Below are positions 1 through 64,000 of a DNA stretch of 64,000 nt, one piece after another. A model generated the notes under the pieces. It was not told where the DNA came from and did not search any database. It saw nothing but the letters and a program-made list of their open reading frames with translations. Location of the stretch: positions 434,001-498,000 of the forward strand of contig NZ_JASJOU010000005.1 in assembly GCF_030068605.1 (NCBI RefSeq), read 5' to 3'. Source of the stretch: Xanthocytophaga agilis (GTDB taxonomy: Bacteria; Bacteroidota; Bacteroidia; Cytophagales; 172606-1). Both the position numbers and the translations under genes were made by a program. The first letter of the stretch is position 1. The number at the start of each line of letters is the position of its first letter.

Positions 1-155
1 TCAAAAGCATTTTCTTCAATGGTATCATGTGTTTCAGGAAGTTCATCATAACAACCTATTTCCTGTAAGCTAACAATGTGAAAATTATTACCAACCAGTC
101 TGGAAATTTCCTCAATCTTGTGGCGATTATTGGTCGCAAAACATAACTGCATCAT
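1..155 (-). CDS. rdgB: Non-canonical purine NTP pyrophosphatase (RdgB/HAM1), N-terminal part
   Basis: This gene runs off the left edge of the window; only the first 51 codons are visible. Two adjacent ATG codons open the frame and the protein begins MMQLCFATNNRHKIEEISRL, the typical HAM1/RdgB start with the FATNN-H-K nucleotide-binding motif, followed later by CYDELPETHDTIEENA, the conserved metal and phosphate-binding region (E-x-x-x-T-xx-EN-A). The family hydrolyses ITP, dITP and XTP to monophosphates in the cytoplasm and so keeps deaminated purines out of nucleic acids. It lies on the same strand as the lipoprotein gene at 222-998, 66 bases downstream of that gene's stop. Confidence 0.85.
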   Translation of the reverse strand, partial: MMQLCFATNNRHKIEEISRLVGNNFHIVSLQEIGCYDELPETHDTIEENAF

Positions 156-221
156 ACGATTCGGGGGATCTTTTACCCGCGAATCTACACATCCTTTGGA
201 GAACAAGAAAGAATGTAGCCA

Positions 222-998
222 TTAATCATTGCTACACTGATAATTATAACTACAACTGTAGGCACCTGCATTGCCAGTTACATTATATTGTACAGGCACC
301 TGAGATGAACTATAGGTATAATTTACACTACTGGTAAAACGTGAATTTTCCAGATCTTCTGCATAATAAATAGAATATCCTACACAGTTATGAAGACTGT
401 AAGCACCCACCTGGTCGGCTATTTCGAAAGAAGTAAGCAGAGAAGAAAGCACAACCCATTTTAATATAGCATCATTTTGCCAGGGAGTATTGTTAGTGTC
501 ATACAGAAAATTCCCTAAAGAAAGGACTTCTTTAACTGGTGGTGCTCCCGGAACAGGAACAGAAGATAGAGCCTTGGTAAATACTTTAGAAAGATTTCCG
601 TCTGTATCATATTCAAAACGCCTGTAGGAATTTATCTCTCCAGTAAGTTTCTGAAGCATGACCAAACGGTTCTGATCATCATAATTAAACTGATAGTCCA
701 TTGCTTCTATGATATTTCCTCTGCTATCTGTTTTTACAGCATAGGTCGTTCCTGAATGAACTGCATCAACAGAAGCCAGATATCCATCTGAACCATATTC
801 AAACGTATAACTACCTTCTGGAAAATCCAGAGATTGTAGCTTTCCATTTGTACTTGAATAATGAAAAACCACATTATTATATTGTGTCATCTGACAAGTA
901 GAAGCAGATCTTACGGTGCTTTCCTGTTCCTGCTCCTGACACGCACTGATCCCAAAAACGATCATCAAAAAAGCAGGAAAATGTACAAGTCTTTTCAT
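222..998 (-). CDS. Secreted lipoprotein with RHS-like tyrosine/aspartate repeats
   Basis: A 258-residue protein with a lipoprotein signal peptide (basic MKRL start, hydrophobic stretch, lipobox GISAC at residues 16-20). The mature part carries several short repeats of the type F-x-Y-D-x-x-G-x-L (FEYGSDGYLASV, FNYDDQNRLVML, FEYDTDGNLSKV), which resemble YD/RHS repeats or the small DUF4595-like lipoproteins common in Bacteroidota. It probably folds as a beta-rich protein on the outer-membrane or periplasmic face. No enzymatic motif was seen. It is divergent from the permease gene on its right, and the two 5' ends are about 95 bases apart. Confidence 0.75.
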   Translation of the reverse strand: MKRLVHFPAFLMIVFGISACQEQEQESTVRSASTCQMTQYNNVVFHYSSTNGKLQSLDFPEGSYTFEYGSDGYLASVDAVHSGTTYAVKTDSRGNIIEAMDYQFNYDDQNRLVMLQKLTGEINSYRRFEYDTDGNLSKVFTKALSSVPVPGAPPVKEVLSLGNFLYDTNNTPWQNDAILKWVVLSSLLTSFEIADQVGAYSLHNCVGYSIYYAEDLENSRFTSSVNYTYSSSQVPVQYNVTGNAGAYSCSYNYQCSND

Positions 999-1092
999 GA
1001 TAGGTCTTAACTTTAGGGGTGTTTCAAAACTTTCCAGCTACAATCTGCAATCACATTCATCAGTTAAAATTTCCGTACCAAGCAAACCATAC

Positions 1093-2523
1093 ATGCAAAC
1101 CACTACCAAAACTCAGGGACATCTGGTCCGCTCCTTAGGATTATTTTCTGCTACTGTTCTCGTTATCAGTTCTATTATTGGCTCTGGAATATTTAAAAAG
1201 GTGGCTCCCATGTCTGCAGAGTTACAATCGCCAGGCCTGGTGTTGTTTTGCTGGTTGCTGGCTGGAATAGTTAGCTTATTTGGAGCATTAAGCAATGCAG
1301 AAGTTGCTAGTCTGCTAGCTGATGCGGGAGGAGAATATGTGTATTTTCGTACTATATATGGCCGCTTGTTTGCTTTTCTGTATGGCTGGTCCTGCTTTGC
1401 TGTGATCCGTTCAGCATCTATTGCTTCAATTGCGTATGTTTTTGCCCAATCTCTCAACAGCCTATGGACATTACCTACTTTTTCACCTGAAGTAAGCCAA
1501 CTCTCCCTGTTTGGTATTTTTCAGCCTTTTGACAATATAGGTGTCAAGCTATTGGCAATTATTCTTATCTGCTCACTTACCTGGGTAAACTATAGAGGGT
1601 TACGTTTTGGAGAAGGACTAAGTAACATTGTAACCGGCACAGTGGTAGCCTGTATTGTGTTGATTGTAATAGCCGGATTGACCGTGGGAGGGGGATCATT
1701 TGCAAACATTCAGACACCAGCCCCCACATATGTGAGTCGTTCATGGACAGATCCTTCACTGATTAATATCCTCTTTACCGCAATGCTGGCTGCCTTTTGG
1801 GGATATGAAGGATGGAGCAGTGTAGGGTATATGGGTGGAGAGATTAAGAATCCAAACCGAAATATTCCTTTGGCTCTGACCTTTGGTGTTTTAGGTGTAA
1901 TTCTGATCTATCTCGTGGTCAACTTCACGTATCTGTACGTATTACCAGTTACAGATTTTATTCAGATACATGAATCTAAAAATACAATTGCAGCTGTAGC
2001 TGTTGTGAAACACTTTTGGGGTACTACCGGGGCTTTACTGGTATCTGTACTCATTCTCATCGCCACCTTTGGCTGTACCAACACAACGGCACTGATGGCC
2101 TCTCGCCTCTATTACAAAATGGCCAATCAGGGATTATTCTTTCGCAAAGCTGATTACATTCATCCTGTATACAACACTCCCTCCTACTCACTGCTAATAC
2201 AAGCTTTCTGGGCATCTATGCTTGTATTATCGGGCAGTTTCGATCAACTGACAGATATGCTGATTTTTGCGTCCTTCATATTTTATGGAGCTACTACATT
2301 GGGTGTGTTTGTTCTTCGTTACAAAATGCCAGACACCCCTCGCCCATATAAAGTAATTGGTTATCCGGTTATCCCAGCACTCTTTATTTTATTTTGTATT
2401 GTTTTAATTGTTAATACTCTAATAGAACGTCCACGAGAAGCTGGTATTGGTTTATTTCTGATTCTTACAGGTTTGCCATTTTATTTTTACTGGACACGAA
2501 ACAATAAGTCCACTTCGGTGTAA
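1093..2523 (+). CDS. APC-family amino acid permease
   Basis: A polytopic membrane protein with about 12 predicted hydrophobic segments. The segment VISSIIGSGIFK near the N terminus is the conserved TM1 substrate-binding motif (G-S-G-I-F) of the amino acid-polyamine-organocation superfamily, and WGYEGWSSVGYMGGEIKNP is the TM6 region of LAT/YfnA-type members. It most likely imports or exchanges amino acids across the inner membrane. An upstream in-frame ATG at 997 would overlap the start of the divergent lipoprotein and add 32 non-conserved residues, so I chose the ATG at 1093. Substrate cannot be read from the sequence. A strong terminator follows at 2551. Confidence 0.88.
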   Translation: MQTTTKTQGHLVRSLGLFSATVLVISSIIGSGIFKKVAPMSAELQSPGLVLFCWLLAGIVSLFGALSNAEVASLLADAGGEYVYFRTIYGRLFAFLYGWSCFAVIRSASIASIAYVFAQSLNSLWTLPTFSPEVSQLSLFGIFQPFDNIGVKLLAIILICSLTWVNYRGLRFGEGLSNIVTGTVVACIVLIVIAGLTVGGGSFANIQTPAPTYVSRSWTDPSLINILFTAMLAAFWGYEGWSSVGYMGGEIKNPNRNIPLALTFGVLGVILIYLVVNFTYLYVLPVTDFIQIHESKNTIAAVAVVKHFWGTTGALLVSVLILIATFGCTNTTALMASRLYYKMANQGLFFRKADYIHPVYNTPSYSLLIQAFWASMLVLSGSFDQLTDMLIFASFIFYGATTLGVFVLRYKMPDTPRPYKVIGYPVIPALFILFCIVLIVNTLIERPREAGIGLFLILTGLPFYFYWTRNNKSTSV

Positions 2524-2550
2524 GGGTTGTTGTTTCATGCTTCTAAAAAC

Positions 2551-2582
2551 AAAAAGCTATTCTGGTACCAGAATAGCTTTTT
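2551..2582. terminator. Bidirectional rho-independent terminator
   Basis: A perfect 14-bp stem (2551-2564 with 2569-2582) around a GTAC loop, with A-rich and T-rich ends, sits between convergent genes (permease on plus, EnvC-like on minus). It can serve both. Confidence 0.85.
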
Positions 2583-2606
2583 GTTTAGCTGATGTTTTAG
2601 ATTCCA

Positions 2607-3902
2607 CTACTTGTCTTGTAACCAATTTTCAGGGTTTAGTTTTTCCTGATTGTGCCATATCTGAAATTGTAATTCGGAAGTACCTTCTCTATCTGTATAT
2701 ACTTGTCCAATAATTTGCTGTGCTTTTACCTTCTGTCCACGTTCTACATTTACCTTTGCTAACTTAGCATATACAGTCCAGTACTCACTGCCATGTTTCA
2801 GCATAATTAGTTTGTGCATTCCCGGAATATCAGTAATCGTAGCAACCTCTCCATCATATACAGCCCGTACTTCCTCACCTTTATTTGTTTGTATATCAAC
2901 CCCATGATGCTCCACTACGACCCCTTTCAACACAGGATGTGACTGACGACCAAAATGGCTTGAGATAAATCCTGAGCTTACAGGCCAGGCTAACTGTGAC
3001 TTAGCTCCTTCAAATGTGGATGACATTGTCACAGAAGTGGAAGCAGCGGAACTTTCAGATCGCGTAGCTCCTTTTTTAACAGTTGCTTTCCGACTATTCG
3101 CCAAGGCCTCTCTGGCTTTTTCACGTTCAGCAGCCTTCCGCAGTTCCTCTGCGATTACCTCTGCAATTAGTTTTTCCAGTTTGTCAACAGACTCTTTCCT
3201 TTCGGCCAATTCTACAGAAAGCTCTTGTTCTTTCGCATTTAACTTAGCAACCACATCATTCTGTTTATCTTTCAGCTTCAACAAACTTTTATTCTCTTTC
3301 AACCGGACAGCTAGCAGATTATGTTTTTCCTGTTTTTTAGTATCTAGTGCTATTCGTTGTTCTATCAGAGTCTTTCGTACAGCTTCAATCTGCTTAAGTT
3401 GCACCTTTCGTGCTTCAGAATACTGCTGCAGGTATTTCATGCGCATCAATAACTCTGTAAAACTTCCGGAAGAGAACAGGAACAATACCTTATTATAGCT
3501 ATTTGTGGTTTTGGAAGCAGCATACAACATAGCAGCATACTCACGTTGTAGACTGGTAAAGTTATTTTCCATGGTTGTGAGTCGTTGTCCCACATTACCA
3601 ATCTCTTTATCCAGCAAAGTTAGTTCTTCTGATATTTTATTAATAAGTCCTTGTTGTGTGGTGATTTGCTCATTTAGGGCAGTTAGTTGCCCTAAACTTA
3701 CTTGCTTCTCAGCACCTGTTTCCTTAAGGATACGGTTAGTCTCTGCTATTTTAGCCAAATTCTGGCGCTTCTCCCGCTCCAGTTGAGAACGTGTTTTCTG
3801 TGCCAGTGCACCCTGTATATTTGCCAGTACTATAAGCAGGCAAGCAAATACTTTTAGACAATATTTACCAGTAGGGCCCGTAAATACAAATGCCTTCTCC
3901 AT
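2607..3902 (-). CDS. EnvC-like murein hydrolase activator (coiled coil plus degenerate LytM/M23 domain)
   Basis: About 431 residues from the chosen ATG at 3902, which gives a usable signal peptide ending in GALAQ. An in-frame ATG at about 4001 overlaps the end of the DUF4292 gene and would add a non-conserved leader. Residues about 40-270 are a long charged coiled coil (EREKRQNLAKIAETNRILKE onward); the C-terminal 130 residues form a LytM/M23 domain with HHGVDIQTNKGEEV (the H-x3-D zinc-ligand motif). The second metal motif, normally HLHF, reads ELQFQIW here, so a catalytic histidine is lost. That matches EnvC-type proteins, which activate amidases during division instead of cutting murein. 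It is the last gene of a TPR / DUF4292 / EnvC-like run. Confidence 0.85.
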   Translation of the reverse strand: MEKAFVFTGPTGKYCLKVFACLLIVLANIQGALAQKTRSQLEREKRQNLAKIAETNRILKETGAEKQVSLGQLTALNEQITTQQGLINKISEELTLLDKEIGNVGQRLTTMENNFTSLQREYAAMLYAASKTTNSYNKVLFLFSSGSFTELLMRMKYLQQYSEARKVQLKQIEAVRKTLIEQRIALDTKKQEKHNLLAVRLKENKSLLKLKDKQNDVVAKLNAKEQELSVELAERKESVDKLEKLIAEVIAEELRKAAEREKAREALANSRKATVKKGATRSESSAASTSVTMSSTFEGAKSQLAWPVSSGFISSHFGRQSHPVLKGVVVEHHGVDIQTNKGEEVRAVYDGEVATITDIPGMHKLIMLKHGSEYWTVYAKLAKVNVERGQKVKAQQIIGQVYTDREGTSELQFQIWHNQEKLNPENWLQDK

Positions 3903-3987
3903 ATGGGAAGGCTTAAAAAAGGCGATACCTAACCTGTATGCCTGTGGCAATAAAAAAAATGATAACCTTTTGAATACTAATGAGATA

Positions 3988-4788
3988 CTATTTTTTACCA
4001 TTTCTTCGATTGGCAGGCGGATTAAACGGAAATTTGAGCTCCTTATCGGCCACATCCGCTTTTGTATATTGAATAGATACTACTGTATTATATATACCCT
4101 GTGGTGATTTGTATTGCAAAGATATATTACTATTAAATGGAAACAAAACGTCATTTATCAGAGTAAAATTCTCATAGTCAAGAGACAATGAGTTATTGGT
4201 AGCAGGTTCAATAAAGAGAGCCTTTTTAAGCTTAAAATTCTCTATACTTACATAGTTATCAACAATGACTGAATCTTCTTTCTGGCGTAACAGATAATAA
4301 TCCTTGTCTTTCATCACCTTTAGCTTCTCTTTCCGGTTTTTGGCAATAGGCAAATTACCAAAAATGGCAGCCTGAATAATATCAAAGGATAGATTAAAGT
4401 TGAATCTCTTTCCGAGTCCTTTGAAATCATATACTTCAAAACTATTATTCAATCGATCTATCACATAAGCTGAATCCCGAGTAATCAATACTCTGGCACC
4501 TTCAATACCTAACTTACTGATAGACATCCAGATAAGACTATCCCGCTTGATACGTAAATCTACAGTAGCAGTCTGATTAGCCACAGCATCTGCATAATTT
4601 ATTTTCGCTTTTGCTTTAAAAAACTGAAATTCAATTTCACTTACATTTATTCTGGGATCTTCATCTTCATGCATTCCAGCGGAATCAGATGTAGTATTGC
4701 TTGATACAGGCTTCACTCGTTTACCACATGCCACCAGCATCAATGCACAAACGACAATAGGAAATATTTTTCGGATATATATATACAT
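3988..4788 (-). CDS. DUF4292 lipoprotein (LolA/LolB-like fold)
   Basis: A 266-residue lipoprotein: signal peptide with lipobox LVAC (residues 18-21), then a region with short amphipathic beta strands (ATVDLRIKRDSLIWMSISKL, VLITRDSAYVID, LFPFNSNISLQY) as in the Bacteroidota DUF4292 family, which is thought to share the LolA/LolB lipid-binding fold. The likely site of action is the inner leaflet of the outer membrane or the periplasm; a role in lipoprotein or lipid handling is inferred, not shown. It sits 80 bases after the TPR gene and 85 bases before the EnvC-like start, an arrangement that I recall as common in this phylum. Confidence 0.82.
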   Translation of the reverse strand: MYIYIRKIFPIVVCALMLVACGKRVKPVSSNTTSDSAGMHEDEDPRINVSEIEFQFFKAKAKINYADAVANQTATVDLRIKRDSLIWMSISKLGIEGARVLITRDSAYVIDRLNNSFEVYDFKGLGKRFNFNLSFDIIQAAIFGNLPIAKNRKEKLKVMKDKDYYLLRQKEDSVIVDNYVSIENFKLKKALFIEPATNNSLSLDYENFTLINDVLFPFNSNISLQYKSPQGIYNTVVSIQYTKADVADKELKFPFNPPANRRNGKK

Positions 4789-4868
4789 TAGAAAAAAGCT
4801 AATATCCTCTTATTTCTGAAAGGATCTGAATGTATGGTTTATCTATACTTAAATAAAAATTGTCCTAC

Positions 4869-6593
4869 TTATTCCACCAGTTTCCGTTGAGCAATTTTTT
4901 TGTCAATAGTATCGGTAGTCTCACCTGCTTTTTTGGCTTTCATCCACATCTCTACAGCTTTTTCTGTCTCTCCCAGCTTATAAAGCACATCGCCATAATG
5001 TTCAAGAATTGTTCCATTATTGCCATCTTTGATAGCTAACTCGAGATATTTTTTAGATTCTTTATAGTCTTTGAGCATATAAAGTACCCAGGCGTGAGTA
5101 TCGATGTAGCTTGCATTATCAGGATGCTTATCCATAAGTCGCTTACTCATCTCTTTCGCCTTCTCCAGCTTCTGCTTACGCAATGATAGGTAATAACTAT
5201 AATTATTCAATACCGAACTATTATCAGGATCATTTGCCAGGACTTCTTCATAAGCAGCATCCGAGCGGGCATATTCTCCATTTCCATTGTAGGCATCACC
5301 CAACATTGAATTGTAATCATTCAGTAGCTTTTGATCGCTGGAGGCCAGTTTTTTACCTTCTTCAAGGGCATCTACTGCTTTCTGGTAATTTTTTCTTAAC
5401 AGATAAGCATATCCGTTAAAGAACCAGAACTCACCCTGATTAGGAAATAATTCCAATGCCTGTTCAGAATGTTTGATTAATGAATCAACCTGGTTTAATT
5501 CAGCATCCAGTCTCAGGAGATTGCTCCATACTTCATAGATAGAGTTGTCCAGACGAGAAGCTTTGCTGTATATAAGGCGAGCATTTTCCTTTTGATCATT
5601 CATTGCCAGCAAATCACCATATACGGCATAGGCTTTTGCTTCCATGGGATGGGTTTTGATGATCAGATCCGCAAATTTCAGCGCCTTTTTTCTGGATTCC
5701 TGGTCCCGATGGGTTTGAATATAATTTGCAAGGATTTGTACTTTTACAGAAGCCTCCAGATCTGAATTACCAAACGCCTTTTCAATCTCCTGATCTGCTT
5801 CCTGCACTTTTCCTTGCTGCCTGTAGATATCTGATAATATCAGATGTGCCTGTGAACTTGCCTCACTTCCTGATGCTACTTTTTCCAGTAACGGAATTGC
5901 TTCAGTGGTACGTTTATTAGCTGTATAGATTTCTGCTAACAGTAAGGCATACCGAGGTTCATCCGGAAAACTTTCCACCAACTTCTTGCCTTCACTGATT
6001 GCATCATTCAAATGGTTGGTCTTCAAAAAGATCTGTTGCTTCTGACGGCTTATTTCTTCTGTAATTCCGATTCGTTTTTCTATCTGGTCATACGCTTTGA
6101 TAGCATCATCATACTTTCCCTGCTGAAGATACAGGTTAGCCAGCTCAATATAGGATTCAGGGTCGTTTGGTTCTATTCTGACTAATTCCTGGTAGGCTTT
6201 AGCAGCTTGAGGATATTTTTTATCACGGGTATAGAGATCAGCCAGTAAGATATAATAGTACTTATTTGTACTCACCAGCTTAATAGCTTTTTCTGCATAA
6301 GGAATAGCATCCTGGAAAGATCTGGTTTTTGATAAAGCCTGAGCAATTGCATAATTGGTTCCGGCATTTTCTGAGTTAATCTCCAGAGATTTCTGAAAGT
6401 AATCTACTGCTTTTGTATAATTATCCAGCAAATAGTACTTCATACCTTCGGTAAAGTAATATTCTGCCTGGGCGAGTTCACTCTGCCTATGAGTCTCGTC
6501 TTTGTGACGACGATTTTTCTGTGCGAAAACCGGACTGCACAAGTAACTGAAAAATACAACCAGTGCTACAATCCGAAAAGAATGAGAAGACAT
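4869..6593 (-). CDS. Secreted TPR-repeat protein
   Basis: A protein of about 574 residues from the ATG at 6593 (MSSHSFRI...), which leaves a clean signal peptide ending CSPVFAQ; an upstream in-frame ATG at 6623 adds only ten residues. The remainder is at least ten tetratricopeptide repeats, recognisable by W/Y-x2-L/G-x2-Y and A-x4-A-x3-Y patterns such as AEYYFTEGMKYYLLDNYTKA and NYAIAQALSKTRSFQDAI. TPR arrays are protein-protein docking scaffolds. Because it heads a cluster with DUF4292 and an EnvC-like protein, it may help assemble an envelope complex in the periplasm. Confidence 0.87.
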   Translation of the reverse strand: MSSHSFRIVALVVFFSYLCSPVFAQKNRRHKDETHRQSELAQAEYYFTEGMKYYLLDNYTKAVDYFQKSLEINSENAGTNYAIAQALSKTRSFQDAIPYAEKAIKLVSTNKYYYILLADLYTRDKKYPQAAKAYQELVRIEPNDPESYIELANLYLQQGKYDDAIKAYDQIEKRIGITEEISRQKQQIFLKTNHLNDAISEGKKLVESFPDEPRYALLLAEIYTANKRTTEAIPLLEKVASGSEASSQAHLILSDIYRQQGKVQEADQEIEKAFGNSDLEASVKVQILANYIQTHRDQESRKKALKFADLIIKTHPMEAKAYAVYGDLLAMNDQKENARLIYSKASRLDNSIYEVWSNLLRLDAELNQVDSLIKHSEQALELFPNQGEFWFFNGYAYLLRKNYQKAVDALEEGKKLASSDQKLLNDYNSMLGDAYNGNGEYARSDAAYEEVLANDPDNSSVLNNYSYYLSLRKQKLEKAKEMSKRLMDKHPDNASYIDTHAWVLYMLKDYKESKKYLELAIKDGNNGTILEHYGDVLYKLGETEKAVEMWMKAKKAGETTDTIDKKIAQRKLVE

Positions 6594-6931
6594 TGTTAAA
6601 AGAAGCTGATTAAATGAACCCAAGTTTTACGAAAACCACTATTTTGCTACAATTTGATGGGGCATTTCTTCAAATATACAACAACAGCACAAATAAACGA
6701 ATAAAGAAGGTATTTTATATTTTAACGAAGCCTGAATTATTTCATTGTCATTTTTAGAGAAAAAACCAATTCTTTCTCAGGCGAATACAACGGATGATAA
6801 ACATCAGGAAATTAAACTCTTCCAATAATTACAAACATCAGGAAGGTACTGAAATCAGCAGATAGGTATATAAAAAAATACTGTTCTGAAATAGATCTCC
6901 AAAACAGTATTTACGGAAAAGTGTATTTTAA
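6594..6931. other. Intergenic, 338 bases, no gene seen
   Basis: An AT-rich spacer upstream of the TPR gene and downstream of the zinc-ribbon gene. Apart from the hairpin at 6876-6912 I see no coding or RNA signal. It must contain the promoter of the TPR operon, but I could not place it with confidence. Confidence 0.6.
6876..6912 (-). terminator. Probable terminator of the zinc-ribbon gene
   Basis: A 10-bp perfect stem (6876-6885 with 6903-6912) ending in an A/T tract lies just past the stop codon at 6932 on the minus strand. Confidence 0.6.
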
Positions 6932-7597
6932 TCAAAATAGCTTATTTCCACAACCAGCACAAAACTTCTGGCCTGGCTGAGTAGGTGCGCCGCATTCAGA
7001 ACAGAATCTTGACTGATTCTCAGTTTGTGGTCGGGCAAGTGAGTTAGGAGTACCACATCCTGGACAAAACTTATCAGTAACAGTAAGCTTAGTATTGCAA
7101 CTGGTACATTGCATTACAGCTGTTTTCTCTTTAAAGTTTATATGTTCTGTATAATTCTGTTCGCGAGTTTTCTGGTAAATCTGTTCAGATGTTGCTTTCG
7201 CCTGCTGCGCTGCCAGCTCTTCTTTTTCATCTGGAGCACATTCTTCACACAAACCTGCGGAATGATTCCAACAGACATCCGGACATACCCATTTACCACA
7301 GCGGGAACATTGCTTAAAGTACTGTTTTCCTTCCTGAACTGCCTTATCTAAGGCTTCATCATGTGCCCTTCCACCTACTGCACGTTGCATCTGATAGGTA
7401 GCATCCCCTACCTGACCAAATATTCCTCCAAATAAACTTCCGGCAGCATTCAATAGACTTCCAGCCATTCCCAGTGCGTTTGTCTCAAAGTGTGACATGT
7501 GACCATTTCCACATTTGTCACAATGAAACTTAAACTGGAAACCTTTATCAGTAGAGAGATCGTCGTAATTGCGAACAAATTGGATCATTTTACCCAT
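6932..7597 (-). CDS. Zinc-ribbon protein with two C-terminal double-cysteine ribbons
   Basis: About 221 residues from the ATG at 7597 (MGKMIQFVRNYDD). An N-terminal CDKCGNGH motif, a central CSRCGKWVCPDVCWNHSAGLCEEC cluster and two C-terminal ribbons (CTSCN...CPGCG and CSECG...CAGCG) give at least four potential zinc sites. The C-terminal ribbons resemble the zinc_ribbon_2/DZR type. A Gly/Ala-rich segment lies near residues 40-60 (LGMAGSLLNAAGSLFGGIFG). No enzymatic domain was seen; it is likely a cytoplasmic adaptor or sensor. It looks monocistronic, with a hairpin terminator downstream. Confidence 0.75.
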   Translation of the reverse strand: MGKMIQFVRNYDDLSTDKGFQFKFHCDKCGNGHMSHFETNALGMAGSLLNAAGSLFGGIFGQVGDATYQMQRAVGGRAHDEALDKAVQEGKQYFKQCSRCGKWVCPDVCWNHSAGLCEECAPDEKEELAAQQAKATSEQIYQKTREQNYTEHINFKEKTAVMQCTSCNTKLTVTDKFCPGCGTPNSLARPQTENQSRFCSECGAPTQPGQKFCAGCGNKLF

Positions 7598-7702
7598 GGT
7601 TGTAAGAGTTAATAATGGTAAGGGTTCTGAAAGTAATACAAAATCTACCAAAGCTAAAGATCATCACAAGTATTAATGGACAATTCACAATTAGGTAACC
7701 GT

Positions 7703-7752
7703 GTATAAATCAGAAAGTCATACCAATATTGGTATGACTTTCTGATTTATAC
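7703..7752. terminator. 50-bp perfect palindrome, probable terminator
   Basis: Every base of 7703-7727 pairs with 7728-7752, with the centre between 7727 and 7728. It lies between the DUF5723 stop (7812) and the zinc-ribbon start on the minus strand, so termination of the DUF5723 transcript is the simplest reading. The stem is far longer than the terminators elsewhere in the window. Confidence 0.65.
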
Positions 7753-7811
7753 TTATAAAAAGCTAGTAAGGTTTCCTATCAAGGATAATTCCTTTCACAC
7801 AACCCTTATTC

Positions 7812-9320
7812 TTATTCACGTGTAGGAACTCCTTCTGAATGCTCTCTTTTAGATGATTTGGATTTTGACTGTGTATTCTTTGCAAATATTGGAATATGAA
7901 TACCAGTGTACACATCTAATCCGGAAGTTTTACCCATACCTAGCAAACCTGCAATATTATCTGAGCCGAAGTGTAATATTCCGGCTTTGATATGAGTACC
8001 GATGGTCAGGTTCTTGTAGTTACCTGTTAAACCTACTGGAACCGCTACTTCAAACCAACGCATTTCCAGACGAGGTGTTACAGCCAATAGAGATGGTTGA
8101 CGCATACCTAAGGCGTATTTCCCTTTCAGGCTTTGTACCCATACAGCATTCACATATAACTTTCCTTTGATATGATAATCAAAACTCAACTGAATAGCGG
8201 TAGGAAGGCTGCTGCTAAAGCTTGTCTTCTTTTCTGAATCTGTCACTCCCAATGCGTTATTCAGCGTACCTGCAATATCATCTGTAGAACCATCCAGACT
8301 ATCTAGTGAAACTTTTGTATTGGTTCGTGTGATATCATAGCTCTGAACATAATTTCCGCTATAACGCATACTTCCTACATCCATCAGAGAGAAACCTACA
8401 CGATACTTGTAGTTGTTGGTCATCTTACCATTACCCAGATCTAATTTAGGTCCTTTTTTGTGTACCATTCTGAGCGAATCCAGTTTATGTTTTCCTTCAC
8501 TAACCCCAGTAGATTCTTCTAATTTTTCAAAAGTAGCACCCAGATTCACACCCCACCCTTTACCAGGCAGGCCTTTTCCAAAGAAGGTACCAAATCCAAC
8601 ATTATCCAGCGTATTGTCATATGCTTCTGATTGCACATAGGCATATTGTAACTGAATTTTCTGGATATCCAGAATCGTTTCCGTTTCACCCTGCTCATTG
8701 GTTTGATCATAGCTTGAGAAACTCATTTCTTTAGAGGTAATATGAGCACTTGTAATGCCAGCTACCCGATTGATTGTAATCCCACCCTTAAGGCTATATT
8801 CCGGTGTAGTTTTAATTACCCGTGCGTAGGTCAATCCAGTTTCCTTATAGGCATTCATATTCAGGTTAAAATGTATACCCTGAAAGGTTGAATAATCGTT
8901 ATTATCACTATCCCAGATTATCTTTGCCAAACCTTCGGATACATTGTTGGCTGTTATACCATATCTAACCCGGTTGGTGAGTGCAAGGCTGTGTACAGGA
9001 CTCATTTTTACCATAAATGAAAATGCCTGTGCTTGTCCCTGTACATTCAGGTATTTATCTTTTCCATTGTTTTTGACTGTAAAGGATTCTTTCTCGATAT
9101 CAGAAAAACCTATAGGACCTTTTACATAGTTGTTGGATGCACCAACTTGTGCAGAAAATAAATCTAAATAGAAACCAAATCTGGAATCGGCAATAGAGGC
9201 CGGATTCAGGAATATTCCATGTGTACCACTATAATTGCTGCCACTTAGCCCGAGCGTTTGCTGTGCATTTACTTCATACAAACCCATAAAAGCTACTAAA
9301 AATGGTAGAATTTTTTTCAT
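7812..9320 (-). CDS. DUF5723-family outer-membrane beta-barrel protein
   Basis: About 502 residues from the ATG at 9320, which gives a signal peptide MKKILPFLVAFMGLYEVNAQ. The mature protein starts with GLSGSNYSGTHGIFLNPASI, the hallmark of this Bacteroidota family, and continues as alternating beta strands with aromatic girdles (VGFSLMDVGSMRYSGNY, KLYVNAVWVQSLKGKYALG). A surface-exposed outer-membrane barrel is likely; the transported substrate, if any, is unknown. The C terminus is basic and serine-rich. It is a single gene, with a long palindrome downstream. Confidence 0.8.
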   Translation of the reverse strand: MKKILPFLVAFMGLYEVNAQQTLGLSGSNYSGTHGIFLNPASIADSRFGFYLDLFSAQVGASNNYVKGPIGFSDIEKESFTVKNNGKDKYLNVQGQAQAFSFMVKMSPVHSLALTNRVRYGITANNVSEGLAKIIWDSDNNDYSTFQGIHFNLNMNAYKETGLTYARVIKTTPEYSLKGGITINRVAGITSAHITSKEMSFSSYDQTNEQGETETILDIQKIQLQYAYVQSEAYDNTLDNVGFGTFFGKGLPGKGWGVNLGATFEKLEESTGVSEGKHKLDSLRMVHKKGPKLDLGNGKMTNNYKYRVGFSLMDVGSMRYSGNYVQSYDITRTNTKVSLDSLDGSTDDIAGTLNNALGVTDSEKKTSFSSSLPTAIQLSFDYHIKGKLYVNAVWVQSLKGKYALGMRQPSLLAVTPRLEMRWFEVAVPVGLTGNYKNLTIGTHIKAGILHFGSDNIAGLLGMGKTSGLDVYTGIHIPIFAKNTQSKSKSSKREHSEGVPTRE

Positions 9321-9767
9321 AATTAATATTTTAAGTACCCTTTTGAATGAAAACCATTCAAATTTACATATTGATCTCACAATAAGATTGTTACCTTAAC
9401 TTACCCATTCAAAAGGTCGTGTAAGGTTATGTATGACCATTTACAGCATTTTACTACTTTTGCAATCCGGAAATATTTCCAGAACAGAACTCTAAGTCAG
9501 ACAAGTATTTCGTTGAAGAAATAATCATCTGATTACAAGCCGAATGATTTGAAAAAAAGTATTAATCAAGGCATAATCTCACATTGCAGGGTTATTGATC
9601 TTTTTGCATTCTTTCCGGGTTATATGATCAGGCAGTTTGACTATTTCAGGTTTAGTCTACTATTTCTCAGGGAAGAAGCTTGGCTAATCATCAGACAAAA
9701 TGCCTTGTTAATGAGTATAAAAATTCTTTTGTATCAGTGCGTTACATAAAAGCTAATTAGTTAATCT
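9321..9767. other. Intergenic, 447 bases, divergent promoter region
   Basis: The space between the divergent DUF5723 and Smr genes. A 66-codon frame at 9549-9749 has no recognisable domain and an unusual composition, so I do not call it a gene. The stretch 9381-9560 probably holds promoters for both neighbours. No RNA fold was recognised. Confidence 0.55.
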
Positions 9768-10739
9768 ATGAATATTGGGGACAAAGTACGTATGGTTCAC
9801 GGGCGTGAAGAAGGCATCATTGTCGGCTTTACCAAGAATCATATGATAGAAGTAGAAATTGAAGACGGTTTCCGGATTCCGATGTTACGATCAGAGATTG
9901 TTATTATCTCACAGGAAGAGGCTGCCCGGTTTCAGAAAAATCCAGTTACCGAACCAATCAAAAATACATCCAGAGATGTTCTGGCTGATAGAGGAATATT
10001 TCTGGCCTTTATTCCGCTTAATGACATAGGTCTGGCACTCTATTTGATAAACAATACCGATTTTGATATGCCTTATACACTGGGACAGGAGCAGAATGGA
10101 AAATACAAAGGGATCAAAGGTGGTTCACTGGCTCGGAAGTCGTCTGTGAAAATTGATGAATACAGCTCACAAAACTTTGAGAGTTGGGGAGTATTTGTGT
10201 GGCAGTCACTACTATTCCGGGAAGGAATGACATCCTTGCGGGAACCTATGTTGCAACGTATTCGGTTTCGAGCCAATACATTCTTTAAGACGAAGGCCAA
10301 AGCACCTCTGCTGGGAAAAGATGCACATCTCTTCCAGTTGGATACACCAACAGCCTCACAACCTGTTACTATCCAGCCAGACAAGATTGTTGAAAGTTGG
10401 GAAAACAACACTCAGCTTACCACAAACAATCAATCAAAGGCCAATACCGTAAACAAACCTGCCAGTGAAATAGATTTGCATATCGAAAAGCTGACAACGA
10501 ATCTTATTGGCTTAGCCACAGCTGAGATGTTACAGATCCAATTACAGGCCTTCGAAAAAGCACTGGATGCAGCTATTGCACACGGAATGCATGATATTAC
10601 TTTTATCCATGGAGTGGGTAATGGTACCCTACGAAATGAGATTCACCGTAAACTTGGCAAGAATGTGCATGTCCAATACTATGAAGATGCCCAAAAGGAA
10701 AAATTTGGCTATGGTGCGACCAAAGTAAAGCTGAAATAA
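9768..10739 (+). CDS. DUF2027-Smr protein (MutS2-related Smr domain)
   Basis: A 323-residue cytoplasmic protein. The N terminus MNIGDKVRMVHGREEGIIVG starts a small KOW/SH3-like beta barrel, followed by a DUF2027 beta domain (to about residue 180), a linker, and a C-terminal Smr domain (residues about 236-323) with the EIDLHIEKL start and the catalytic/binding motif FIHGVGNGTLRNEI. Smr domains in this context are thought to bind or nick nucleic acid, and MutS2-type Smr proteins have been tied to ribosome rescue. The linker is Asn/Thr-rich. It is followed after 48 bases by an acidic hypothetical gene that probably shares its transcript. Confidence 0.85.
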   Translation: MNIGDKVRMVHGREEGIIVGFTKNHMIEVEIEDGFRIPMLRSEIVIISQEEAARFQKNPVTEPIKNTSRDVLADRGIFLAFIPLNDIGLALYLINNTDFDMPYTLGQEQNGKYKGIKGGSLARKSSVKIDEYSSQNFESWGVFVWQSLLFREGMTSLREPMLQRIRFRANTFFKTKAKAPLLGKDAHLFQLDTPTASQPVTIQPDKIVESWENNTQLTTNNQSKANTVNKPASEIDLHIEKLTTNLIGLATAEMLQIQLQAFEKALDAAIAHGMHDITFIHGVGNGTLRNEIHRKLGKNVHVQYYEDAQKEKFGYGATKVKLK

Positions 10740-10787
10740 CATATATAACTATTTCCATTCTATTTTAAAAAGTATAACCTAACAACA

Positions 10788-11339
10788 ATGTCTACTGACA
10801 ATATTGGATTACAAGCTGAGGAAGTTGCTCGTATCAAGCGACTATGCAAAGAAGCAGGACAGCTCTATATTTTGAATGAAAATGAACCTCAGGGAGAAGA
10901 GTTTGCTCACTTTATCTTTGCAGGAACTCATAAAGGTAAGGAAGTAGTTTTTGACTCTGTCTTATATACACTGCGGTTGCATCATATGAGTGTATTGTAT
11001 GAAAGTGCAGAAGATAAAGCATGTGAAAAATATCCAGAATATAATCGGATTGACCTGGAAGAAGAGGATGATCTGAATAAACATCTTTCAGAAGCCAAGT
11101 TGGAGGAAATTGAACTCTTCAAGGCTGAAATAATGGATGAGTTAGAAGAAACTGAGGAGATAAAAGTACAGGAGTATGTTAATCTTGATCCAGACTTCGA
11201 TTATGGCATAGCATTGGAAGCCTGTCTGAATGTAGAAGAAATCACTCCACAAACTATTGCCCGTTTTGTGAAAGCGTTTACTAACAATACACTAGAGCTG
11301 GATAAGACATTATACAGTTTTAAACACGAAGAAGAATAA
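10788..11339 (+). CDS. Acidic conserved hypothetical protein
   Basis: A 183-residue soluble protein that I do not recognise. It is strongly acidic, with runs such as DLEEEDDLNKHLSEAKLEEI and EIMDELEETEEIK, and ends FKHEEE. It has no signal peptide or membrane segment. The pattern FIFAGTHKGKEVVFDSVLYTLRLHH suggests an alpha/beta globular start. It lies 48 bases after the Smr gene and is followed by a strong terminator, so the two likely form an operon. Confidence 0.7.
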   Translation: MSTDNIGLQAEEVARIKRLCKEAGQLYILNENEPQGEEFAHFIFAGTHKGKEVVFDSVLYTLRLHHMSVLYESAEDKACEKYPEYNRIDLEEEDDLNKHLSEAKLEEIELFKAEIMDELEETEEIKVQEYVNLDPDFDYGIALEACLNVEEITPQTIARFVKAFTNNTLELDKTLYSFKHEEE

Positions 11340-11351
11340 GCGTCTTTTCCT

Positions 11352-11397
11352 AAAATTAAAAGCCTCAGTGAGTCTATCATTGAGGCTTTTAATTTTT
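11352..11397 (+). terminator. Rho-independent terminator after 10788-11339
   Basis: A stem of about 16 bp (11352-11367 with 11381-11397) with a T-rich 3' end lies 12 bases after the stop codon. Confidence 0.85.
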
Positions 11398-11672
11398 ACA
11401 TGAGTCCTCTCGAATTTTGAGTAAAAGGTGTCATTGAAAAAGTAATAAAAAATGTTACAAAGAGAGGTGTGATAACTTCAATCGCGAAAGGTGGTGTAGG
11501 TGCGTTGGCCTTCTTTCTGCCGCGAGGTTGGCCTTTGGCCTTGTGGGCTGAAGGATCGGCAGAAAGTGTCCTTTTTGGCCTACTTTTTTGGACAAGCAAA
11601 AAAGTAGGAGGTCAATGGAAGAGTGATGTAAGGGACTATAAACAAATGTAGAAAGAGAGATTTTCCAAAATT
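11398..11672. repeat. GC-rich non-coding element with an internal hairpin, candidate dispersed repeat
   Basis: This stretch is more GC-rich than its surroundings, carries TTGGCC/GGCCTT repeats and contains a perfect 12-bp hairpin at 11579-11590 / 11597-11608 (CCTACTTTTTTG and its complement). Open frames exist on both strands, but their composition is not protein-like. From memory, similar Arg/Lys/Pro-rich spurious frames around such a hairpin occur in intergenic spaces of other Bacteroidota, so this may be a dispersed element; only one copy is seen here. Confidence 0.45.
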
Positions 11673-11713
11673 AAACCCAAGCCTACATTTTCAAAAACCT
11701 AGGCTTGGGCTTT
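11673..11713 (-). terminator. Probable terminator of the glycosyltransferase gene
   Basis: A 13-bp stem with one mismatch (11673-11685 with 11700-11712) lies downstream of the stop at 11763 on the minus strand. Confidence 0.7.
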
Positions 11714-11762
11714 ACTCATATCCAACATCTGGAATGACTCATGTTATTCATTCATTCAGCTA

Positions 11763-12665
11763 TTACTTCCATAACTGTAATTTGAAGTAGTTAATAAGCT
11801 GTCGTACCGGGCTTGGTTGAAAAAAGCGTTGCAGACCTTTAATAATCTCATCATTTGGCACCAGGTCCCGATCCAGCACCATGGATTTATTGCTTAGTAC
11901 AGTTTCAAACCGTTTGGTTTTAGGAGAATGTGTCCCGGATTCGTCATTACCAATATTCTGTAGTTTGGATATTCGCGGAAACAGACAATAGGCTTGGTGT
12001 TTATAATGAGTGTAACTCCATCGTACTGCCCAGGAATTCACCAAGCCTTTTTGTTGTTTGATTAGCATATACACAAGATCCTTTCCACCTTGCGCGAATC
12101 CTTGTTGTATAGTTTTGTCTTTTAAAAACATTGGATAATCTGTTACCTGCCAGTCAGCCTTGTTCCAGCGGTCAGCCCAGGTGGCCCATCCCCAGGAGGA
12201 TGCTCTGGGCAGTAAATAGACATCTTTTGTATAGCTATCCGGAATAGTGATAGGATAGCTGTATCCTGAAATAGAGAAGACAGAAGGATTATCCTTATAG
12301 ACTTCCAGCGACTCATTCAGAAACACCAGAAAGTCTTCCGCAAACACCATATCATCTTCCAGTACGATAGCTTTGCCATACCGACTCATCACCTGAGAAA
12401 CCCCATCAATCACAGACCGGGCCAATCCCATATTTGTGGGTCTTTCTATTACCATCTTGTTTTTAAACCCTGTCACAGTTTGTATATACTGCCGTACTTG
12501 TCGGACCTGCTCTTCATCATCTGTACTTCTGGCTGCATCTGAGAAAATAAAGATCTCACTAGCAGAAGCTAACTGACAGTTTACCAGTGAAGTAATAGTG
12601 CGTTGTGTATGGATAGGACGATTGTATACAAATAAAACAATAGGAGCCAGTGTATGTATAGCCAT
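11763..12665 (-). CDS. Glycosyltransferase, GT2/GNT-I-like
   Basis: A 300-residue cytoplasmic glycosyltransferase with a GT-A fold. It starts with APIVLFVYNRPIHTQRTI, the nucleotide-sugar strand of GT2/GT13-like enzymes, and carries VLEDDMVFAEDF, in which the acidic triad corresponds to the metal-binding DxD. SSWGWATWADRW is a conserved motif of the sugar-transferase subfamily related to GNT-I. The donor and acceptor are unknown. It lies after the SusD gene on the same strand, but a hairpin-rich gap of 332 bases separates them, so co-transcription is doubtful. Confidence 0.82.
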   Translation of the reverse strand: MAIHTLAPIVLFVYNRPIHTQRTITSLVNCQLASASEIFIFSDAARSTDDEEQVRQVRQYIQTVTGFKNKMVIERPTNMGLARSVIDGVSQVMSRYGKAIVLEDDMVFAEDFLVFLNESLEVYKDNPSVFSISGYSYPITIPDSYTKDVYLLPRASSWGWATWADRWNKADWQVTDYPMFLKDKTIQQGFAQGGKDLVYMLIKQQKGLVNSWAVRWSYTHYKHQAYCLFPRISKLQNIGNDESGTHSPKTKRFETVLSNKSMVLDRDLVPNDEIIKGLQRFFQPSPVRQLINYFKLQLWK

Positions 12666-12997
12666 GAGTACAAATCAACGAATATTGTCCAAAGGTAATA
12701 GAGAATCAGATAAAAGTATCTATCATCTGAAAGCAGCTAGTATTCGATTGATATAAAAATGGGTATAAACAGAAAATGACCGGAACTCAGTTACCACTTG
12801 TTGGTGATCTGAATTCTGGTCATTTTTCTTTTCAGAGAATTTAGATTCTCTTTGATTCTGTATCAGAATATAATCAGGATTTTTATATCGTTTTCAAAAT
12901 ATCAGAATCCTGATCAACCTACAGAGTTATCAGAGTTCTGATTATTTTCTTTTTTAACCAGAATTCTGATAACCCAGATGTATAACTTATGTACCGA
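12666..12997. repeat. Hairpin-rich spacer between susD-like and glycosyltransferase genes
   Basis: A 332-base spacer with several short inverted repeats in a row: 12773-12796 with 12802-12827 (about 20 pairs), 12834-12840 with 12845-12851, a GATTCTG/CAGAAT hairpin near 12853-12869, and three ATCAGAAT-type palindromes at about 12901-12914, 12929-12942 and 12958-12969. No gene was seen. The 12773-12827 hairpin is a plausible terminator for the SusCD operon. Confidence 0.6.
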
Positions 12998-14557
12998 TTA
13001 TTGTCCTATGGATTCATTATACAAGAGTTCACGTGTTGGGATAGCCCACACAAAATCTTCACTGGTATAGGGATCTGTGCCAGCACCCCGTTCTCCTTTT
13101 GGAATATCCATCTTTAACGCCCTCAGATAGTCAATCCGGTCATTTTCACCAAACATTTCAATGAGTCGTTCATCATGAATCATATTTTCGGTAATGTCGG
13201 CACCTGTCACCTCTACATAGGGTCCGCCTACAGTTGTATTCCAGGCTCTTTTGCGCACTACATTTAAATCTTCAGCAGCACCCGACTTGTCTCCAGCTTT
13301 AAACCGGCTGATGGAACGTGTCAAATAGATCTCTGCCAAACGGATAAGTGGCACATTGGTATTAAACTCTTTACCTCCACGATAGTATTTGTAGGGCCAG
13401 ATCGTAGTGATATCTTTCACTTCATTTCTTTCGTCTGTAGCCTGTCCTTCCTTGGCCTTACTTACAGGATATCTTACAGCAAATAATTGTGTAAACCGTT
13501 TGTCTCTTTTGGCAGCTACTTTCAGGGTCGTATCTGTTATCGGATCAGTCATCCAGCCTAGTCGCTTGATAGTACTATTGCTCATGCGTGTTTCTACCCA
13601 ACCACATTGTCCCCAAGGACCTGCAGAATGATTCAGAACAGTTAAATGCATAGGAGCCTGACCCGTTTCATCATAATAAGGCAGATAGAAAACAACCTCT
13701 TTGGCTCTTTCTATAGCACTCTTTGAAAATGCAGCAATAGGGTCTTCAGTCAAATTATATCTGCCTCCATTCTGATCTATGATAAAATCGGCTTCTAGTT
13801 TTGCTTTATCATACTCTCCTCTCTGAAAATAAGCTCTCATCAGCATAGCAGAAGCTGCAAATTTAGAAGCACGCACCTGATAAGATGGATGCATATCATC
13901 TTCATATTCTTCTGGTAATAGATCTTTTGCCTTCTGAAAGTCAGCTACAATCAAATCATATACCTCTTGAGTTGTTCCAATTTTAGGATTCTTTGCTTCT
14001 GCTACAGACTTCGGATACTTAGTAGGCATAGGGATATCTTCTGTATTATTAGCACCACCTGGCACATAGGCATGACCAAAGGTCGTTTCCAACAAGTAAT
14101 AGGAATATGCCCGGATAAAATACAGCTCCCCGACAATACGATTCACATTATCCTGAATGTTCTCTTCACTCTCAGTAGGAAAAGGATTGCCATTGTTTGC
14201 CTCTACAAACTCTAAAGCATTATTTGCCCCTGCAATAGCTCTATAAATCAGCAAAAAGCCTTTGTCTGTGTATTTGTTAAACTCTTTTGTCTTACGCCAG
14301 TAACCCCACTCCGCATTGTTTACCCAATCTACATCATCACCCATACTGGTTTTTACAATGGTGACATCTACCCAAGCCATATTCCAGCTATCACCACTGA
14401 ACAAGGATGCATATAATCCGATAGGTGCTCTTTCAAATTCTTCCACTGTACTCCAGGGAGTTTGTGGAGGCCTTTTTAATTCAAAATACTCTTCTGAACA
14501 ACCGCCTGATGCGAGTAAAAGCCCCAGCGTCAGGCTATAAAGAAGGATCTTTTTCAT
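12998..14557 (-). CDS. SusD/RagB-family nutrient-binding lipoprotein
   Basis: A 519-residue lipoprotein with lipobox SGGC (residues 17-20). It has the TPR-rich SusD fold: SEEYFELKRPPQTPWS at the mature N terminus, RIVGELYFIRAYSYYLLETTFG (the conserved RAYFYF-type helix), ASKFAASAMLMRAYFQRGEYDKA, and the C-terminal R-x-R-A-W and ENDRIDYLRAL regions. SusD proteins cap the TonB-dependent SusC barrel on the cell surface and capture the ligand. It lies 64 bases after the SusC stop. The substrate is unknown; no adjacent carbohydrate-active enzyme was found. Confidence 0.93.
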   Translation of the reverse strand: MKKILLYSLTLGLLLASGGCSEEYFELKRPPQTPWSTVEEFERAPIGLYASLFSGDSWNMAWVDVTIVKTSMGDDVDWVNNAEWGYWRKTKEFNKYTDKGFLLIYRAIAGANNALEFVEANNGNPFPTESEENIQDNVNRIVGELYFIRAYSYYLLETTFGHAYVPGGANNTEDIPMPTKYPKSVAEAKNPKIGTTQEVYDLIVADFQKAKDLLPEEYEDDMHPSYQVRASKFAASAMLMRAYFQRGEYDKAKLEADFIIDQNGGRYNLTEDPIAAFSKSAIERAKEVVFYLPYYDETGQAPMHLTVLNHSAGPWGQCGWVETRMSNSTIKRLGWMTDPITDTTLKVAAKRDKRFTQLFAVRYPVSKAKEGQATDERNEVKDITTIWPYKYYRGGKEFNTNVPLIRLAEIYLTRSISRFKAGDKSGAAEDLNVVRKRAWNTTVGGPYVEVTGADITENMIHDERLIEMFGENDRIDYLRALKMDIPKGERGAGTDPYTSEDFVWAIPTRELLYNESIGQ

Positions 14558-14621
14558 ATAGATAGATAGTTTTCTTTGTTCAAATATTAGTTTAATAAAT
14601 TTTCAATCAACAGGCTTATTG

Positions 14622-17600
14622 CTAAAAGCGAGCAGACAAGCCCAGTATAAATGTTTTTAATTGAGGTATGGTAGCTGTATAGACATAGCCAGCTCCTTCC
14701 GGATCAAAACCAGGATATTTGGTAGAAGTCCAAAGGTTACTGCCTGACACATATATTCTTAGTCCCTGCATATGTATTGTTTTCACTACAGAAGCGGGTA
14801 GTGTATAGCCAACCTGTACATTCCGTAGTCGGATATAATCGCCTTTGTACATTTCCCGGTTGTGGTTTTGCCACTCATCACCAAAGTCGGACACAGCTTC
14901 TCCATTAATGATATAGGTGTTTCCATAGCGGAGTTGTGGATATTTTGCCTGATCTCCGGGCTGGCGCCATGAGTTGTTTATAATATCGGTAAGGAATGTC
15001 TTGGTTTCTCCAGGGACAGTAGCCATTTGCCGATCATAGTCCAGAATATAATTTCCACCAGAGAAGGAGAACATAAAGCTCAGGTCAAAGCCTTTGTACT
15101 GGAAGGTATTGGTAATGCCACCATAATAAGTAGGATCAGCAGACTTACCATTCTGATAAAACTTATTATTGGCAATATTGGTCTTTGTCCCATAAGTAAG
15201 ACTATCTTGTCCTACCTCATTTTTCAATCGCTTTGTTTCTCCTGTTGATTCATACAAGCTTTTGTCAACTACATAAATCATAGGCACACCTGTAGCAGGA
15301 TCTACACCTGCATAATCAGCTACATACCATTCCTGACGTTTATGTCCTTTACGTGATACAGTAGCACCGTTGATGATTCCTTTACCTGTTTTATCAGCTT
15401 CGGGAGTCAGCTTTTTGATAGTGTTTTTATTAAAGGCGATATTAAAGTCTGTAGTCCAGCGAAAGCCACCTTTATCTATATTAGTAGAATGAACTTCGAA
15501 TTCCCAGCCGGCATTTAACATATCACCAATGTTACTCCATACTGTATTGGAGCTTTCATCGTACACATTACCAGGAAACGATCCAGGAGGTGTGACTCCG
15601 GAGGAAGCAGGTACAGGAGAGGGTAATAACATACCTTTTATGTACCGATGATAGTAAGCTACTGAACCATTGATTCGATTATTGAGTAAACCATAATCAA
15701 TACCGATGTCACCACTTTGTGTAGTTTCCCACGTAAGATTGCCCACAGGAATGTTAATAGGCATAGTACCATTTACACCCAATATATCATTGCTACCATA
15801 TTTAAATGTACTATTATAATTGATTACATCTAGTCCTCCCACTACATTCTGATTACCTGTTTCTCCATAGCTTCCCCGAAGTTTCAGGAAGGTATTGCCA
15901 CCAAGAAAAGACATGAAATTTTCTTCAGAAAGTATCCAACCTGCTGATAATGCCAAAAATGTTCCCCAGCGATAATTAGGTGTAAATGCAGAAGTGCCGT
16001 CCCGCCGGGCACTTAGCCCTACCAGATAACGATCTTTGTACTTGTAGTTAGCTCGTCCAAAATAAGCCAAGAGATAACGCTCCCCATTCATACCGCCCCA
16101 CATAGAAAGCATTGATGTAGGGCTACCTATCTCCTGATACTTTCCTATCAATCCCTGTCCGGAGAGAGAACGGCTGTACTGGCTGCTTCGTTGGGCTTCT
16201 GTTCCTGCAACAATATTCAATGAGTGCAGGCCAAACGCTTTATCATAAGTACCATATACATTGTAATTTACACTTCTATATGTAATAGCTTCCTCGTATC
16301 CATAGGAAGAAGGTTTCTGTGATCCATCTAGGCGAATATCACGGCTTTGCCAGAAAATATTGTTACTCTGAATCAGATCTACAGAAACTTCTGACCGAAC
16401 TGATAACCCTTTTATAAAAGGTAGCTGGTAATTCAAAAAGAAGCCTCCCAATGCACGATATTGTTCCAGATTATCTTTCAGATTAGCAGGATCTGCAAAC
16501 GCGGCCGGATTAGAGCCAGAGTAAGCGTTAAAGTATCGGTTAGGATTATCTAGTTCCCGAACAGGAAACCATGGTAAGGCAGTAGTAGTAATACTATTCA
16601 ATCCTCCATTTGGGCTGGATCCTCCACGATAGCTGGTGTTTTGCATTCTGTTATTATTAGTATAAGCAAAACTTAGCTTAGCTCCAATAGTGAAGTTATC
16701 AATAGGGCTGAAATCTATATTAGTTCGTAATGATATACGTTTGAGGCTGTTATTATTCTGAACCCCTTTGTCTTCCCGATAATTACCCGAAAGATAAAAC
16801 GAACCTTTATCAAACCCTCTTGAACTGGAAAGATTATAATCAGAGAATCGCCCGGTCTGGAAAAGCTCATCATACCAATTGGTATTGATTGCCATTGCCT
16901 GTTCACGGGTTAGTTGGGTAAAAGCATAAGGAGAATTGCGATAATAGTCATTCATGGTAAACGTTTTGCCAGAGTTCTTATACATCTCATCCATGATCTG
17001 AAACCATTGACTTGTATTAGCATATCCAATATCCTGAGGAGTACGTGTCAATGTAGAGAAACCTGTTGAATAATTAAAAGTAGTATTTCCTTGTCCTTTC
17101 TTTCCTGTCTTTGTAGTTACTATAATAACACCATTGGAAGCTCTCGATCCATAAATAGCTGTAGCAGCAGCATCCTTTAAGATTTGTATATTCTCAATAT
17201 CATTGGGATTTATTAATGACATAGGACTTTGCCCAGTAGTACCATCACTACGTCCCAATCCACCTGGACTGCTGTAAACAGGCATTCCATCAATAATCCA
17301 TAGAGGGTCTGTACTAGAATTAATAGAACCAACCCCTCGAATCTTGATGACAGTAGGTGATCCTGGTACACCACTGTTAGTTTGGACTGATACACCCGCA
17401 GCCATGCCTTGCAGTCCTGAGTCAAAGGAAGCGGTCGACTTTAATTTGATATCGTCACCATTTACAGTAGCTATTGAGCCAATTACATCCCGTTTCTTCT
17501 GAGTACCATATCCTACCACCACCACTTCACCCAACGACTTCACATCTTCTGCCAGGGCAATAGTCCAGTTGCTGTTTCCTCTCACGGCTACTTCCTGAGT

Positions 17601-18293
17601 CAGATAGCCAATATAGGAGAATACCAGCACGGCGGTTTCATCCGGAACGCTCAACTGAAACCCACCTTCTGCATCTGTAACTGTTCCCTGTGTTGAACCT
17701 TTTACAGTGACACTAACCCCAGGTAAGCCCTCTCCTGCAGTAGAGGTTACTTTTCCTTTTATAGGAATAGCCATCTCCTGAAGAGTCTGTTGGATGCTGC
17801 TGATTTGTATACCCGTATTTCCGGAAGCGGATACCAAAAGAGGAGACTCCAGGGCTGTTTTGCCAGTTATTTTTCGGATGGCACCTTTTTGATCTATCTT
17901 TTCATAAATCACAAAGTCTTTGCCTTCCAGTCTTTCGAAGGTCAGATGCAGAGGAGATAATATCTTTCTGAGTCTGTCTTCAACAGACGAGGCCGAACGC
18001 TGTAAGAGTTTACCATCAACCATTTTGTCCTTTAGCAAGCCTACATTGTAGCTAATATCTATCTGATATTTTGCTTCAATGTCGTTCAGTACATCTATCA
18101 GGGGAATCATTTTTTGCTGATCCAGGCTGGTTTCAGATATAGCTTCATTGACAAGTGCAATTGTCTGCGAACTAACTCGTATGGCATGAGTTGTAGTTAA
18201 AAGCAATACAACTCCAAAATATCGTATAACTTGTCGCATAAGTTGTATAGAAATTAGAGGAATAGAGAATAGATTAGTTACTATATTATTCAT
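14622..18293 (-). CDS. SusC/RagA TonB-linked outer-membrane transporter with STN signalling domain
   Basis: About 1223 residues from the ATG at 18293, which overlaps the anti-sigma stop by eight bases and suggests translational coupling. After a signal peptide come a secretin/TonB N-terminal (STN) domain at about residues 45-125 (DVLNDIEAKYQIDISYNVGL), a carboxypeptidase-D regulatory domain (IKGKVTSTAGEGLPGVSVTV), a plug with the SusC signatures VVVGYGTQKKRDVIGSI and ILKDAAATAIYGSRASNGVI, and a 22-strand barrel ending FILGLSARF. It imports a ligand captured by SusD, powered by TonB. The STN domain allows direct contact with the FecR-like anti-sigma factor next door. Confidence 0.95.
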   Translation of the reverse strand: MNNIVTNLFSIPLISIQLMRQVIRYFGVVLLLTTTHAIRVSSQTIALVNEAISETSLDQQKMIPLIDVLNDIEAKYQIDISYNVGLLKDKMVDGKLLQRSASSVEDRLRKILSPLHLTFERLEGKDFVIYEKIDQKGAIRKITGKTALESPLLVSASGNTGIQISSIQQTLQEMAIPIKGKVTSTAGEGLPGVSVTVKGSTQGTVTDAEGGFQLSVPDETAVLVFSYIGYLTQEVAVRGNSNWTIALAEDVKSLGEVVVVGYGTQKKRDVIGSIATVNGDDIKLKSTASFDSGLQGMAAGVSVQTNSGVPGSPTVIKIRGVGSINSSTDPLWIIDGMPVYSSPGGLGRSDGTTGQSPMSLINPNDIENIQILKDAAATAIYGSRASNGVIIVTTKTGKKGQGNTTFNYSTGFSTLTRTPQDIGYANTSQWFQIMDEMYKNSGKTFTMNDYYRNSPYAFTQLTREQAMAINTNWYDELFQTGRFSDYNLSSSRGFDKGSFYLSGNYREDKGVQNNNSLKRISLRTNIDFSPIDNFTIGAKLSFAYTNNNRMQNTSYRGGSSPNGGLNSITTTALPWFPVRELDNPNRYFNAYSGSNPAAFADPANLKDNLEQYRALGGFFLNYQLPFIKGLSVRSEVSVDLIQSNNIFWQSRDIRLDGSQKPSSYGYEEAITYRSVNYNVYGTYDKAFGLHSLNIVAGTEAQRSSQYSRSLSGQGLIGKYQEIGSPTSMLSMWGGMNGERYLLAYFGRANYKYKDRYLVGLSARRDGTSAFTPNYRWGTFLALSAGWILSEENFMSFLGGNTFLKLRGSYGETGNQNVVGGLDVINYNSTFKYGSNDILGVNGTMPINIPVGNLTWETTQSGDIGIDYGLLNNRINGSVAYYHRYIKGMLLPSPVPASSGVTPPGSFPGNVYDESSNTVWSNIGDMLNAGWEFEVHSTNIDKGGFRWTTDFNIAFNKNTIKKLTPEADKTGKGIINGATVSRKGHKRQEWYVADYAGVDPATGVPMIYVVDKSLYESTGETKRLKNEVGQDSLTYGTKTNIANNKFYQNGKSADPTYYGGITNTFQYKGFDLSFMFSFSGGNYILDYDRQMATVPGETKTFLTDIINNSWRQPGDQAKYPQLRYGNTYIINGEAVSDFGDEWQNHNREMYKGDYIRLRNVQVGYTLPASVVKTIHMQGLRIYVSGSNLWTSTKYPGFDPEGAGYVYTATIPQLKTFILGLSARF

Positions 18294-19326
18294 GTGTGGA
18301 TTTTTCCAGTAGTATTTCTCCGGTAGGCTGTCGGACAATATTCAGCCGAAATGCCTTAGATAATTTTAACAGCAGCAGATCTGTTCTATTTGCTGAGACA
18401 GAACCTGAAAATTGAAGCGATGCCATGGATGTGTCTTGCAAAGTTAGCTTTATCCCCTGCGTATCAGCTAAAATCTCTATAATCTCTGCAAGCGAAGTTC
18501 CATCAAAAACCAGTTTACTCTGAGTCCAGGAACTATAGGTATCAGGATTAACTGTTTTCTTAAGGATCTTTTTCTCACTTTCTTTGAACTCAACCAGATC
18601 TCCTGGTATCATCTGAATGGGAGGATCTTGCTTATGTTCTGACAAGGTCAGAGTCACTTTTCCTGTATTGAGAATCACGCGTGTCTTCTTATGGCGGGTA
18701 TTTACATTAAAGGTTGTACCCAGCACTTCTACATTCAGTTGTTTGGTGTGCACAATGAAACGTGCCTTAGAGGCTGTTCTTTTTACATGGAAGAAGGCTT
18801 CTCCATCCAGCCATACTTCCCGTATATGATCAGTTTGCAGGGAAGGATTAAACCGGATAACGGAGTTTGCATTTAACGTTACCTGCGATCCATCTGGCAG
18901 CAAAACAGTTTTCACCTGCCCATTTTGGGTCAGATATGAAACCTCTTGTTGCTGGCTGTACCAGTAATAAAGTCCACCTCCGATAGGTAAAACCAATAAG
19001 AGGATACTTGCAGCAATTTTGAATACCTGTGTACGGAAGATAGTTGTTGTGCTTGTCTCCCTCTCCAGTATCTCTTCTTCAAATGCCTGGTCTGAGATTA
19101 CCTGCCACATGGACTGCACTTCTTTCTGGTCAGGAAATGTCTCTTCAAAGTCAACCGACAGGACCAGTTGTCTGGCTTGAACTATCGTATCTTTCTTGTC
19201 CGGATACCGTTCAAGCCAACTGGTCCAAAACTCGCTGGTTGAAGAATCCGCAGAAGATTTTACCCACTGAATGAAATAGTCATCCATAGCAAAGTCTTCT
19301 GCACTGAAATCGGAATAATCCGTCAT
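18286..19326 (-). CDS. FecR-family anti-sigma factor
   Basis: A 346-residue inner-membrane protein. An N-terminal cytoplasmic region (residues 1-95, with FWTSWLERYPDKKDTI typical of DUF4880) is followed by one transmembrane helix (about residues 105-124), a periplasmic FecR domain (VKTVLLPDGSQVTLNANSVI, the family hallmark) and a C-terminal DUF4974 domain (KLVFDGTSLAEIIEILADTQ) that contacts the STN domain of the partner transporter. It keeps the neighbouring ECF sigma factor inactive until the SusC receptor signals. Gene order sigma, anti-sigma, susC and susD fits a dedicated regulatory unit. Confidence 0.94.
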   Translation of the reverse strand: MTDYSDFSAEDFAMDDYFIQWVKSSADSSTSEFWTSWLERYPDKKDTIVQARQLVLSVDFEETFPDQKEVQSMWQVISDQAFEEEILERETSTTTIFRTQVFKIAASILLLVLPIGGGLYYWYSQQQEVSYLTQNGQVKTVLLPDGSQVTLNANSVIRFNPSLQTDHIREVWLDGEAFFHVKRTASKARFIVHTKQLNVEVLGTTFNVNTRHKKTRVILNTGKVTLTLSEHKQDPPIQMIPGDLVEFKESEKKILKKTVNPDTYSSWTQSKLVFDGTSLAEIIEILADTQGIKLTLQDTSMASLQFSGSVSANRTDLLLLKLSKAFRLNIVRQPTGEILLEKSTHE

Positions 19327-19494
19327 AGATAACGAGTGGGTTAGTGTAACGATTTTTAACCAAAAGCAGCTATCTTATCTTTTCTACTCGAAAAAATTTA
19401 AAAATTTCTCAAAATATTTTAAAACAGGATAGAATTGTGGTTACAGAGGCTTAAGGAATCCAAAATGGACGGAGTTATTTGAGGATGAATTTAC

Positions 19495-20118
19495 TTAGAA
19501 GGATAGCAAACAAAAGAATAGGAGAACCTCAACAGGAAAGAATTTTCTCAGGAGTTGTAATCCCTGATACACCAGATTGTAAACAGACTGTTCATTAACA
19601 GCCATAAGAGAGGCAATTTCACTATTGCTCAGACTATCATAATATTTCAGAAATAATGCTTCCCGCTGGCGCTGAGTCAAGTGAGTCAGAGCTTTGTTCA
19701 GGTAAACTTTTTTCTGGTCTACAGACTGGATGTCAATAAGTAAATCCTCAGGAGATGATACTGGATTGTAGTTATTTTCAGTTGTAAAACTGGTATCAGG
19801 CAGAAACTTAGCAGACTGTTCTATGTTCCGGATAATTTTACGACGAATACACTTGTAGAGATAATATTTGATATTCGTTGTTTCGCCTATTGTGCTATGG
19901 TTTTTCCAGAGTTCAATAAATAAATCCTGAACAGCATCCTTTACCTGCTCTTTATCCCTGGAAAGCTTCATACCGTAATTGTACAAAGCAGAAACATACA
20001 ATCTATAAATGGTAGAAAAAGCCTCCCTATCACCGCTTCTGAAGCGGTTCCATAAGGATAAATCACTTTCCTTAAATGGTAGTATTCTATCCTTATATAC
20101 ATCCCTCTTATCTTTCAT
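19495..20118 (-). CDS. ECF RNA polymerase sigma factor (FecI-like)
   Basis: A 207-residue sigma-70 factor of the extracytoplasmic-function type. Region 2 is visible as FSTIYRLYVSALYNYG...DAVQDLFIELWKN (residues about 35-75), and region 4 as LTQRQREALFLKYYDSLSNS followed by the helix-turn-helix NSEIASLMAVNEQSVYNLVY (residues about 150-190). The C terminus ends in a hydrophobic LLFFCLLSF tail, which is unusual for a soluble factor. It is expected to transcribe the anti-sigma-susC-susD genes downstream after release by the FecR-like protein. A 168-base gap separates it from the anti-sigma gene. Confidence 0.93.
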   Translation of the reverse strand: MKDKRDVYKDRILPFKESDLSLWNRFRSGDREAFSTIYRLYVSALYNYGMKLSRDKEQVKDAVQDLFIELWKNHSTIGETTNIKYYLYKCIRRKIIRNIEQSAKFLPDTSFTTENNYNPVSSPEDLLIDIQSVDQKKVYLNKALTHLTQRQREALFLKYYDSLSNSEIASLMAVNEQSVYNLVYQGLQLLRKFFPVEVLLFFCLLSF

Positions 20119-20227
20119 ACATCGACAGCTATTCTACTTAACTTACAAATGAAACTAGATATAGTTAAATTTTAAATCAGGCACCGAATGTATAAAAAAT
20201 AAAAACAAAATAAAATAAAGACTATAA

Positions 20228-20294
20228 AAAACCGGTAATAACATATTTAAATCTCAATAAACAGGATTTATTTATGTTATTATCGGTGGTTTTA
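20228..20294 (-). terminator. Long hairpin downstream of the HD-domain gene
   Basis: Arms 20228-20245 and 20273-20294 pair over about 17 positions with a small bulge, and a second small AATAAA/TTTATT hairpin lies inside the loop. It follows the stop at 20312 on the minus strand. Confidence 0.55.
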
Positions 20295-20311
20295 TACTAA
20301 AATGAAGAGAT

Positions 20312-20911
20312 TTACACACCTGCCTGATGTGTAATAGCAAAAGCGATTAGTTCATCCACTTCCCTTGCTGCCCGTTGTGCTGCATCTGCAATATCCTCTC
20401 TGGAAACCTGTGCAGCAAAGGCTTTGTCCTTGAGGCGTTTTCGTACGCCTTTGACATCCATCCCTTCATAGCCTGTAGGGCGCATTAATGAGTAGGCATG
20501 GATAAAACCTGACAACTCATCAAAGGCATAGAGCATTTTGTCCATAGTGGTTACAGGCTCCACTCCAAAAAAACGGGGTCCATGAGAGGCAATAGCATGA
20601 ATAATCTCCGGATCAATGTCTCGTTTCTCCAGTTCCTCCACAATGCGTTTACAATGATCGTCAGGCCACTGATCCCAGTCGGCATCATGAAGCAAGCCAG
20701 CTGTTTCCCATTTCAGTTGTCCAACGTCATCCAGTTTCTCTACTTCCCTGGCCCATGCTTTCATCAAAGCAGCTACCTGCCGCATATGCCTTTTTAAACT
20801 CTCATTTTTTACCCAATCGTCTAGCAACTGGTTAGCATCCTGTAAGGAAATGATATTTCCAGTATTGGCAGGATTACCAAATACTTGTCTGCCTAAATCG
20901 TGTGTAAGCAT
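20312..20911 (-). CDS. HD-domain hydrolase
   Basis: A 199-residue soluble protein of the HD phosphohydrolase type. Conserved elements are the first histidine in SLKRHMRQVAALM (about residue 41), the HD pair in ETAGLLHDADWDQWPDD (about residues 75-76), and the later HAIASHGPRFFG and AFDELSGFIHA, where the last Asp/Glu completes the metal site. These match the small HDIG-like family often annotated as HDIG domain hydrolases of unknown nucleotide substrate. It lies 41 bases upstream of no clear partner; the esterase-like gene ends 41 bases before its start on the same strand. Confidence 0.83.
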   Translation of the reverse strand: MLTHDLGRQVFGNPANTGNIISLQDANQLLDDWVKNESLKRHMRQVAALMKAWAREVEKLDDVGQLKWETAGLLHDADWDQWPDDHCKRIVEELEKRDIDPEIIHAIASHGPRFFGVEPVTTMDKMLYAFDELSGFIHAYSLMRPTGYEGMDVKGVRKRLKDKAFAAQVSREDIADAAQRAAREVDELIAFAITHQAGV

Positions 20912-20952
20912 GAATAAAATGGTGCAAATAGGTTAGATTGAAGGGTATTTTT

Positions 20953-22698
20953 TTAGTAACGCCAGCTTTTCAGATCAGCACCTTTGGGTGCATTTTTCTC
21001 GATTAGCTTCAAAATCTTGGGGACATACATGGTATTGTAATGCAACCGTGACAGATAATTGGGTAATGTAGGATCACCATTCCAGCAGTGTTCAGCTCGA
21101 TCTCCATATTTTACTTCTCCACCTTCAGTAAAGTTTTTTGTTTTCTTCAAAAAGTCTTCAGCCAGATACACCGCATTGTTCAGGTAATAGTTGTCCATAT
21201 CTCCACAGTAGATGTTGATCTTTCCTGTCAGCTTGGGTTCTAGCACAGCCCAGTCTCGTTGCATAATATATGTCAGGTCATAGTTATTACGCCAATATTG
21301 TGCTACCATCGTATCTATTTCCCCTGTCATCTTGTCAAAAATTCGTTTGGGATAGCCATCTTCTCCCACAGGCGAATACACGGCCTCCCAGATATCCCAC
21401 TGCCCACCCGAACGGGTTTTAGTTCCTAATACCAATTCCAGATGATTCATATCGGCAATGGTTGTGGTGATATGCCCTAAGTAATTACGATATCCTGGCT
21501 TGGAGACTTTACGGAATGGTCCTTCGGTATAGTAGGCGTTTTTATCTTTGTAGATGTTAACCTGTGTATAAGCCCGAAAATCAATAGGGTCGGGGCATGC
21601 AGCAAAACAACCGCCATATTGATCAGGATAAAATATCTGTGCAGCCAGAGCTTCCCAACCACCTGTTGATCCGCCATATAGAAACCGAGCCCAGCCTTGT
21701 CCTATTCCTCTGAACTGCTTTTCAATATAGGGAATGAGTTCATAGGTTATAGCATCTCCATACGGACCAATATTGGCTGAGTTTACAGCATAGGAATCAT
21801 CATAATAAGGGTTGGCATGTTGAATTTCAATAATCAACATACGAGGGAAGTTTTTGCCAGTCCATGTTTTATAGAAGTTGTGTGCTTCCTGAGCGACAAT
21901 CTTTTTATAGCCATAGATATGGAAACGGTCGCTATAATCAGAGGTATCCATATCCTCAGCAGGAGGTTCCGGGCTGAATCCGTCAAAGTCGACTGGAAAG
22001 TGACCATGATTGATACAAAGTGGGTAACGTGCTTCCGGATGTTCGTCAAATCCTTCAGGAAGTAATACGTGGGCACCCAGGTACATAGGACGTCCCCAGA
22101 ATTCGGTTAGCAGCTTGCTTTGAATACGTATATGTTTGATGTGTTTCGTATCCTTGGGAGCAGCAATGACAGGATTGGCTTTTGTGAGTGTGACAGCAAT
22201 ATTGCCATCTGTACCAATGGTTACTTTTGCAGGAACGCTGTATAAATTACCAGGTGCGGTACGCCAGTTTTGTCCTTCTCCTCTATCCATAGGCAGCTTC
22301 AATACACGACCATCTTTTAGTTTAAAGGTTTCATACTTATGCAGTAACACCTGCACATAATAGTCACCAGCAGTTAGCTCCGACAAGCTTTTTAGCGGGT
22401 AACCAAATACAGTGCCATCTATTGTTTTCTCTTCTCCTGCTTTCCATCCGTCTACATCTATCCCAAAAATCTGGGCACTTCCCGGACTATCACCTACCTG
22501 ATTACGAGGTTCGCCTTTAGCTGTATCCTGTGCAATCATAAGCAACAACCTGCCATCAAGGGTATCTTTGCTGAGACTATCGCTAAATGTGATTAAAAAC
22601 TGTGGCCCTTTGCTTTTAGAGGAGTTACAGGCTACCAAAAAGAATACACAGACAGTGCACCAGAGTACTATCCGAGCAGGTAAATACATTTTCTTCAT
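20953..22698 (-). CDS. Esterase-like alpha/beta-hydrolase lipoprotein
   Basis: About 581 residues from the ATG at 22698, giving a lipoprotein signal with lipobox LVAC. An N-terminal beta-rich region (to about residue 190) precedes an alpha/beta-hydrolase domain of the esterase D type: YPLCINHGHFPVDFDG is the oxyanion strand and FLYGGSTGGWEALAAQI carries the GxSxG nucleophile (about residue 345). A C-terminal aspartate (YCGDMDNYYLN) and histidine (DRAEHCWNGD) are plausible triad partners. It is probably a cell-envelope carboxyl esterase. It is divergent from the LRR gene and lies on the same strand as the HD gene. Confidence 0.78.
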   Translation of the reverse strand: MKKMYLPARIVLWCTVCVFFLVACNSSKSKGPQFLITFSDSLSKDTLDGRLLLMIAQDTAKGEPRNQVGDSPGSAQIFGIDVDGWKAGEEKTIDGTVFGYPLKSLSELTAGDYYVQVLLHKYETFKLKDGRVLKLPMDRGEGQNWRTAPGNLYSVPAKVTIGTDGNIAVTLTKANPVIAAPKDTKHIKHIRIQSKLLTEFWGRPMYLGAHVLLPEGFDEHPEARYPLCINHGHFPVDFDGFSPEPPAEDMDTSDYSDRFHIYGYKKIVAQEAHNFYKTWTGKNFPRMLIIEIQHANPYYDDSYAVNSANIGPYGDAITYELIPYIEKQFRGIGQGWARFLYGGSTGGWEALAAQIFYPDQYGGCFAACPDPIDFRAYTQVNIYKDKNAYYTEGPFRKVSKPGYRNYLGHITTTIADMNHLELVLGTKTRSGGQWDIWEAVYSPVGEDGYPKRIFDKMTGEIDTMVAQYWRNNYDLTYIMQRDWAVLEPKLTGKINIYCGDMDNYYLNNAVYLAEDFLKKTKNFTEGGEVKYGDRAEHCWNGDPTLPNYLSRLHYNTMYVPKILKLIEKNAPKGADLKSWRY

Positions 22699-22854
22699 GT
22701 TTGGAGGTTGGTTAGGCGAATGCGGCAAAAGAAAGGTATAAAATCCAGTGAGATTTTCAAAACCACGTCTCTTCCTCCAAAAGAAAATATCTTCAACCCT
22801 TTTACAACTAAATAATTAGTTATAACTTACATTCGACAAAATCCATTAACACCT

Positions 22855-23934
22855 ATGAAACACTTATTTGTTACATTCTGGGTATTAGCCAGTTGCTTGG
22901 CATTACAAGCACAATCGACAGACAAAGGAGTGGCTACCACACTGGAACAGATCCGACAAACCACACGTCCGGATACCATCCTGACAATCAACCTTCAGAA
23001 TAAAGACATTCGGTATGAACGTGTTGAAATTTATGATACTATCTCAAACAGGAAAGAACCTATCATTCGCTGGCAAACAAAAGAAATAAACAATGGACTA
23101 CAGGAAGTACCTGCGGAAATTGCCCGATGCCGCAATCTGAAAAGTTTACTTCTTCGCAAACATCGTATTACCTCTCTTCCTGCCTGGGTATCTGAAATGG
23201 ATTCATTGCAACAACTCGATCTGAGTGGCAATCCAATCAACTACAAAAAACTTCGTTTTCGAAAGAACAAACATATCCAAAATATCAATCTGGCAGAGTG
23301 TGCATTAACACACTTACCCAAAAGGCTTCGAAGAAATAAGAGACTGGAACAGCTGGTGTGTAATAACAATGCATTTGTAGAATTTCCCAAGGTAATCCCT
23401 AAAATCAGATCGCTGCAGCGGGTAGGCTTCTATCACAACCTATTAAGTCAGCTACCTACTAAACTTCGAAAGTTGCACTCACTGAAATATCTTGATCTAT
23501 ATTACAACGAGTTTACAGAGTTTCCGGTAGTTCTCTGTCAGATTAAAACTCAGGAAGCCATTGCAATTTCCTACAATAAGATAGACAGAATTCCTGAGCA
23601 AATAGGTGATCTTTCAAATCTGACGGAGATTTATTTGAGAGGAAACCGGCTGACATCATTGCCAGAAAATCTGCAGAAGCTGCAGAAGGTCAGTCTTTTG
23701 TATATCAGCGAAAACGCATTTACAGCCATTCCGCCTGTTGTTTTTGAGATGAAAAGCCTGGAAGATCTGGATATTTCAGACAATCAAATGAGAAAGCTGG
23801 GACCACAACTCGTTCAGCTTCCTCATTTAAAAATCTTGTATGTCAAAGGCAATCCATTCTCATATCCTAACTACCAGGAGTTTTCTTCGCTGCTGGAAAA
23901 AATAAAGGCACAGGGAGTGGAAGTGCATGAGTAG
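22855..23934 (+). CDS. Secreted leucine-rich-repeat protein
   Basis: A 359-residue protein with a signal peptide (MKHLFVTFWVLASCLALQAQ) and about ten leucine-rich repeats of the LxxLxLxxNxLxxLPxx kind, such as LQQLDLSGNPINYKKLRF, LKYLDLYYNEFTEFPVVL and LTEIYLRGNRLTSLPENL. LRR solenoids bind proteins; location is probably periplasmic or surface. The N-terminal 90 residues before the repeats include TTRPDTILTINLQNKDIRYE and match nothing I know. It is monocistronic, with a 717-base gene-free spacer after it. Confidence 0.86.
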   Translation: MKHLFVTFWVLASCLALQAQSTDKGVATTLEQIRQTTRPDTILTINLQNKDIRYERVEIYDTISNRKEPIIRWQTKEINNGLQEVPAEIARCRNLKSLLLRKHRITSLPAWVSEMDSLQQLDLSGNPINYKKLRFRKNKHIQNINLAECALTHLPKRLRRNKRLEQLVCNNNAFVEFPKVIPKIRSLQRVGFYHNLLSQLPTKLRKLHSLKYLDLYYNEFTEFPVVLCQIKTQEAIAISYNKIDRIPEQIGDLSNLTEIYLRGNRLTSLPENLQKLQKVSLLYISENAFTAIPPVVFEMKSLEDLDISDNQMRKLGPQLVQLPHLKILYVKGNPFSYPNYQEFSSLLEKIKAQGVEVHE

Positions 23935-24066
23935 TCCTTGTATTGCTTTTACGTTTATTTTAAGAGATACAATCATATTTGCGCCTCATTCACAACAATG
24001 GTCTGGTACAAACGCGAAGAGATCTCTTGCCTGTTATCCAATAAAATGTGGGTTGTTCACAACAAG

Positions 24067-24145
24067 TTTTATTTTGACCGGAACTCCGATCACTTTTTTA
24101 TTTTGCTATCTCCTTACAATAACAAAAAAACTGATCGTAATTCAC
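24067..24145. repeat. Dispersed inverted-repeat element, copy A
   Basis: The first 27 bases (24067-24093) are identical to 44939-44965. A second conserved arm, CTGATCGTAATTCAC at 24131-24145, is nearly the reverse complement of the core and matches 45004-45018 with one change. The spacing between arms is conserved (about 37-38 bases) while the loop sequence differs. Confidence 0.75.
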
Positions 24146-24461
24146 AACACTCATTCATTTGCCACAAACTATGCCCAAGATACATCTTTGCAGGGAACAC
24201 AATGCAGGTCAATGTTATCTCGTATGAGCAAACTGAACCAGGTAATGCCACTGTTTATAAGTTTTCGCAAGGACAAAAATTGCATTTTTCTAACTCTACC
24301 TTATTTATCTTTTAGCTCACCACTTGATATTACAAGATCACAAAAATGGCCTAAAAATAATTGTACTTTTCATATAATCACATAATATCCATAAAACTAA
24401 ATAATTGATAAACAATTAATTAACAACATACCAATGTTAAATATTTAGTTTAAAAACCAGA

Positions 24462-24527
24462 AGACATTCTTTGATTCACTGGTTCACTCCTATTAATAGG
24501 AGTGAACCAGTGAATCAAAGAATGTCT
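24462..24527. repeat. 66-bp perfect palindrome
   Basis: Bases 24462-24494 are the exact reverse complement of 24495-24527, with no mismatch and essentially no loop. It lies between two plus-strand genes, so it may be a terminator for the LRR transcript, but that gene ends more than 500 bases upstream. Confidence 0.8.
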
Positions 24528-24651
24528 GAAGTAATTTTTCAAGATTACAAACCACTAATTTTCGCTTTCTATATATACTGATGACCTGAACGATGTAGAG
24601 AAGGATCTTACTTACTTTTACTTTTTATCAAAAATCGGCTACCTTACCAAC

Positions 24652-25845
24652 ATGAATACTCAGATAGCCAGACTTTACCAAATTGCTCAGAAACCACAAC
24701 GTCTTATCATTGGCCTTATGTCAGGTACTTCTCTGGATGGGCTGGATGTAGCATTATGTCAGTTTACAGGAAGTGGTATTGATGCAAAAACTGAATTACT
24801 CGCCTTTGATACCATTTCTTATACAGACGATATCAAACAAACTATCCGGACTGTTTTTTCTCAAAAGCAGGTAGATCTGGAAATGCTTACTCTTCTTAAT
24901 CCATGGATTGGGAAACTACATGCATCCATGATTCTGAAATGTTTACAAAAGTGGAAGTATACATCTACTGAGATAGATTTGATTGCCAGTCACGGCCAGA
25001 CCATTTATCATGCCCCTCAAAGTCTGCACAAACACCCTGACTTTCCCAATGCCACCCTTCAGATAGGTGATGGTGATCATATAGCAGTACAAACGGGTAT
25101 CATCACCCTGAGTGACTTCAGACAAAAGCATATAGCCGCCGGAGGAGAAGGAGCACCATTGGCAGTATATGGTGATTATATACTGTTTTCACAGAAGGGA
25201 GAAGATCGCATTATGCTCAATATTGGGGGAATTGCCAATTTTACTTTTCTATCAGGGGATCTGGATGCAACTAAAATGTTTTCGACTGATGTTGGGCCTG
25301 GCAATACCTTGATTGATGCCTTTTCACGTTTACACTATAATCACCCTTTTGATGAAAATGGAGCCATTGCAGCATCTGGAATTGTACATCAATCTCTGTT
25401 GACAACCTTGTTGAATCATCCTTTTTTCCAGGCTGGCTTTCCTAAAACAACTGGTCCAGAACTATTCAGTCAGTCATATGTACATCAGGCTCAACAACAA
25501 TCACAAACAGAGAATATATCATCACAGGATCTGATTGCTACGCTTACCCGATTTTCAGCAGAAGGTATTGCTCAGGCAGTAAAGCGTAATAATCTATCAG
25601 AAAAAGCTGTAGTGTATATGAGTGGAGGGGGCATGCATAATCCAGTGCTGGTAAAACACCTGCACCAGTTATTGCCTGATAATGTGTTAAAGACAACGGC
25701 AGATTTGCAAATTTTGCCAGATGCAAAAGAAGCTGTTTTGTTTGCTATCCTTGCCAATGAGACTGTGGCAGGAGGACTTGTTAACTTTGGCAATCGTCCG
25801 GGAATTCCTAATGTTACAATGGGCAAGATTTCATTTCCGAACTGA
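24652..25845 (+). CDS. anmK: Anhydro-N-acetylmuramic acid kinase
   Basis: A 397-residue cytoplasmic kinase of normal family length. The nucleotide-binding motif GLMSGTSLDGLDVAL (residues about 21-35), the catalytic aspartate region ASHGQTIYHAP, the GGIANFTFLSG strand, STDVGPGNTLIDAF and the C-terminal MSGGGMHNPVLVKHL are all present. AnmK phosphorylates and opens 1,6-anhydro-MurNAc to give MurNAc-6-phosphate, which feeds cell-wall recycling. MurQ is not in the window. A strong terminator follows. Confidence 0.95.
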   Translation: MNTQIARLYQIAQKPQRLIIGLMSGTSLDGLDVALCQFTGSGIDAKTELLAFDTISYTDDIKQTIRTVFSQKQVDLEMLTLLNPWIGKLHASMILKCLQKWKYTSTEIDLIASHGQTIYHAPQSLHKHPDFPNATLQIGDGDHIAVQTGIITLSDFRQKHIAAGGEGAPLAVYGDYILFSQKGEDRIMLNIGGIANFTFLSGDLDATKMFSTDVGPGNTLIDAFSRLHYNHPFDENGAIAASGIVHQSLLTTLLNHPFFQAGFPKTTGPELFSQSYVHQAQQQSQTENISSQDLIATLTRFSAEGIAQAVKRNNLSEKAVVYMSGGGMHNPVLVKHLHQLLPDNVLKTTADLQILPDAKEAVLFAILANETVAGGLVNFGNRPGIPNVTMGKISFPN

Positions 25846-25848
25846 TAC

Positions 25849-25890
25849 CTGTTTCCGGCTTTGTTAGTAGATCAACAAAGCCGGAAACAG
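25849..25890. terminator. Bidirectional terminator between anmK and the NIPSNAP gene
   Basis: A perfect 17-bp stem (25849-25865 with 25874-25890) with an 8-base loop between convergent genes; an A/T tract follows on the right. Confidence 0.85.
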
Positions 25891-25895
25891 AAAAT

Positions 25896-26675
25896 TTATT
25901 TTACAGGAGAAAAATCTGTTGGTACCATATATAAAGATTCAACAGAGACAGTCAGAGAGCCACCTGCTTTATCTTCTGAATCTTTGCGTACTTTTTGCCA
26001 TTCCGGATCATCACGGAATCTCTCAAATGATTTTAGCCCAGCTTCCTGACTAGGATGTGACAGAATATACACTAACATATCATCAGCACCCTGCTCTTTG
26101 TCAGTAAATGTCCAATACCACAGATTAGTCATACCGTGTTTTTCAAAAAGTTTAACAGTATGATCACGAAAACGCGACAGCAACGCGGGTAAGTTACCGG
26201 AAGTCGCCTTATAGGTACGTAATTCAAACACACGGTTAGCAGAACCTTTTTTGGTAATCTTCTTTGGAGAGAAGTCTGTGGTCTTCATAAAAAAGCTTTC
26301 TACCTTGGCCACCAGGTTCCCATTCTTTTCTGATTCAGAAGCCACTTTCTTCCACTCTGGATCGCTGCCAAAAGATTTCCATGAGTTATTCCTCGCTTCC
26401 CGGCTTGGATACGATAACACATATACCAGCTTATTGTCTTTGTTATCTATAGGCAGCCAATAGCCTTCATTGGTCATACCGTGTTTTTCAAAAAGCTTAG
26501 TGGTATGATTACGAAAGCGGGCTAACAGATCTTCCAGTTTACCAGGTTCAGCGTAATAAATACGCATTTCATAACAACGGTCGGACTTAGCAACAGGCTT
26601 ATTTTTTTCATTTGGAAAAAATGTACTCATTGCCAATGCATAGAAGCTCAGACAGGAAAGAAGGAGAATTTTCAT
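25896..26675 (-). CDS. Secreted tandem NIPSNAP-domain protein
   Basis: A 259-residue protein with an N-terminal hydrophobic signal segment (LLLSCLSFYALAMSTFF) and two NIPSNAP ferredoxin-like domains, residues about 33-135 and 145-255. The two repeats share CYEMRIYYAEPGKLEDLLAR / VFELRTYKATSGNLPALLSR, LFEKHGMTN, and S-F-x-x-F/S-D-PEWQKV. NIPSNAP proteins are dimeric alpha-beta barrel proteins with unclear biochemistry. The duplicated form with a signal peptide suggests a periplasmic protein. No operon partner was found; the terminator at 26754 separates it from the upstream BON genes. Confidence 0.85.
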   Translation of the reverse strand: MKILLLSCLSFYALAMSTFFPNEKNKPVAKSDRCYEMRIYYAEPGKLEDLLARFRNHTTKLFEKHGMTNEGYWLPIDNKDNKLVYVLSYPSREARNNSWKSFGSDPEWKKVASESEKNGNLVAKVESFFMKTTDFSPKKITKKGSANRVFELRTYKATSGNLPALLSRFRDHTVKLFEKHGMTNLWYWTFTDKEQGADDMLVYILSHPSQEAGLKSFERFRDDPEWQKVRKDSEDKAGGSLTVSVESLYMVPTDFSPVK

Positions 26676-26753
26676 GGTGTTAAGTGATTGAAGAATGTAA
26701 TGATTACGTTCGCCAAATTACAGTTTTCAATCCAAATCCAGATAGCATTTAGT

Positions 26754-26786
26754 AAAAAAGCAGCTATTGTAAGTAGCTGCTTTTTT
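26754..26786. terminator. Rho-independent terminator
   Basis: A perfect 13-bp stem (26754-26766 with 26774-26786) ending in six T residues lies past the stop of the BON-LysM gene on the minus strand. Confidence 0.85.
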
Positions 26787-26797
26787 AATGAGTACTA

Positions 26798-27178
26798 TTA
26801 TACAGTTGGTATTTTAAGTTTTTGTCCCGGATGAATAAGATTAGGATCTTTAATCTGATCTTTATTAGCCTCATAAATTTTCTGCCATGTCAGACCAGGA
26901 TAGTTTTTGGCAATTTTGCTCAATGAATCACCACTTTTCACAGTATATGTGGTTTCCTGAGCTGCGGGTCCGGCTACTTCCAGGTTAAGTACCAGATCAC
27001 CTGCACGATAATCGGGATCTATTGCTCCATATGTATCCCATATCTGCTGTTTCACTTCTTCACTGGGAGCAATTCCATCAATATACAAAACATTGTCTTG
27101 TTCTTTTACCTGAAGATTAGTTATACCCTTGCTGTTCGCAAGATTAATAACTGGTTGATATTTATCGGTAAGTGCCAT
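26798..27178 (-). CDS. BON-LysM protein (Kbp/YgaU-like)
   Basis: A 126-residue protein with no signal peptide. The N-terminal half (residues about 1-68) is a BON-like domain ([20 protein letters not shown]), and residues about 77-125 are a LysM domain ([20 protein letters not shown] ... [12 protein letters not shown]). This is the architecture of Escherichia coli Kbp, a potassium-binding cytoplasmic stress protein, although it is somewhat shorter. It lies 55 bases after the double-BON lipoprotein gene on the same strand, so the two are probably co-transcribed. Confidence 0.85.
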
Positions 27179-27233
27179 AAAATTTTATAGTTAATAATAA
27201 GTAAATAAAAAATGTCCTTTGTACAGGCCCCTA

Positions 27234-27737
27234 TCACTTACTGATAGTTAGTTTATTATTTACCTTCTTAGGCTTCGCCTCATTGGCAGCTTTAATTACT
27301 TCCTGTAGCTGAGCCCGTTTTACATTTCCTTCCAACGTCACTTCTCCATCTTTTACGGATGCTGTTACACCACTTATATTGTATTGCTTAAACTTATCGT
27401 CCACAGCTGTTTTCAAACTATCATCTGGTGAGAAAGTTCTCTCTGGCTCAACAGGTGCAGGAGGGGCTTTTACTGTTAGTGTATTTACCACAGACTTTAC
27501 ACCATCTGCAGTTTTGGCAGCCTCTTCTGCCTGTGTACTCAGTTCTGGCGTCTCTACCTCTCCACTTAATGTAACCACTCCTTCTTTAACAGACACATTC
27601 ACCCCTTGTATGTTTTGTGTTTTAACCTTAACACTTTCTGTAATAGCCGTATCATCAGGCTTTTTCTTACAACTGCTGACAGACAATAGAATGCTGAACA
27701 TCAGCATAAACAAGGATAATGACGTTTTGTTTTTCAT
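27234..27737 (-). CDS. Lipoprotein with two BON domains
   Basis: A 167-residue lipoprotein: lipobox VSSC (residues 20-23) followed by two BON domains (about residues 30-90 and 108-165), each with the G-V-x-V/A-x-V-K-x-G-x-V-T-L-x-G signature (VNVSVKEGVVTLSGEVETPE; VTASVKDGEVTLEGNVKRAQ). They are joined by a Pro-rich linker. BON domains bind membranes or lipids in OsmY- and DolP-like proteins that protect the envelope under stress. It probably sits in the periplasm, attached to a membrane. Confidence 0.88.
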   Translation of the reverse strand: MKNKTSLSLFMLMFSILLSVSSCKKKPDDTAITESVKVKTQNIQGVNVSVKEGVVTLSGEVETPELSTQAEEAAKTADGVKSVVNTLTVKAPPAPVEPERTFSPDDSLKTAVDDKFKQYNISGVTASVKDGEVTLEGNVKRAQLQEVIKAANEAKPKKVNNKLTISK

Positions 27738-28184
27738 AGAACTAAAAATTAGGTTGATTAATACATTACTTCTATAAACACTGAAATATAGGTAATTTTA
27801 TTTGTTAACAACATACTCATACCTATAAAACAAACTGACTATCAAATAAATAACTAGTTATCTACCAATAGTCAAGATGTTTTAGAAGCCTGTTCCTCAG
27901 AAAGAAATTTCTATGCCTGCTGTAATCTAAATGAATAGTAAGAGAATGTGGTTTTACTACAGATTACATGACTGAGTATGTTAAGAGTGTACCATCCATT
28001 GAATCAGTATCTTATACAGACACTATAGCACAATAGGACACTTCTTCCCCAAAAGGGAAACTGGGGAAATATGTCCTCGAAATGGACTCTACTTACTTGA
28101 TAGTGAAACAAATAGAAAATTAACCATATAAGCGAAAAAGTATTTCCGCCAGCTATAGAAAAATTTCAGCACTAGATTAATTCC
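27738..28184. other. Intergenic, 447 bases, no gene seen
   Basis: AT-rich upstream region of the BON genes and downstream region of the Crp/Fnr-like gene. Two weak inverted repeats are visible: TGTAATCT at 27921-27928 with AGATTACA at 27961-27968, and a TTCCCC/GGGGAA pair near 28045-28070. No coding frame looks real. Confidence 0.6.
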
Positions 28185-28775
28185 TCAAATTCGTTCAGCA
28201 GCAATAATCCGGTTACGAATACGACTCAATGAAACGGGTGTAATCCCTAGGTAAGAGGCTATATAATGTTGAGGTATTCGTTCCAGAATCTTTTTCTTAT
28301 TACTTTTTAACAATCCTATGTACCGCTCTTCCGGACTATCCATTAATAGAGAAACCATACGTATTTCAAGTCCGACTGCCAAATATTCCGCCAGCTTTCT
28401 GCCAAAAATCTGATAAACCGGATAGTTCTCATATAGGTTTTGCAGCGTTTGGGCAGAAAAACACAAAACCTCCGAGTCTTCCAGTGCTTCGATAGTTAAC
28501 AAACTCGGTTGCTTTTGAAGAATACTTATATAAGAGGACATCAGGTGATTTTCAAAGTAGAAATAGGTAGTCTTTTCCTCTCCATCTTTCGTATAAAACT
28601 GTCGGAAGCTTCCCTGCAATACCAAAGCTATTTTGTCTTCCATTTGTCCTTCTTTACTAAAGGTCCTCTTACGTGGAATCTTGCTGACAGATAAATTCTG
28701 AGCCAATGCACCCCATTCCTCTTCTGTAAGAGAAACAAAACGTTCGATATGCTGACGTAAGAGAAGATGCTCCAT
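28185..28775 (-). CDS. Crp/Fnr-family transcriptional regulator
   Basis: A 196-residue protein with an N-terminal cyclic-nucleotide-binding-like beta roll (KIALVLQGSFRQFY...ENHLMSSYISILQKQPSLLTIEALEDSEVL) and a C-terminal winged-helix domain with a recognition helix in IPQHYIASYLGITPVSLSRI. It lacks the Arg-Ser phosphate-binding cassette of true cAMP receptors, so its ligand, if any, is unknown; this is common for Bacteroidota members. It lies 28 bases downstream of the methyltransferase gene on the same strand, so the two likely form an operon. Confidence 0.88.
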   Translation of the reverse strand: MEHLLLRQHIERFVSLTEEEWGALAQNLSVSKIPRKRTFSKEGQMEDKIALVLQGSFRQFYTKDGEEKTTYFYFENHLMSSYISILQKQPSLLTIEALEDSEVLCFSAQTLQNLYENYPVYQIFGRKLAEYLAVGLEIRMVSLLMDSPEERYIGLLKSNKKKILERIPQHYIASYLGITPVSLSRIRNRIIAAERI

Positions 28776-28803
28776 AGTATAAGTAAAGGCTCCTGAGGAG
28801 GAT

Positions 28804-29547
28804 TTATTTTTTCTCGAATATCAGTAAGTGTTGCCAGGGAAGCGAATCCTGTCTCTCAATCCCTTTCAAACCTATCACCTCCATTTCTTTTCTGATTTGC
28901 TCCTTTGTCATTTTGTGTAAAGGCTTAATCGGAATAGCCTCATCTTCTGCACGATATTCCAACAATACAACCTTTCCTGTAGATTTCAAAGCCTTGTATA
29001 TACCTTGCATCATGGCATAGGGCTCTGAAAACTCATGATACGTATCTACCAGCAATACCCAGTCTACAGTATTTTCAGGCAGTTTGGGGTCTGTAATAGT
29101 CCCTAGTACCGTTTCTACCTGATACATACGGTTTTTCTCTCGTTTAGATTGTATGATAGCCAGCATCTCAGGCTGTATATCCACCGCATATACTTTTCCC
29201 TGTGGCACCATTGGCACAAGTCTGAATGAAAAATACCCACTTCCAGCTCCAATATCAGCAATTACATCCGTAGGTTTAATTTGAGACTGCAACGCCTGAA
29301 TAATCAAATCAGTACGTTCTTCCTCCAATCTTTCAGGACGATCTAACCAGGAAGCCGCTTCATGACTCATGGTATGTGCTATCTCCCGCCCCATATACAC
29401 TCTTCCTATACCATCCGGACTTCCGGCTGGAACATTTTTATATATACTATCTACCGCTTGGGTAGTAAGCGTTTGTCTGCCAGGCTGACTGCACGAAGCG
29501 TGTAAGAAGATGATACTCAGCAGACAAAATAGGTGGAATTCTCGCAT
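28804..29547 (-). CDS. SAM-dependent methyltransferase with a lipoprotein-type signal peptide
   Basis: A 247-residue protein. The N terminus MREFHLFCLLSIIFLHASC looks like a lipoprotein signal (lipobox HASC), yet the body is a class I Rossmann methyltransferase: motif I VIADIGAGSGYFSFRL (about residue 97), the acidic end of strand 2 in VYAVDIQPEM, motif IV VDWVLLVDTYHEF and VVLLEYRAEDE. Export of a SAM-dependent enzyme is odd, because SAM is cytoplasmic. It is the first gene of a probable operon with the Crp/Fnr-like regulator. The substrate is unknown. Confidence 0.83.
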   Translation of the reverse strand: MREFHLFCLLSIIFLHASCSQPGRQTLTTQAVDSIYKNVPAGSPDGIGRVYMGREIAHTMSHEAASWLDRPERLEEERTDLIIQALQSQIKPTDVIADIGAGSGYFSFRLVPMVPQGKVYAVDIQPEMLAIIQSKREKNRMYQVETVLGTITDPKLPENTVDWVLLVDTYHEFSEPYAMMQGIYKALKSTGKVVLLEYRAEDEAIPIKPLHKMTKEQIRKEMEVIGLKGIERQDSLPWQHLLIFEKK

Positions 29548-29788
29548 AAAAGAGAAATTTTATTTCATACAAAACAAAATCAAGTAAAGAAAGTTATACA
29601 AACCTCAAGCCTGACGTATACTTTATAACGACAATAGTTTAAAATTTATAGACAGGCATTTGATTTTTATCTATAAGCTAGTAATTTTAATAAGTTTAAC
29701 ATACTACAAGTATGTATTCCTGCTCCTTTCACCACTCTATGTTTATATCTTTTAAATTGTCTACTTATTGAAGAAATGTTTACAATGT

Positions 29789-30382
29789 ATGAAAAAAGCT
29801 TATCCCTTACTCGCAATTGCCTTGCTGGTGGTTTTTGGATCCTGTATGAACGAAAGCCGTTTTTTGGTTGAATATGATTATAGCTACAAAGGAAATTTCA
29901 AAAAGTACAACTCGTTTTGCTTTGTAGATAATGGCAGTGCTGACGATAAAGATTCGACAATGTCGAATCCGATTATCGAGGAATCAGTACGTAAACAACT
30001 GGAGTTACATGGTTATCGTTTCAATAAGCGTAAACCCAGCTTGCTGGTATCCTACAAGATTTTTTATGACGATCTTCGCTTCCAAGGATTTAATCAACCT
30101 GAAATAGAAAACTGGATAGCAACAGAGGATGAGGAGGTAAAATATGATCCTATCAAGTATAGTATGGTGCGTGGTACTTTGGTAGTGCAATTGCTGGACG
30201 CCAAAAAACATCAGACAGTCTGGCAAGGCTATGCATCGGGACTTTATAATGATCAAACATTGACCAGTGATCGCTATCTGAAACGTGCGGTACGTTCTAT
30301 CTTTGATAAATACAGACTTTTTGCAGATGGGTATATCCTTGAAAACCGCGAAAACGCACCTGTGGGTAATTCGGATAAATAA
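29789..30382 (+). CDS. DUF4136 lipoprotein
   Basis: About 197 residues from the ATG at 29789; an upstream TTG at 29768 in the same frame adds seven residues and is less likely. Lipobox FGSC at the end of the signal peptide is followed by the DUF4136 pattern: YDYSYKGNFKKYNSFCFVD near the mature N terminus, then an alpha/beta domain ending LKRAVRSIFDKY. The family is widespread in Bacteroidota; function is unknown, and it is probably periplasmic or attached to the outer membrane. A hairpin terminator follows. Confidence 0.83.
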   Translation: MKKAYPLLAIALLVVFGSCMNESRFLVEYDYSYKGNFKKYNSFCFVDNGSADDKDSTMSNPIIEESVRKQLELHGYRFNKRKPSLLVSYKIFYDDLRFQGFNQPEIENWIATEDEEVKYDPIKYSMVRGTLVVQLLDAKKHQTVWQGYASGLYNDQTLTSDRYLKRAVRSIFDKYRLFADGYILENRENAPVGNSDK

Positions 30383-30419
30383 AAGGGAGATATATAATAG
30401 TGGTGGTATGGTTATGCAG

Positions 30420-30449
30420 GAATCCGGAAAATCTCCGGATTCTTGTTTT
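30420..30449 (+). terminator. Hairpin terminator after the DUF4136 gene
   Basis: A 9-bp stem (30420-30428 with 30434-30442) with a short loop, followed by TTGTTTT. Confidence 0.75.
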
Positions 30450-30646
30450 ATAGTAAAATTTGTCAGTAAAAACATATTATTTTCACCAAATACTCACCTC
30501 ACTTTTACATACGATAGCAGGCAAATTTACTACGCCAGATCAAAATTACTTCATATGTGATTCTCTACACATACATAGATTACATATGATATTACATCGA
30601 AAAAAAAGTGTTATTCGGAATAATCCTATATTTTTGGGTTTGATAC

Positions 30647-31360
30647 TTGAAAACTTTTGTTTTTTTACTTTACTTAGTTAAAATTACCGTGCAAGAGATT
30701 GTCAGCAATCTGCCAGATAGTAAATCCGCCTATATTGAATTACATTATTTTCCTTGTTTAGCTTATTTCGCCTGTATATCATGTTATGAATCAATTCTGT
30801 TAGAATCAGCAGAAAATTATACAAAGCAAAGCTACCGGAACCGATGTAATATCCGTACTGCCAACAAAGTAGCCAACTTGTCAGTACCAGTAATAAAAGG
30901 AAATACAAAACAGCGGATAAAGGATATAAAAATTGATTATAGTGAGAATTGGATTAAAGATCATTGGCGTACAATTGCTTCAGGATACGGAAAAGCGCCC
31001 TTCTTTAGTGAATTAGCTCCTGTCTTTGAAAGAATTCTCCACAAAAAACATACGTTTTTATTTGATTTAAATCTTGAAATACTGACAAACTGTCTGCGTA
31101 TTTTAAGATGGAAAAAGGAAATACGCTTGTCTAATGAATATTTTAGGGGTCTGGAGGCTCCAAATGACTTTAGAGATCGTATTCATCCCAAAAAAACAGA
31201 GTTATTAGCGGATCTTTATAAAGTTGTTCCCTATACGCAAAACTTTGGCAGTGATTTTGTACCAAACTTATCAATCCTGGATATTCTTTTTTGTGAAGGT
31301 ATCTATGCATCTGATCTCATCTGTCAATCTTCTGTCAACCCGCAAGGGCACAATTTTTAA
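30647..31360 (+). CDS. WbqC-like family protein
   Basis: About 237 residues if translation begins at the TTG at 30647; a GTG at 30689 is an in-frame alternative, and there is no ATG before the conserved region. The body matches the WbqC family: IELHYFPCLAYFACISCYES, then LLESAENYTKQSYRNRCNIR, LSVPVIKG, IKIDYSENWIKDHWRTIASG, YGKAPFFSELAPVFERIL. WbqC proteins occur in surface-polysaccharide and nucleotide-linked clusters; the reaction is not established. It stands alone upstream of clpC. Confidence 0.8.
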   Translation: MKTFVFLLYLVKITVQEIVSNLPDSKSAYIELHYFPCLAYFACISCYESILLESAENYTKQSYRNRCNIRTANKVANLSVPVIKGNTKQRIKDIKIDYSENWIKDHWRTIASGYGKAPFFSELAPVFERILHKKHTFLFDLNLEILTNCLRILRWKKEIRLSNEYFRGLEAPNDFRDRIHPKKTELLADLYKVVPYTQNFGSDFVPNLSILDILFCEGIYASDLICQSSVNPQGHNF

Positions 31361-31484
31361 AGAAAGGAGTTTATACACTATTTTAGTGATGTGAAGGTTT
31401 ACTATATACCATACTTGAAAATCTTCTCAAATATTGATTACGTATAAAAATTTAATAACACTAATCTGAGCCAATAAACTATTT

Positions 31485-31514
31485 TTTGTTTTTATTAGTT
31501 TATTAATAAATTTC
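31485..31514 (+). promoter_or_regulatory. Candidate Bacteroidota-type promoter of clpC
   Basis: A TTTG at 31485-31488 is followed after 18 bases by TAAATTTC at 31507-31514, close to the phylum's TTTG / TAnnTTTG pattern. It lies about 58 bases upstream of the clpC start. One base of the -7 box departs from the consensus. Confidence 0.35.
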
Positions 31515-31571
31515 AGACTTAAATAACTAACCAACTTATTGCTGAAATAAGTTTTTAATTAGGAACCATAT

Positions 31572-34100
31572 ATGGAAGCTAAGTTTTCTAACCGAGTAAA
31601 AGAGGTGATTTCTCTCAGCCGTGAGGAGGCATTGCGACTGGGACATGACTATATCGGAACGGAACATCTCATACTGGGTATGATTCGGGAAGGTGAGGGT
31701 GTCGCGATCGGACTACTTAAAAAGCTGGGCGTTTCCCTGGAAGAGCTTCGTCAGACGATTGAGCAGGCAACCAAAGGTACAGCCACTCATACTGTGAAGA
31801 ATCTTGCCAATATTCCATTGACACGTCAGTCCGAGAAAGTGCTGAAGATTACTTACCTGGAGGCTAAGATATTCAAAAGCCAACTTATCGGTACAGAACA
31901 TTTGCTCCTCTCTATTCTACGTGACGAAGATAATGTTGCCACGCAGATTCTTTCTAAATATGATATTAATTACGAAGTGATTAAGGAAATGTTAGAATAC
32001 CATACCCACAACCCAACCTCTGCTGCCGATGCAGATGATCCGGATGATGACAATTCACGGATCTTTGGCGGTGGCGGAAGCCAGGGAGGCAGCGGAAGGG
32101 AGTCCGCTAAATCCACAGAAAAGTCGCGTACGCCAGTACTGGACAACTTTGGTCGTGATTTGACTAAACTTGCAGAAGCTGGAAAATTAGACCCGATTGT
32201 TGGCCGTGAAAAAGAAATTGAACGGGTAGCACAAGTATTATCTCGTCGGAAAAAGAATAACCCTATTCTGATTGGTGAACCAGGAGTTGGTAAAACTGCT
32301 ATTGCAGAAGGTCTGGCTCTTCGTATCGTTCAGAAAAAAGTGTCTCGTGTATTGTTTGGTAAACGTGTGGTTACACTAGATCTGGCTTCATTAGTAGCTG
32401 GTACCAAATACCGCGGACAGTTTGAAGAGAGAATGAAAGCCGTTATGAACGAGCTTGAAAAATCTCCGGAAGTTATTCTGTTCATTGATGAGTTACATAC
32501 CATTGTAGGTGCAGGTGGAGCTTCTGGCTCACTGGATGCATCCAATATGTTCAAACCAGCTTTAGCCCGGGGAGACATCCAATGTATTGGTGCCACTACA
32601 CTGGATGAATATCGCCAGTATATCGAGAAAGATGGAGCATTAGCTCGTCGTTTCCAGATTGTAATGGTTGACGCAACTTCACCAGAAGAAACCATTGAAA
32701 TTCTGAACAACATCAAAGATAAATACGAAGACCACCACCATGTAAACTATCGCCCTGAGGCTATAGAAGCTTGCGTGAAAATGTCTGATCGTTATATTTC
32801 TGATCGTTTCCTTCCAGATAAAGCTATTGACGTATTAGACGAAGCAGGTGCTCGTGTACACATCAATAATATATCTGTACCTGAAGATATTCTGAAACTG
32901 GAAGAATCCATTGAGAATATCAAGAAGGAGAAAAACCAGGTTGTAAAGAGCCAACGCTACGAAGAAGCAGCTCAGTTACGTGACAGAGAGAAGAAATTAC
33001 TAGAGCAGTTGGAGCGTGCAAAAGATATGTGGGAACAGGAAACCAAGCAAAAACGCTATACTGTAACAGAAGAAAATGTTGCAGAAGTAATAGCGATGAT
33101 GACAGGTATTCCGGTTAACAGAATCGCTCAGAACGAAGGAACCAAGCTGCTTGGCATGGGTACTGAACTGAAGAACCGTGTAATTGGTCAGAACGAGGCA
33201 ATTGAAAAGTTGGTAAAAGCAATTCAACGTACGCGTGTAGGTTTGAAAGATCCTAAAAAACCAATTGGTTCTTTTATCTTCTTAGGCCCTACAGGTGTTG
33301 GTAAAACTGAGTTGGCAAAAGTACTGGCAACGTATTTGTTTGACAAAGAAGATGCCCTGGTTCGGATTGATATGAGTGAGTATATGGAGAAATTCTCCGT
33401 ATCCAGACTGGTAGGTGCGCCTCCGGGATATGTTGGATACGAAGAAGGTGGTCAGCTGACTGAGAAAATCCGTCGGAAACCATACTCTGTCGTACTATTG
33501 GATGAGATCGAGAAAGCTCACCCGGATGTATTCAATCTGTTGTTACAGGTATTGGATGACGGTATATTAACAGATGGCTTAGGTCGTCGGGTTGACTTCC
33601 GGAACACAATCATCATTATGACGTCTAACATTGGGGTTCGTGACCTGAAAGAGTTTGGTTCTGGTATTGGGTTCAGCACCCGTGCTAAATCAGATAATAA
33701 CGATGATCTGATGAAGAGTACTATTCAGAATGCCCTGCGCAGAGCTTTCTCTCCTGAGTTTCTGAATCGTCTGGATGATGTGATTGTATTTAACTCACTG
33801 CAACGTCAGGATATACACCGGATCATTGATCTGTCTCTGGCTAAACTATTCTCTCGTCTGACTCAGTTAGGTTACAAGATAGAACTGACAGAAAAAGCGA
33901 AAGACTTCTTAGCTGAGAGAGGTTATGATCCTCAATATGGTGCTCGTCCGTTAAATCGAGCGATTCAGAAATACCTTGAAGACCCGGTAGCTGAAGAAAT
34001 CCTGAAAGGTGATTTTGCAGAAGGTGATACCATTCTGGCGGATTATGAAGGTACAGGTGAATCTTTGACCTTTAAAACAGTTAAGAATGTAGGTGTGTAA
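31572..34100 (+). CDS. clpC: ClpC-type AAA+ protease ATPase subunit
   Basis: An 842-residue protein of full family length. Two Clp N-terminal repeats (residues 1-145) are followed by a Gly/Ser/Asp-rich linker, AAA domain 1 with Walker [14 protein letters not shown] and Walker [17 protein letters not shown], a UVR-like coiled coil ([20 protein letters not shown]) that marks ClpC, AAA domain 2 with Walker [31 protein letters not shown] and the C-terminal small domain. It unfolds substrates for ClpP in the cytoplasm, often with an adaptor. ClpP is not in the window. It is followed by a strong terminator. Confidence 0.96.
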
Positions 34101-34123
34101 CACTTTCACTTGTTATAAATCTG

Positions 34124-34150
34124 AAAGGGGCTCTTGTGAGCCCCTTTTTT
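34124..34150 (+). terminator. Rho-independent terminator of clpC
   Basis: A perfect 10-bp stem (34124-34133 with 34138-34147), GC-rich at its heart, with a TTGT loop and a run of T residues. Confidence 0.9.
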
Positions 34151-34220
34151 GTTTGCGCTCCTGAATATTTTTAATTGGCTATTTGTGTGCATCATTCTTT
34201 GAATATCTTTATACTACACT

Positions 34221-35240
34221 ATGAATATTTCCTTTCTACAAGAACTCATGAACGATGGATACATCTGCATGCAAAAGCATCCTGAGGCAGACTATTACAT
34301 CTATAATTATACACCTAAAACTCAGTTTGAACGTACATGGAATGAGTGGACACTCATGGCTCGAGGTTTGATCCTGGATCAGAATTACACAGTTATAGCC
34401 AGACCATTCCGAAAGTTTTTCAATATGGAAGAACATCCATCAGAGGAAATTCCTTCTGAAAATTTTGAGGTATACGAAAAGCTGGATGGATCTCTGGGAA
34501 TTTTGTATTGGCTAAATGATAAGCCTTATATGGCAACAAGAGGTTCATTTAATAGTGAACAGGCATTGAAGGCAACAGAGATGCTTTATCAAAAATATGC
34601 TCATACATTTCCATTATTGGACACATCCAAAACCTATCTGTTTGAAATTATCTATCCAGAAAACCGGATTGTAGTCAACTATGGGGAAAAAGAAGACTTA
34701 ATCTTACTGGCGATTATCAATAATGAAACGGGTCAGGATGAGCCATTAGAGGATATTGGGTTTCCACTGGTTACCCGATATGATGGAATCTCAGATCTGC
34801 AAACATTAAAATTGCTTGAGGAAGAAAACAAAGAAGGATTTGTGATTAAATTCCGATCGGGTTTTCGGGTAAAAGTAAAATTTGAAGAATATGTGCGGTT
34901 ACACAAAATTCTAACCCGCATATCATCAAAAAATATCTGGGAATACCTATCGGGAAATCAATCTTTTGAAGAAATTCTAGAGAAAGTCCCTGATGAATTT
35001 TATGATTGGGTGAAAAAGACAGTTGCAGATCTTAACAAAGAGTATCAAGCTATTGAAAAATATTGTCAGGAACACTTCAGAGACCTTGGCAACCGAAAAG
35101 ATAATGCCTTATATTTTCGTACACTTAAGTATCCAGCTATTCTGTTTGCCATGCTTGATCAAAAGGATTATAGCCATATTATCTGGAAGCTAATTCGCCC
35201 TGAGTACGAAAGGCCTTTTCGTATAAGTGAAGATAGTTAA
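34221..35240 (+). CDS. T4 Rnl1-like RNA ligase
   Basis: A 339-residue ATP-dependent RNA ligase. Nucleotidyltransferase motifs are in order: RGLILD and RPFRKFFNMEE (residues about 48-71), motif I EKLDGS with the adenylated lysine K87, RGSF (about 107-110), motif III YLFEIIYPENRIVV (residues about 139-152), motif IIIa LILLAI, motif IV EGFVIKF (205-211) and motif V KVKFEEY (218-224). A helical C-terminal domain (about residue 232 onward) resembles the tRNA-binding part of Rnl1. It should seal 3'-OH and 5'-phosphate RNA ends. The RlaP-like gene follows after 38 bases on the same strand. Confidence 0.9.
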   Translation: MNISFLQELMNDGYICMQKHPEADYYIYNYTPKTQFERTWNEWTLMARGLILDQNYTVIARPFRKFFNMEEHPSEEIPSENFEVYEKLDGSLGILYWLNDKPYMATRGSFNSEQALKATEMLYQKYAHTFPLLDTSKTYLFEIIYPENRIVVNYGEKEDLILLAIINNETGQDEPLEDIGFPLVTRYDGISDLQTLKLLEEENKEGFVIKFRSGFRVKVKFEEYVRLHKILTRISSKNIWEYLSGNQSFEEILEKVPDEFYDWVKKTVADLNKEYQAIEKYCQEHFRDLGNRKDNALYFRTLKYPAILFAMLDQKDYSHIIWKLIRPEYERPFRISEDS

Positions 35241-35278
35241 ACCAACTTTTTTATAATTCCGTTAATCGAATAAAGGGA

Positions 35279-36073
35279 ATGAATATTCATTTCAAAGAAG
35301 CATCCTTATTTTCTAAGCTCATCAAGGCAACTATTGTACAGCTGGAAGTGGGTTCTCCTTTATATGGCTTGCAGGATGAATACAGTGATAAAGATATTCT
35401 CTGTATTTATTACCCTTTTCATAATCAACTATACAGTTTTGCACAAACACACCACCAACTACAATACAAAGCACAAAAAACAGATTATCTGTTTGTAGAT
35501 GTATTTACATTTATACGTAATGCTTTATCAGGTGATTCTACGCTTAACTTTGAGGCTATTCATATAGAAGATCTGCCAAACACTGCATTAGGCTTTTTGT
35601 ATACACATCGTACCTACTTTTATAATTATCAGATTATTAAAGCTTATCTTGGATTTGCAAACAGAGATCTCAAACAATACTGGCAGCAACCTTCTGATAG
35701 GGAGGCTGTCAAAAAATACATACACGCAGAACGCGGATTGTTATTTGCTAAAAGCATCTTTCAGAAAAACTTTACCCTGAAAGATGCTATTCTTCTGGAA
35801 AAGCGACAGAAATTTGTATCTTTTTCTCTTTCTACCCGAAAAGAGGCACTGAAAGAATTACAAAATGCAATAGACTACTTTCGCAAGGATGTGCTTACTA
35901 AGGCTATAGAAACGGAGAAGTTAACACGTTACATGCTTCCATCACATCAAAAGGAGATAGATACTTATTTACAACAGTTAAAAAGTTTGCCTCAATATCA
36001 TTATACGCAGACAGAATACTTTAACTTAGATCTTTTCTATACTGTCAATGAAAACGGTTTATCTTATGAATAA
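35279..36073 (+). CDS. RlaP-like nucleotidyltransferase (DNA polymerase beta superfamily)
   Basis: A 264-residue protein of the nucleotidyltransferase superfamily (family formerly known as YcgL, called RlaP in RNA-repair studies). The catalytic signature GSPLYGLQDEYSDKD (residues 25-39) has the GS motif and the DxD metal pair (D37, D39); LFVDVFTFIRNALSGDSTLN is the third-strand region with a further acidic residue and the family's NFEAI element. A helical C-terminal half follows. Family members are repeatedly found next to RNA ligases, and a role in modifying RNA ends before ligation is proposed, not proven. It is probably co-transcribed with the ligase. Confidence 0.87.
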   Translation: MNIHFKEASLFSKLIKATIVQLEVGSPLYGLQDEYSDKDILCIYYPFHNQLYSFAQTHHQLQYKAQKTDYLFVDVFTFIRNALSGDSTLNFEAIHIEDLPNTALGFLYTHRTYFYNYQIIKAYLGFANRDLKQYWQQPSDREAVKKYIHAERGLLFAKSIFQKNFTLKDAILLEKRQKFVSFSLSTRKEALKELQNAIDYFRKDVLTKAIETEKLTRYMLPSHQKEIDTYLQQLKSLPQYHYTQTEYFNLDLFYTVNENGLSYE

Positions 36074-36090
36074 AACCTTTCTTTAAATAC

Positions 36091-37278
36091 CTAAACAGGA
36101 GCAGTATGATGATAATCTCTGAAAATACGGTCAGTATATGATTCCAGTAACTCCAGAATTCTATCTCGTACCGGAGACTGCAGAACAAAGCCTATGTGAT
36201 GTGGATCATTTATCTTCCAGATAATTTCTGAGTCAGCAAAAGAAGTAGTATCCAAATGTTCGTTATGACTTAAGGATAACAGAAGACCTGAATACATGTT
36301 TTTTACTTCTGGTAGTTTATAGTCAAAACTTCTTGCGGATGCTATTTCAATATTTGCCCACTCCTGCCATAGGTTAATTCCTGAGGCAGCTTCTATCATT
36401 TCGGCAATATATGCGCCGCCTACCCGTGCAGATGTCTCCACAAAATAAAATTGTTCATCTTCTTTTGCTTGCACAATCTCACTATGTATAGCACTATTGC
36501 GTATTCCAAATGCCTTTATAATCTGATTATTTAATCGCTTTAGGCTTTTTTCAGCTTTTGATTGGAATGGAACTGTTACAGAACGAAATAGGGTCCCTTT
36601 ATAAGCATCTTCTACAGGATTACTCAGATTACGATTATACCAATCAAAAACAATTTTTCCGCCCATAACCAATGTATCTACATAGTAGGTATCTCCTGGT
36701 TTAAATTGCTCCAAAATATAATTATGGCGCATATCTTCTAGGCCATTAAGTATATTCCATAATTCATCAATACTATGAATCTTTTTTGTGCCTGCTGAGG
36801 ATTCTGTGCGAGGTTTAAGTATCCAGGGAGGACTCACAGTCTGTGTATAATGGTGTACTACTTTATCTGTAAAAAGAGCGCAAAATGAAGGTACATTTAT
36901 CCCAGCTTCTGCTGCTTTCATACGCATTGCCAGCCGATCCCGAAAATAACGTGCTGTGGTCTGTCCAATACCCGGAATACGAAAATTTTCCCTGAGAATA
37001 GCAGCTTTTTCAAGATCTATGTCATCCATAGCTACAATACGATCTATACGTTGTTGACGCATAAGATGAGCAACATTTGATACAATTGAACTCATATCCC
37101 ATTCTGTCTCCTCCATATAAAAGACCTCATCAATAGCGTCATGTGGCCAGGGTTTATCTGCCATTGCTTTAGATGTCAGCAGATAAATGGTACAACCTGC
37201 TTCTTTGCAAGCACTTAGAAATTTCGCACCTTTGAAATAGCTTGAAACACAGAGGAAGGTAAGGCTAGTAAATGGCAT
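36091..37278 (-). CDS. ATP-grasp domain enzyme
   Basis: About 395 residues from the ATG at 37278 (MPFTSLTFLCVSSYFKGAK); an upstream ATG at 37338 is less likely. A Rossmann-like N-terminal domain (residues about 1-100) precedes an ATP-grasp fold: PWILKPRTESSAGTKKI (phosphate loop and ATP-contact lysine), YILEQFKPGDTYYVDTLV, and the metal-binding FYFVETSARVGGAYIAEM. Such enzymes form amide or thioester bonds through acyl-phosphates, as in carbamoyl-phosphate, peptide and siderophore pathways. No partner gene identifies the substrate. It converges with the RlaP-like gene with only 17 bases between the stops. Confidence 0.85.
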   Translation of the reverse strand: MPFTSLTFLCVSSYFKGAKFLSACKEAGCTIYLLTSKAMADKPWPHDAIDEVFYMEETEWDMSSIVSNVAHLMRQQRIDRIVAMDDIDLEKAAILRENFRIPGIGQTTARYFRDRLAMRMKAAEAGINVPSFCALFTDKVVHHYTQTVSPPWILKPRTESSAGTKKIHSIDELWNILNGLEDMRHNYILEQFKPGDTYYVDTLVMGGKIVFDWYNRNLSNPVEDAYKGTLFRSVTVPFQSKAEKSLKRLNNQIIKAFGIRNSAIHSEIVQAKEDEQFYFVETSARVGGAYIAEMIEAASGINLWQEWANIEIASARSFDYKLPEVKNMYSGLLLSLSHNEHLDTTSFADSEIIWKINDPHHIGFVLQSPVRDRILELLESYTDRIFRDYHHTAPV

Positions 37279-37775
37279 GTTCCAATAAAATAAGTAAGTG
37301 ATGAAGTTATCTACATTTTCAAGCTGGCCATTTGGCATTCAAAGCAGAAGCATTTCATTTATAACAACAGGCACTGTATGTTACTAAACGAGACATCAGA
37401 TTATTTTATTAGATGGAACTGTCTACATTATTTGTTAAAGCATTGAAAATATGTCAGAATTACGTTTAATCTAAGATTCCGAAAGTCCCTCCAACAAATT
37501 ATGTAAACAGTACCTGATTATAATTTACAAAATAGGAAATTGTAGCTTAAGTCTAAGAGGATATCTAAACTATTTTTAAAGGAACTCAACGAGCAGATTT
37601 TTTAACGAGCCAAGTTATTTACCTATAAACCAATCGCAACATAGCCAGCAGCTATGAACCGAAAAATAGGTGAAGACGCAGCACATATGTTTTTAGTTCT
37701 TTAAGAACTTTACTACTATCTGCCTTTGTAGCCTTTATAAAATTTTGATAGACAACTGCTCAATACTTTCAAGGT
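37279..37775. other. Intergenic, 497 bases, with a nested hairpin
   Basis: AT-rich upstream region of the ATP-grasp gene and downstream region of the aminopeptidase gene. A nested inverted repeat is visible at 37621-37671 (outer ACCTAT/ATAGGT, inner CATAGC/GCTATG with a CAGCA loop). No coding frame was seen. Confidence 0.55.
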
Positions 37776-39266
37776 TTATATCTTTTGCTCAATGTAGGCT
37801 GTTAATAACCGGATTCCATAAGCCGTTGCATTCTTCTGAGTACCATATTCACTATCTGTAAATGCAGTTCCAGCAATGTCAAGGTGCGCCCAGGTAGAAT
37901 GGTTATTGGTAAAAACTTCCAGAAACTTAGCACCCATAATGGCTCCTGCAAACGGTTTCCCATGATAGTTTTTCACATCAGCTACATCTGATTTCAAATC
38001 ATCTTTGTAATCATCCCACATAGGCAATCGCCATAACTTTTCTCCGGTTTGTTCACTTACCTTTATTAATTCAGATGACAGTGTGTCATTTGTAGTAAAC
38101 AATCCTGCAGCTACATATCCCAGGGTTCCTATTACGCTACCTGTAAGTGTTGCCAGATCTATCAGCACATCTGGTTGATAGTTCTTAACAATATAGGCTA
38201 GTGCATCTGCCAGAATCAATCTTCCTTCTGCGTCTGTATCAATCACCTCAATTGTTTTTCCTGCATAAGAACCAATTACATCTCCGGGCTTGGTAGACTC
38301 TCCATCTACACTATTTTCAGTAGATGGTATCACACCAATCAGGTGTACTGGTAATTGTAACCTGGCAGCTAGTTCAATAGTGCCAAGTACAGCAGCAGCT
38401 CCTCCCATATCACTTTTCATCAAATGCATATTGGCTGAATCCTTAATAGAGATTCCACCAGTATCAAATGTGACCCCCTTACCTACTAATCCTATTTTCT
38501 GGGACGCAGTAATAGTATCTGGTTTATATTCTAGTACAATCATCACCGGTGGATTGGCACTTCCTTTATTTACAGCCAACAGGGCCTCTGCTCCTATATC
38601 GATAAGCTGACTCTTATCAAGAATAGTGACAGCATATCCCCATTCTCTTCCAGACTCCAGAGCCCAGGTTGCTAATGTTTGTGGTGTTTTGTAATTACCA
38701 GGAGCATTACCTAGATTCATTATTTTAATCTGAGTCTCAGCTATAGCTGTGCCTTTGGAAACCGCTTTTTCGGCATTAGTCATACTATCTTGGTGTACAT
38801 ACAGGTCTAGTGAGGGATTTGCCTGAAAAAAGTTATAAGAGTCTGATTTATTTGTCTTATATAAATTCAGATCATATCCTCCAAGTAATGCTCCATTTAT
38901 AATATTTTCCAGATAGTTGATACCATTAGCAGAAGCTTGTAAAGTAAGGTCTATCCCAAGAGCAGCAGGCAATTTGGCCTTATAGCTAAAAAACAAATAA
39001 CGGAATGCTTTTAGCACTTCTATACTGCCAGCAGGTTTCCCTAACCCTAGCAAATAAACTTTCTTCAGCTTTTCAGAGGATGTAGAAACATAAAAAAATA
39101 ATACTTCTTTAAAATCTGCTTTAAAGTCGTTTTGTAAGTCATCGTCAGAAAGTTGAAATTTCTCAGCAATCTGTGTTAAAGAAGCCTGCAAGTTAGTATC
39201 CTGCCATACAGGAATAATCAAAGCATGAATCTGAGGTTGAATCTGTGAATAGAGTTGTATATTCAT
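37776..39266 (-). CDS. Leucyl aminopeptidase (M17)
   Basis: A 496-residue cytoplasmic metallopeptidase. Metal-ligand and catalytic motifs are clear: GLVGKGVTFDTGGISIKDS with the catalytic Lys and Asp, MHLMKSDMGGAAAVLG, and the signature VIDTDAEGRLILADAL. The classical signature is NTDAEGRL; here the Asn is Asp, which I believe is seen in other Bacteroidota too. The N-terminal 160 residues form the less conserved macro-like domain. It releases N-terminal leucine and other residues from peptides. It is divergent from ybaB. Confidence 0.94.
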   Translation of the reverse strand: MNIQLYSQIQPQIHALIIPVWQDTNLQASLTQIAEKFQLSDDDLQNDFKADFKEVLFFYVSTSSEKLKKVYLLGLGKPAGSIEVLKAFRYLFFSYKAKLPAALGIDLTLQASANGINYLENIINGALLGGYDLNLYKTNKSDSYNFFQANPSLDLYVHQDSMTNAEKAVSKGTAIAETQIKIMNLGNAPGNYKTPQTLATWALESGREWGYAVTILDKSQLIDIGAEALLAVNKGSANPPVMIVLEYKPDTITASQKIGLVGKGVTFDTGGISIKDSANMHLMKSDMGGAAAVLGTIELAARLQLPVHLIGVIPSTENSVDGESTKPGDVIGSYAGKTIEVIDTDAEGRLILADALAYIVKNYQPDVLIDLATLTGSVIGTLGYVAAGLFTTNDTLSSELIKVSEQTGEKLWRLPMWDDYKDDLKSDVADVKNYHGKPFAGAIMGAKFLEVFTNNHSTWAHLDIAGTAFTDSEYGTQKNATAYGIRLLTAYIEQKI

Positions 39267-39421
39267 TGTCTAATAAATATTGAGTTTTACTTATAGTAAG
39301 CAACAAGGATTATAAGATCTCAAAAATAGTATGTTTTCTCAGGCATGAATCATAGATTGGTTAACTTTGTGTCCTAATTAGAATTTTCGTAATTTTTTCA
39401 CTACTATAATTTTCAGAGATT

Positions 39422-39757
39422 ATGTTCGACATGATGAATATGCTTGGTAAGGTAAAAGAAATGCAAGCCAAGTTGAAAGAAGCCCAGGATAATTTAGTAA
39501 AAGTACAGGCAACAGGGGAATCTGGTGGTGGTATGGTAAAAGTTATTGTAAATGGAAAAAAGCAAGTAATTAAACTTGATATTGACAATGACTTATTAAA
39601 GCCTTCCGATAAAGAAATGTTACAGGATCTTATTATTGCTGCAATGAATAAAGCACTGGAGGAAGTGGAAGAAAAAGCACGGGAGGAACTAAAAAAAGCC
39701 ACCCAGGGTACATTGCCAAACATTCCGGGTCTTGATTTAGGGAGTATGTTTTCGTAA
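39422..39757 (+). CDS. YbaB/EbfC-family nucleoid-associated protein
   Basis: A 111-residue protein of normal family length. The amphipathic N-terminal helix MLGKVKEMQAKLKEAQDNLV, the GGGMVKVIVNGKKQVIKLDI strands and ALEEVEEKAREELKKAT at the C terminus match YbaB/EbfC. It forms tweezer-like dimers that bind DNA without strict sequence. A frame on the opposite strand (39361-39903) is a shadow. It is followed after 132 bases by the GT2 gene. Confidence 0.92.
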   Translation: MFDMMNMLGKVKEMQAKLKEAQDNLVKVQATGESGGGMVKVIVNGKKQVIKLDIDNDLLKPSDKEMLQDLIIAAMNKALEEVEEKAREELKKATQGTLPNIPGLDLGSMFS

Positions 39758-39889
39758 AATCTCACATCTGTTTTGTGTTTACCGTTTTTCGTTTTACGTT
39801 TACTGTCTTGAAGTAAGATTGTTTCATTCAGGATATCGATGAAAAAAGTAATTGGTATCACTTGTTTGAACTTTGAGATACAGGCATAA

Positions 39890-40924
39890 ATGGGTAAATA
39901 CAAAACAGATCTAGTGAAAACCGCAGTTGTTATTCTTAATTATAACGGAAAACATTTTTTAGAGCAATTTTTACCTTCAGTTGTACAATATACTACTGAA
40001 GCACAGATTATCGTAGCAGACAATCTGTCTACAGATGGATCGGTAGAAATGCTTCAACAAAAATTTCCACAGGTACAGATCATTGAAAATACGCATAATG
40101 AAGGATATGCCGGCGGATACAACTCTTCACTTAAACAGGTCCAGGCCGAGTACTATGTACTTCTTAACTCAGATGTAGAAGTTACACCCCAATGGCTTTC
40201 TCCACTTATTCAGTTAATGGATAGCAATCCTACTATTGCAGCTTGCCAGCCTAAACTAAAGCAATTTCATCAAAAGACTCACTTTGAATATGCTGGTGCA
40301 GCAGGTGGATTTATAGATATTCTGGGCTATCCATTTTGTAGAGGGCGAATTTTTCAGGAAATGGAAGCTGACACAGATCAATATAATGATACACGTCCTG
40401 TTTTTTGGGCATCTGGAGCTTGCATGGTAGTTAGATCATCCATCTTTTGGGAACTAAATGGCCTTGACGCCGCATTCTTCGCCCACATGGAAGAAATTGA
40501 TTTTTGCTGGCGTGCACACAATAGTGGCTATCAGATTTATTACTGTGCAGAAAGTACAGTTTATCATGTAGGAGCCGGCACTTTAAGTAATTCAAATCCT
40601 CAGAAAACGTTTCTGAATTTCCGCAACAGTTTAGCGACACTGTACAAAAATTTACACACGTTTAGGCTTATTTATACGATTTTTATTCGTTTGGTATTGG
40701 ATGGAGTTGCCGGAGCAATATTTTTATTACAAAAAAAGCCGACACACTGCTGGGCTATCGTTCGAGCCCATTTTGACTTCTATAAAAAAATTCCATTTTG
40801 GATGAAACAAAGGCAGAACGTGATACGTAAGAAGGATGGTTTTGACTTATTAGTTTATCAAAGTAGTATTGTTTGGATGCATTTTGTTCGCAAAAAAAAG
40901 AAATTCAGTGAATTGCAATTTTAA
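39890..40924 (+). CDS. GT2 glycosyltransferase (rhamnosyltransferase-like)
   Basis: A 344-residue membrane-associated glycosyltransferase. TAVVILNYNGKHFLEQFL begins the GT-A fold, VADNLSTDGSVEML provides the acidic nucleotide-contact residues, YVLLNSDVEVTP is the metal-binding DxD variant, and FAHMEEIDFCWRAHNSGYQI carries the ED-x-D-x-x-x-R catalytic-base motif of the WcaA/rhamnosyltransferase subfamily. A hydrophobic stretch near residues 265-285 may anchor it to the membrane. Donor and acceptor are unknown. It converges with the PspC gene. Confidence 0.9.
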   Translation: MGKYKTDLVKTAVVILNYNGKHFLEQFLPSVVQYTTEAQIIVADNLSTDGSVEMLQQKFPQVQIIENTHNEGYAGGYNSSLKQVQAEYYVLLNSDVEVTPQWLSPLIQLMDSNPTIAACQPKLKQFHQKTHFEYAGAAGGFIDILGYPFCRGRIFQEMEADTDQYNDTRPVFWASGACMVVRSSIFWELNGLDAAFFAHMEEIDFCWRAHNSGYQIYYCAESTVYHVGAGTLSNSNPQKTFLNFRNSLATLYKNLHTFRLIYTIFIRLVLDGVAGAIFLLQKKPTHCWAIVRAHFDFYKKIPFWMKQRQNVIRKKDGFDLLVYQSSIVWMHFVRKKKKFSELQF

Positions 40925-40984
40925 GGACAAATAATACAGAAAAATTGTAAAATGTATTTTATTTGTGGCGAAAACAAAAAAACA

Positions 40985-41206
40985 TTAAATATCCCAGATA
41001 GTAGGATGATTATATCGGCGAAGATGTTTACGCATATTAAGTACAAAAGCTAATACAAGATAGATAATTACCGGAGATCCAAGTGCGAGAAATGAGGTGT
41101 AAATAAAGAATAAGCGAATACTACTGATCGAAACACCCATCTTTTCTCCCAGACGTGTACAAACACCAAATGCTTGATTTTCAAATAAGGATTTAATCTT
41201 TTGCAT
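40985..41206 (-). CDS. Small PspC-domain membrane protein
   Basis: A 73-residue protein with a PspC-like arrangement: FGVCTRLGEKMGVSISSIRL then a single transmembrane segment (FFIYTSFLALGSPVIIYLVLAF, residues about 33-55) and a basic tail. Full PspC proteins take part in the envelope-stress response, and this form is only the core domain. It is divergent from the OmpA/TPR lipoprotein gene. Confidence 0.8.
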   Translation of the reverse strand: MQKIKSLFENQAFGVCTRLGEKMGVSISSIRLFFIYTSFLALGSPVIIYLVLAFVLNMRKHLRRYNHPTIWDI

Positions 41207-41376
41207 ATGTTCATCTAATTAATAGTAACAAAAATAATAAAAAGTCGTACAAGATCACATAACGAAGTTAAGTGCTTCTTTGAGACAACAGAAAAAAGTA
41301 TATAAAAAATACACTTGATTTCAATAAATCTCTTTTACTAAAACTATTTGTAACTTCTAAATTAAACTTTTTTATT

Positions 41377-43164
41377 ATGATTAACAAAAAAACAACACTT
41401 GCAACCCTTACTGTTTGCGGTGTATTGGCGCTTTCTGGGTGTACACTCAACCAGATGGTCAAAAAGTCTAAAGAACAGAAAGTAGCTGTAACTCCTAATC
41501 CTCTGGAGGTTCATGCTGATCAGGTGAAGTTCACAGCCGAAGCAACATTGCCTGTAAAAATGTTGAAGAAAAAAACAACCTATACAGGAAACATCGCATA
41601 TAAATATGGAGATAAAAAGACAGATGTAGGTTCTATCCAATTCAATGCAGCAGACTATCCTAATGCAAAGAAAGAATCTCCTGTAAAATCTCAGGAATTC
41701 AATTTCCCGTATCAGGAAGATATGCGTCGTGGTGAATTAACCTTTACAGGTACTGCAGCAAAAGGCAAAAAGTCTAAAGTATCTCCTGAGTTAGCAATCG
41801 CTCAAGGTATCATTACAACATCTCGCCTTGCTCAGGATGCAGTTCCTGTTGTGTATGCAGAGACTGGCTATAACCCAGATCCTGAATACAAACCAACTTA
41901 TGTTGCGTTTTACTTTGACCAAGGAAAATCTGCACTGAAAACCAGTGAAGTACGTAGCAAACGTGGTAAATTCCTGGATGCTTTCATCGCAGACAAAAAC
42001 GTTACTAAAACAGTAACTGTAACAGGAACACACTCTCCTGAAGGTACAGAACGCAAAAACAAATTCCTTTCTGATGATCGTGCAAAACAGATCGAGAAGT
42101 TCTATCGTCAGAAAATGAAACAATATGACTACAAGTCTCAGGCTGACTCTGTTGAATTCGTTCTGAAGCCAGTATTCGAAGACTGGACAGTATTGAAAGA
42201 TTCTGTAAACTCTTCTACTATCCTGCAACAAGAACAAAAAGACCAAGTGTTGTCAATCGTTGATGGAGGAGGAGAATGGGAAGAAAAAGAAAAACAACTG
42301 GAGAAATTAGCTTTCTGGAAAACTTTGTTCAAACAAGTATATCCTAAGCTTCGTAACGCAAACACTGAAATCTTAACGCTGGTTGAGAAGAAAACAGATG
42401 CTGAAATGTCTGCTATCTCTAAACGTATCGTTGAAGGAAAAGATACAGTAGGAGCTCTTAGCGAAGCTGAATTAGCTTGGTCTGCAACATTGACTCCAAT
42501 AGTAGAAGAAAAACAAGCAATCTATGCTGTTGCTGTTAAAAACTACGATAGCTGGCAAGCACACAATGACTATGCAGCTACTCAACTGGAAATGGCTAAG
42601 AAGTCTTCTGATCCTGCTAAAAAAGCTCAACTAGCTGATGATGCAATCACTCATCTGGAAACAGCTAAAACTAAACAGGAAACAGCTGAAGTGTATAGCA
42701 ACTTAGCAACTGCCTATACTATCAAAGGCGATAAGCAAAAAGCTGCTGACGCTATCACTAAAGCGCAGTCTTTAACTGGTAACGATCAAGTAACTAAAGC
42801 TATCAACGCGACAAAAGGTGTTCAGCAAATCCGTGCTGCTCAGTATAGCGAAGCTGCTGCAACATTGTCTCAGGCTGGTGATGATGCTAGTGTGTTGTAT
42901 AACAAAGCATTGGCTCAATTACTAGCAGGACAAAACGATGCAGCTGTTGCAACACTGAACGATGCAGCTGCCAAAGATGCAAGCAATGGTGATATTTATT
43001 ACCTGATGGCTGTTGCAAATGCACGTGCTAAGAAAGAAGCTGATGTATTTACTAATCTTCAGAAAGCCGTTCAAAACAAATCTAGCCTGCGTGAAAAAGC
43101 AGTAGATGATCTTGAATTTGCAGCTTACAAAGATTCTGAAGGTTTCAAAAATTCTTTGAAATAA
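41377..43164 (+). CDS. Large lipoprotein with OmpA-like and TPR regions
   Basis: A 595-residue lipoprotein (lipobox LSGC at residues 19-22). Residues about 40-150 are beta-rich. The part around YVAFYFDQGKSALK ... TVTGTHSPEGTERKNKFLSD looks like an OmpA/MotB peptidoglycan-binding fold, with an inserted helical segment. Residues about 400-590 are alanine-rich TPR-like helices (AEVYSNLATAYTIKGDKQKA, ASVLYNKALAQLLAGQNDAA). It likely tethers an envelope complex to peptidoglycan. Codon use is biased (frequent GCT, AAA, TCT), suggesting high expression. A strong terminator follows. Confidence 0.82.
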   Translation: MINKKTTLATLTVCGVLALSGCTLNQMVKKSKEQKVAVTPNPLEVHADQVKFTAEATLPVKMLKKKTTYTGNIAYKYGDKKTDVGSIQFNAADYPNAKKESPVKSQEFNFPYQEDMRRGELTFTGTAAKGKKSKVSPELAIAQGIITTSRLAQDAVPVVYAETGYNPDPEYKPTYVAFYFDQGKSALKTSEVRSKRGKFLDAFIADKNVTKTVTVTGTHSPEGTERKNKFLSDDRAKQIEKFYRQKMKQYDYKSQADSVEFVLKPVFEDWTVLKDSVNSSTILQQEQKDQVLSIVDGGGEWEEKEKQLEKLAFWKTLFKQVYPKLRNANTEILTLVEKKTDAEMSAISKRIVEGKDTVGALSEAELAWSATLTPIVEEKQAIYAVAVKNYDSWQAHNDYAATQLEMAKKSSDPAKKAQLADDAITHLETAKTKQETAEVYSNLATAYTIKGDKQKAADAITKAQSLTGNDQVTKAINATKGVQQIRAAQYSEAAATLSQAGDDASVLYNKALAQLLAGQNDAAVATLNDAAAKDASNGDIYYLMAVANARAKKEADVFTNLQKAVQNKSSLREKAVDDLEFAAYKDSEGFKNSLK

Positions 43165-43185
43165 GCGTTGTAGCAATTTTCAATA

Positions 43186-43214
43186 GAAAAGCCCTGCCAA
43201 TGCAGGGCTTTTTC
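43186..43214. terminator. Bidirectional terminator
   Basis: A perfect 12-bp GC-rich stem (43186-43197 with 43202-43213) around a CAAT loop, with an A-tract before and a T-tract after it, between convergent genes. Confidence 0.9.
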
Positions 43215-43237
43215 ATTTTCATCATATCTCGGCAACG

Positions 43238-44590
43238 TTATAAAGCTGTTTGTACCCATCCAAGCCCATGGCGGGTTGTTTCTACTAACCAATACGATCC
43301 AAATTTAGCAAGCGCGAATACCGACTCTCCTTTTGCTATGGTCTGCATCACGGCTGCCCTAGAATCAGGTTGATCTGTAATAGAAGTATTCTGTTGTACT
43401 TTAAGCTGGTCAACAGGAATCCTTACCTTTTCTATATCTTTCGCAGCAATGTATCCATTTACACCTGAAGGTAAGATTATATGATACCAAAGAGCAGATC
43501 CTCCAACCACAATAAAAGGTGTATGGCGCTCTATGGATTGCAGAAGAAGCGATTTCTTATCTGGTGTATGATAGACAGATGCTTTCTTTGCTGACACCCG
43601 ATACCACATACCCAAATTATCCAGTGGTACTTTTATATCAGCAGGCATACCGGAAGAAGCTTTTATAAACGGATAAGGATCTATAGCTCCAGAAGGCCAA
43701 CGATAAATACCAAAGTGCAAATGCGGAGCCGTAAATCGAGCATTACCAGTAGTACCCACAAGCCCCAGCGTATCTCCAGGGTTTACCAGTTGTCCGGTTT
43801 GTACCAACTGACTATCCAAATGGGCATAATACAATGTCTGATTTCGTTCCTGATCCCATAGCCACACGACCTTTCCACCCAGGTTATTGGTATTTACGCC
43901 TCTTATTACACCTTTCGTAGAAGCAATAGCGGGTGTACCTCTCGCTGCAAAAATATCTACACCTTCGTGTCTTCGTGCACCCCCATCACGGTCTGCCCCC
44001 CAGAAGCTCCCAATATGTTTATCGGTTTTTCCCTGTACAGGAAATCCTAAGCTGGGGCTATTGGTAATAGATAACGTATAGCGTCCACTCCGTAACAATT
44101 CAGGCTGTATCCGTACCAGATGCATCTGATCACGTTCTGCTTCAAAGGTTACTGAAGTTACATTGGTATCAGCAGAAATAAGTGATTTTGGAGCTCCTTC
44201 CCATTCAAATACATCTACAAATACTTTTACTTTCTGAAGAGATTGTACTCCGACTTGGATAGTAATACGTTCTCCCCTACGTGCATTAAACCGAAAACTA
44301 TAAGCTGTAGGCTTTTCTGCACCAAAATACCCCGTTTCCTGAAAAGGAATAGAAATCAATAGCGAATCATGCAATGCACGCTGCCCTGCTAATAACCAAT
44401 CCCTTCCAATAGCAGTTTGGTCAAGTTTAGTGTCTTCCAGTGCTTTTTGGTATTGCTCATAGGGTGTTGCCTTTTTGAAAACTTCCCGAAAGGGCGTTGT
44501 CTTTCCACAACTAGTCAGGAAGAGCAGGAAAGCTGTACAAAGTGAGAATGTGAAATAATGATTTTTTCTACGATGCAGATAATTTGTCAT
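43238..44590 (-). CDS. M23 metallopeptidase lipoprotein with C-terminal SH3-like repeats
   Basis: A 450-residue lipoprotein (lipobox LTSC near residue 28). Residues about 95-170 are a beta-sandwich (GERITIQVGVQSLQKVKVFV); residues about 185-305 are a LytM/M23 domain with both metal motifs intact, HEGVDIFAARG and HLHFGIYRW. The C-terminal 140 residues hold two SH3b-like repeats that end LVETTRHGLGWVQTAL. It probably cleaves peptidoglycan cross-links from the periplasmic face. This contrasts with the EnvC-like protein at 2607, which has lost one motif. It lies 555 bases downstream of murG on the same strand. Confidence 0.9.
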   Translation of the reverse strand: MTNYLHRRKNHYFTFSLCTAFLLFLTSCGKTTPFREVFKKATPYEQYQKALEDTKLDQTAIGRDWLLAGQRALHDSLLISIPFQETGYFGAEKPTAYSFRFNARRGERITIQVGVQSLQKVKVFVDVFEWEGAPKSLISADTNVTSVTFEAERDQMHLVRIQPELLRSGRYTLSITNSPSLGFPVQGKTDKHIGSFWGADRDGGARRHEGVDIFAARGTPAIASTKGVIRGVNTNNLGGKVVWLWDQERNQTLYYAHLDSQLVQTGQLVNPGDTLGLVGTTGNARFTAPHLHFGIYRWPSGAIDPYPFIKASSGMPADIKVPLDNLGMWYRVSAKKASVYHTPDKKSLLLQSIERHTPFIVVGGSALWYHIILPSGVNGYIAAKDIEKVRIPVDQLKVQQNTSITDQPDSRAAVMQTIAKGESVFALAKFGSYWLVETTRHGLGWVQTAL

Positions 44591-45145
44591 GTATATAAAC
44601 TGAGGAAATAATGATAACTACCTCATTTATAACAACATGTTATACCTCAAAGTTTCAATCTATTGTAGATCAATAAATTACAATTTTAGCAATCCATGTA
44701 TCAGGTAGCTGAATAACTAAAAAATCAGAATACATGGCTTTCTGATCAGAAACTACCTCTAAAAGCTTGAATCATCCCAGGTTTCTCTAAGATAATGGAA
44801 CTACTTCTAGTTAGGATTTCTGATTTGCCTATAGTTCAGTTCAATTTTTTTTAGTGAAAGCAAGACATTAGGTCCAACCAATGAAAAGTTTGCGTTTTAT
44901 TCCCTATAGCTTTGGTTTTATGCATAACTCACAGCGGATTTTATTTTGACCGGAACTCCGATCACCTTTTCGTCTTGCGCATTATTCACGGCACAAACAA
45001 AATCTGATCGGAATTCACCGCAAGCAGCGAACTTCTCTGAACTATACGCAAGCCTTTTTTTGTAATAATATAAGTCTATGTGTAACTCTCTAGACAACCA
45101 TCTAACTATGATTCGGAATCACTTAGGTACCGCGTGTTAATTGAC
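44591..45145. other. Gene-free spacer of 555 bases with a dispersed element
   Basis: It contains copy B of the dispersed inverted-repeat element (44939-45018). No open frame looks real on either strand. It must hold the promoter of the M23 lipoprotein gene and the end of the murG transcript. Confidence 0.65.
44939..45018. repeat. Dispersed inverted-repeat element, copy B
   Basis: The 27-base core at 44939-44965 is identical to 24067-24093, and the arm CTGATCGGAATTCAC at 45004-45018 pairs with the core over 11 of 12 positions. Between the arms the two copies differ in sequence but keep an almost equal length. Confidence 0.75.
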
Positions 45146-46249
45146 TTAATGTACCAGATTTAGAATCTCCTTGGCAATTTGTTCGGCAGCATTTGGATAG
45201 CCAAGCTTTACTATGTTCTGAGATAGTACCTCCTTCCTTTCTGGATTATTCAATAATTCCAATGCTGTAGTTACCAGGTTTTGCTGGGCATCTGTATCCT
45301 TTACTAGCAGTGCAGCGTCCGCCTTAACCAGGGCCATTGCATTTTTAGTCTGATGATCTTCTGCCACATTAGGAGAGGGAACCAGAATAGACGGTTTGGC
45401 AGCAAGGCAAAGTTCTGAGATAGATAAAGCGCCAGCCCGCGAAATAACTACATCAGCAGCAGCATAGGCTAGGTCCATCTGTCCAATAAAATCAAATACC
45501 CGAATATTTGTAGCTCCAGAAGCAGCAACAGCCTTCTGACAGGCTTCATAATAGTACTTACCAGTTTGCCAGATTACCTGTACAGATGTTTGTTTCAGTG
45601 TTTCAATAGCTCCCTGAATACTTTTATTGATTGTACCTGCTCCCAGGCTGCCGCCTATTATAAGCAACGTAGGCACATTATCCCACAGCTGAAAATGTGA
45701 AATAGCTGCGGATTTCTTCTGATCTGCTGATAAAATATCTTTTCGAACAGGATTACCTGTTAACACAATCTTTTCTGCAGGAAAAAACGCATTCATTCCT
45801 TCATAGGCAACACAGATTTTGCTGGCACGTTTCGCTAACCATTTATTTGTTATTCCTGCATAAGAGTTTTGTTCCTGAATGAGAGTTGGAATTTTCATCA
45901 ATCCTGCAATATACAGCAATGGCCCACTGGCATACCCTCCTACACCTACAGCAACCTGAGGGCGAAACTCCTTAATTACCTTGCGTGCTTTTAACAAACT
46001 ATTTAGAAATCGCCAGGGAAGTAAAAAATTGCTCAGATCAAAGCCTCTCTGAAGACCTCTTATAGGTAAGCCTACAATCTTATATCCTGCTTGTGGTACC
46101 TTCTGCATTTCCATTTTACCTTCTGCCCCAACAAACAAAACTTCTGTATCAGGATTGATATTCTTTAAGGTGTTAGCAATCGCAATAGCCGGATAAATAT
46201 GGCCTCCTGTGCCACCACCACTGATAATAATACGAACAGGTTGAGTCAA
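45146..46249 (-). CDS. murG: UDP-GlcNAc:lipid I N-acetylglucosaminyltransferase
   Basis: A 367-residue peripheral membrane GT-B enzyme. The N-terminal glycine-rich loop SGGGTGGHIYPAIAIA (residues 10-25), PTLIQEQNSYAGITNKWLA, the second-domain loop LLIIGGSLGAGTINKS, and the donor-binding SRAGALSISELCLA and ILVPSPNVAEDHQTKNA are all present. It converts lipid I to lipid II on the inner face of the membrane. It follows ftsW by 52 bases, as in the division/cell-wall cluster, but murC does not follow it. Confidence 0.97.
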   Translation of the reverse strand: MTQPVRIIISGGGTGGHIYPAIAIANTLKNINPDTEVLFVGAEGKMEMQKVPQAGYKIVGLPIRGLQRGFDLSNFLLPWRFLNSLLKARKVIKEFRPQVAVGVGGYASGPLLYIAGLMKIPTLIQEQNSYAGITNKWLAKRASKICVAYEGMNAFFPAEKIVLTGNPVRKDILSADQKKSAAISHFQLWDNVPTLLIIGGSLGAGTINKSIQGAIETLKQTSVQVIWQTGKYYYEACQKAVAASGATNIRVFDFIGQMDLAYAAADVVISRAGALSISELCLAAKPSILVPSPNVAEDHQTKNAMALVKADAALLVKDTDAQQNLVTTALELLNNPERKEVLSQNIVKLGYPNAAEQIAKEILNLVH

Positions 46250-46301
46250 GATATTAAGGATTTGAAAATGTTCTTTTATAAACTCACTAAAAGTAATAAG
46301 A

Positions 46302-47411
46302 CTACAAACTACGCCCTTTCAGGTCTGTACGGCTTACACTGATGATAATACCTATTGCCATTCCTGTAAACAGCAAGGAAGTTCCTCCCATACTCAATAA
46401 AGGCAGAGGCTGTCCTGTTACAGGAGCCAGGCCTACAGAAACTGCCATATGCGCAAATGCTTGTAAGACAAGGCTAAAACTAAGCCCTGCAGCTAGCAAC
46501 CCTCCAAACGGTCGATCACTATTTGAGACAATTAACATACTTCGATACAACAAGAGCAAATACAGCAGAATCACGACAATACCTCCCAACATACCATATT
46601 CTTCCACAATTATGGCATAAATAAAGTCATTGTAGGCATTAGGCAACATATTACGTTGTTCACTGTGTCCAATCCCTTTACCTACCAAACCACCCGTAGA
46701 TACAGCAATAAACGATTGTTCAGCCTGATAAGGAATATCTTTACTATCCAAAAATCTATTAACCCGGCTAATAACTGTTCCCCCACGCTGACCTACAGCC
46801 ATTGCAATGGTTCCTGCTAATATTCCTACCAAAACTAGCCGAAACAAATACTTAACAGGCACCCTTCCAATGAACATTAGCAGCATACAGGTTACAAACA
46901 ATAGCGCAGCTGTTGAAAAGTTAGCCAAAGCAATTAGACCGCAGATAAGTCCACACCAGATAAGTACAGGAATCAACGTTCCTTTTACATCTTCAATCTT
47001 TTGTTGTCTCTTTGCCAGAATCGCTGCAATACTTGCAATCAAAGCCAGTTTGGCTAAGTCTGACGGTTGGAATGATTGTCCAAAAACAAAAATAACCCGT
47101 GTCGCACTATTAACACGACTTCCAACAAAAAATACCAGGATAAGTAGAGGTACAGATAGCCAGAGTCCTAATTGGGACAATTTAGCATAATATCGATAAT
47201 CTACCCGATGAGCCATCCACATCACAAATACACTTATCCCCATAAGTAAAGAATGCTTAAAAAGATAATATTCCGTATTTCCACCTTGCTGTTGGTAAGC
47301 CAAAGTACCTGTTGCACTATATACAACCAGTACACTCATAATGGAAAAAGCCAGAACAATGAACCAGATATAAAGATCTCCTTTAAAATTTTTTTCGATC
47401 CATTCACGCAT
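46302..47411 (-). CDS. ftsW: Septal peptidoglycan glycosyltransferase FtsW
   Basis: A 369-residue SEDS-family protein with about ten transmembrane segments. SEDS signatures include FGQSFQPSDLAKLALI, NFSTAALLFVTCMLLMFIGR, QAEQSFIAVSTGGLVGKGIG (with the conserved Gly-rich motif) and NDFIYAIIVEEYGMLG, ending LPLLSMGGTSLLFTGMAIGI. It polymerises glycan strands at the septum with its cognate penicillin-binding protein. It heads the visible ftsW-murG pair; no murD is found upstream within the window. Confidence 0.95.
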   Translation of the reverse strand: MREWIEKNFKGDLYIWFIVLAFSIMSVLVVYSATGTLAYQQQGGNTEYYLFKHSLLMGISVFVMWMAHRVDYRYYAKLSQLGLWLSVPLLILVFFVGSRVNSATRVIFVFGQSFQPSDLAKLALIASIAAILAKRQQKIEDVKGTLIPVLIWCGLICGLIALANFSTAALLFVTCMLLMFIGRVPVKYLFRLVLVGILAGTIAMAVGQRGGTVISRVNRFLDSKDIPYQAEQSFIAVSTGGLVGKGIGHSEQRNMLPNAYNDFIYAIIVEEYGMLGGIVVILLYLLLLYRSMLIVSNSDRPFGGLLAAGLSFSLVLQAFAHMAVSVGLAPVTGQPLPLLSMGGTSLLFTGMAIGIIISVSRTDLKGRSL

Positions 47412-47512
47412 AGGTCTTCAGGTAGATTAGGTGTAAGTAAATACAAGAAACTTGTAGGTATGTCTGTTTCACAAATCTACAGGAATCTGGCAACTTGGGA
47501 AAGTTATAAAAT

Positions 47513-47548
47513 AAAAAAGCGAAAGTGTATCCACACCTTCGCTTTTTG
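47513..47548. terminator. Terminator between the 47569 gene and ftsW
   Basis: A 15-bp stem with one mismatch (47514-47528 with 47533-47547), with an ATCC loop and A/T tails, lies downstream of the hypothetical gene on the minus strand and upstream of ftsW. Confidence 0.75.
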
Positions 47549-47568
47549 AAAGAACTATACTTATTAAT

Positions 47569-48006
47569 TTATTTCTTCAACAACAATACTGCTGCAGCAC
47601 AATAGTCTTTTGATCCTTCAAATGAGAACTTCAGGTAATATACACCTGTAGCAGAACAGGTATATCCTAAGCCTGGACGAAACTTTTTCCCACTTGCATC
47701 ATAACTTGTTCCAATCAGATTACGGTTTGCATCATAAAGTTCCAACACAACGCCCTTTAATTCAGGATCTTTGTTAGCAATATTGATTAGGTAAGTCGAA
47801 TTCTGACGAAATATATATGGATACTCGATTTTAGTCTTGTTACCACCTTCACCATCAATCTTATAACTCTTCAAAAATGTTGTTCCATCAGGTAAATTAC
47901 CAATTATCTTTTCTGTATATTTTTCTGCTTCACACTGTGCAAGAGCACTATTCTTTGCACAAAAAAATAATGCAAGCAGCATAGCGGTAAATAGAATGTT
48001 TTTCAT
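47569..48006 (-). CDS. Small secreted hypothetical protein
   Basis: About 145 residues from the ATG at 48006, giving a signal peptide ending NSALAQ. The mature protein has two cysteines (CEAEKY near its start and GYTCSATG) and a beta-sandwich-like pattern (GVVLELYDANRNLIGTSYDA, GVYYLKFSFEGSKDYC) resembling pre-peptidase C-terminal domains, which would bind a surface or polysaccharide. I do not recognise a specific family. It lies 99 bases downstream of the lipoprotein gene at 48106. Confidence 0.72.
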   Translation of the reverse strand: MKNILFTAMLLALFFCAKNSALAQCEAEKYTEKIIGNLPDGTTFLKSYKIDGEGGNKTKIEYPYIFRQNSTYLINIANKDPELKGVVLELYDANRNLIGTSYDASGKKFRPGLGYTCSATGVYYLKFSFEGSKDYCAAAVLLLKK

Positions 48007-48105
48007 AAAGTCAGCCAATATTAAGTTCTTGTAAGTATTGCGTAAAGCTTTAATTATTAATACTAAATATAACTCTTTAGTAATCCGGTATCTTGAACAA
48101 ATCTT

Positions 48106-49005
48106 CTATTTGATAATTTTGTCACGTACGGCAATGGTAGCATTACGAATATTATCAATATCTTTTTCCGTAAAATCAATGCGACTGGTACTCTTATCTA
48201 CAATAGTTGGAATACCATTGATTTCTTCCATCTTGGATTCCTTGTACTCACGAGTAACTTTTACAGCATCAAATTGGGCCTTCAGATTGTTAAGGTCATT
48301 TATCAATCCTTGCACATTTGCATCGTCCTTATAAAAATCTAACAGAAGTAATAATTGATCCAAAATCACTTTTTGCTCACCTACTCTTTCTTTGAATTGT
48401 TGACTTGGATTTTTCTTCACTACTTCGCAGGTCAGATATAGTGATTCAACCCATCCGCCTGTCAAAATCAATACACTTTGATTAGAGCGATTTTGATCCT
48501 GCAGGTAAGAGTTGATCTTCTCAAAATTTTGTGTTGTAATTAATAACAGTGAATCAAGGTTACTGCTATTTGTTGCCAGTCTTTTAATTGTTGAGAAGTC
48601 GAAAAACTGTCCAATATTCAGACCATTAGCCATCCCTGTTACAGCATCGAGGTATTTAATAGCGTCTTGCTTCTGATCATAGATGTTAGCATATCCAAGA
48701 TCCGTACTATATACACCTAAATTCACAGCTTGACGGAAACTAGTATTATAATTACCCTGGCTTGCTGTCGGGTTAAGTAATTTTGAGTCGTATTTTGCAC
48801 CTTGTTCTTTAATAAGAACAGAAATTTCAATAGGAGAAGGTATAGATTGTATGAATTCGTTGACAACTTCCTTAGATACTGCAGGTGCTTTAGGAAGGGC
48901 ATTGGCTTTAGCTATACTGTCTGCAACGAATTTGTCACGACGACTTTTTTCGCTCTCGCAAGACAGCAAGGTCAATGCAACAAACCCTATCAGTAGTTTT
49001 TTCAT
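48106..49005 (-). CDS. Lipoprotein, conserved Bacteroidota hypothetical
   Basis: A 299-residue lipoprotein (lipobox LLSC at residues 13-16). The mature protein is mostly helical: LGYANIYDQKQDAIKYLDAV, FEKINSYLQDQNRSNQSVLI, and a C-terminal coiled segment (FTEKDIDNIRNATIAVRDKI). I know it only as a conserved hypothetical; no enzymatic motif was seen. It appears to share a transcript with the small secreted protein downstream. Confidence 0.75.
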   Translation of the reverse strand: MKKLLIGFVALTLLSCESEKSRRDKFVADSIAKANALPKAPAVSKEVVNEFIQSIPSPIEISVLIKEQGAKYDSKLLNPTASQGNYNTSFRQAVNLGVYSTDLGYANIYDQKQDAIKYLDAVTGMANGLNIGQFFDFSTIKRLATNSSNLDSLLLITTQNFEKINSYLQDQNRSNQSVLILTGGWVESLYLTCEVVKKNPSQQFKERVGEQKVILDQLLLLLDFYKDDANVQGLINDLNNLKAQFDAVKVTREYKESKMEEINGIPTIVDKSTSRIDFTEKDIDNIRNATIAVRDKIIK

Positions 49006-49318
49006 AGTGATCGGTAATTGAAATAGTTAAGTAATGAGCGCAGTAAAAATAATTGTAATTCAGCTATTTACAAGTTTTATCAAAAATTACTTCCCGTAAT
49101 CCATGTAAGAGATTTATCAAAAATGATTTTTTCTCTACCTCTAAAATTACTTCTTCTGGTAATGATCTTTAGAAAAGTTCCTCTATTGTAAAGAAGCGGG
49201 CCATTTGTTATAGAGTTTCTATAATATGCCTCATAAAATAGTTGCATTGTTATCTATGATTATACTAAAGACGACAATGATATCTGCGATATACATTGTC
49301 GTCTCTACTAAAGTATAA
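49006..49318. other. Intergenic, 313 bases, terminator only
   Basis: Spacer between the ABC fusion gene and the upstream region of the 48106 lipoprotein. An 11-bp perfect stem (49269-49279 with 49294-49304) lies just past the ABC gene stop and is its probable terminator. No gene was seen. Confidence 0.6.
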
Positions 49319-52300
49319 TTAGTTGGTAGCAACTTTTTTCTTTGCAAATGGAATATCTACCTTCACCTTTACACGAATGCCACTCAATTTTTTCTTGAGT
49401 CCTTCCAGGTTTGTCAGAAATGCCTTAGGTAAACGAATATTGCCGAAAGCATAGAATAGTTTGCGAAAAGCCTCAAAGTATAAGGTCACATACAAAAATC
49501 CTGTGAGTGCCCAGAGAATGATAATATTAAAATAATATGTATCAAATAACCTCCCAAACAATGGTTTCTGTGGGGACAGAAAATGAGTTCTGTAATCCAG
49601 CATGGATAGTGTTTCAGGATCTCTGAAAACAGGATCAGTTTGTTGTAACAATTTACCATTGTATTCTACAATCCTGTCTTTTGCACTGGTATTCTTCATA
49701 AGATCTGCCAGTGATTCATTATAAAACTGATTTTTGAAGGATGTCAGATTGAATGTCTTATCTTTTTCCTGAACAGAAATGAATTGATCCTTTATATTTC
49801 CAGCCTGATTAAACTGCTCAATATTAGCTTCTTTTACCTGCTTGATAAAGGCACTTATTTTAGCCGACTTTTCCTTAGTAAATTTATCTAGTGTCAGTCC
49901 ATCTAATTGTAAAGTTTCCACCCCAGGTTCTTTCATTAATGTCCTCTCCAAAATCATCAAATCCCGTTCAGCCAAAGACTTTACCGAATCATCTTTAGCA
50001 GCAAAGTTTTCTGTTACAAAACTCAATCTGTTTTCTAACTCAGGAACCAGATATGTGTATTTGAAGTACGTCTGACTTTGTGTTTTTTCCCAATCATAAA
50101 AAGACTCCTGATAGGCATTATTTTTAAACTGATCTACCGCTAATGCTTCAAAACCCCAGCGAGCGGCAATCACATCTGCCAGTACGGGTACTTTGTCTTT
50201 ACTACTTACTGCTTCATTCAGTTTATCAAAGCTGAAAATAATACCACTAAATATCATCTGTGGTATCAGTAGTAACGGAATCGTTATATATACTGTCACA
50301 GCAGAGTCAAAAGAAGCAGACATATTCAATCCCAGCACATTGGCAAAACAAGACAATGTGAATAGAATCAGCCAGTAGCTAAATGTCATTCCCTGAATAT
50401 CCAGTATCCAATGTCCTACAACCACAAAGGTCAACGTCTGAATCGCAGATAATGTAAACAGAATCAACACCTTTGACGTCAGATAACTGGTACGGCTCAG
50501 ATTTAGGAAAGATTCTCGTTTCTGAATCTTTCGGTCTCGTATAATCTCTTCAGCACTTACTGTCAGCCCCATGAATAAGGCTACCAGAACACTCATCAAA
50601 ATGAATGCAGGTATGTTATCATTATATCTGTAAGAGTAGTCAGCTGTCTCAGAAGTATTTGTATATCGAATCACAAAAGCCAGTAGACATGCTAGTAATG
50701 GAGCCTGTAACAGGTTTATAAGCATGTATTGTACATTGCTGACTTTTGACAGGAAATCCCGGATTGTAAAGATGGTAGCTTGCTTGATACGAGATGGAAG
50801 ATTTAACGCTTTTGGCGGCAACTCCGTTATGGTAGTAACTTCGTCCATTCTGAAGTTTGTCAGGTATTTATCATTCCATTGTGCCGGTGTGACTTTACGT
50901 TTACTGGTGTATCTTCCGTATTCATCCACCACCTTAGCCTCGATGATATTAAATATCTGTTCGGGGTTTACGTTACCACACGTATGGCACTGACCACGTT
51001 CACTATCTACCTGATTTGTAGCCCTTTTGAAGTAGGTTACTGCTTCTACCGGGTTGCCGTAATAGATAGGAAAACCTCCTGTATCCAGCAAAAACAGCTT
51101 ATCAAACATCTTGTAAATGTCTGAGCTAGGCTGGTGGATAACCACAAAGATCAGCTTTCCCTTCAGTGATAATTCTTTTAATAAGTCAATTACATTTTCA
51201 GAGTCCCGGGATGATAATCCTGATGTAGGTTCATCGACAAACATAACTGCTGGTTCACGAATCAACTCCAAAGCAATGTTCAGACGTTTTCGTTGTCCAC
51301 CACTAATCTTTTTATTCAGGACATTACCTACTTTTATGTCTTTGATATGATCCAATCCCAGGCTTGCCAACACACTCATTACAGCTTGGTGAAGCTGTTC
51401 TTCATTCAGGTTAGCAAAGCAAAGTTTTGCATTATAATATAAGTTTTCATACACTGTCAGTTCTTCAATCAGCAGGTCATCCTGGGCAACATACCCAATT
51501 ACACCCTGAATCTGATCTTTCTGTGCATGAATATTGATTCCATTGATCAGAACTTCTCCTTTAGAAGGAGTTTCAATCCCTGCCAATACGTTTAGCAGGG
51601 TAGTTTTACCAGCACCACTACCTCCCATAATACCAATCAGATTTCCCGGACCAGCAGCCAGATTGATATCACGTAATCCAATAGTTCCACTGGAGAAGCG
51701 ATATTCAAGATTTTTGGCGTGGAAGGAGAGCTTATTGGCTTTGGCTGTATTCAGGAATATACCCGCTACATCGCTATAATACAGAGGTGAACTGTGTGCC
51801 AGTTTCAATGTACTACCATGTGAAAACAGATATATCTGTAACGGTTTAATAGGTAGTCCATTCAACAACAAATCTTCATGTCCGGCATATTTCACGAAGT
51901 ACATATCCACACTTGCGATATGGATAAAATACAATTCACCGGAGAAATGATCCAGATGTAAATATTTTGAGTGAGAATGTTCAGATGGCAAAGCGTCTTC
52001 ACGTGCTACCAGTAACTTGGCATCTGAAACAATGTCCAATAGATTATCCTTCAGTACAACACTTTCAATCAGTGAATATTCTTCTTTAACAATATTGAAT
52101 ACAGTGGATACAGTATCAATAATGCTCATCCGCTGAGGGGTGAAGTTTTTATCAGAATTTACTAATTCCAATAGACGGATCAATACAATGACTTTCTGCT
52201 TCTGAGTCAACGTTTTGTTGATCTTCTTACAAATAGCCAATGTTTTTACCGAATCCTTTACAGAAGTAAGTTTAGACCCACTAGTGTCTTCTACTCCATA

Positions 52301-52468
52301 TCCGGCTAACTCATCATAAAGGGCCAGATATCCCTGTACTGAATCCAGATCCAGTTCCTGTCGGAAAAACTGAATAACATAATTACGTTCCTTGACAGTG
52401 GCCCCACTATCCTGTTTGGTAATAATGGCAAACAGTTGGGTCAATGCCTTAAGTATTTCCTCACTCAT
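49319..52468 (-). CDS. ABCG-type exporter fused to an N-terminal TerB-like domain
   Basis: A 1049-residue protein. Residues about 1-140 are helical and TerB-like (ITKQDSGATVKERNYVIQFF, LVNSDKNFTPQRM). Residues about 165-260 are a beta region resembling a small FHA-like module. An ABCG-type ATPase follows at about 265-490, with Walker A GIMGGSGAGKTTLLNVLAG, signature KISGGQRKRLNIALELIREP and Walker B VMFVDEPTSGLSS. The C-terminal half is an ABC-2 membrane domain with about six helices plus a large extracytoplasmic insertion. It looks like a single-polypeptide half-transporter that would dimerise. Substrate is unknown. Confidence 0.88.
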   Translation of the reverse strand: MSEEILKALTQLFAIITKQDSGATVKERNYVIQFFRQELDLDSVQGYLALYDELAGYGVEDTSGSKLTSVKDSVKTLAICKKINKTLTQKQKVIVLIRLLELVNSDKNFTPQRMSIIDTVSTVFNIVKEEYSLIESVVLKDNLLDIVSDAKLLVAREDALPSEHSHSKYLHLDHFSGELYFIHIASVDMYFVKYAGHEDLLLNGLPIKPLQIYLFSHGSTLKLAHSSPLYYSDVAGIFLNTAKANKLSFHAKNLEYRFSSGTIGLRDINLAAGPGNLIGIMGGSGAGKTTLLNVLAGIETPSKGEVLINGINIHAQKDQIQGVIGYVAQDDLLIEELTVYENLYYNAKLCFANLNEEQLHQAVMSVLASLGLDHIKDIKVGNVLNKKISGGQRKRLNIALELIREPAVMFVDEPTSGLSSRDSENVIDLLKELSLKGKLIFVVIHQPSSDIYKMFDKLFLLDTGGFPIYYGNPVEAVTYFKRATNQVDSERGQCHTCGNVNPEQIFNIIEAKVVDEYGRYTSKRKVTPAQWNDKYLTNFRMDEVTTITELPPKALNLPSRIKQATIFTIRDFLSKVSNVQYMLINLLQAPLLACLLAFVIRYTNTSETADYSYRYNDNIPAFILMSVLVALFMGLTVSAEEIIRDRKIQKRESFLNLSRTSYLTSKVLILFTLSAIQTLTFVVVGHWILDIQGMTFSYWLILFTLSCFANVLGLNMSASFDSAVTVYITIPLLLIPQMIFSGIIFSFDKLNEAVSSKDKVPVLADVIAARWGFEALAVDQFKNNAYQESFYDWEKTQSQTYFKYTYLVPELENRLSFVTENFAAKDDSVKSLAERDLMILERTLMKEPGVETLQLDGLTLDKFTKEKSAKISAFIKQVKEANIEQFNQAGNIKDQFISVQEKDKTFNLTSFKNQFYNESLADLMKNTSAKDRIVEYNGKLLQQTDPVFRDPETLSMLDYRTHFLSPQKPLFGRLFDTYYFNIIILWALTGFLYVTLYFEAFRKLFYAFGNIRLPKAFLTNLEGLKKKLSGIRVKVKVDIPFAKKKVATN

Positions 52469-52846
52469 AGCTGTAATTTTTAATTCAGAAACTGAAAAAT
52501 AACAATCTGCCGATTAACTATTATTTCAGTCTCTCAATTACGTTTTGAGAAATAAATGCTGGCAACTAAATAATTAAACTTTCGCACTAGAATGACAACA
52601 GGAATATCTCTTCAGTACTGATATAAAGCTCCGTCTCCCAAGCCAGCATCTCTTCATCTAAGCTTCATTCTCTGAATACAGCCACCTGCTTTATAAATAT
52701 TCGGATTTTCCTTATTTTTAGGCAAGACAAAACCGATTTGCAATCAACACATGACTGCATTCAACAAGAAATCACTATCAGCCAGACTTAGAACAGATTT
52801 GCTTAAGTCTGTATAGGTCGAGATTACTCCTGTATGTCTAATGAGA
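52469..52846. other. Intergenic, 378 bases, no gene seen
   Basis: It separates the ABC fusion gene from the end of the Sia-like operon. A weak GACTTA/TAAGTC hairpin near 52784-52810 could end the siaC transcript. No coding frame or RNA family was recognised. Confidence 0.55.
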
Positions 52847-53209
52847 TTAATAGGCTTTGAAATCGAAAGGCACCTCTACTAATTCAGAGAATTCGCCTCC
52901 GGCTTCTTCCATATCTTCGTCGTCCTCATGAAAATACCATTCAACAGTAGTACCAGGTATTGCCTCCAGCTTTGCCAAAATATCCAGGATAAGCTTAGAG
53001 GAAGCAGTATTGAAATACTCTAATTTGAATGTAAACTGAGTTTTGCTATTTGGTGTCTGAGCATAACGAGACAACCAATCCAATATAGGTCTATAGAATT
53101 CAGCAGTATCTTCAGGAAGTGAACGGCCAGATATTTCGAAAATACCATTCGATTTATCAAGAATAATTTTTGGCGTATCTTCTGCGCCTTCTAAATTGAT
53201 GATTTCCAT
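52847..53209 (-). CDS. SiaC-family regulatory phosphoprotein (DUF1987)
   Basis: A 120-residue STAS-like protein. The segment KLEYFNTASSKLILDILAKL contains the family motif around the phosphorylated threonine, T68 here, which as I recall matches the site in Pseudomonas SiaC. FEISGRSLPEDTAEFYRPIL near the N terminus is also typical. In Pseudomonas, unphosphorylated SiaC binds and activates the diguanylate cyclase SiaD. It follows the SiaB-like gene by 76 bases and is the last gene of the cluster. Confidence 0.9.
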   Translation of the reverse strand: MEIINLEGAEDTPKIILDKSNGIFEISGRSLPEDTAEFYRPILDWLSRYAQTPNSKTQFTFKLEYFNTASSKLILDILAKLEAIPGTTVEWYFHEDDEDMEEAGGEFSELVEVPFDFKAY

Positions 53210-53285
53210 GATATGTTAAAGGATTTTAAATTCTTTCAGAAAGGATTAATAAATCAAATTATGTTTTAGGAATATTTTCAACCGT

Positions 53286-53837
53286 TTACGCTTCCATGCC
53301 TGCCATGCGGGAAACACGGGTCTGTAGTGAAAAGAACGATGTTTTTTCTGTTACCGGATGAAAATCATACTCTAGCTTCTGGCCAGATTTCCGAGCCATA
53401 TCCACAAAGCCCAGGCCTGCACCACCTTTTTCCGAAAGTTCAGTATTCCGGATGATCTCTTTATAAAGGTTCTTCAGACCTTCTTTGTCTAAACCATTGA
53501 TCTGATCTAGTTTAGCAGATAAGAGGGCAATTTTGTCATTACGAATCGGATTGCCTGAAGTAATAACGTATTCTTCATCTCTCTTACCTACAATGAAAAT
53601 AGCAGAATTGGGTGCATCCTCAATTGCTTCTTCAGCATGCTTACAAATATTCTGCAAACACTCTACCATTACATTGAATACTTTACGTTTAATACTGGAC
53701 TCCTCTCCCATTGACTCCATATTACGCTCTGTCATAGACAGAACCGACTTGGTAATCTCTTGCGTGAATTCTCCTTCATAGACTAAAATTAAGTCCTCCT
53801 GGATCATAATTCGGTGCAAGTCATAGATATACTTCAT
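53286..53837 (-). CDS. SiaB-family protein kinase (GHKL fold)
   Basis: A 183-residue protein with an N-box-like helix FNVMVECLQNICKHAEEA and a glycine-rich lid SEKGGAGLGFVDMARKSGQ. It matches the SiaB family, a histidine-kinase-like ATPase fold that acts as a serine/threonine kinase on SiaC. There is no transmembrane segment, so it is cytoplasmic. It lies between the SiaA-like phosphatase gene (95 bases upstream) and siaC, the same order as siaA-siaB-siaC elsewhere. Confidence 0.88.
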   Translation of the reverse strand: MKYIYDLHRIMIQEDLILVYEGEFTQEITKSVLSMTERNMESMGEESSIKRKVFNVMVECLQNICKHAEEAIEDAPNSAIFIVGKRDEEYVITSGNPIRNDKIALLSAKLDQINGLDKEGLKNLYKEIIRNTELSEKGGAGLGFVDMARKSGQKLEYDFHPVTEKTSFFSLQTRVSRMAGMEA

Positions 53838-53932
53838 AGTTTTAAAAGATATATTGGATGAATACGAAATTTGCTTTATCTGCTAATTGAAATTTATGGG
53901 TTAAACTATTCTTTTATATAAAAACGGATTTA

Positions 53933-56608
53933 TTAAAATCTGATTCCTATCATAAGTACATCGTCGGTTTGTTTGGTATCACCTCTCCATCCCTCAAACT
54001 CCCGATCAAATATGGTATGCATCTGGTTCATACTAGCAGATGGATTACCGGTAATCAGATCACGAATACGTTTTGGAGAGAATTTGCGATTATCAGGTCC
54101 ACCAAACTGATCAGGGAAGCCATCTGAACAGAAGAATGCTGAATCTCCTGAATTTAACTGGATAGTTGTAGTAACAAAGTTGGTTCTGTCTTTATACTGG
54201 CCACCGCCAATTGGGAACTTATCTCCTTTTATTTCAACAAGTTCTCCACCTGCCTGTAAGAAGTATAATGGTCTGTGAGCACCAGCGTATTGTAATACAT
54301 TCTCTTTCAGATTTATTTTACACAAGGCGATATCCATACCATCACGTGTTGAACCTTCATCATTGGAGTCTTGCTTGAGAGTGGCTGTTACACCGCGGTC
54401 CAAACGATCCAGAATCTCCCCAGGAAGGATATTTTCACCACTTTCAGTTATGTTATTCAGTAGGAAGTATCCAATTAGTGAGATCAAGGCACCTGGTACA
54501 CCATGCCCTGTACAATCGACAGCTGCGATATACAGATCATCTCCTTTTTGCATAAACCATGGGAAGTCACCACTTACTACATCTCTTGGCTTATATAGGA
54601 TAAATGCATCCGGAAATACTGATTTAATAAGTTGATTCGCAGGAAGGATAGCACCCTGAATTCGTTTTGCATAGTTGATAGATTCTGAGATCTTCTTGTT
54701 TTTATTAGAGATCTCAATCTCTGTCATCTTTCTTTCTGTAATATCACCCAGTACAAACAACACCGACTCTACAGTTCCCTGATCATTAAATTCCGGGATT
54801 GCCTTGATATCCATCACACGGGTACCAACAGTAGAAGGAAAATCAATTTCGGTATTTACTTTTTCCTGAGTTTCTATCACCTGATTCAGAACAGAACGCC
54901 ACGCATCAACCACAGAAGTATTAATGGTGAGCTCATCCAGACTCTTTTGCTCAAATGTTTCTTTACGTTGCCCCGCATATACTTCAATCATTGGGTTGAT
55001 ATAGAAGATACGGCCTTCTTTATTGAAACGAATAATCAAATCAGGAGAGTTTTCAGATAGAGACTGCATCTGGCTACGCATACGCTGTTCTCTCTCTGCC
55101 CGAAGTCTTTCTGTAATATCCGTAGAGTTTATCAGAATACCTTCGATTGCTGGGTCATGCAATAAGTTTGATCCCGTTGCCTCCAGCCATATCTGCTCTC
55201 CGTTTTTTCTATAGTAGCTATACTGAACTGTATATTTCTGACCTGGGTTTGCCAACAAATCCTCAAACATCTTCGTAATAGACTCCCTACCTGCTTCATC
55301 TACATGAGCCATATCGTCTGCACCAATCAATTCTTCCTGTGAATATCCCAGGATTCGGTTTACAGAAGGGCTGGCATATCGGATGGTTCGGTCTTTTTCA
55401 TAGATCATGATCACCTCTGCCGCATTCTCAAGTAGCTTCTGCAAACGTTTTTGAGCATGTACTACTTGTTCTACCTGGTATTCAAGCGCTGTATTGGCTC
55501 TTTTCAGTTCTTCCTGTGTTGCCTGCATCTCTTCTGCGTTCTGCTGCAGAATTTCCTGTTGTTCCTGAAGTTCCTGAGACTGTCTCTGTGACATTTCCAG
55601 CAGTCGGCTGGTTTTCTCATTTACTTTGATATTGAATACAGTACGTGCAATGATTTCACTTACTTCATTTATAAACTGAACGTTACGAGAGCTAAATTTT
55701 TCAAAGCCGGCAAACTCCAATGCTCCATACACTACCTTCTCACTTCCTATCACAGTCATTAATGGTACAACTAGTAAACATTTAGGTTTACGATCACCTA
55801 ATAACCCAGAGGTAACTGTTACATAAGTATCTGGAATCTCTGTTCGCAGGATAGTATCCCTCTCAGCAGCTGCCTGTCCTACCAGGCCTTCTGCAAACCG
55901 AAACTGGGCTTTAAGATATTTTTTCTTGTTATAGGCATAGCTTGCCTTCATTTCAAGCATAAATCTGCCTTCATCCTCATCATTTACAACATACAAAGCA
56001 CCTTGAATAGCTCCTATTTTGCCTGTCAGATAAGAGACTACTTTATCACTAAGTTCTTCCAACTCATTTGTTGAACGAAGGATATTGCCAATCTCAGCTA
56101 CACCTGTTACAATCCAGTTACGTTCTTCATCCCGTTTGGCAGACTCCTGAATGCTATCTCGCATATTCAACAATGCCACACCCAGCATATCATCCTGGCT
56201 CATAGGCTTAAACTCAGCTTCAAATTCTCCCTCTCCAATTTTGTGAGCAAAGTCTGCCGTTTTATGCAGGCCTTCTACCAGACGGTTCATTGTCTCAGTC
56301 ATCTCACCAAATTCATCTTCACTTGACTTTTTAATTTTCTCAGGCAATACACCTTGTCCGAGAAGTCCCATTGTTGTTTTTAATGTCATCAACGGACGGG
56401 TAAGAAAGCGTGAAAAAAGAACTGTAATAACCAGAGCCAGCAATAGAATGATGACGCTTACACCTACCATATAGTATTGTATCTGCTCGGCAGGCACAGA
56501 CTTATCGCCCAGATGGCTTATGACAATAATGGTTGTAGCTAAGGCAAGTACCACAATTGAGAGGACAAGTGCGGTAATTTTTGTGCCGATTTTTATATTT
56601 TTAAACAT
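53933..56608 (-). CDS. SiaA-like membrane phosphatase with HAMP, GAF, PAS and SpoIIE/PP2C domains
   Basis: About 891 residues from the ATG at 56608. Two transmembrane helices with a very short periplasmic loop (residues about 8-70) lead to a HAMP-like region, a GAF domain (about 175-335), a coiled coil (QRQSQELQEQQEILQQNAEE), two PAS/PAC domains (about 400-660) and a C-terminal SpoIIE/PP2C phosphatase domain with RDVVSGDFPW, AVDCTGHGVPGALISL, FFCSDGFPDQFGG and a final TDDVLMIGI. It is expected to dephosphorylate SiaC when stimulated. The SiaA of Pseudomonas has a periplasmic sensor; here sensing appears cytosolic. Confidence 0.9.
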   Translation of the reverse strand: MFKNIKIGTKITALVLSIVVLALATTIIVISHLGDKSVPAEQIQYYMVGVSVIILLLALVITVLFSRFLTRPLMTLKTTMGLLGQGVLPEKIKKSSEDEFGEMTETMNRLVEGLHKTADFAHKIGEGEFEAEFKPMSQDDMLGVALLNMRDSIQESAKRDEERNWIVTGVAEIGNILRSTNELEELSDKVVSYLTGKIGAIQGALYVVNDEDEGRFMLEMKASYAYNKKKYLKAQFRFAEGLVGQAAAERDTILRTEIPDTYVTVTSGLLGDRKPKCLLVVPLMTVIGSEKVVYGALEFAGFEKFSSRNVQFINEVSEIIARTVFNIKVNEKTSRLLEMSQRQSQELQEQQEILQQNAEEMQATQEELKRANTALEYQVEQVVHAQKRLQKLLENAAEVIMIYEKDRTIRYASPSVNRILGYSQEELIGADDMAHVDEAGRESITKMFEDLLANPGQKYTVQYSYYRKNGEQIWLEATGSNLLHDPAIEGILINSTDITERLRAEREQRMRSQMQSLSENSPDLIIRFNKEGRIFYINPMIEVYAGQRKETFEQKSLDELTINTSVVDAWRSVLNQVIETQEKVNTEIDFPSTVGTRVMDIKAIPEFNDQGTVESVLFVLGDITERKMTEIEISNKNKKISESINYAKRIQGAILPANQLIKSVFPDAFILYKPRDVVSGDFPWFMQKGDDLYIAAVDCTGHGVPGALISLIGYFLLNNITESGENILPGEILDRLDRGVTATLKQDSNDEGSTRDGMDIALCKINLKENVLQYAGAHRPLYFLQAGGELVEIKGDKFPIGGGQYKDRTNFVTTTIQLNSGDSAFFCSDGFPDQFGGPDNRKFSPKRIRDLITGNPSASMNQMHTIFDREFEGWRGDTKQTDDVLMIGIRF

Positions 56609-56677
56609 ACCTGTTAGTAACTTATTTCGATTCAAGAATATGCTGAACTTCTGACTTTCTACTTTTTACTAGCATAG

Positions 56678-57532
56678 CTATACCAAACTTGCCTGTGGAA
56701 CCAGAGAAATTACTTCTTCTTCCAAGAATTGACTATTGATACGATTACTAATCAAACGAGTCACTTCTGTTACCAGGGCTTCATCCGAACGGGTAAATCT
56801 CTTGAAGGATGCTATTTCGATTACAGCTACAACCTGTTCATCATAAATTACAGGTGCAATCAATAACTCTGCAGGTGAAGCTTTTCCCAACCCAGATAGT
56901 ACAGTTACATATCCATCCGGTATATTTTTAATAACAACCTGCTTTCCCTCCTTGGCAGCCTGTCCTGCCAGGCCTTCGCCAAACTCATAATGAAAAGTTT
57001 TACTCTCGGCAATATGATAAGCATAGGTAGCAAATAACTCCAGAATACGTTTCCCCTCATATCTTTTGGCAACGAAGATAATCGCCTGAGATGCTTCAAG
57101 CTCCCGACATACTGATGAAAGAAGCTTCTCAAATACGGGTTTTAAATCACGTGATTGCTCAGCAAGAATGCTTTCCAGATGGCTTGCATTGTGATTTTTT
57201 CCCATTTCATTCTGCTCATCATCACTTGTATCAAGTCCATATTGCTTCTCTTCACTTTTCTTTACATATACAACTTGCACCTCTCCATTATTTCTGCTTA
57301 ACAGTAGTATGGCAAGTGTTACTAGTGTCACTCCACTGCAAATAGCAACAGATGTACCCAGGGCTTGTATCAGATTCTTAACAGATACCCAGGATGTGGC
57401 AATCTCTTTTCCAGACAAAGTATGAGCTTTATCAGTAAGAGATATGTATTGATACCAGACATAGCCGATACTTGCCAGCAACCCAGCAATGGCTACAATA
57501 GAAAGAATAGTATATAATTTTCTTTTATTCAT
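56678..57532 (-). CDS. Membrane-anchored GAF-domain protein
   Basis: A 284-residue protein with two transmembrane helices (about residues 8-27 and 58-80), a charged linker, and a C-terminal GAF domain (residues about 120-275). The GAF part includes EGLAGQAAKEGKQVVIKNIP and TVLSGLGKASPAELLIAPVI, clearly related to the GAF domain of the SiaA-like protein next door. It has no output domain, so it may be a receptor or partner subunit for the phosphatase. It lies 69 bases upstream of the phosphatase gene. Confidence 0.83.
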   Translation of the reverse strand: MNKRKLYTILSIVAIAGLLASIGYVWYQYISLTDKAHTLSGKEIATSWVSVKNLIQALGTSVAICSGVTLVTLAILLLSRNNGEVQVVYVKKSEEKQYGLDTSDDEQNEMGKNHNASHLESILAEQSRDLKPVFEKLLSSVCRELEASQAIIFVAKRYEGKRILELFATYAYHIAESKTFHYEFGEGLAGQAAKEGKQVVIKNIPDGYVTVLSGLGKASPAELLIAPVIYDEQVVAVIEIASFKRFTRSDEALVTEVTRLISNRINSQFLEEEVISLVPQASLV

Positions 57533-57579
57533 TGCTCTATACCTGTTTTATCTTTTTAGTCTGAGATGTGTTTATTGTA

Positions 57580-58197
57580 TTATTTGCTCATTAACGGACT
57601 TATTTTTTTATTCTGTTTGTGCACTTCAAGTAAAAACTGAAGGATCTTCTGAACTGGCCATACATGATCAATTTGTGTAACCTTCATAGCAGATGTTGGC
57701 ATAGTATCTATCATACATTCTGCGGGATCTTGTACAATGGTCAATCCACCCCAATCTTTAATCTTTTTCATTCCCAGAGCTCCATCTTTGTTGGCACCAG
57801 ACAACAAAATTCCGATAAGCTTATTTTTATATACATATGCTGCACTTTCAAGTGTCAGATCTATGGACGGTCTTGAGTGATTTACCATTTCATCTGTAGA
57901 AAGTGCAAATGAATTTCCGAGTTCAACTAACATGTGATAATTAGCAGGAGCCAGATATATCTTCCCTTTACGTATTGGCTCCTTGTCATCAGGCTCTTCT
58001 ACAGTAATGCTGCTTTTCAGATTCAGAGCCTCTACAAAACCCTGTCGTACGTGTTTCAGCCTATGCAAACACATGATAATCGGTAGTTCGAAATCAGTTG
58101 GTAAACCATTCAGTATCTTATTGATAACCTGAAAGCTACCAGCTGATCCTCCAATGACGATTGCTTTATATTGGTTCGTATTCTGAACAGGATTCAC
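57580..58197 (-). CDS. Stand-alone CheB methylesterase domain
   Basis: A 205-residue protein made only of the CheB catalytic domain, without a receiver domain. The catalytic triad is readable as Ser in GGSAGS (residue 18), His in IIMCLHRLKHV, and Asp in LLSGANKDGALGM. CheB removes methyl groups from, and deamidates, glutamine/glutamate residues of chemoreceptors. With no receiver it cannot be controlled by CheA in the usual way. It lies between cheR and the GAF gene, on the same strand. Confidence 0.88.
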   Translation of the reverse strand: MNPVQNTNQYKAIVIGGSAGSFQVINKILNGLPTDFELPIIMCLHRLKHVRQGFVEALNLKSSITVEEPDDKEPIRKGKIYLAPANYHMLVELGNSFALSTDEMVNHSRPSIDLTLESAAYVYKNKLIGILLSGANKDGALGMKKIKDWGGLTIVQDPAECMIDTMPTSAMKVTQIDHVWPVQKILQFLLEVHKQNKKISPLMSK

Positions 58198-58361
58198 TTT
58201 CGTACTTTTTCGCGTTTAATAATTCGGCCATTTTGCTTTTATGTATTACCTGTCAAAGCAAAAATCTTTTAAAAACTTTCTTATCAACACTATTCATCTA
58301 ATCAACCACCAGAAAGCCTTACCTTATCTACAAACAGATCATTGTAGAGATTGGTATCAGA

Positions 58362-59213
58362 TTAATCTTTTACTTTCTTATAAACCTTTTCTTCATTGTT
58401 GACAACAATAAAGCGGTTTGCCACCTCGCACCAGATCAAAGACTCTTTTGAACCAATAATCAGATAACCATATTTAAATAAACTTTCATGAAACATTTTT
58501 AAAACCTGGTTTTGCAACTGCTGGTTAAAATAGATCATGACATTACGACAAAGTATGATATCAAACTTGGAGAACGGAGTACAGTCTACCAGATTATGCT
58601 CTCTCCAGGATACATTTTCTACCAATGTTTTATCCATTATAGCCTTGCCCCCTTCTTCTTTATAATATTTCTCCAGCGAATGAGCACCTTGAAAACGGAT
58701 ATAGTTTTTCTGATTCAACTCCATGTTTTTAACGGGAATTATACCAGCTTTTGCTTTAGCCAATATATCCGCATCTATATCTGTTGCCACAATTTTACAA
58801 CGATCCAGAATTCCCATTTCTCTCAACAGAATCGTCATAGAGAAAACTTCTTCACCAGAAGAACATCCGGCATGCCAGATACTCACATGATTATTATTTA
58901 AGAGAATATTAGGTATAACCTTGTCCCTTACCTCTCTCCAGAAAGAAGGATCACGAAACATCTCCGTCACATTTACTGTGATTTCTGAGATAAACTCTTT
59001 AATAAATCCAGGTTCGTCATTGACTCGCCTGATCAAACCATCAATCGTCGGAATGCGATACAACTCCAGCACACGTTGGATTCTTCTCTTGAAGGAAGAC
59101 ATCGCATAGTTAGAGAAGTCATAGTTATACTTCTGCCGGAGAAGCTCCGTCAACCTCCGAAGTTCCGTAATCTCAATGTCGGGTGTTGTAATTATGTTCG
59201 GATATTGTAACAC
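58362..59213 (-). CDS. CheR-type protein-glutamate methyltransferase
   Basis: A 283-residue protein with an N-terminal helical CheR domain (EITELRRLTELLRQKYNYDF ... SSFKRRIQRVLELYRI) and a SAM-binding C-terminal domain: IWHAGCSSGEEVFSMTILLR, IVATDIDADILAKAKAG and DIILCRNVMIYFN. It should methylate glutamates on a chemoreceptor-like protein. No methyl-accepting protein, CheA or CheW is in the window. It is the first gene of the long minus-strand run that ends with siaC; 164 bases separate it from cheB. Confidence 0.92.
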   Translation of the reverse strand: MLQYPNIITTPDIEITELRRLTELLRQKYNYDFSNYAMSSFKRRIQRVLELYRIPTIDGLIRRVNDEPGFIKEFISEITVNVTEMFRDPSFWREVRDKVIPNILLNNNHVSIWHAGCSSGEEVFSMTILLREMGILDRCKIVATDIDADILAKAKAGIIPVKNMELNQKNYIRFQGAHSLEKYYKEEGGKAIMDKTLVENVSWREHNLVDCTPFSKFDIILCRNVMIYFNQQLQNQVLKMFHESLFKYGYLIIGSKESLIWCEVANRFIVVNNEEKVYKKVKD

Positions 59214-59756
59214 AGGACTTATTATTTTCGTAATGCAGATAGAACTACAGTTTTTTTCCTTTTTGGCTATTGCGAATTTAATGGAATTACATCTGTTACA
59301 AGTATTTAGACAGTAGTGCTATGTATAAAAGGGAGTAACTTTCAGGATGTATTTTGTCGATTTTCCCAAAGAAGGGTGCAGTTTTTGGATACTTTCAAAT
59401 GTCGGATATACGCATATATGATTACCTTTACGGCAACTTCTGTAATTAGCAGAAAAAGTTTGCTCAGACACAACTCATAGCTTGGAAACCGGGTCTGGGT
59501 ACTTAAAAAAGGGTTTAGGCATATTCAGAAGTCCTTTTTCTCTAATAAAAGAAAGGGAATTTGATAGTGTAGTGACATAAAAAGGTGAATAGCCACCTAA
59601 AAATTACGCCTGTCCTTTGCAACAAAATATGCGCTTTGGCTAATTGTATCAAATAAGTAATAAATTCTCCAGAATTATGTGTATTTATGCCTCCTGGCCA
59701 TTTCTATTTGTATCTCTTTTGCAATAAAATCCTCATTTTTCCTCTTTTTCAGATAC
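59214..59756. other. Intergenic, 543 bases, divergent promoter region
   Basis: Space between cheR and the asparagine synthase gene. No gene, RNA family or strong hairpin was recognised. It must hold the promoters of both divergent transcripts. The in-frame extension of asnB to 59679 falls here and is not supported. Confidence 0.55.
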
Positions 59757-61622
59757 ATGTGTGGCATTCACATAATTATTGATAAGCAAAATCAACTGAA
59801 TGAAAAACCCATTCAGCAAATGCTTTCGGCAACCTATTATCGTGGTCCTGACGCTCAGGTCTGGACTCAGATTGTATCATCTCGTCAGACAGTCTGGATG
59901 GCAAATAACCGACTCAAAATCAGTGATCTTCGGGATATTGCCAATCAACCAATGAGTACGGCAGATGGGCAATTTACACTCGTATTTAATGGGGCTATAT
60001 ATAACCATGTTCCATTACGTCAGACTAAGCTGTCTGACACTGAATTTGCTACTCTGTCTGACACAGAAACACTATTACAGCTATTAGTCAGATATGGTCA
60101 TTCCATTTTCTCAGAGTTGAATGGCATGTTTGCTGTAGCTCTTTATGATAAATTTACTGAAACCCTTATCATAGCCAGAGATCGATGGGGGATAAAACCT
60201 CTTTACTGGTTTGAAAACGACGCATTTCTAATTATTTCTTCAGAGATCAAAGGAATACTGGCAACTGGATTAGTTCCCAAAAATCCCAACCTCAATCAGA
60301 TACAGCATTATCTTTCGTTCAAGTTTCCCTGTCGTCCTCAAACATTTTATAAAAATATTTTTGAAGTCGAGCCTGGCAGAATTTGTCAAACTGGTTACAG
60401 TTCTGAGTTACATACAATCAGCCATCTGTCAATTCCTCAAAGGTCGACAAGTAAAATACTACATAAAGAAGAAGCGCGAAACAACATAGCACAGGCATTA
60501 GAAGAAACTATCTATCAATATAGTACAGCAGATGTACCAGCGGGCTTGTTTTTGAGTGGTGGTGTAGATTCTACTTTATTGCTAGCTAGCTTGTATGCCA
60601 AAGGTATAAAGAACTTCCCTGTGTTTACTATTGGATATACAGATTCTGATAAACCTTATGCGACTCAGGATCAGTATTTCGCGCAACAGGCAGCCAGGCA
60701 ATATAAAGCAGATATGCATGAAGTTGTTGTTGGTAGTCAATTACTCGATCAGTTTTCTGAGTGGGTAAGGACTATCGATCAACCTGTTGCAGATGGAGCT
60801 GCATGGCTTACCTATCTATTATCTCAGGAAGCCTGCAAATATGTTAAGATCATCTTGTCCGGAGCAGGAGCAGACGAACTATTTGCAGGCTATAATCGAC
60901 ATTGGGCTTATTATCAATACCTGAGAACACCATCCTTTATAAGAAAGGGCATCCCTTTATTGCATCATATTCCACACCATAAATTTTCTAAGACTCATTA
61001 CGGTCGTCTATGGGAAAAAGCTCTGCAGCAGTTACACCCATCACCAGAACAAACGTACGTTCGTTTTACTAGTGGAGCTACTTCTTTTTCTTGGCATAAG
61101 GAGCTTTCATCCCGTATTCAGGAAGAACTTTTCACTACCACAAGCCAACAACAGTCAATAGAAAACTATCTCGCTACAGCTTTACACTTTGACCAGTCAC
61201 ATTATCTGATATCAGATGTATTAACCATTACAGATCGGATGACTATGCAGCATGGAATTGAAGCCAGAGTTCCCTATCTGGATAATACAGTAGTAGAACA
61301 GGCACAAAACATTTCAGCTACAGATCTGTTGAAATATGGAAAGAAGTGGCTATTGAAAGACATCCTTTCTCAAAAACAAGGTACAGCTTATAATAAACGA
61401 CGTAAAGAAGGATTTGGAATGCCGTTAGGCCATTGGTTGCGGAAACCTGTTTCGGATAACATATTCAGGTCTTTACAAAATTCTGATTCATTGATTTATG
61501 AGATTGTAGATTATGCCTGGGTACAACAGCTTAAAAAGAATCATATCACAGGGTCAGCTGATTATACCTCAGAACTGTGGGGACTTTCATTACTTGCTAC
61601 TTGGTTGGAACTCAATTTTTAG
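59757..61622 (+). CDS. asnB: Asparagine synthase, glutamine-hydrolysing
   Basis: About 621 residues from the ATG at 59757, which places the nucleophile Cys at position 2 (MCGIHIIIDK), as class II amidotransferases require; an upstream start at 59679 would bury it. The N-terminal glutaminase domain (residues about 1-190) is followed by the synthetase domain with the PP-loop FLSGGVDSTLLLASL and ILSGAGADELFAGYNRHW. It makes asparagine from aspartate, ATP and glutamine. Homologues in surface-polysaccharide clusters may amidate other acids, and a glycosyltransferase follows directly. Confidence 0.92.
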   Translation: MCGIHIIIDKQNQLNEKPIQQMLSATYYRGPDAQVWTQIVSSRQTVWMANNRLKISDLRDIANQPMSTADGQFTLVFNGAIYNHVPLRQTKLSDTEFATLSDTETLLQLLVRYGHSIFSELNGMFAVALYDKFTETLIIARDRWGIKPLYWFENDAFLIISSEIKGILATGLVPKNPNLNQIQHYLSFKFPCRPQTFYKNIFEVEPGRICQTGYSSELHTISHLSIPQRSTSKILHKEEARNNIAQALEETIYQYSTADVPAGLFLSGGVDSTLLLASLYAKGIKNFPVFTIGYTDSDKPYATQDQYFAQQAARQYKADMHEVVVGSQLLDQFSEWVRTIDQPVADGAAWLTYLLSQEACKYVKIILSGAGADELFAGYNRHWAYYQYLRTPSFIRKGIPLLHHIPHHKFSKTHYGRLWEKALQQLHPSPEQTYVRFTSGATSFSWHKELSSRIQEELFTTTSQQQSIENYLATALHFDQSHYLISDVLTITDRMTMQHGIEARVPYLDNTVVEQAQNISATDLLKYGKKWLLKDILSQKQGTAYNKRRKEGFGMPLGHWLRKPVSDNIFRSLQNSDSLIYEIVDYAWVQQLKKNHITGSADYTSELWGLSLLATWLELNF

Positions 61623-61836
61623 GATTGTCTGTTGTCTAAAGTGAAATGATTTTGTGTATATCTTCTTTTTGAGAAAAAAAATTGTAAAATTGCTTTATAT
61701 AATTTTTCTAAAAAAAGACCTTTCAAACAAAACATCAACAACCATTCGGGAGCAGGCAAGCAGGAAGCGAACTGTTGAAAAACCCAGTATGTTCATATGT
61801 TGCCTTTTGTTTCACCATCAATTTCCAGCTTTTCTA

Positions 61837-63057
61837 GTGAAGATTGTTTATATTCATCAATATTTCAAAACGTATTCAGACGGGGGGTCCTCCAGATCAT
61901 ATTACCTTGCTAAATCCTTAGTTGATAATGGATTTGATGTAGAATTAATTACTTCCCACAATAGCAAGGACTATCTCTTTACTACTATAGAAGGTATAAA
62001 AGTTCATTATCTGCCTGTTTCCTATGATAATCATATGGGCTTTTTTGACAGAATCTGGTCTTTTCTTTCTTTTATGTTCCAAGCCTATAAACTAACCCGA
62101 AAGATTAAGAATATTGATTCCTGTTATGTATCGTCTACACCATTAACTGTAGGTATTACAGCACTTCTGCTGAAATGGCAGAGAAATATTCCATATCATT
62201 TTGAGGTACGTGACTTGTGGCCTCTAGCCCCTATTCAGCTAGGCATAATCAAAAATCGCTGGTTACAAAAGTTTCTATCCCGGCTTGAGCAAAGGATCTA
62301 TGAAGAAGCAACATCTATTATTGCTCTTTCTCCTGGAATAGCCTCACATATTCAGCAATGTGTCCCCTACAAAACGATTCATCTGCTACCTAACATATCA
62401 GATTGTGACTTCTTTCAAAAAGAAGCCAAGAAAACATATTTGACAGATAAATACGATACTACCCATAAGTTTGTAGTTACCTATTTTGGTGCTATTGGGC
62501 AAGTGAATAATCTACAAAGCCTGATTGAGGTTGCCAAAACAGCGCAGGAAGCCAATAACCAGGCATTACGTTTTCTGATTGTAGGGCGTGGAAATCAATT
62601 AGCAGAAGTACAGAAACTGGCAAAACAGTATCAATTAACAAATATCCTGTTTATCCCTCATGTTAGTAAGTATCAGTTGCGTGAAATTATCAATATAACA
62701 GATGCAGTTTATGTATCTTTTGCTTCTTACCCTGTACTGGAGACCAGTAGCCCTAATAAGTTTTTTGATACCCTAGCCTCCGGAAAATTATGCATTACCA
62801 ATACATCCGGCTGGATAGCTCAACTGATTGAAGAATACGAATGTGGATTTTACGTAAATCCTACTAAACCAGAAGAACTGCTGACCAAGATTTCATACTA
62901 TATGGCAGATCCAGAGGTATTGGAACAAGCCCAGTATAATGCCCGTCGTCTGGCAGAAACTCAGTTTTCCAGAGAACACCTGACAAGGAAATTTGTACAA
63001 ATACTTGATCCAAGTCTGGCAACCCATACCCGAGTAAAACACGTTGTCACAGTTTAG
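61837..63057 (+). CDS. GT4 glycosyltransferase (WbuB-like)
   Basis: About 406 residues from the GTG at 61837, where the protein begins VKIVYIHQYFKTYSDGGSSR, as family members begin MKIVYIHQYF. An ATG at 61789 and a longer frame from 61654 add residues with no counterpart in the family. It has the GT-B fold: FEVRDLWPLAPIQLGI, VVTYFGAIGQVNNLQSLI, FLIVGRGNQLAEVQKLA and the donor site SSPNKFFDTLASGK. WbuB-type enzymes add an amino sugar in O-antigen assembly. It is 214 bases after the asparagine synthase gene on the same strand. Confidence 0.85.
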   Translation: MKIVYIHQYFKTYSDGGSSRSYYLAKSLVDNGFDVELITSHNSKDYLFTTIEGIKVHYLPVSYDNHMGFFDRIWSFLSFMFQAYKLTRKIKNIDSCYVSSTPLTVGITALLLKWQRNIPYHFEVRDLWPLAPIQLGIIKNRWLQKFLSRLEQRIYEEATSIIALSPGIASHIQQCVPYKTIHLLPNISDCDFFQKEAKKTYLTDKYDTTHKFVVTYFGAIGQVNNLQSLIEVAKTAQEANNQALRFLIVGRGNQLAEVQKLAKQYQLTNILFIPHVSKYQLREIINITDAVYVSFASYPVLETSSPNKFFDTLASGKLCITNTSGWIAQLIEEYECGFYVNPTKPEELLTKISYYMADPEVLEQAQYNARRLAETQFSREHLTRKFVQILDPSLATHTRVKHVVTV

Positions 63058-63165
63058 TCGTCGATCTTATAATCCTCTACCCGGATCTCTTCTAAAAACA
63101 AGAAGAGAATACAGCTTATGCTGCTATAAAATCAATCTGAATCCTTCTATTTAAATTTTAGTCGC

Positions 63166-64000
63166 TTGCAACCATTTATTACTATTCAGAACGTTTCTGT
63201 CCGAAAATTTGAAAAAATTATCTTTCAACACTTTAACTGGAATCTTCACGAAGGTCAGCACTGGGCTATTATTGGGCCCAACGGATCAGGAAAAAGTACA
63301 TTGTTAGAGGCCTTGGCAGGTAAAATACCATTCATGGGAGGGGCAGCAACCTATCACTTTCTAAAGGATAATGAATGGATAGCTGATTCATTGGAACTGG
63401 TCACTAAAGATTATTCTGGTAATCGTATACTTCAGTCTGCAGCACAATATTATCAACAACGCTTCTATGCCTACGACTCCGAGCATTCTCCTACTGTATG
63501 GGAATTTCTCACAGACCAGATGAAACCTATTGGTACTATTGACGATGCATCTGTAAATCTGGGACTTCCCAAGTATACAGATGATGAAATAAATCAGGCT
63601 GCTGATATACTCAAAATCAGTCATCTGTTATCACGAAAACTGATGACGCTTTCCAATGGTGAAACAAGACGTGTCTTATTAACCCGATCATTCTTAAAAC
63701 AACCTAAGGCCATATTACTTGACATGCCTTTTGTTGGACTGGATGTTGCATCTCGTCAAATTCTTCACACTGTACTAAACCATCTTGCAGAAGCTGGTAC
63801 AACAATTATTATTACTACTACCTCTGATGAGATACCAACCTGTATTACAAATACTCTAACTCTGTCAGCCATAGAAGGTCAGGAAACACCATCTATACAG
63901 GCTAATGCACGTATTCATGCACTGTCCCAGCAAACAGATACCAATTTTGAGTATGCTGTTAAAATGCGGAATGTCACAATATCTTACAATGATAAAAAAG
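63166..64000 (+). CDS. ModF-like tandem ABC ATPase, N-terminal part
   Basis: The gene runs off the right edge; about 278 codons are visible. There is no ATG in the open frame, so I propose the TTG at 63166 (LQPFITIQNVSVRKF); the previous in-frame stop is at 63127. Walker A is GPNGSGKST (residues 37-45), the signature is LSNGETRRVLL, and Walker B reads ILLDMPFVGLDV, in which the usual catalytic Glu is Met. The YAVKMRNVTISYNDKK stretch at the edge begins a second ATPase domain. This is the ModF/PhrA architecture; no membrane partner is visible. Confidence 0.82.
   Translation, partial: MQPFITIQNVSVRKFEKIIFQHFNWNLHEGQHWAIIGPNGSGKSTLLEALAGKIPFMGGAATYHFLKDNEWIADSLELVTKDYSGNRILQSAAQYYQQRFYAYDSEHSPTVWEFLTDQMKPIGTIDDASVNLGLPKYTDDEINQAADILKISHLLSRKLMTLSNGETRRVLLTRSFLKQPKAILLDMPFVGLDVASRQILHTVLNHLAEAGTTIIITTTSDEIPTCITNTLTLSAIEGQETPSIQANARIHALSQQTDTNFEYAVKMRNVTISYNDKK

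What the first reader, a model, noticed from the sequence alone, without database searches (positions are those of the whole stretch)
24067..24145. Dispersed non-coding element with an identical 27-base core and a conserved distal arm (copy A)
Bases 24067-24093 equal 44939-44965 exactly, and about 38 bases later both copies have CTGATCG(T/G)AATTCAC, which pairs with the core. Loop sequences differ but the loop length is nearly constant, the pattern expected of a structured RNA or a small inverted-repeat element rather than of chance. The GACCGGAACTC word also opens the hairpin at 12773-12827.
Basis: seen in the sequence. Interest (0 to 1): 0.57.

Follow-up and report, generated by a model that had tools for sequence, protein, structure and literature searches.

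The report
Modular interspersed DNA repeat, Xanthocytophaga
The two matching stretches belong to a family of repeated non-coding DNA arrays scattered between genes in one bacterial genus; they look like an ordinary kind of bacterial repeat rather than a working RNA, and so are of modest interest.

Summary
Bases 24067-24093 and 44939-44965 are identical, and the distal arms follow 38 and 39 bp later. The family is far larger than two copies: at least 59 loci at E<=1e-6 in this genome and many in Xanthocytophaga flavus, but nothing beyond single weak matches in 146 other relatives. The 79-base hairpin is not the unit. It is a slice of a modular array (up to ~290 bp) of ~20-bp dyads spaced 28-29 bp apart, built from three half-site types meeting at AATT. 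Arrays are intergenic, never between divergent genes (0 of 36), and tend to follow gene 3' ends. Whole units are gained or lost between orthologues, and some arrays sit at synteny breakpoints, including both ends of a 150-kb inversion. The two carrier genomes lack Y1 (REP-type) transposases. Best reading: a new genus-restricted family of a known kind (BIME/BOX-like interspersed mosaic repeats), evolving by recombination between units. Its mobiliser and any function are unknown.

The parts
24047..24212 (+).
   Evidence: nhmmer E 1.5e-28 at contig C5:458047-458212
24075..24092 (+). Core dyad (c-c type) of copy A, TGACCGGAACTCCGATCA
   Evidence: sequence
24131..24145 (+). Distal arm of copy A (part of a c-a dyad)
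44824..45081 (+). Copy B: near-complete modular array
   Evidence: nhmmer E 2.1e-54 at contig C5:478824-479081
44947..44964 (+). Core dyad (c-c type) of copy B
   Evidence: sequence
   Evidence: sequence
   Evidence: sequence
12773..12827 (.). Hairpin that shares the GACCGGAACTC word; not a profile member of the family
   Evidence: z -7.4; absent from the hits

Best explanation
The finding is two copies of a genus-restricted, non-coding interspersed mosaic repeat. Each copy is an array of ~20-bp dyads built from three half-sites (a TTGCGGTGAA, b TTGCGCATAA, c TTGATCGGAA) joined at AATT, at 28-29 bp pitch. Arrays are DNA-level repeats of BIME/BOX type. They lie between genes, mostly just after a gene's 3' end; they gain, lose and swap units by recombination between near-palindromic units; and because units can align in either orientation, arrays can also serve as sites of larger rearrangement. 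SHOWN: copy number, modularity, pitch, location bias, unit gain and loss between orthologues, lack of RNA covariation. INFERRED: recombination as the cause of the unit changes and of the breakpoints, and selection as the reason why divergent (promoter-bearing) gaps are avoided. UNKNOWN: what first dispersed the family.
For: Copies: 146 model matches in the own genome (150 of 4253 candidates scored), merging to 59 loci at E<=1e-6 and 83 at E<=1e-3; many in G001. Modularity and pitch. All 11 full c-dyads in contig C5 are intergenic, where 19% of the sequence is intergenic. Context: 23 tandem, 13 convergent, 0 divergent of 36 scored; expected share divergent 58 of 183 gaps, P about 1e-6. Array nearer the upstream stop than the downstream start in 16 of 23 tandem cases. 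Unit changes: L036 lacks one 29-bp unit that its orthologue L046 has; L026 has one extra against L053 (my reading of the sequences). Breakpoints: 3 of 8 C5/C55 synteny junctions lie at arrays, including both ends of the 276.6-426.5 kb inversion (P = 0.02). No strand preference of folding.
Against: Transposition itself is not shown: no clean empty site and no target-site duplication were found. At copy B the congener has 101 bp of different sequence with a hairpin. Dyads diverge less than linkers between orthologues (125/1599 against 54/449, P = 0.008), so some constraint is possible, although they do not differ clearly from flanking intergenic DNA (P = 0.07). The breakpoint statistic is small and was made after seeing the pattern.
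Confidence: 0.7

Rival explanations
1. A structured RNA family encoded by the dispersed copies, with the core and distal arm forming its stem.
For: Single copies fold better than dinucleotide shuffles: copy B z -3.5 (+) and -4.9 (-); 32 copies mean z about -3.9 on each strand.
Confidence: 0.07
2. Bidirectional transcription terminators or mRNA 3'-end stabilisers: the hairpin-and-T-run units end transcripts of the upstream genes.
For: Never between divergent genes and usually after a 3' end; in the congener a hairpin that looks like an intrinsic terminator stands where copy B is.
Against: Best terminator-like score downstream of array genes does not differ from that of other genes (median -6.7 in 29 against -6.3 in 315), and several array genes already have a strong terminator before the array.
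Confidence: 0.12
3. A MITE or REP-type non-autonomous element mobilised by a transposase of the same genome.
For: Dispersed copies, self-complementary units, differences between the two species at single sites.
Against: No Y1_Tnp (REP/IS200-type) match in G000 or G001, while the 5 other relatives tested, none of which shows the repeat, all have it; no fixed ends or target-site duplication seen. Other transposase families were not searched.
Confidence: 0.25
4. An array of binding sites for a dimeric architectural or recombinase protein; the half-site consensus is what is kept.
For: Fixed consensus half-sites without compensatory change beyond shuffles, regular pitch, dyads less divergent than linkers, breakpoints at arrays.
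Against: No candidate protein; a pitch of 28-29 bp is not in phase with the helix (own arithmetic); a crude test for a dif-like site found nothing above its control.
Confidence: 0.12

Closest known systems
REP/BIME elements (PMC2817692 abstract; PMC3733652 abstract)
   Same: Short palindromic units, regularly spaced in mosaics, high copy, downstream of genes, between unidirectional and convergent genes, often species-specific
   Different: No GTAG/CGTC-tagged unit seen; no Y1 transposase match in the two genomes that carry it; half-site mosaics at 28-29 bp pitch
BOX elements of Streptococcus pneumoniae (PMC3049150, passages)
   Same: Composite of several module types with variable numbers of tandem modules, dispersed
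   Different: Unrelated host; here the modules are dyads that share half-sites; BOX sequences themselves were not compared
STAR elements of Staphylococcus (PMC3532100 abstract)
   Same: Intergenic interspersed repeats whose loci expand and contract
   Different: Described there as direct repeats with spacers; here near-palindromic units

Membership tests
REP/RAYT system | Cognate RAYT (Y1) transposase gene in the genome | tested here: not met
   PF01797: no match in G000 or G001
REP/RAYT system | Palindromic units in high copy, extragenic, downstream of genes | tested here: met
REP/RAYT system | GTAG or CGTC tag at one end of the palindrome | tested here: inconclusive
   Not seen in the consensus, judged by eye only
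BOX | Modular composite with variable number of internal modules | tested here: met
BOX | boxA/boxB/boxC sequences | not tested
   BOX sequences were not compared
MITE | Fixed terminal inverted repeats and target-site duplication | tested here: inconclusive
   No fixed ends in the alignment; no clean empty site
Structured RNA (Rfam type) | Covarying stem | tested here: not met
Structured RNA (Rfam type) | Transcript | not testable with these tools
   no expression data

The most novel reading that the evidence does not exclude
The arrays are docking sites of an unknown dimeric recombinase or architectural protein of Xanthocytophaga: half-sites are exchanged at the AATT centre, and this creates chromosome inversions such as the 150-kb one flanked by arrays.
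Probability: 0.08. Interest if true: 0.6.

Novelty: new member of a known kind. Interest (0 to 1): 0.3.

Why it matters
It is a repeat family that my searches found no description of, in a genus with little in print, and it occurs without the Y1 transposase that goes with REP palindromes. It could serve to ask how mosaic repeats persist once their mobiliser is gone, and whether palindromic arrays promote inversions. It also shows that good single-copy folding and a constant loop length do not by themselves indicate an RNA.

Tried and rejected
Rfam at gathering score and permissive: nothing credible. RNAalifold on both strands of 36 copies, a few of them orthologous: weak (-9.7 and -1.0 kcal/mol). 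A strand test by G-U against A-C mismatches looked one-sided at two positions; it was dropped because the copies were collected with a query carrying one of those changes, and because folding of 32 copies showed no strand preference. A sequence-independent scan for near-perfect dyads at 28 bp found no excess, so most units are imperfect dyads. Terminator role: no difference from control genes. dif-like site: 4 matches against 3 for the control pattern. Outgroup check of the copy B site in G002: only partial matches at 64-68% identity on two different contigs. Plasmid, phage and viral collections: no match. The exact 18-mer in genome contigs: 23 stretches, of which 5 are X. flavus contigs and 18 are single hits in other taxa. 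Papers: 'Xanthocytophaga' gave two papers, by their listing a name-validation list and a taxonomic description; searches on interspersed repeats listed no paper that by title or abstract describes this family.

Full report
Observation. The exact 27-base match and the distal arms are as described. The window lies in G000 contig C5 at 434001-498000. The same-genus genome G001 has contig lengths equal to those of X. flavus YF14B1 records, so the window is taken to be from another Xanthocytophaga; this is an inference.

Copies. A blastn with copy A gave 40 matches in the own genome (40 of 73 candidates scored) and with copy B 44 (40 of 92 scored). A sequence-only model from 32 copies gave 146 matches (150 of 4253 candidates scored); many are the same locus on both strands or in two pieces. 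Merging those within 600 bp gives 59 loci at E<=1e-6 and 83 at E<=1e-3. Both are lower bounds. Of 148 genomes searched, G000 included, only G000 and G001 have more than one match; G029 and G137 have one weak match each and 144 have none. With the blastn query G024 also had one weak match. G002, placed in the same genus but 72% complete, has none.

Anatomy. Mapping three half-sites over 40 loci (39 with an anchor) gives dyads at recurring positions relative to the distal arm: -192, -98, -70, -42 (the core), -14, +15 (the distal arm), +43 and about +72. The commonest spacings between dyads are 28-29, 56-57 and 84-85.

RNA test. The local dyad has 3 cells changed on both sides (192 of 500 shuffles reach this); a longer pairing has 8 (300 of 500). 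The high pairing percentage therefore follows from a shared consensus. Folding of the same 32 copies gives mean z -3.85 (+) and -3.92 (-) for the core region, with the minus strand lower in 17 of 32.

Context. With a home-made gene caller, 36 of 40 loci not known to be orthologous could be scored (L021, L033, L036 and L110 skipped): 23 tandem, 13 convergent, 0 divergent; element orientation in the tandem cases 12 same, 11 opposite. On contigs C5 and C55, 25 loci (some also in the first set, some orthologous to each other, and including the 12773 hairpin and weak matches) again gave 0 divergent. Density differs between contigs (14 contigs of known length, P = 0.008). Copy A lies between a leucine-rich-repeat gene and an AnmK-type kinase gene; copy B between an M23 peptidase gene and a GT28 glycosyltransferase gene.

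Evolution. Between G000 and G001 many array sites are shared. Copy B's site holds other sequence in G001. Copy A's site is a junction with about 28.6 kb between the flanks in G001. The C5 345-kb array is replaced by a different repeat-rich stretch. Single units are lost or gained (L036/L046, L026/L053; read). In L038/L056 one dyad differs at five of 18 positions, four of which form two complementary pairs (read), as conversion of a unit would give. The 150-kb inversion has arrays at both ends in G000 and none found in G001. In G001, arrays lie in junction gaps near 589.1 and 611.4 kb. The count of 3 of 8 junctions used 15 array loci in 183 gaps, one of the 15 being the 12773 hairpin, which is not a profile member. 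Across 16 orthologous pairs divergence is 7.8% in dyads, 12.0% in linkers, 9.6% in the rest of the element, 9.3% in flanking intergenic DNA and 7.6% in coding DNA (the coding part of L033/L048 looks misaligned and was kept).

Driver. Y1_Tnp is absent from G000 and G001 and present in the five other genomes searched, G002, G003, G004, G006 and G007, none of which shows the repeat. A REP/RAYT system is thus not the present driver in these assemblies; a lost one is possible. Other transposase families were not searched.

Comparison. From abstracts (PMC2817692, PMC3733652, PMC3532100, PMC2267715) and passages (PMC3049150), the nearest kinds are BIME/REP mosaics and BOX elements. The location bias matches that reported for REPs in the abstract of PMC3733652. 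I file this as a new family of that general kind, not as a member of REP/RAYT.

Noticed in passing
window 12666-13000: Intergenic stretch with the 12773-12827 hairpin is 97.9% identical over 335 bp in G001, more than most flanks compared on these contigs; hairpin z -7.4. It may be a conserved terminator or regulator after the SusD-like gene.
   Followed up: partly
L138:6450-6950 (G000:C5:426450-426950): Divergent tandem array in which one half of a unit complements a half of the next unit, at one end of the 150-kb inversion.
   Followed up: partly
G001:C55:495559-524196 (ends in L097 and L098): About 28.6 kb in G001 stands where copy A lies in the window's genome.
   Followed up: no
G001:C55:397800-398340: Another repeat-rich stretch with different words replaces a family array at the orthologous site.
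   Followed up: no
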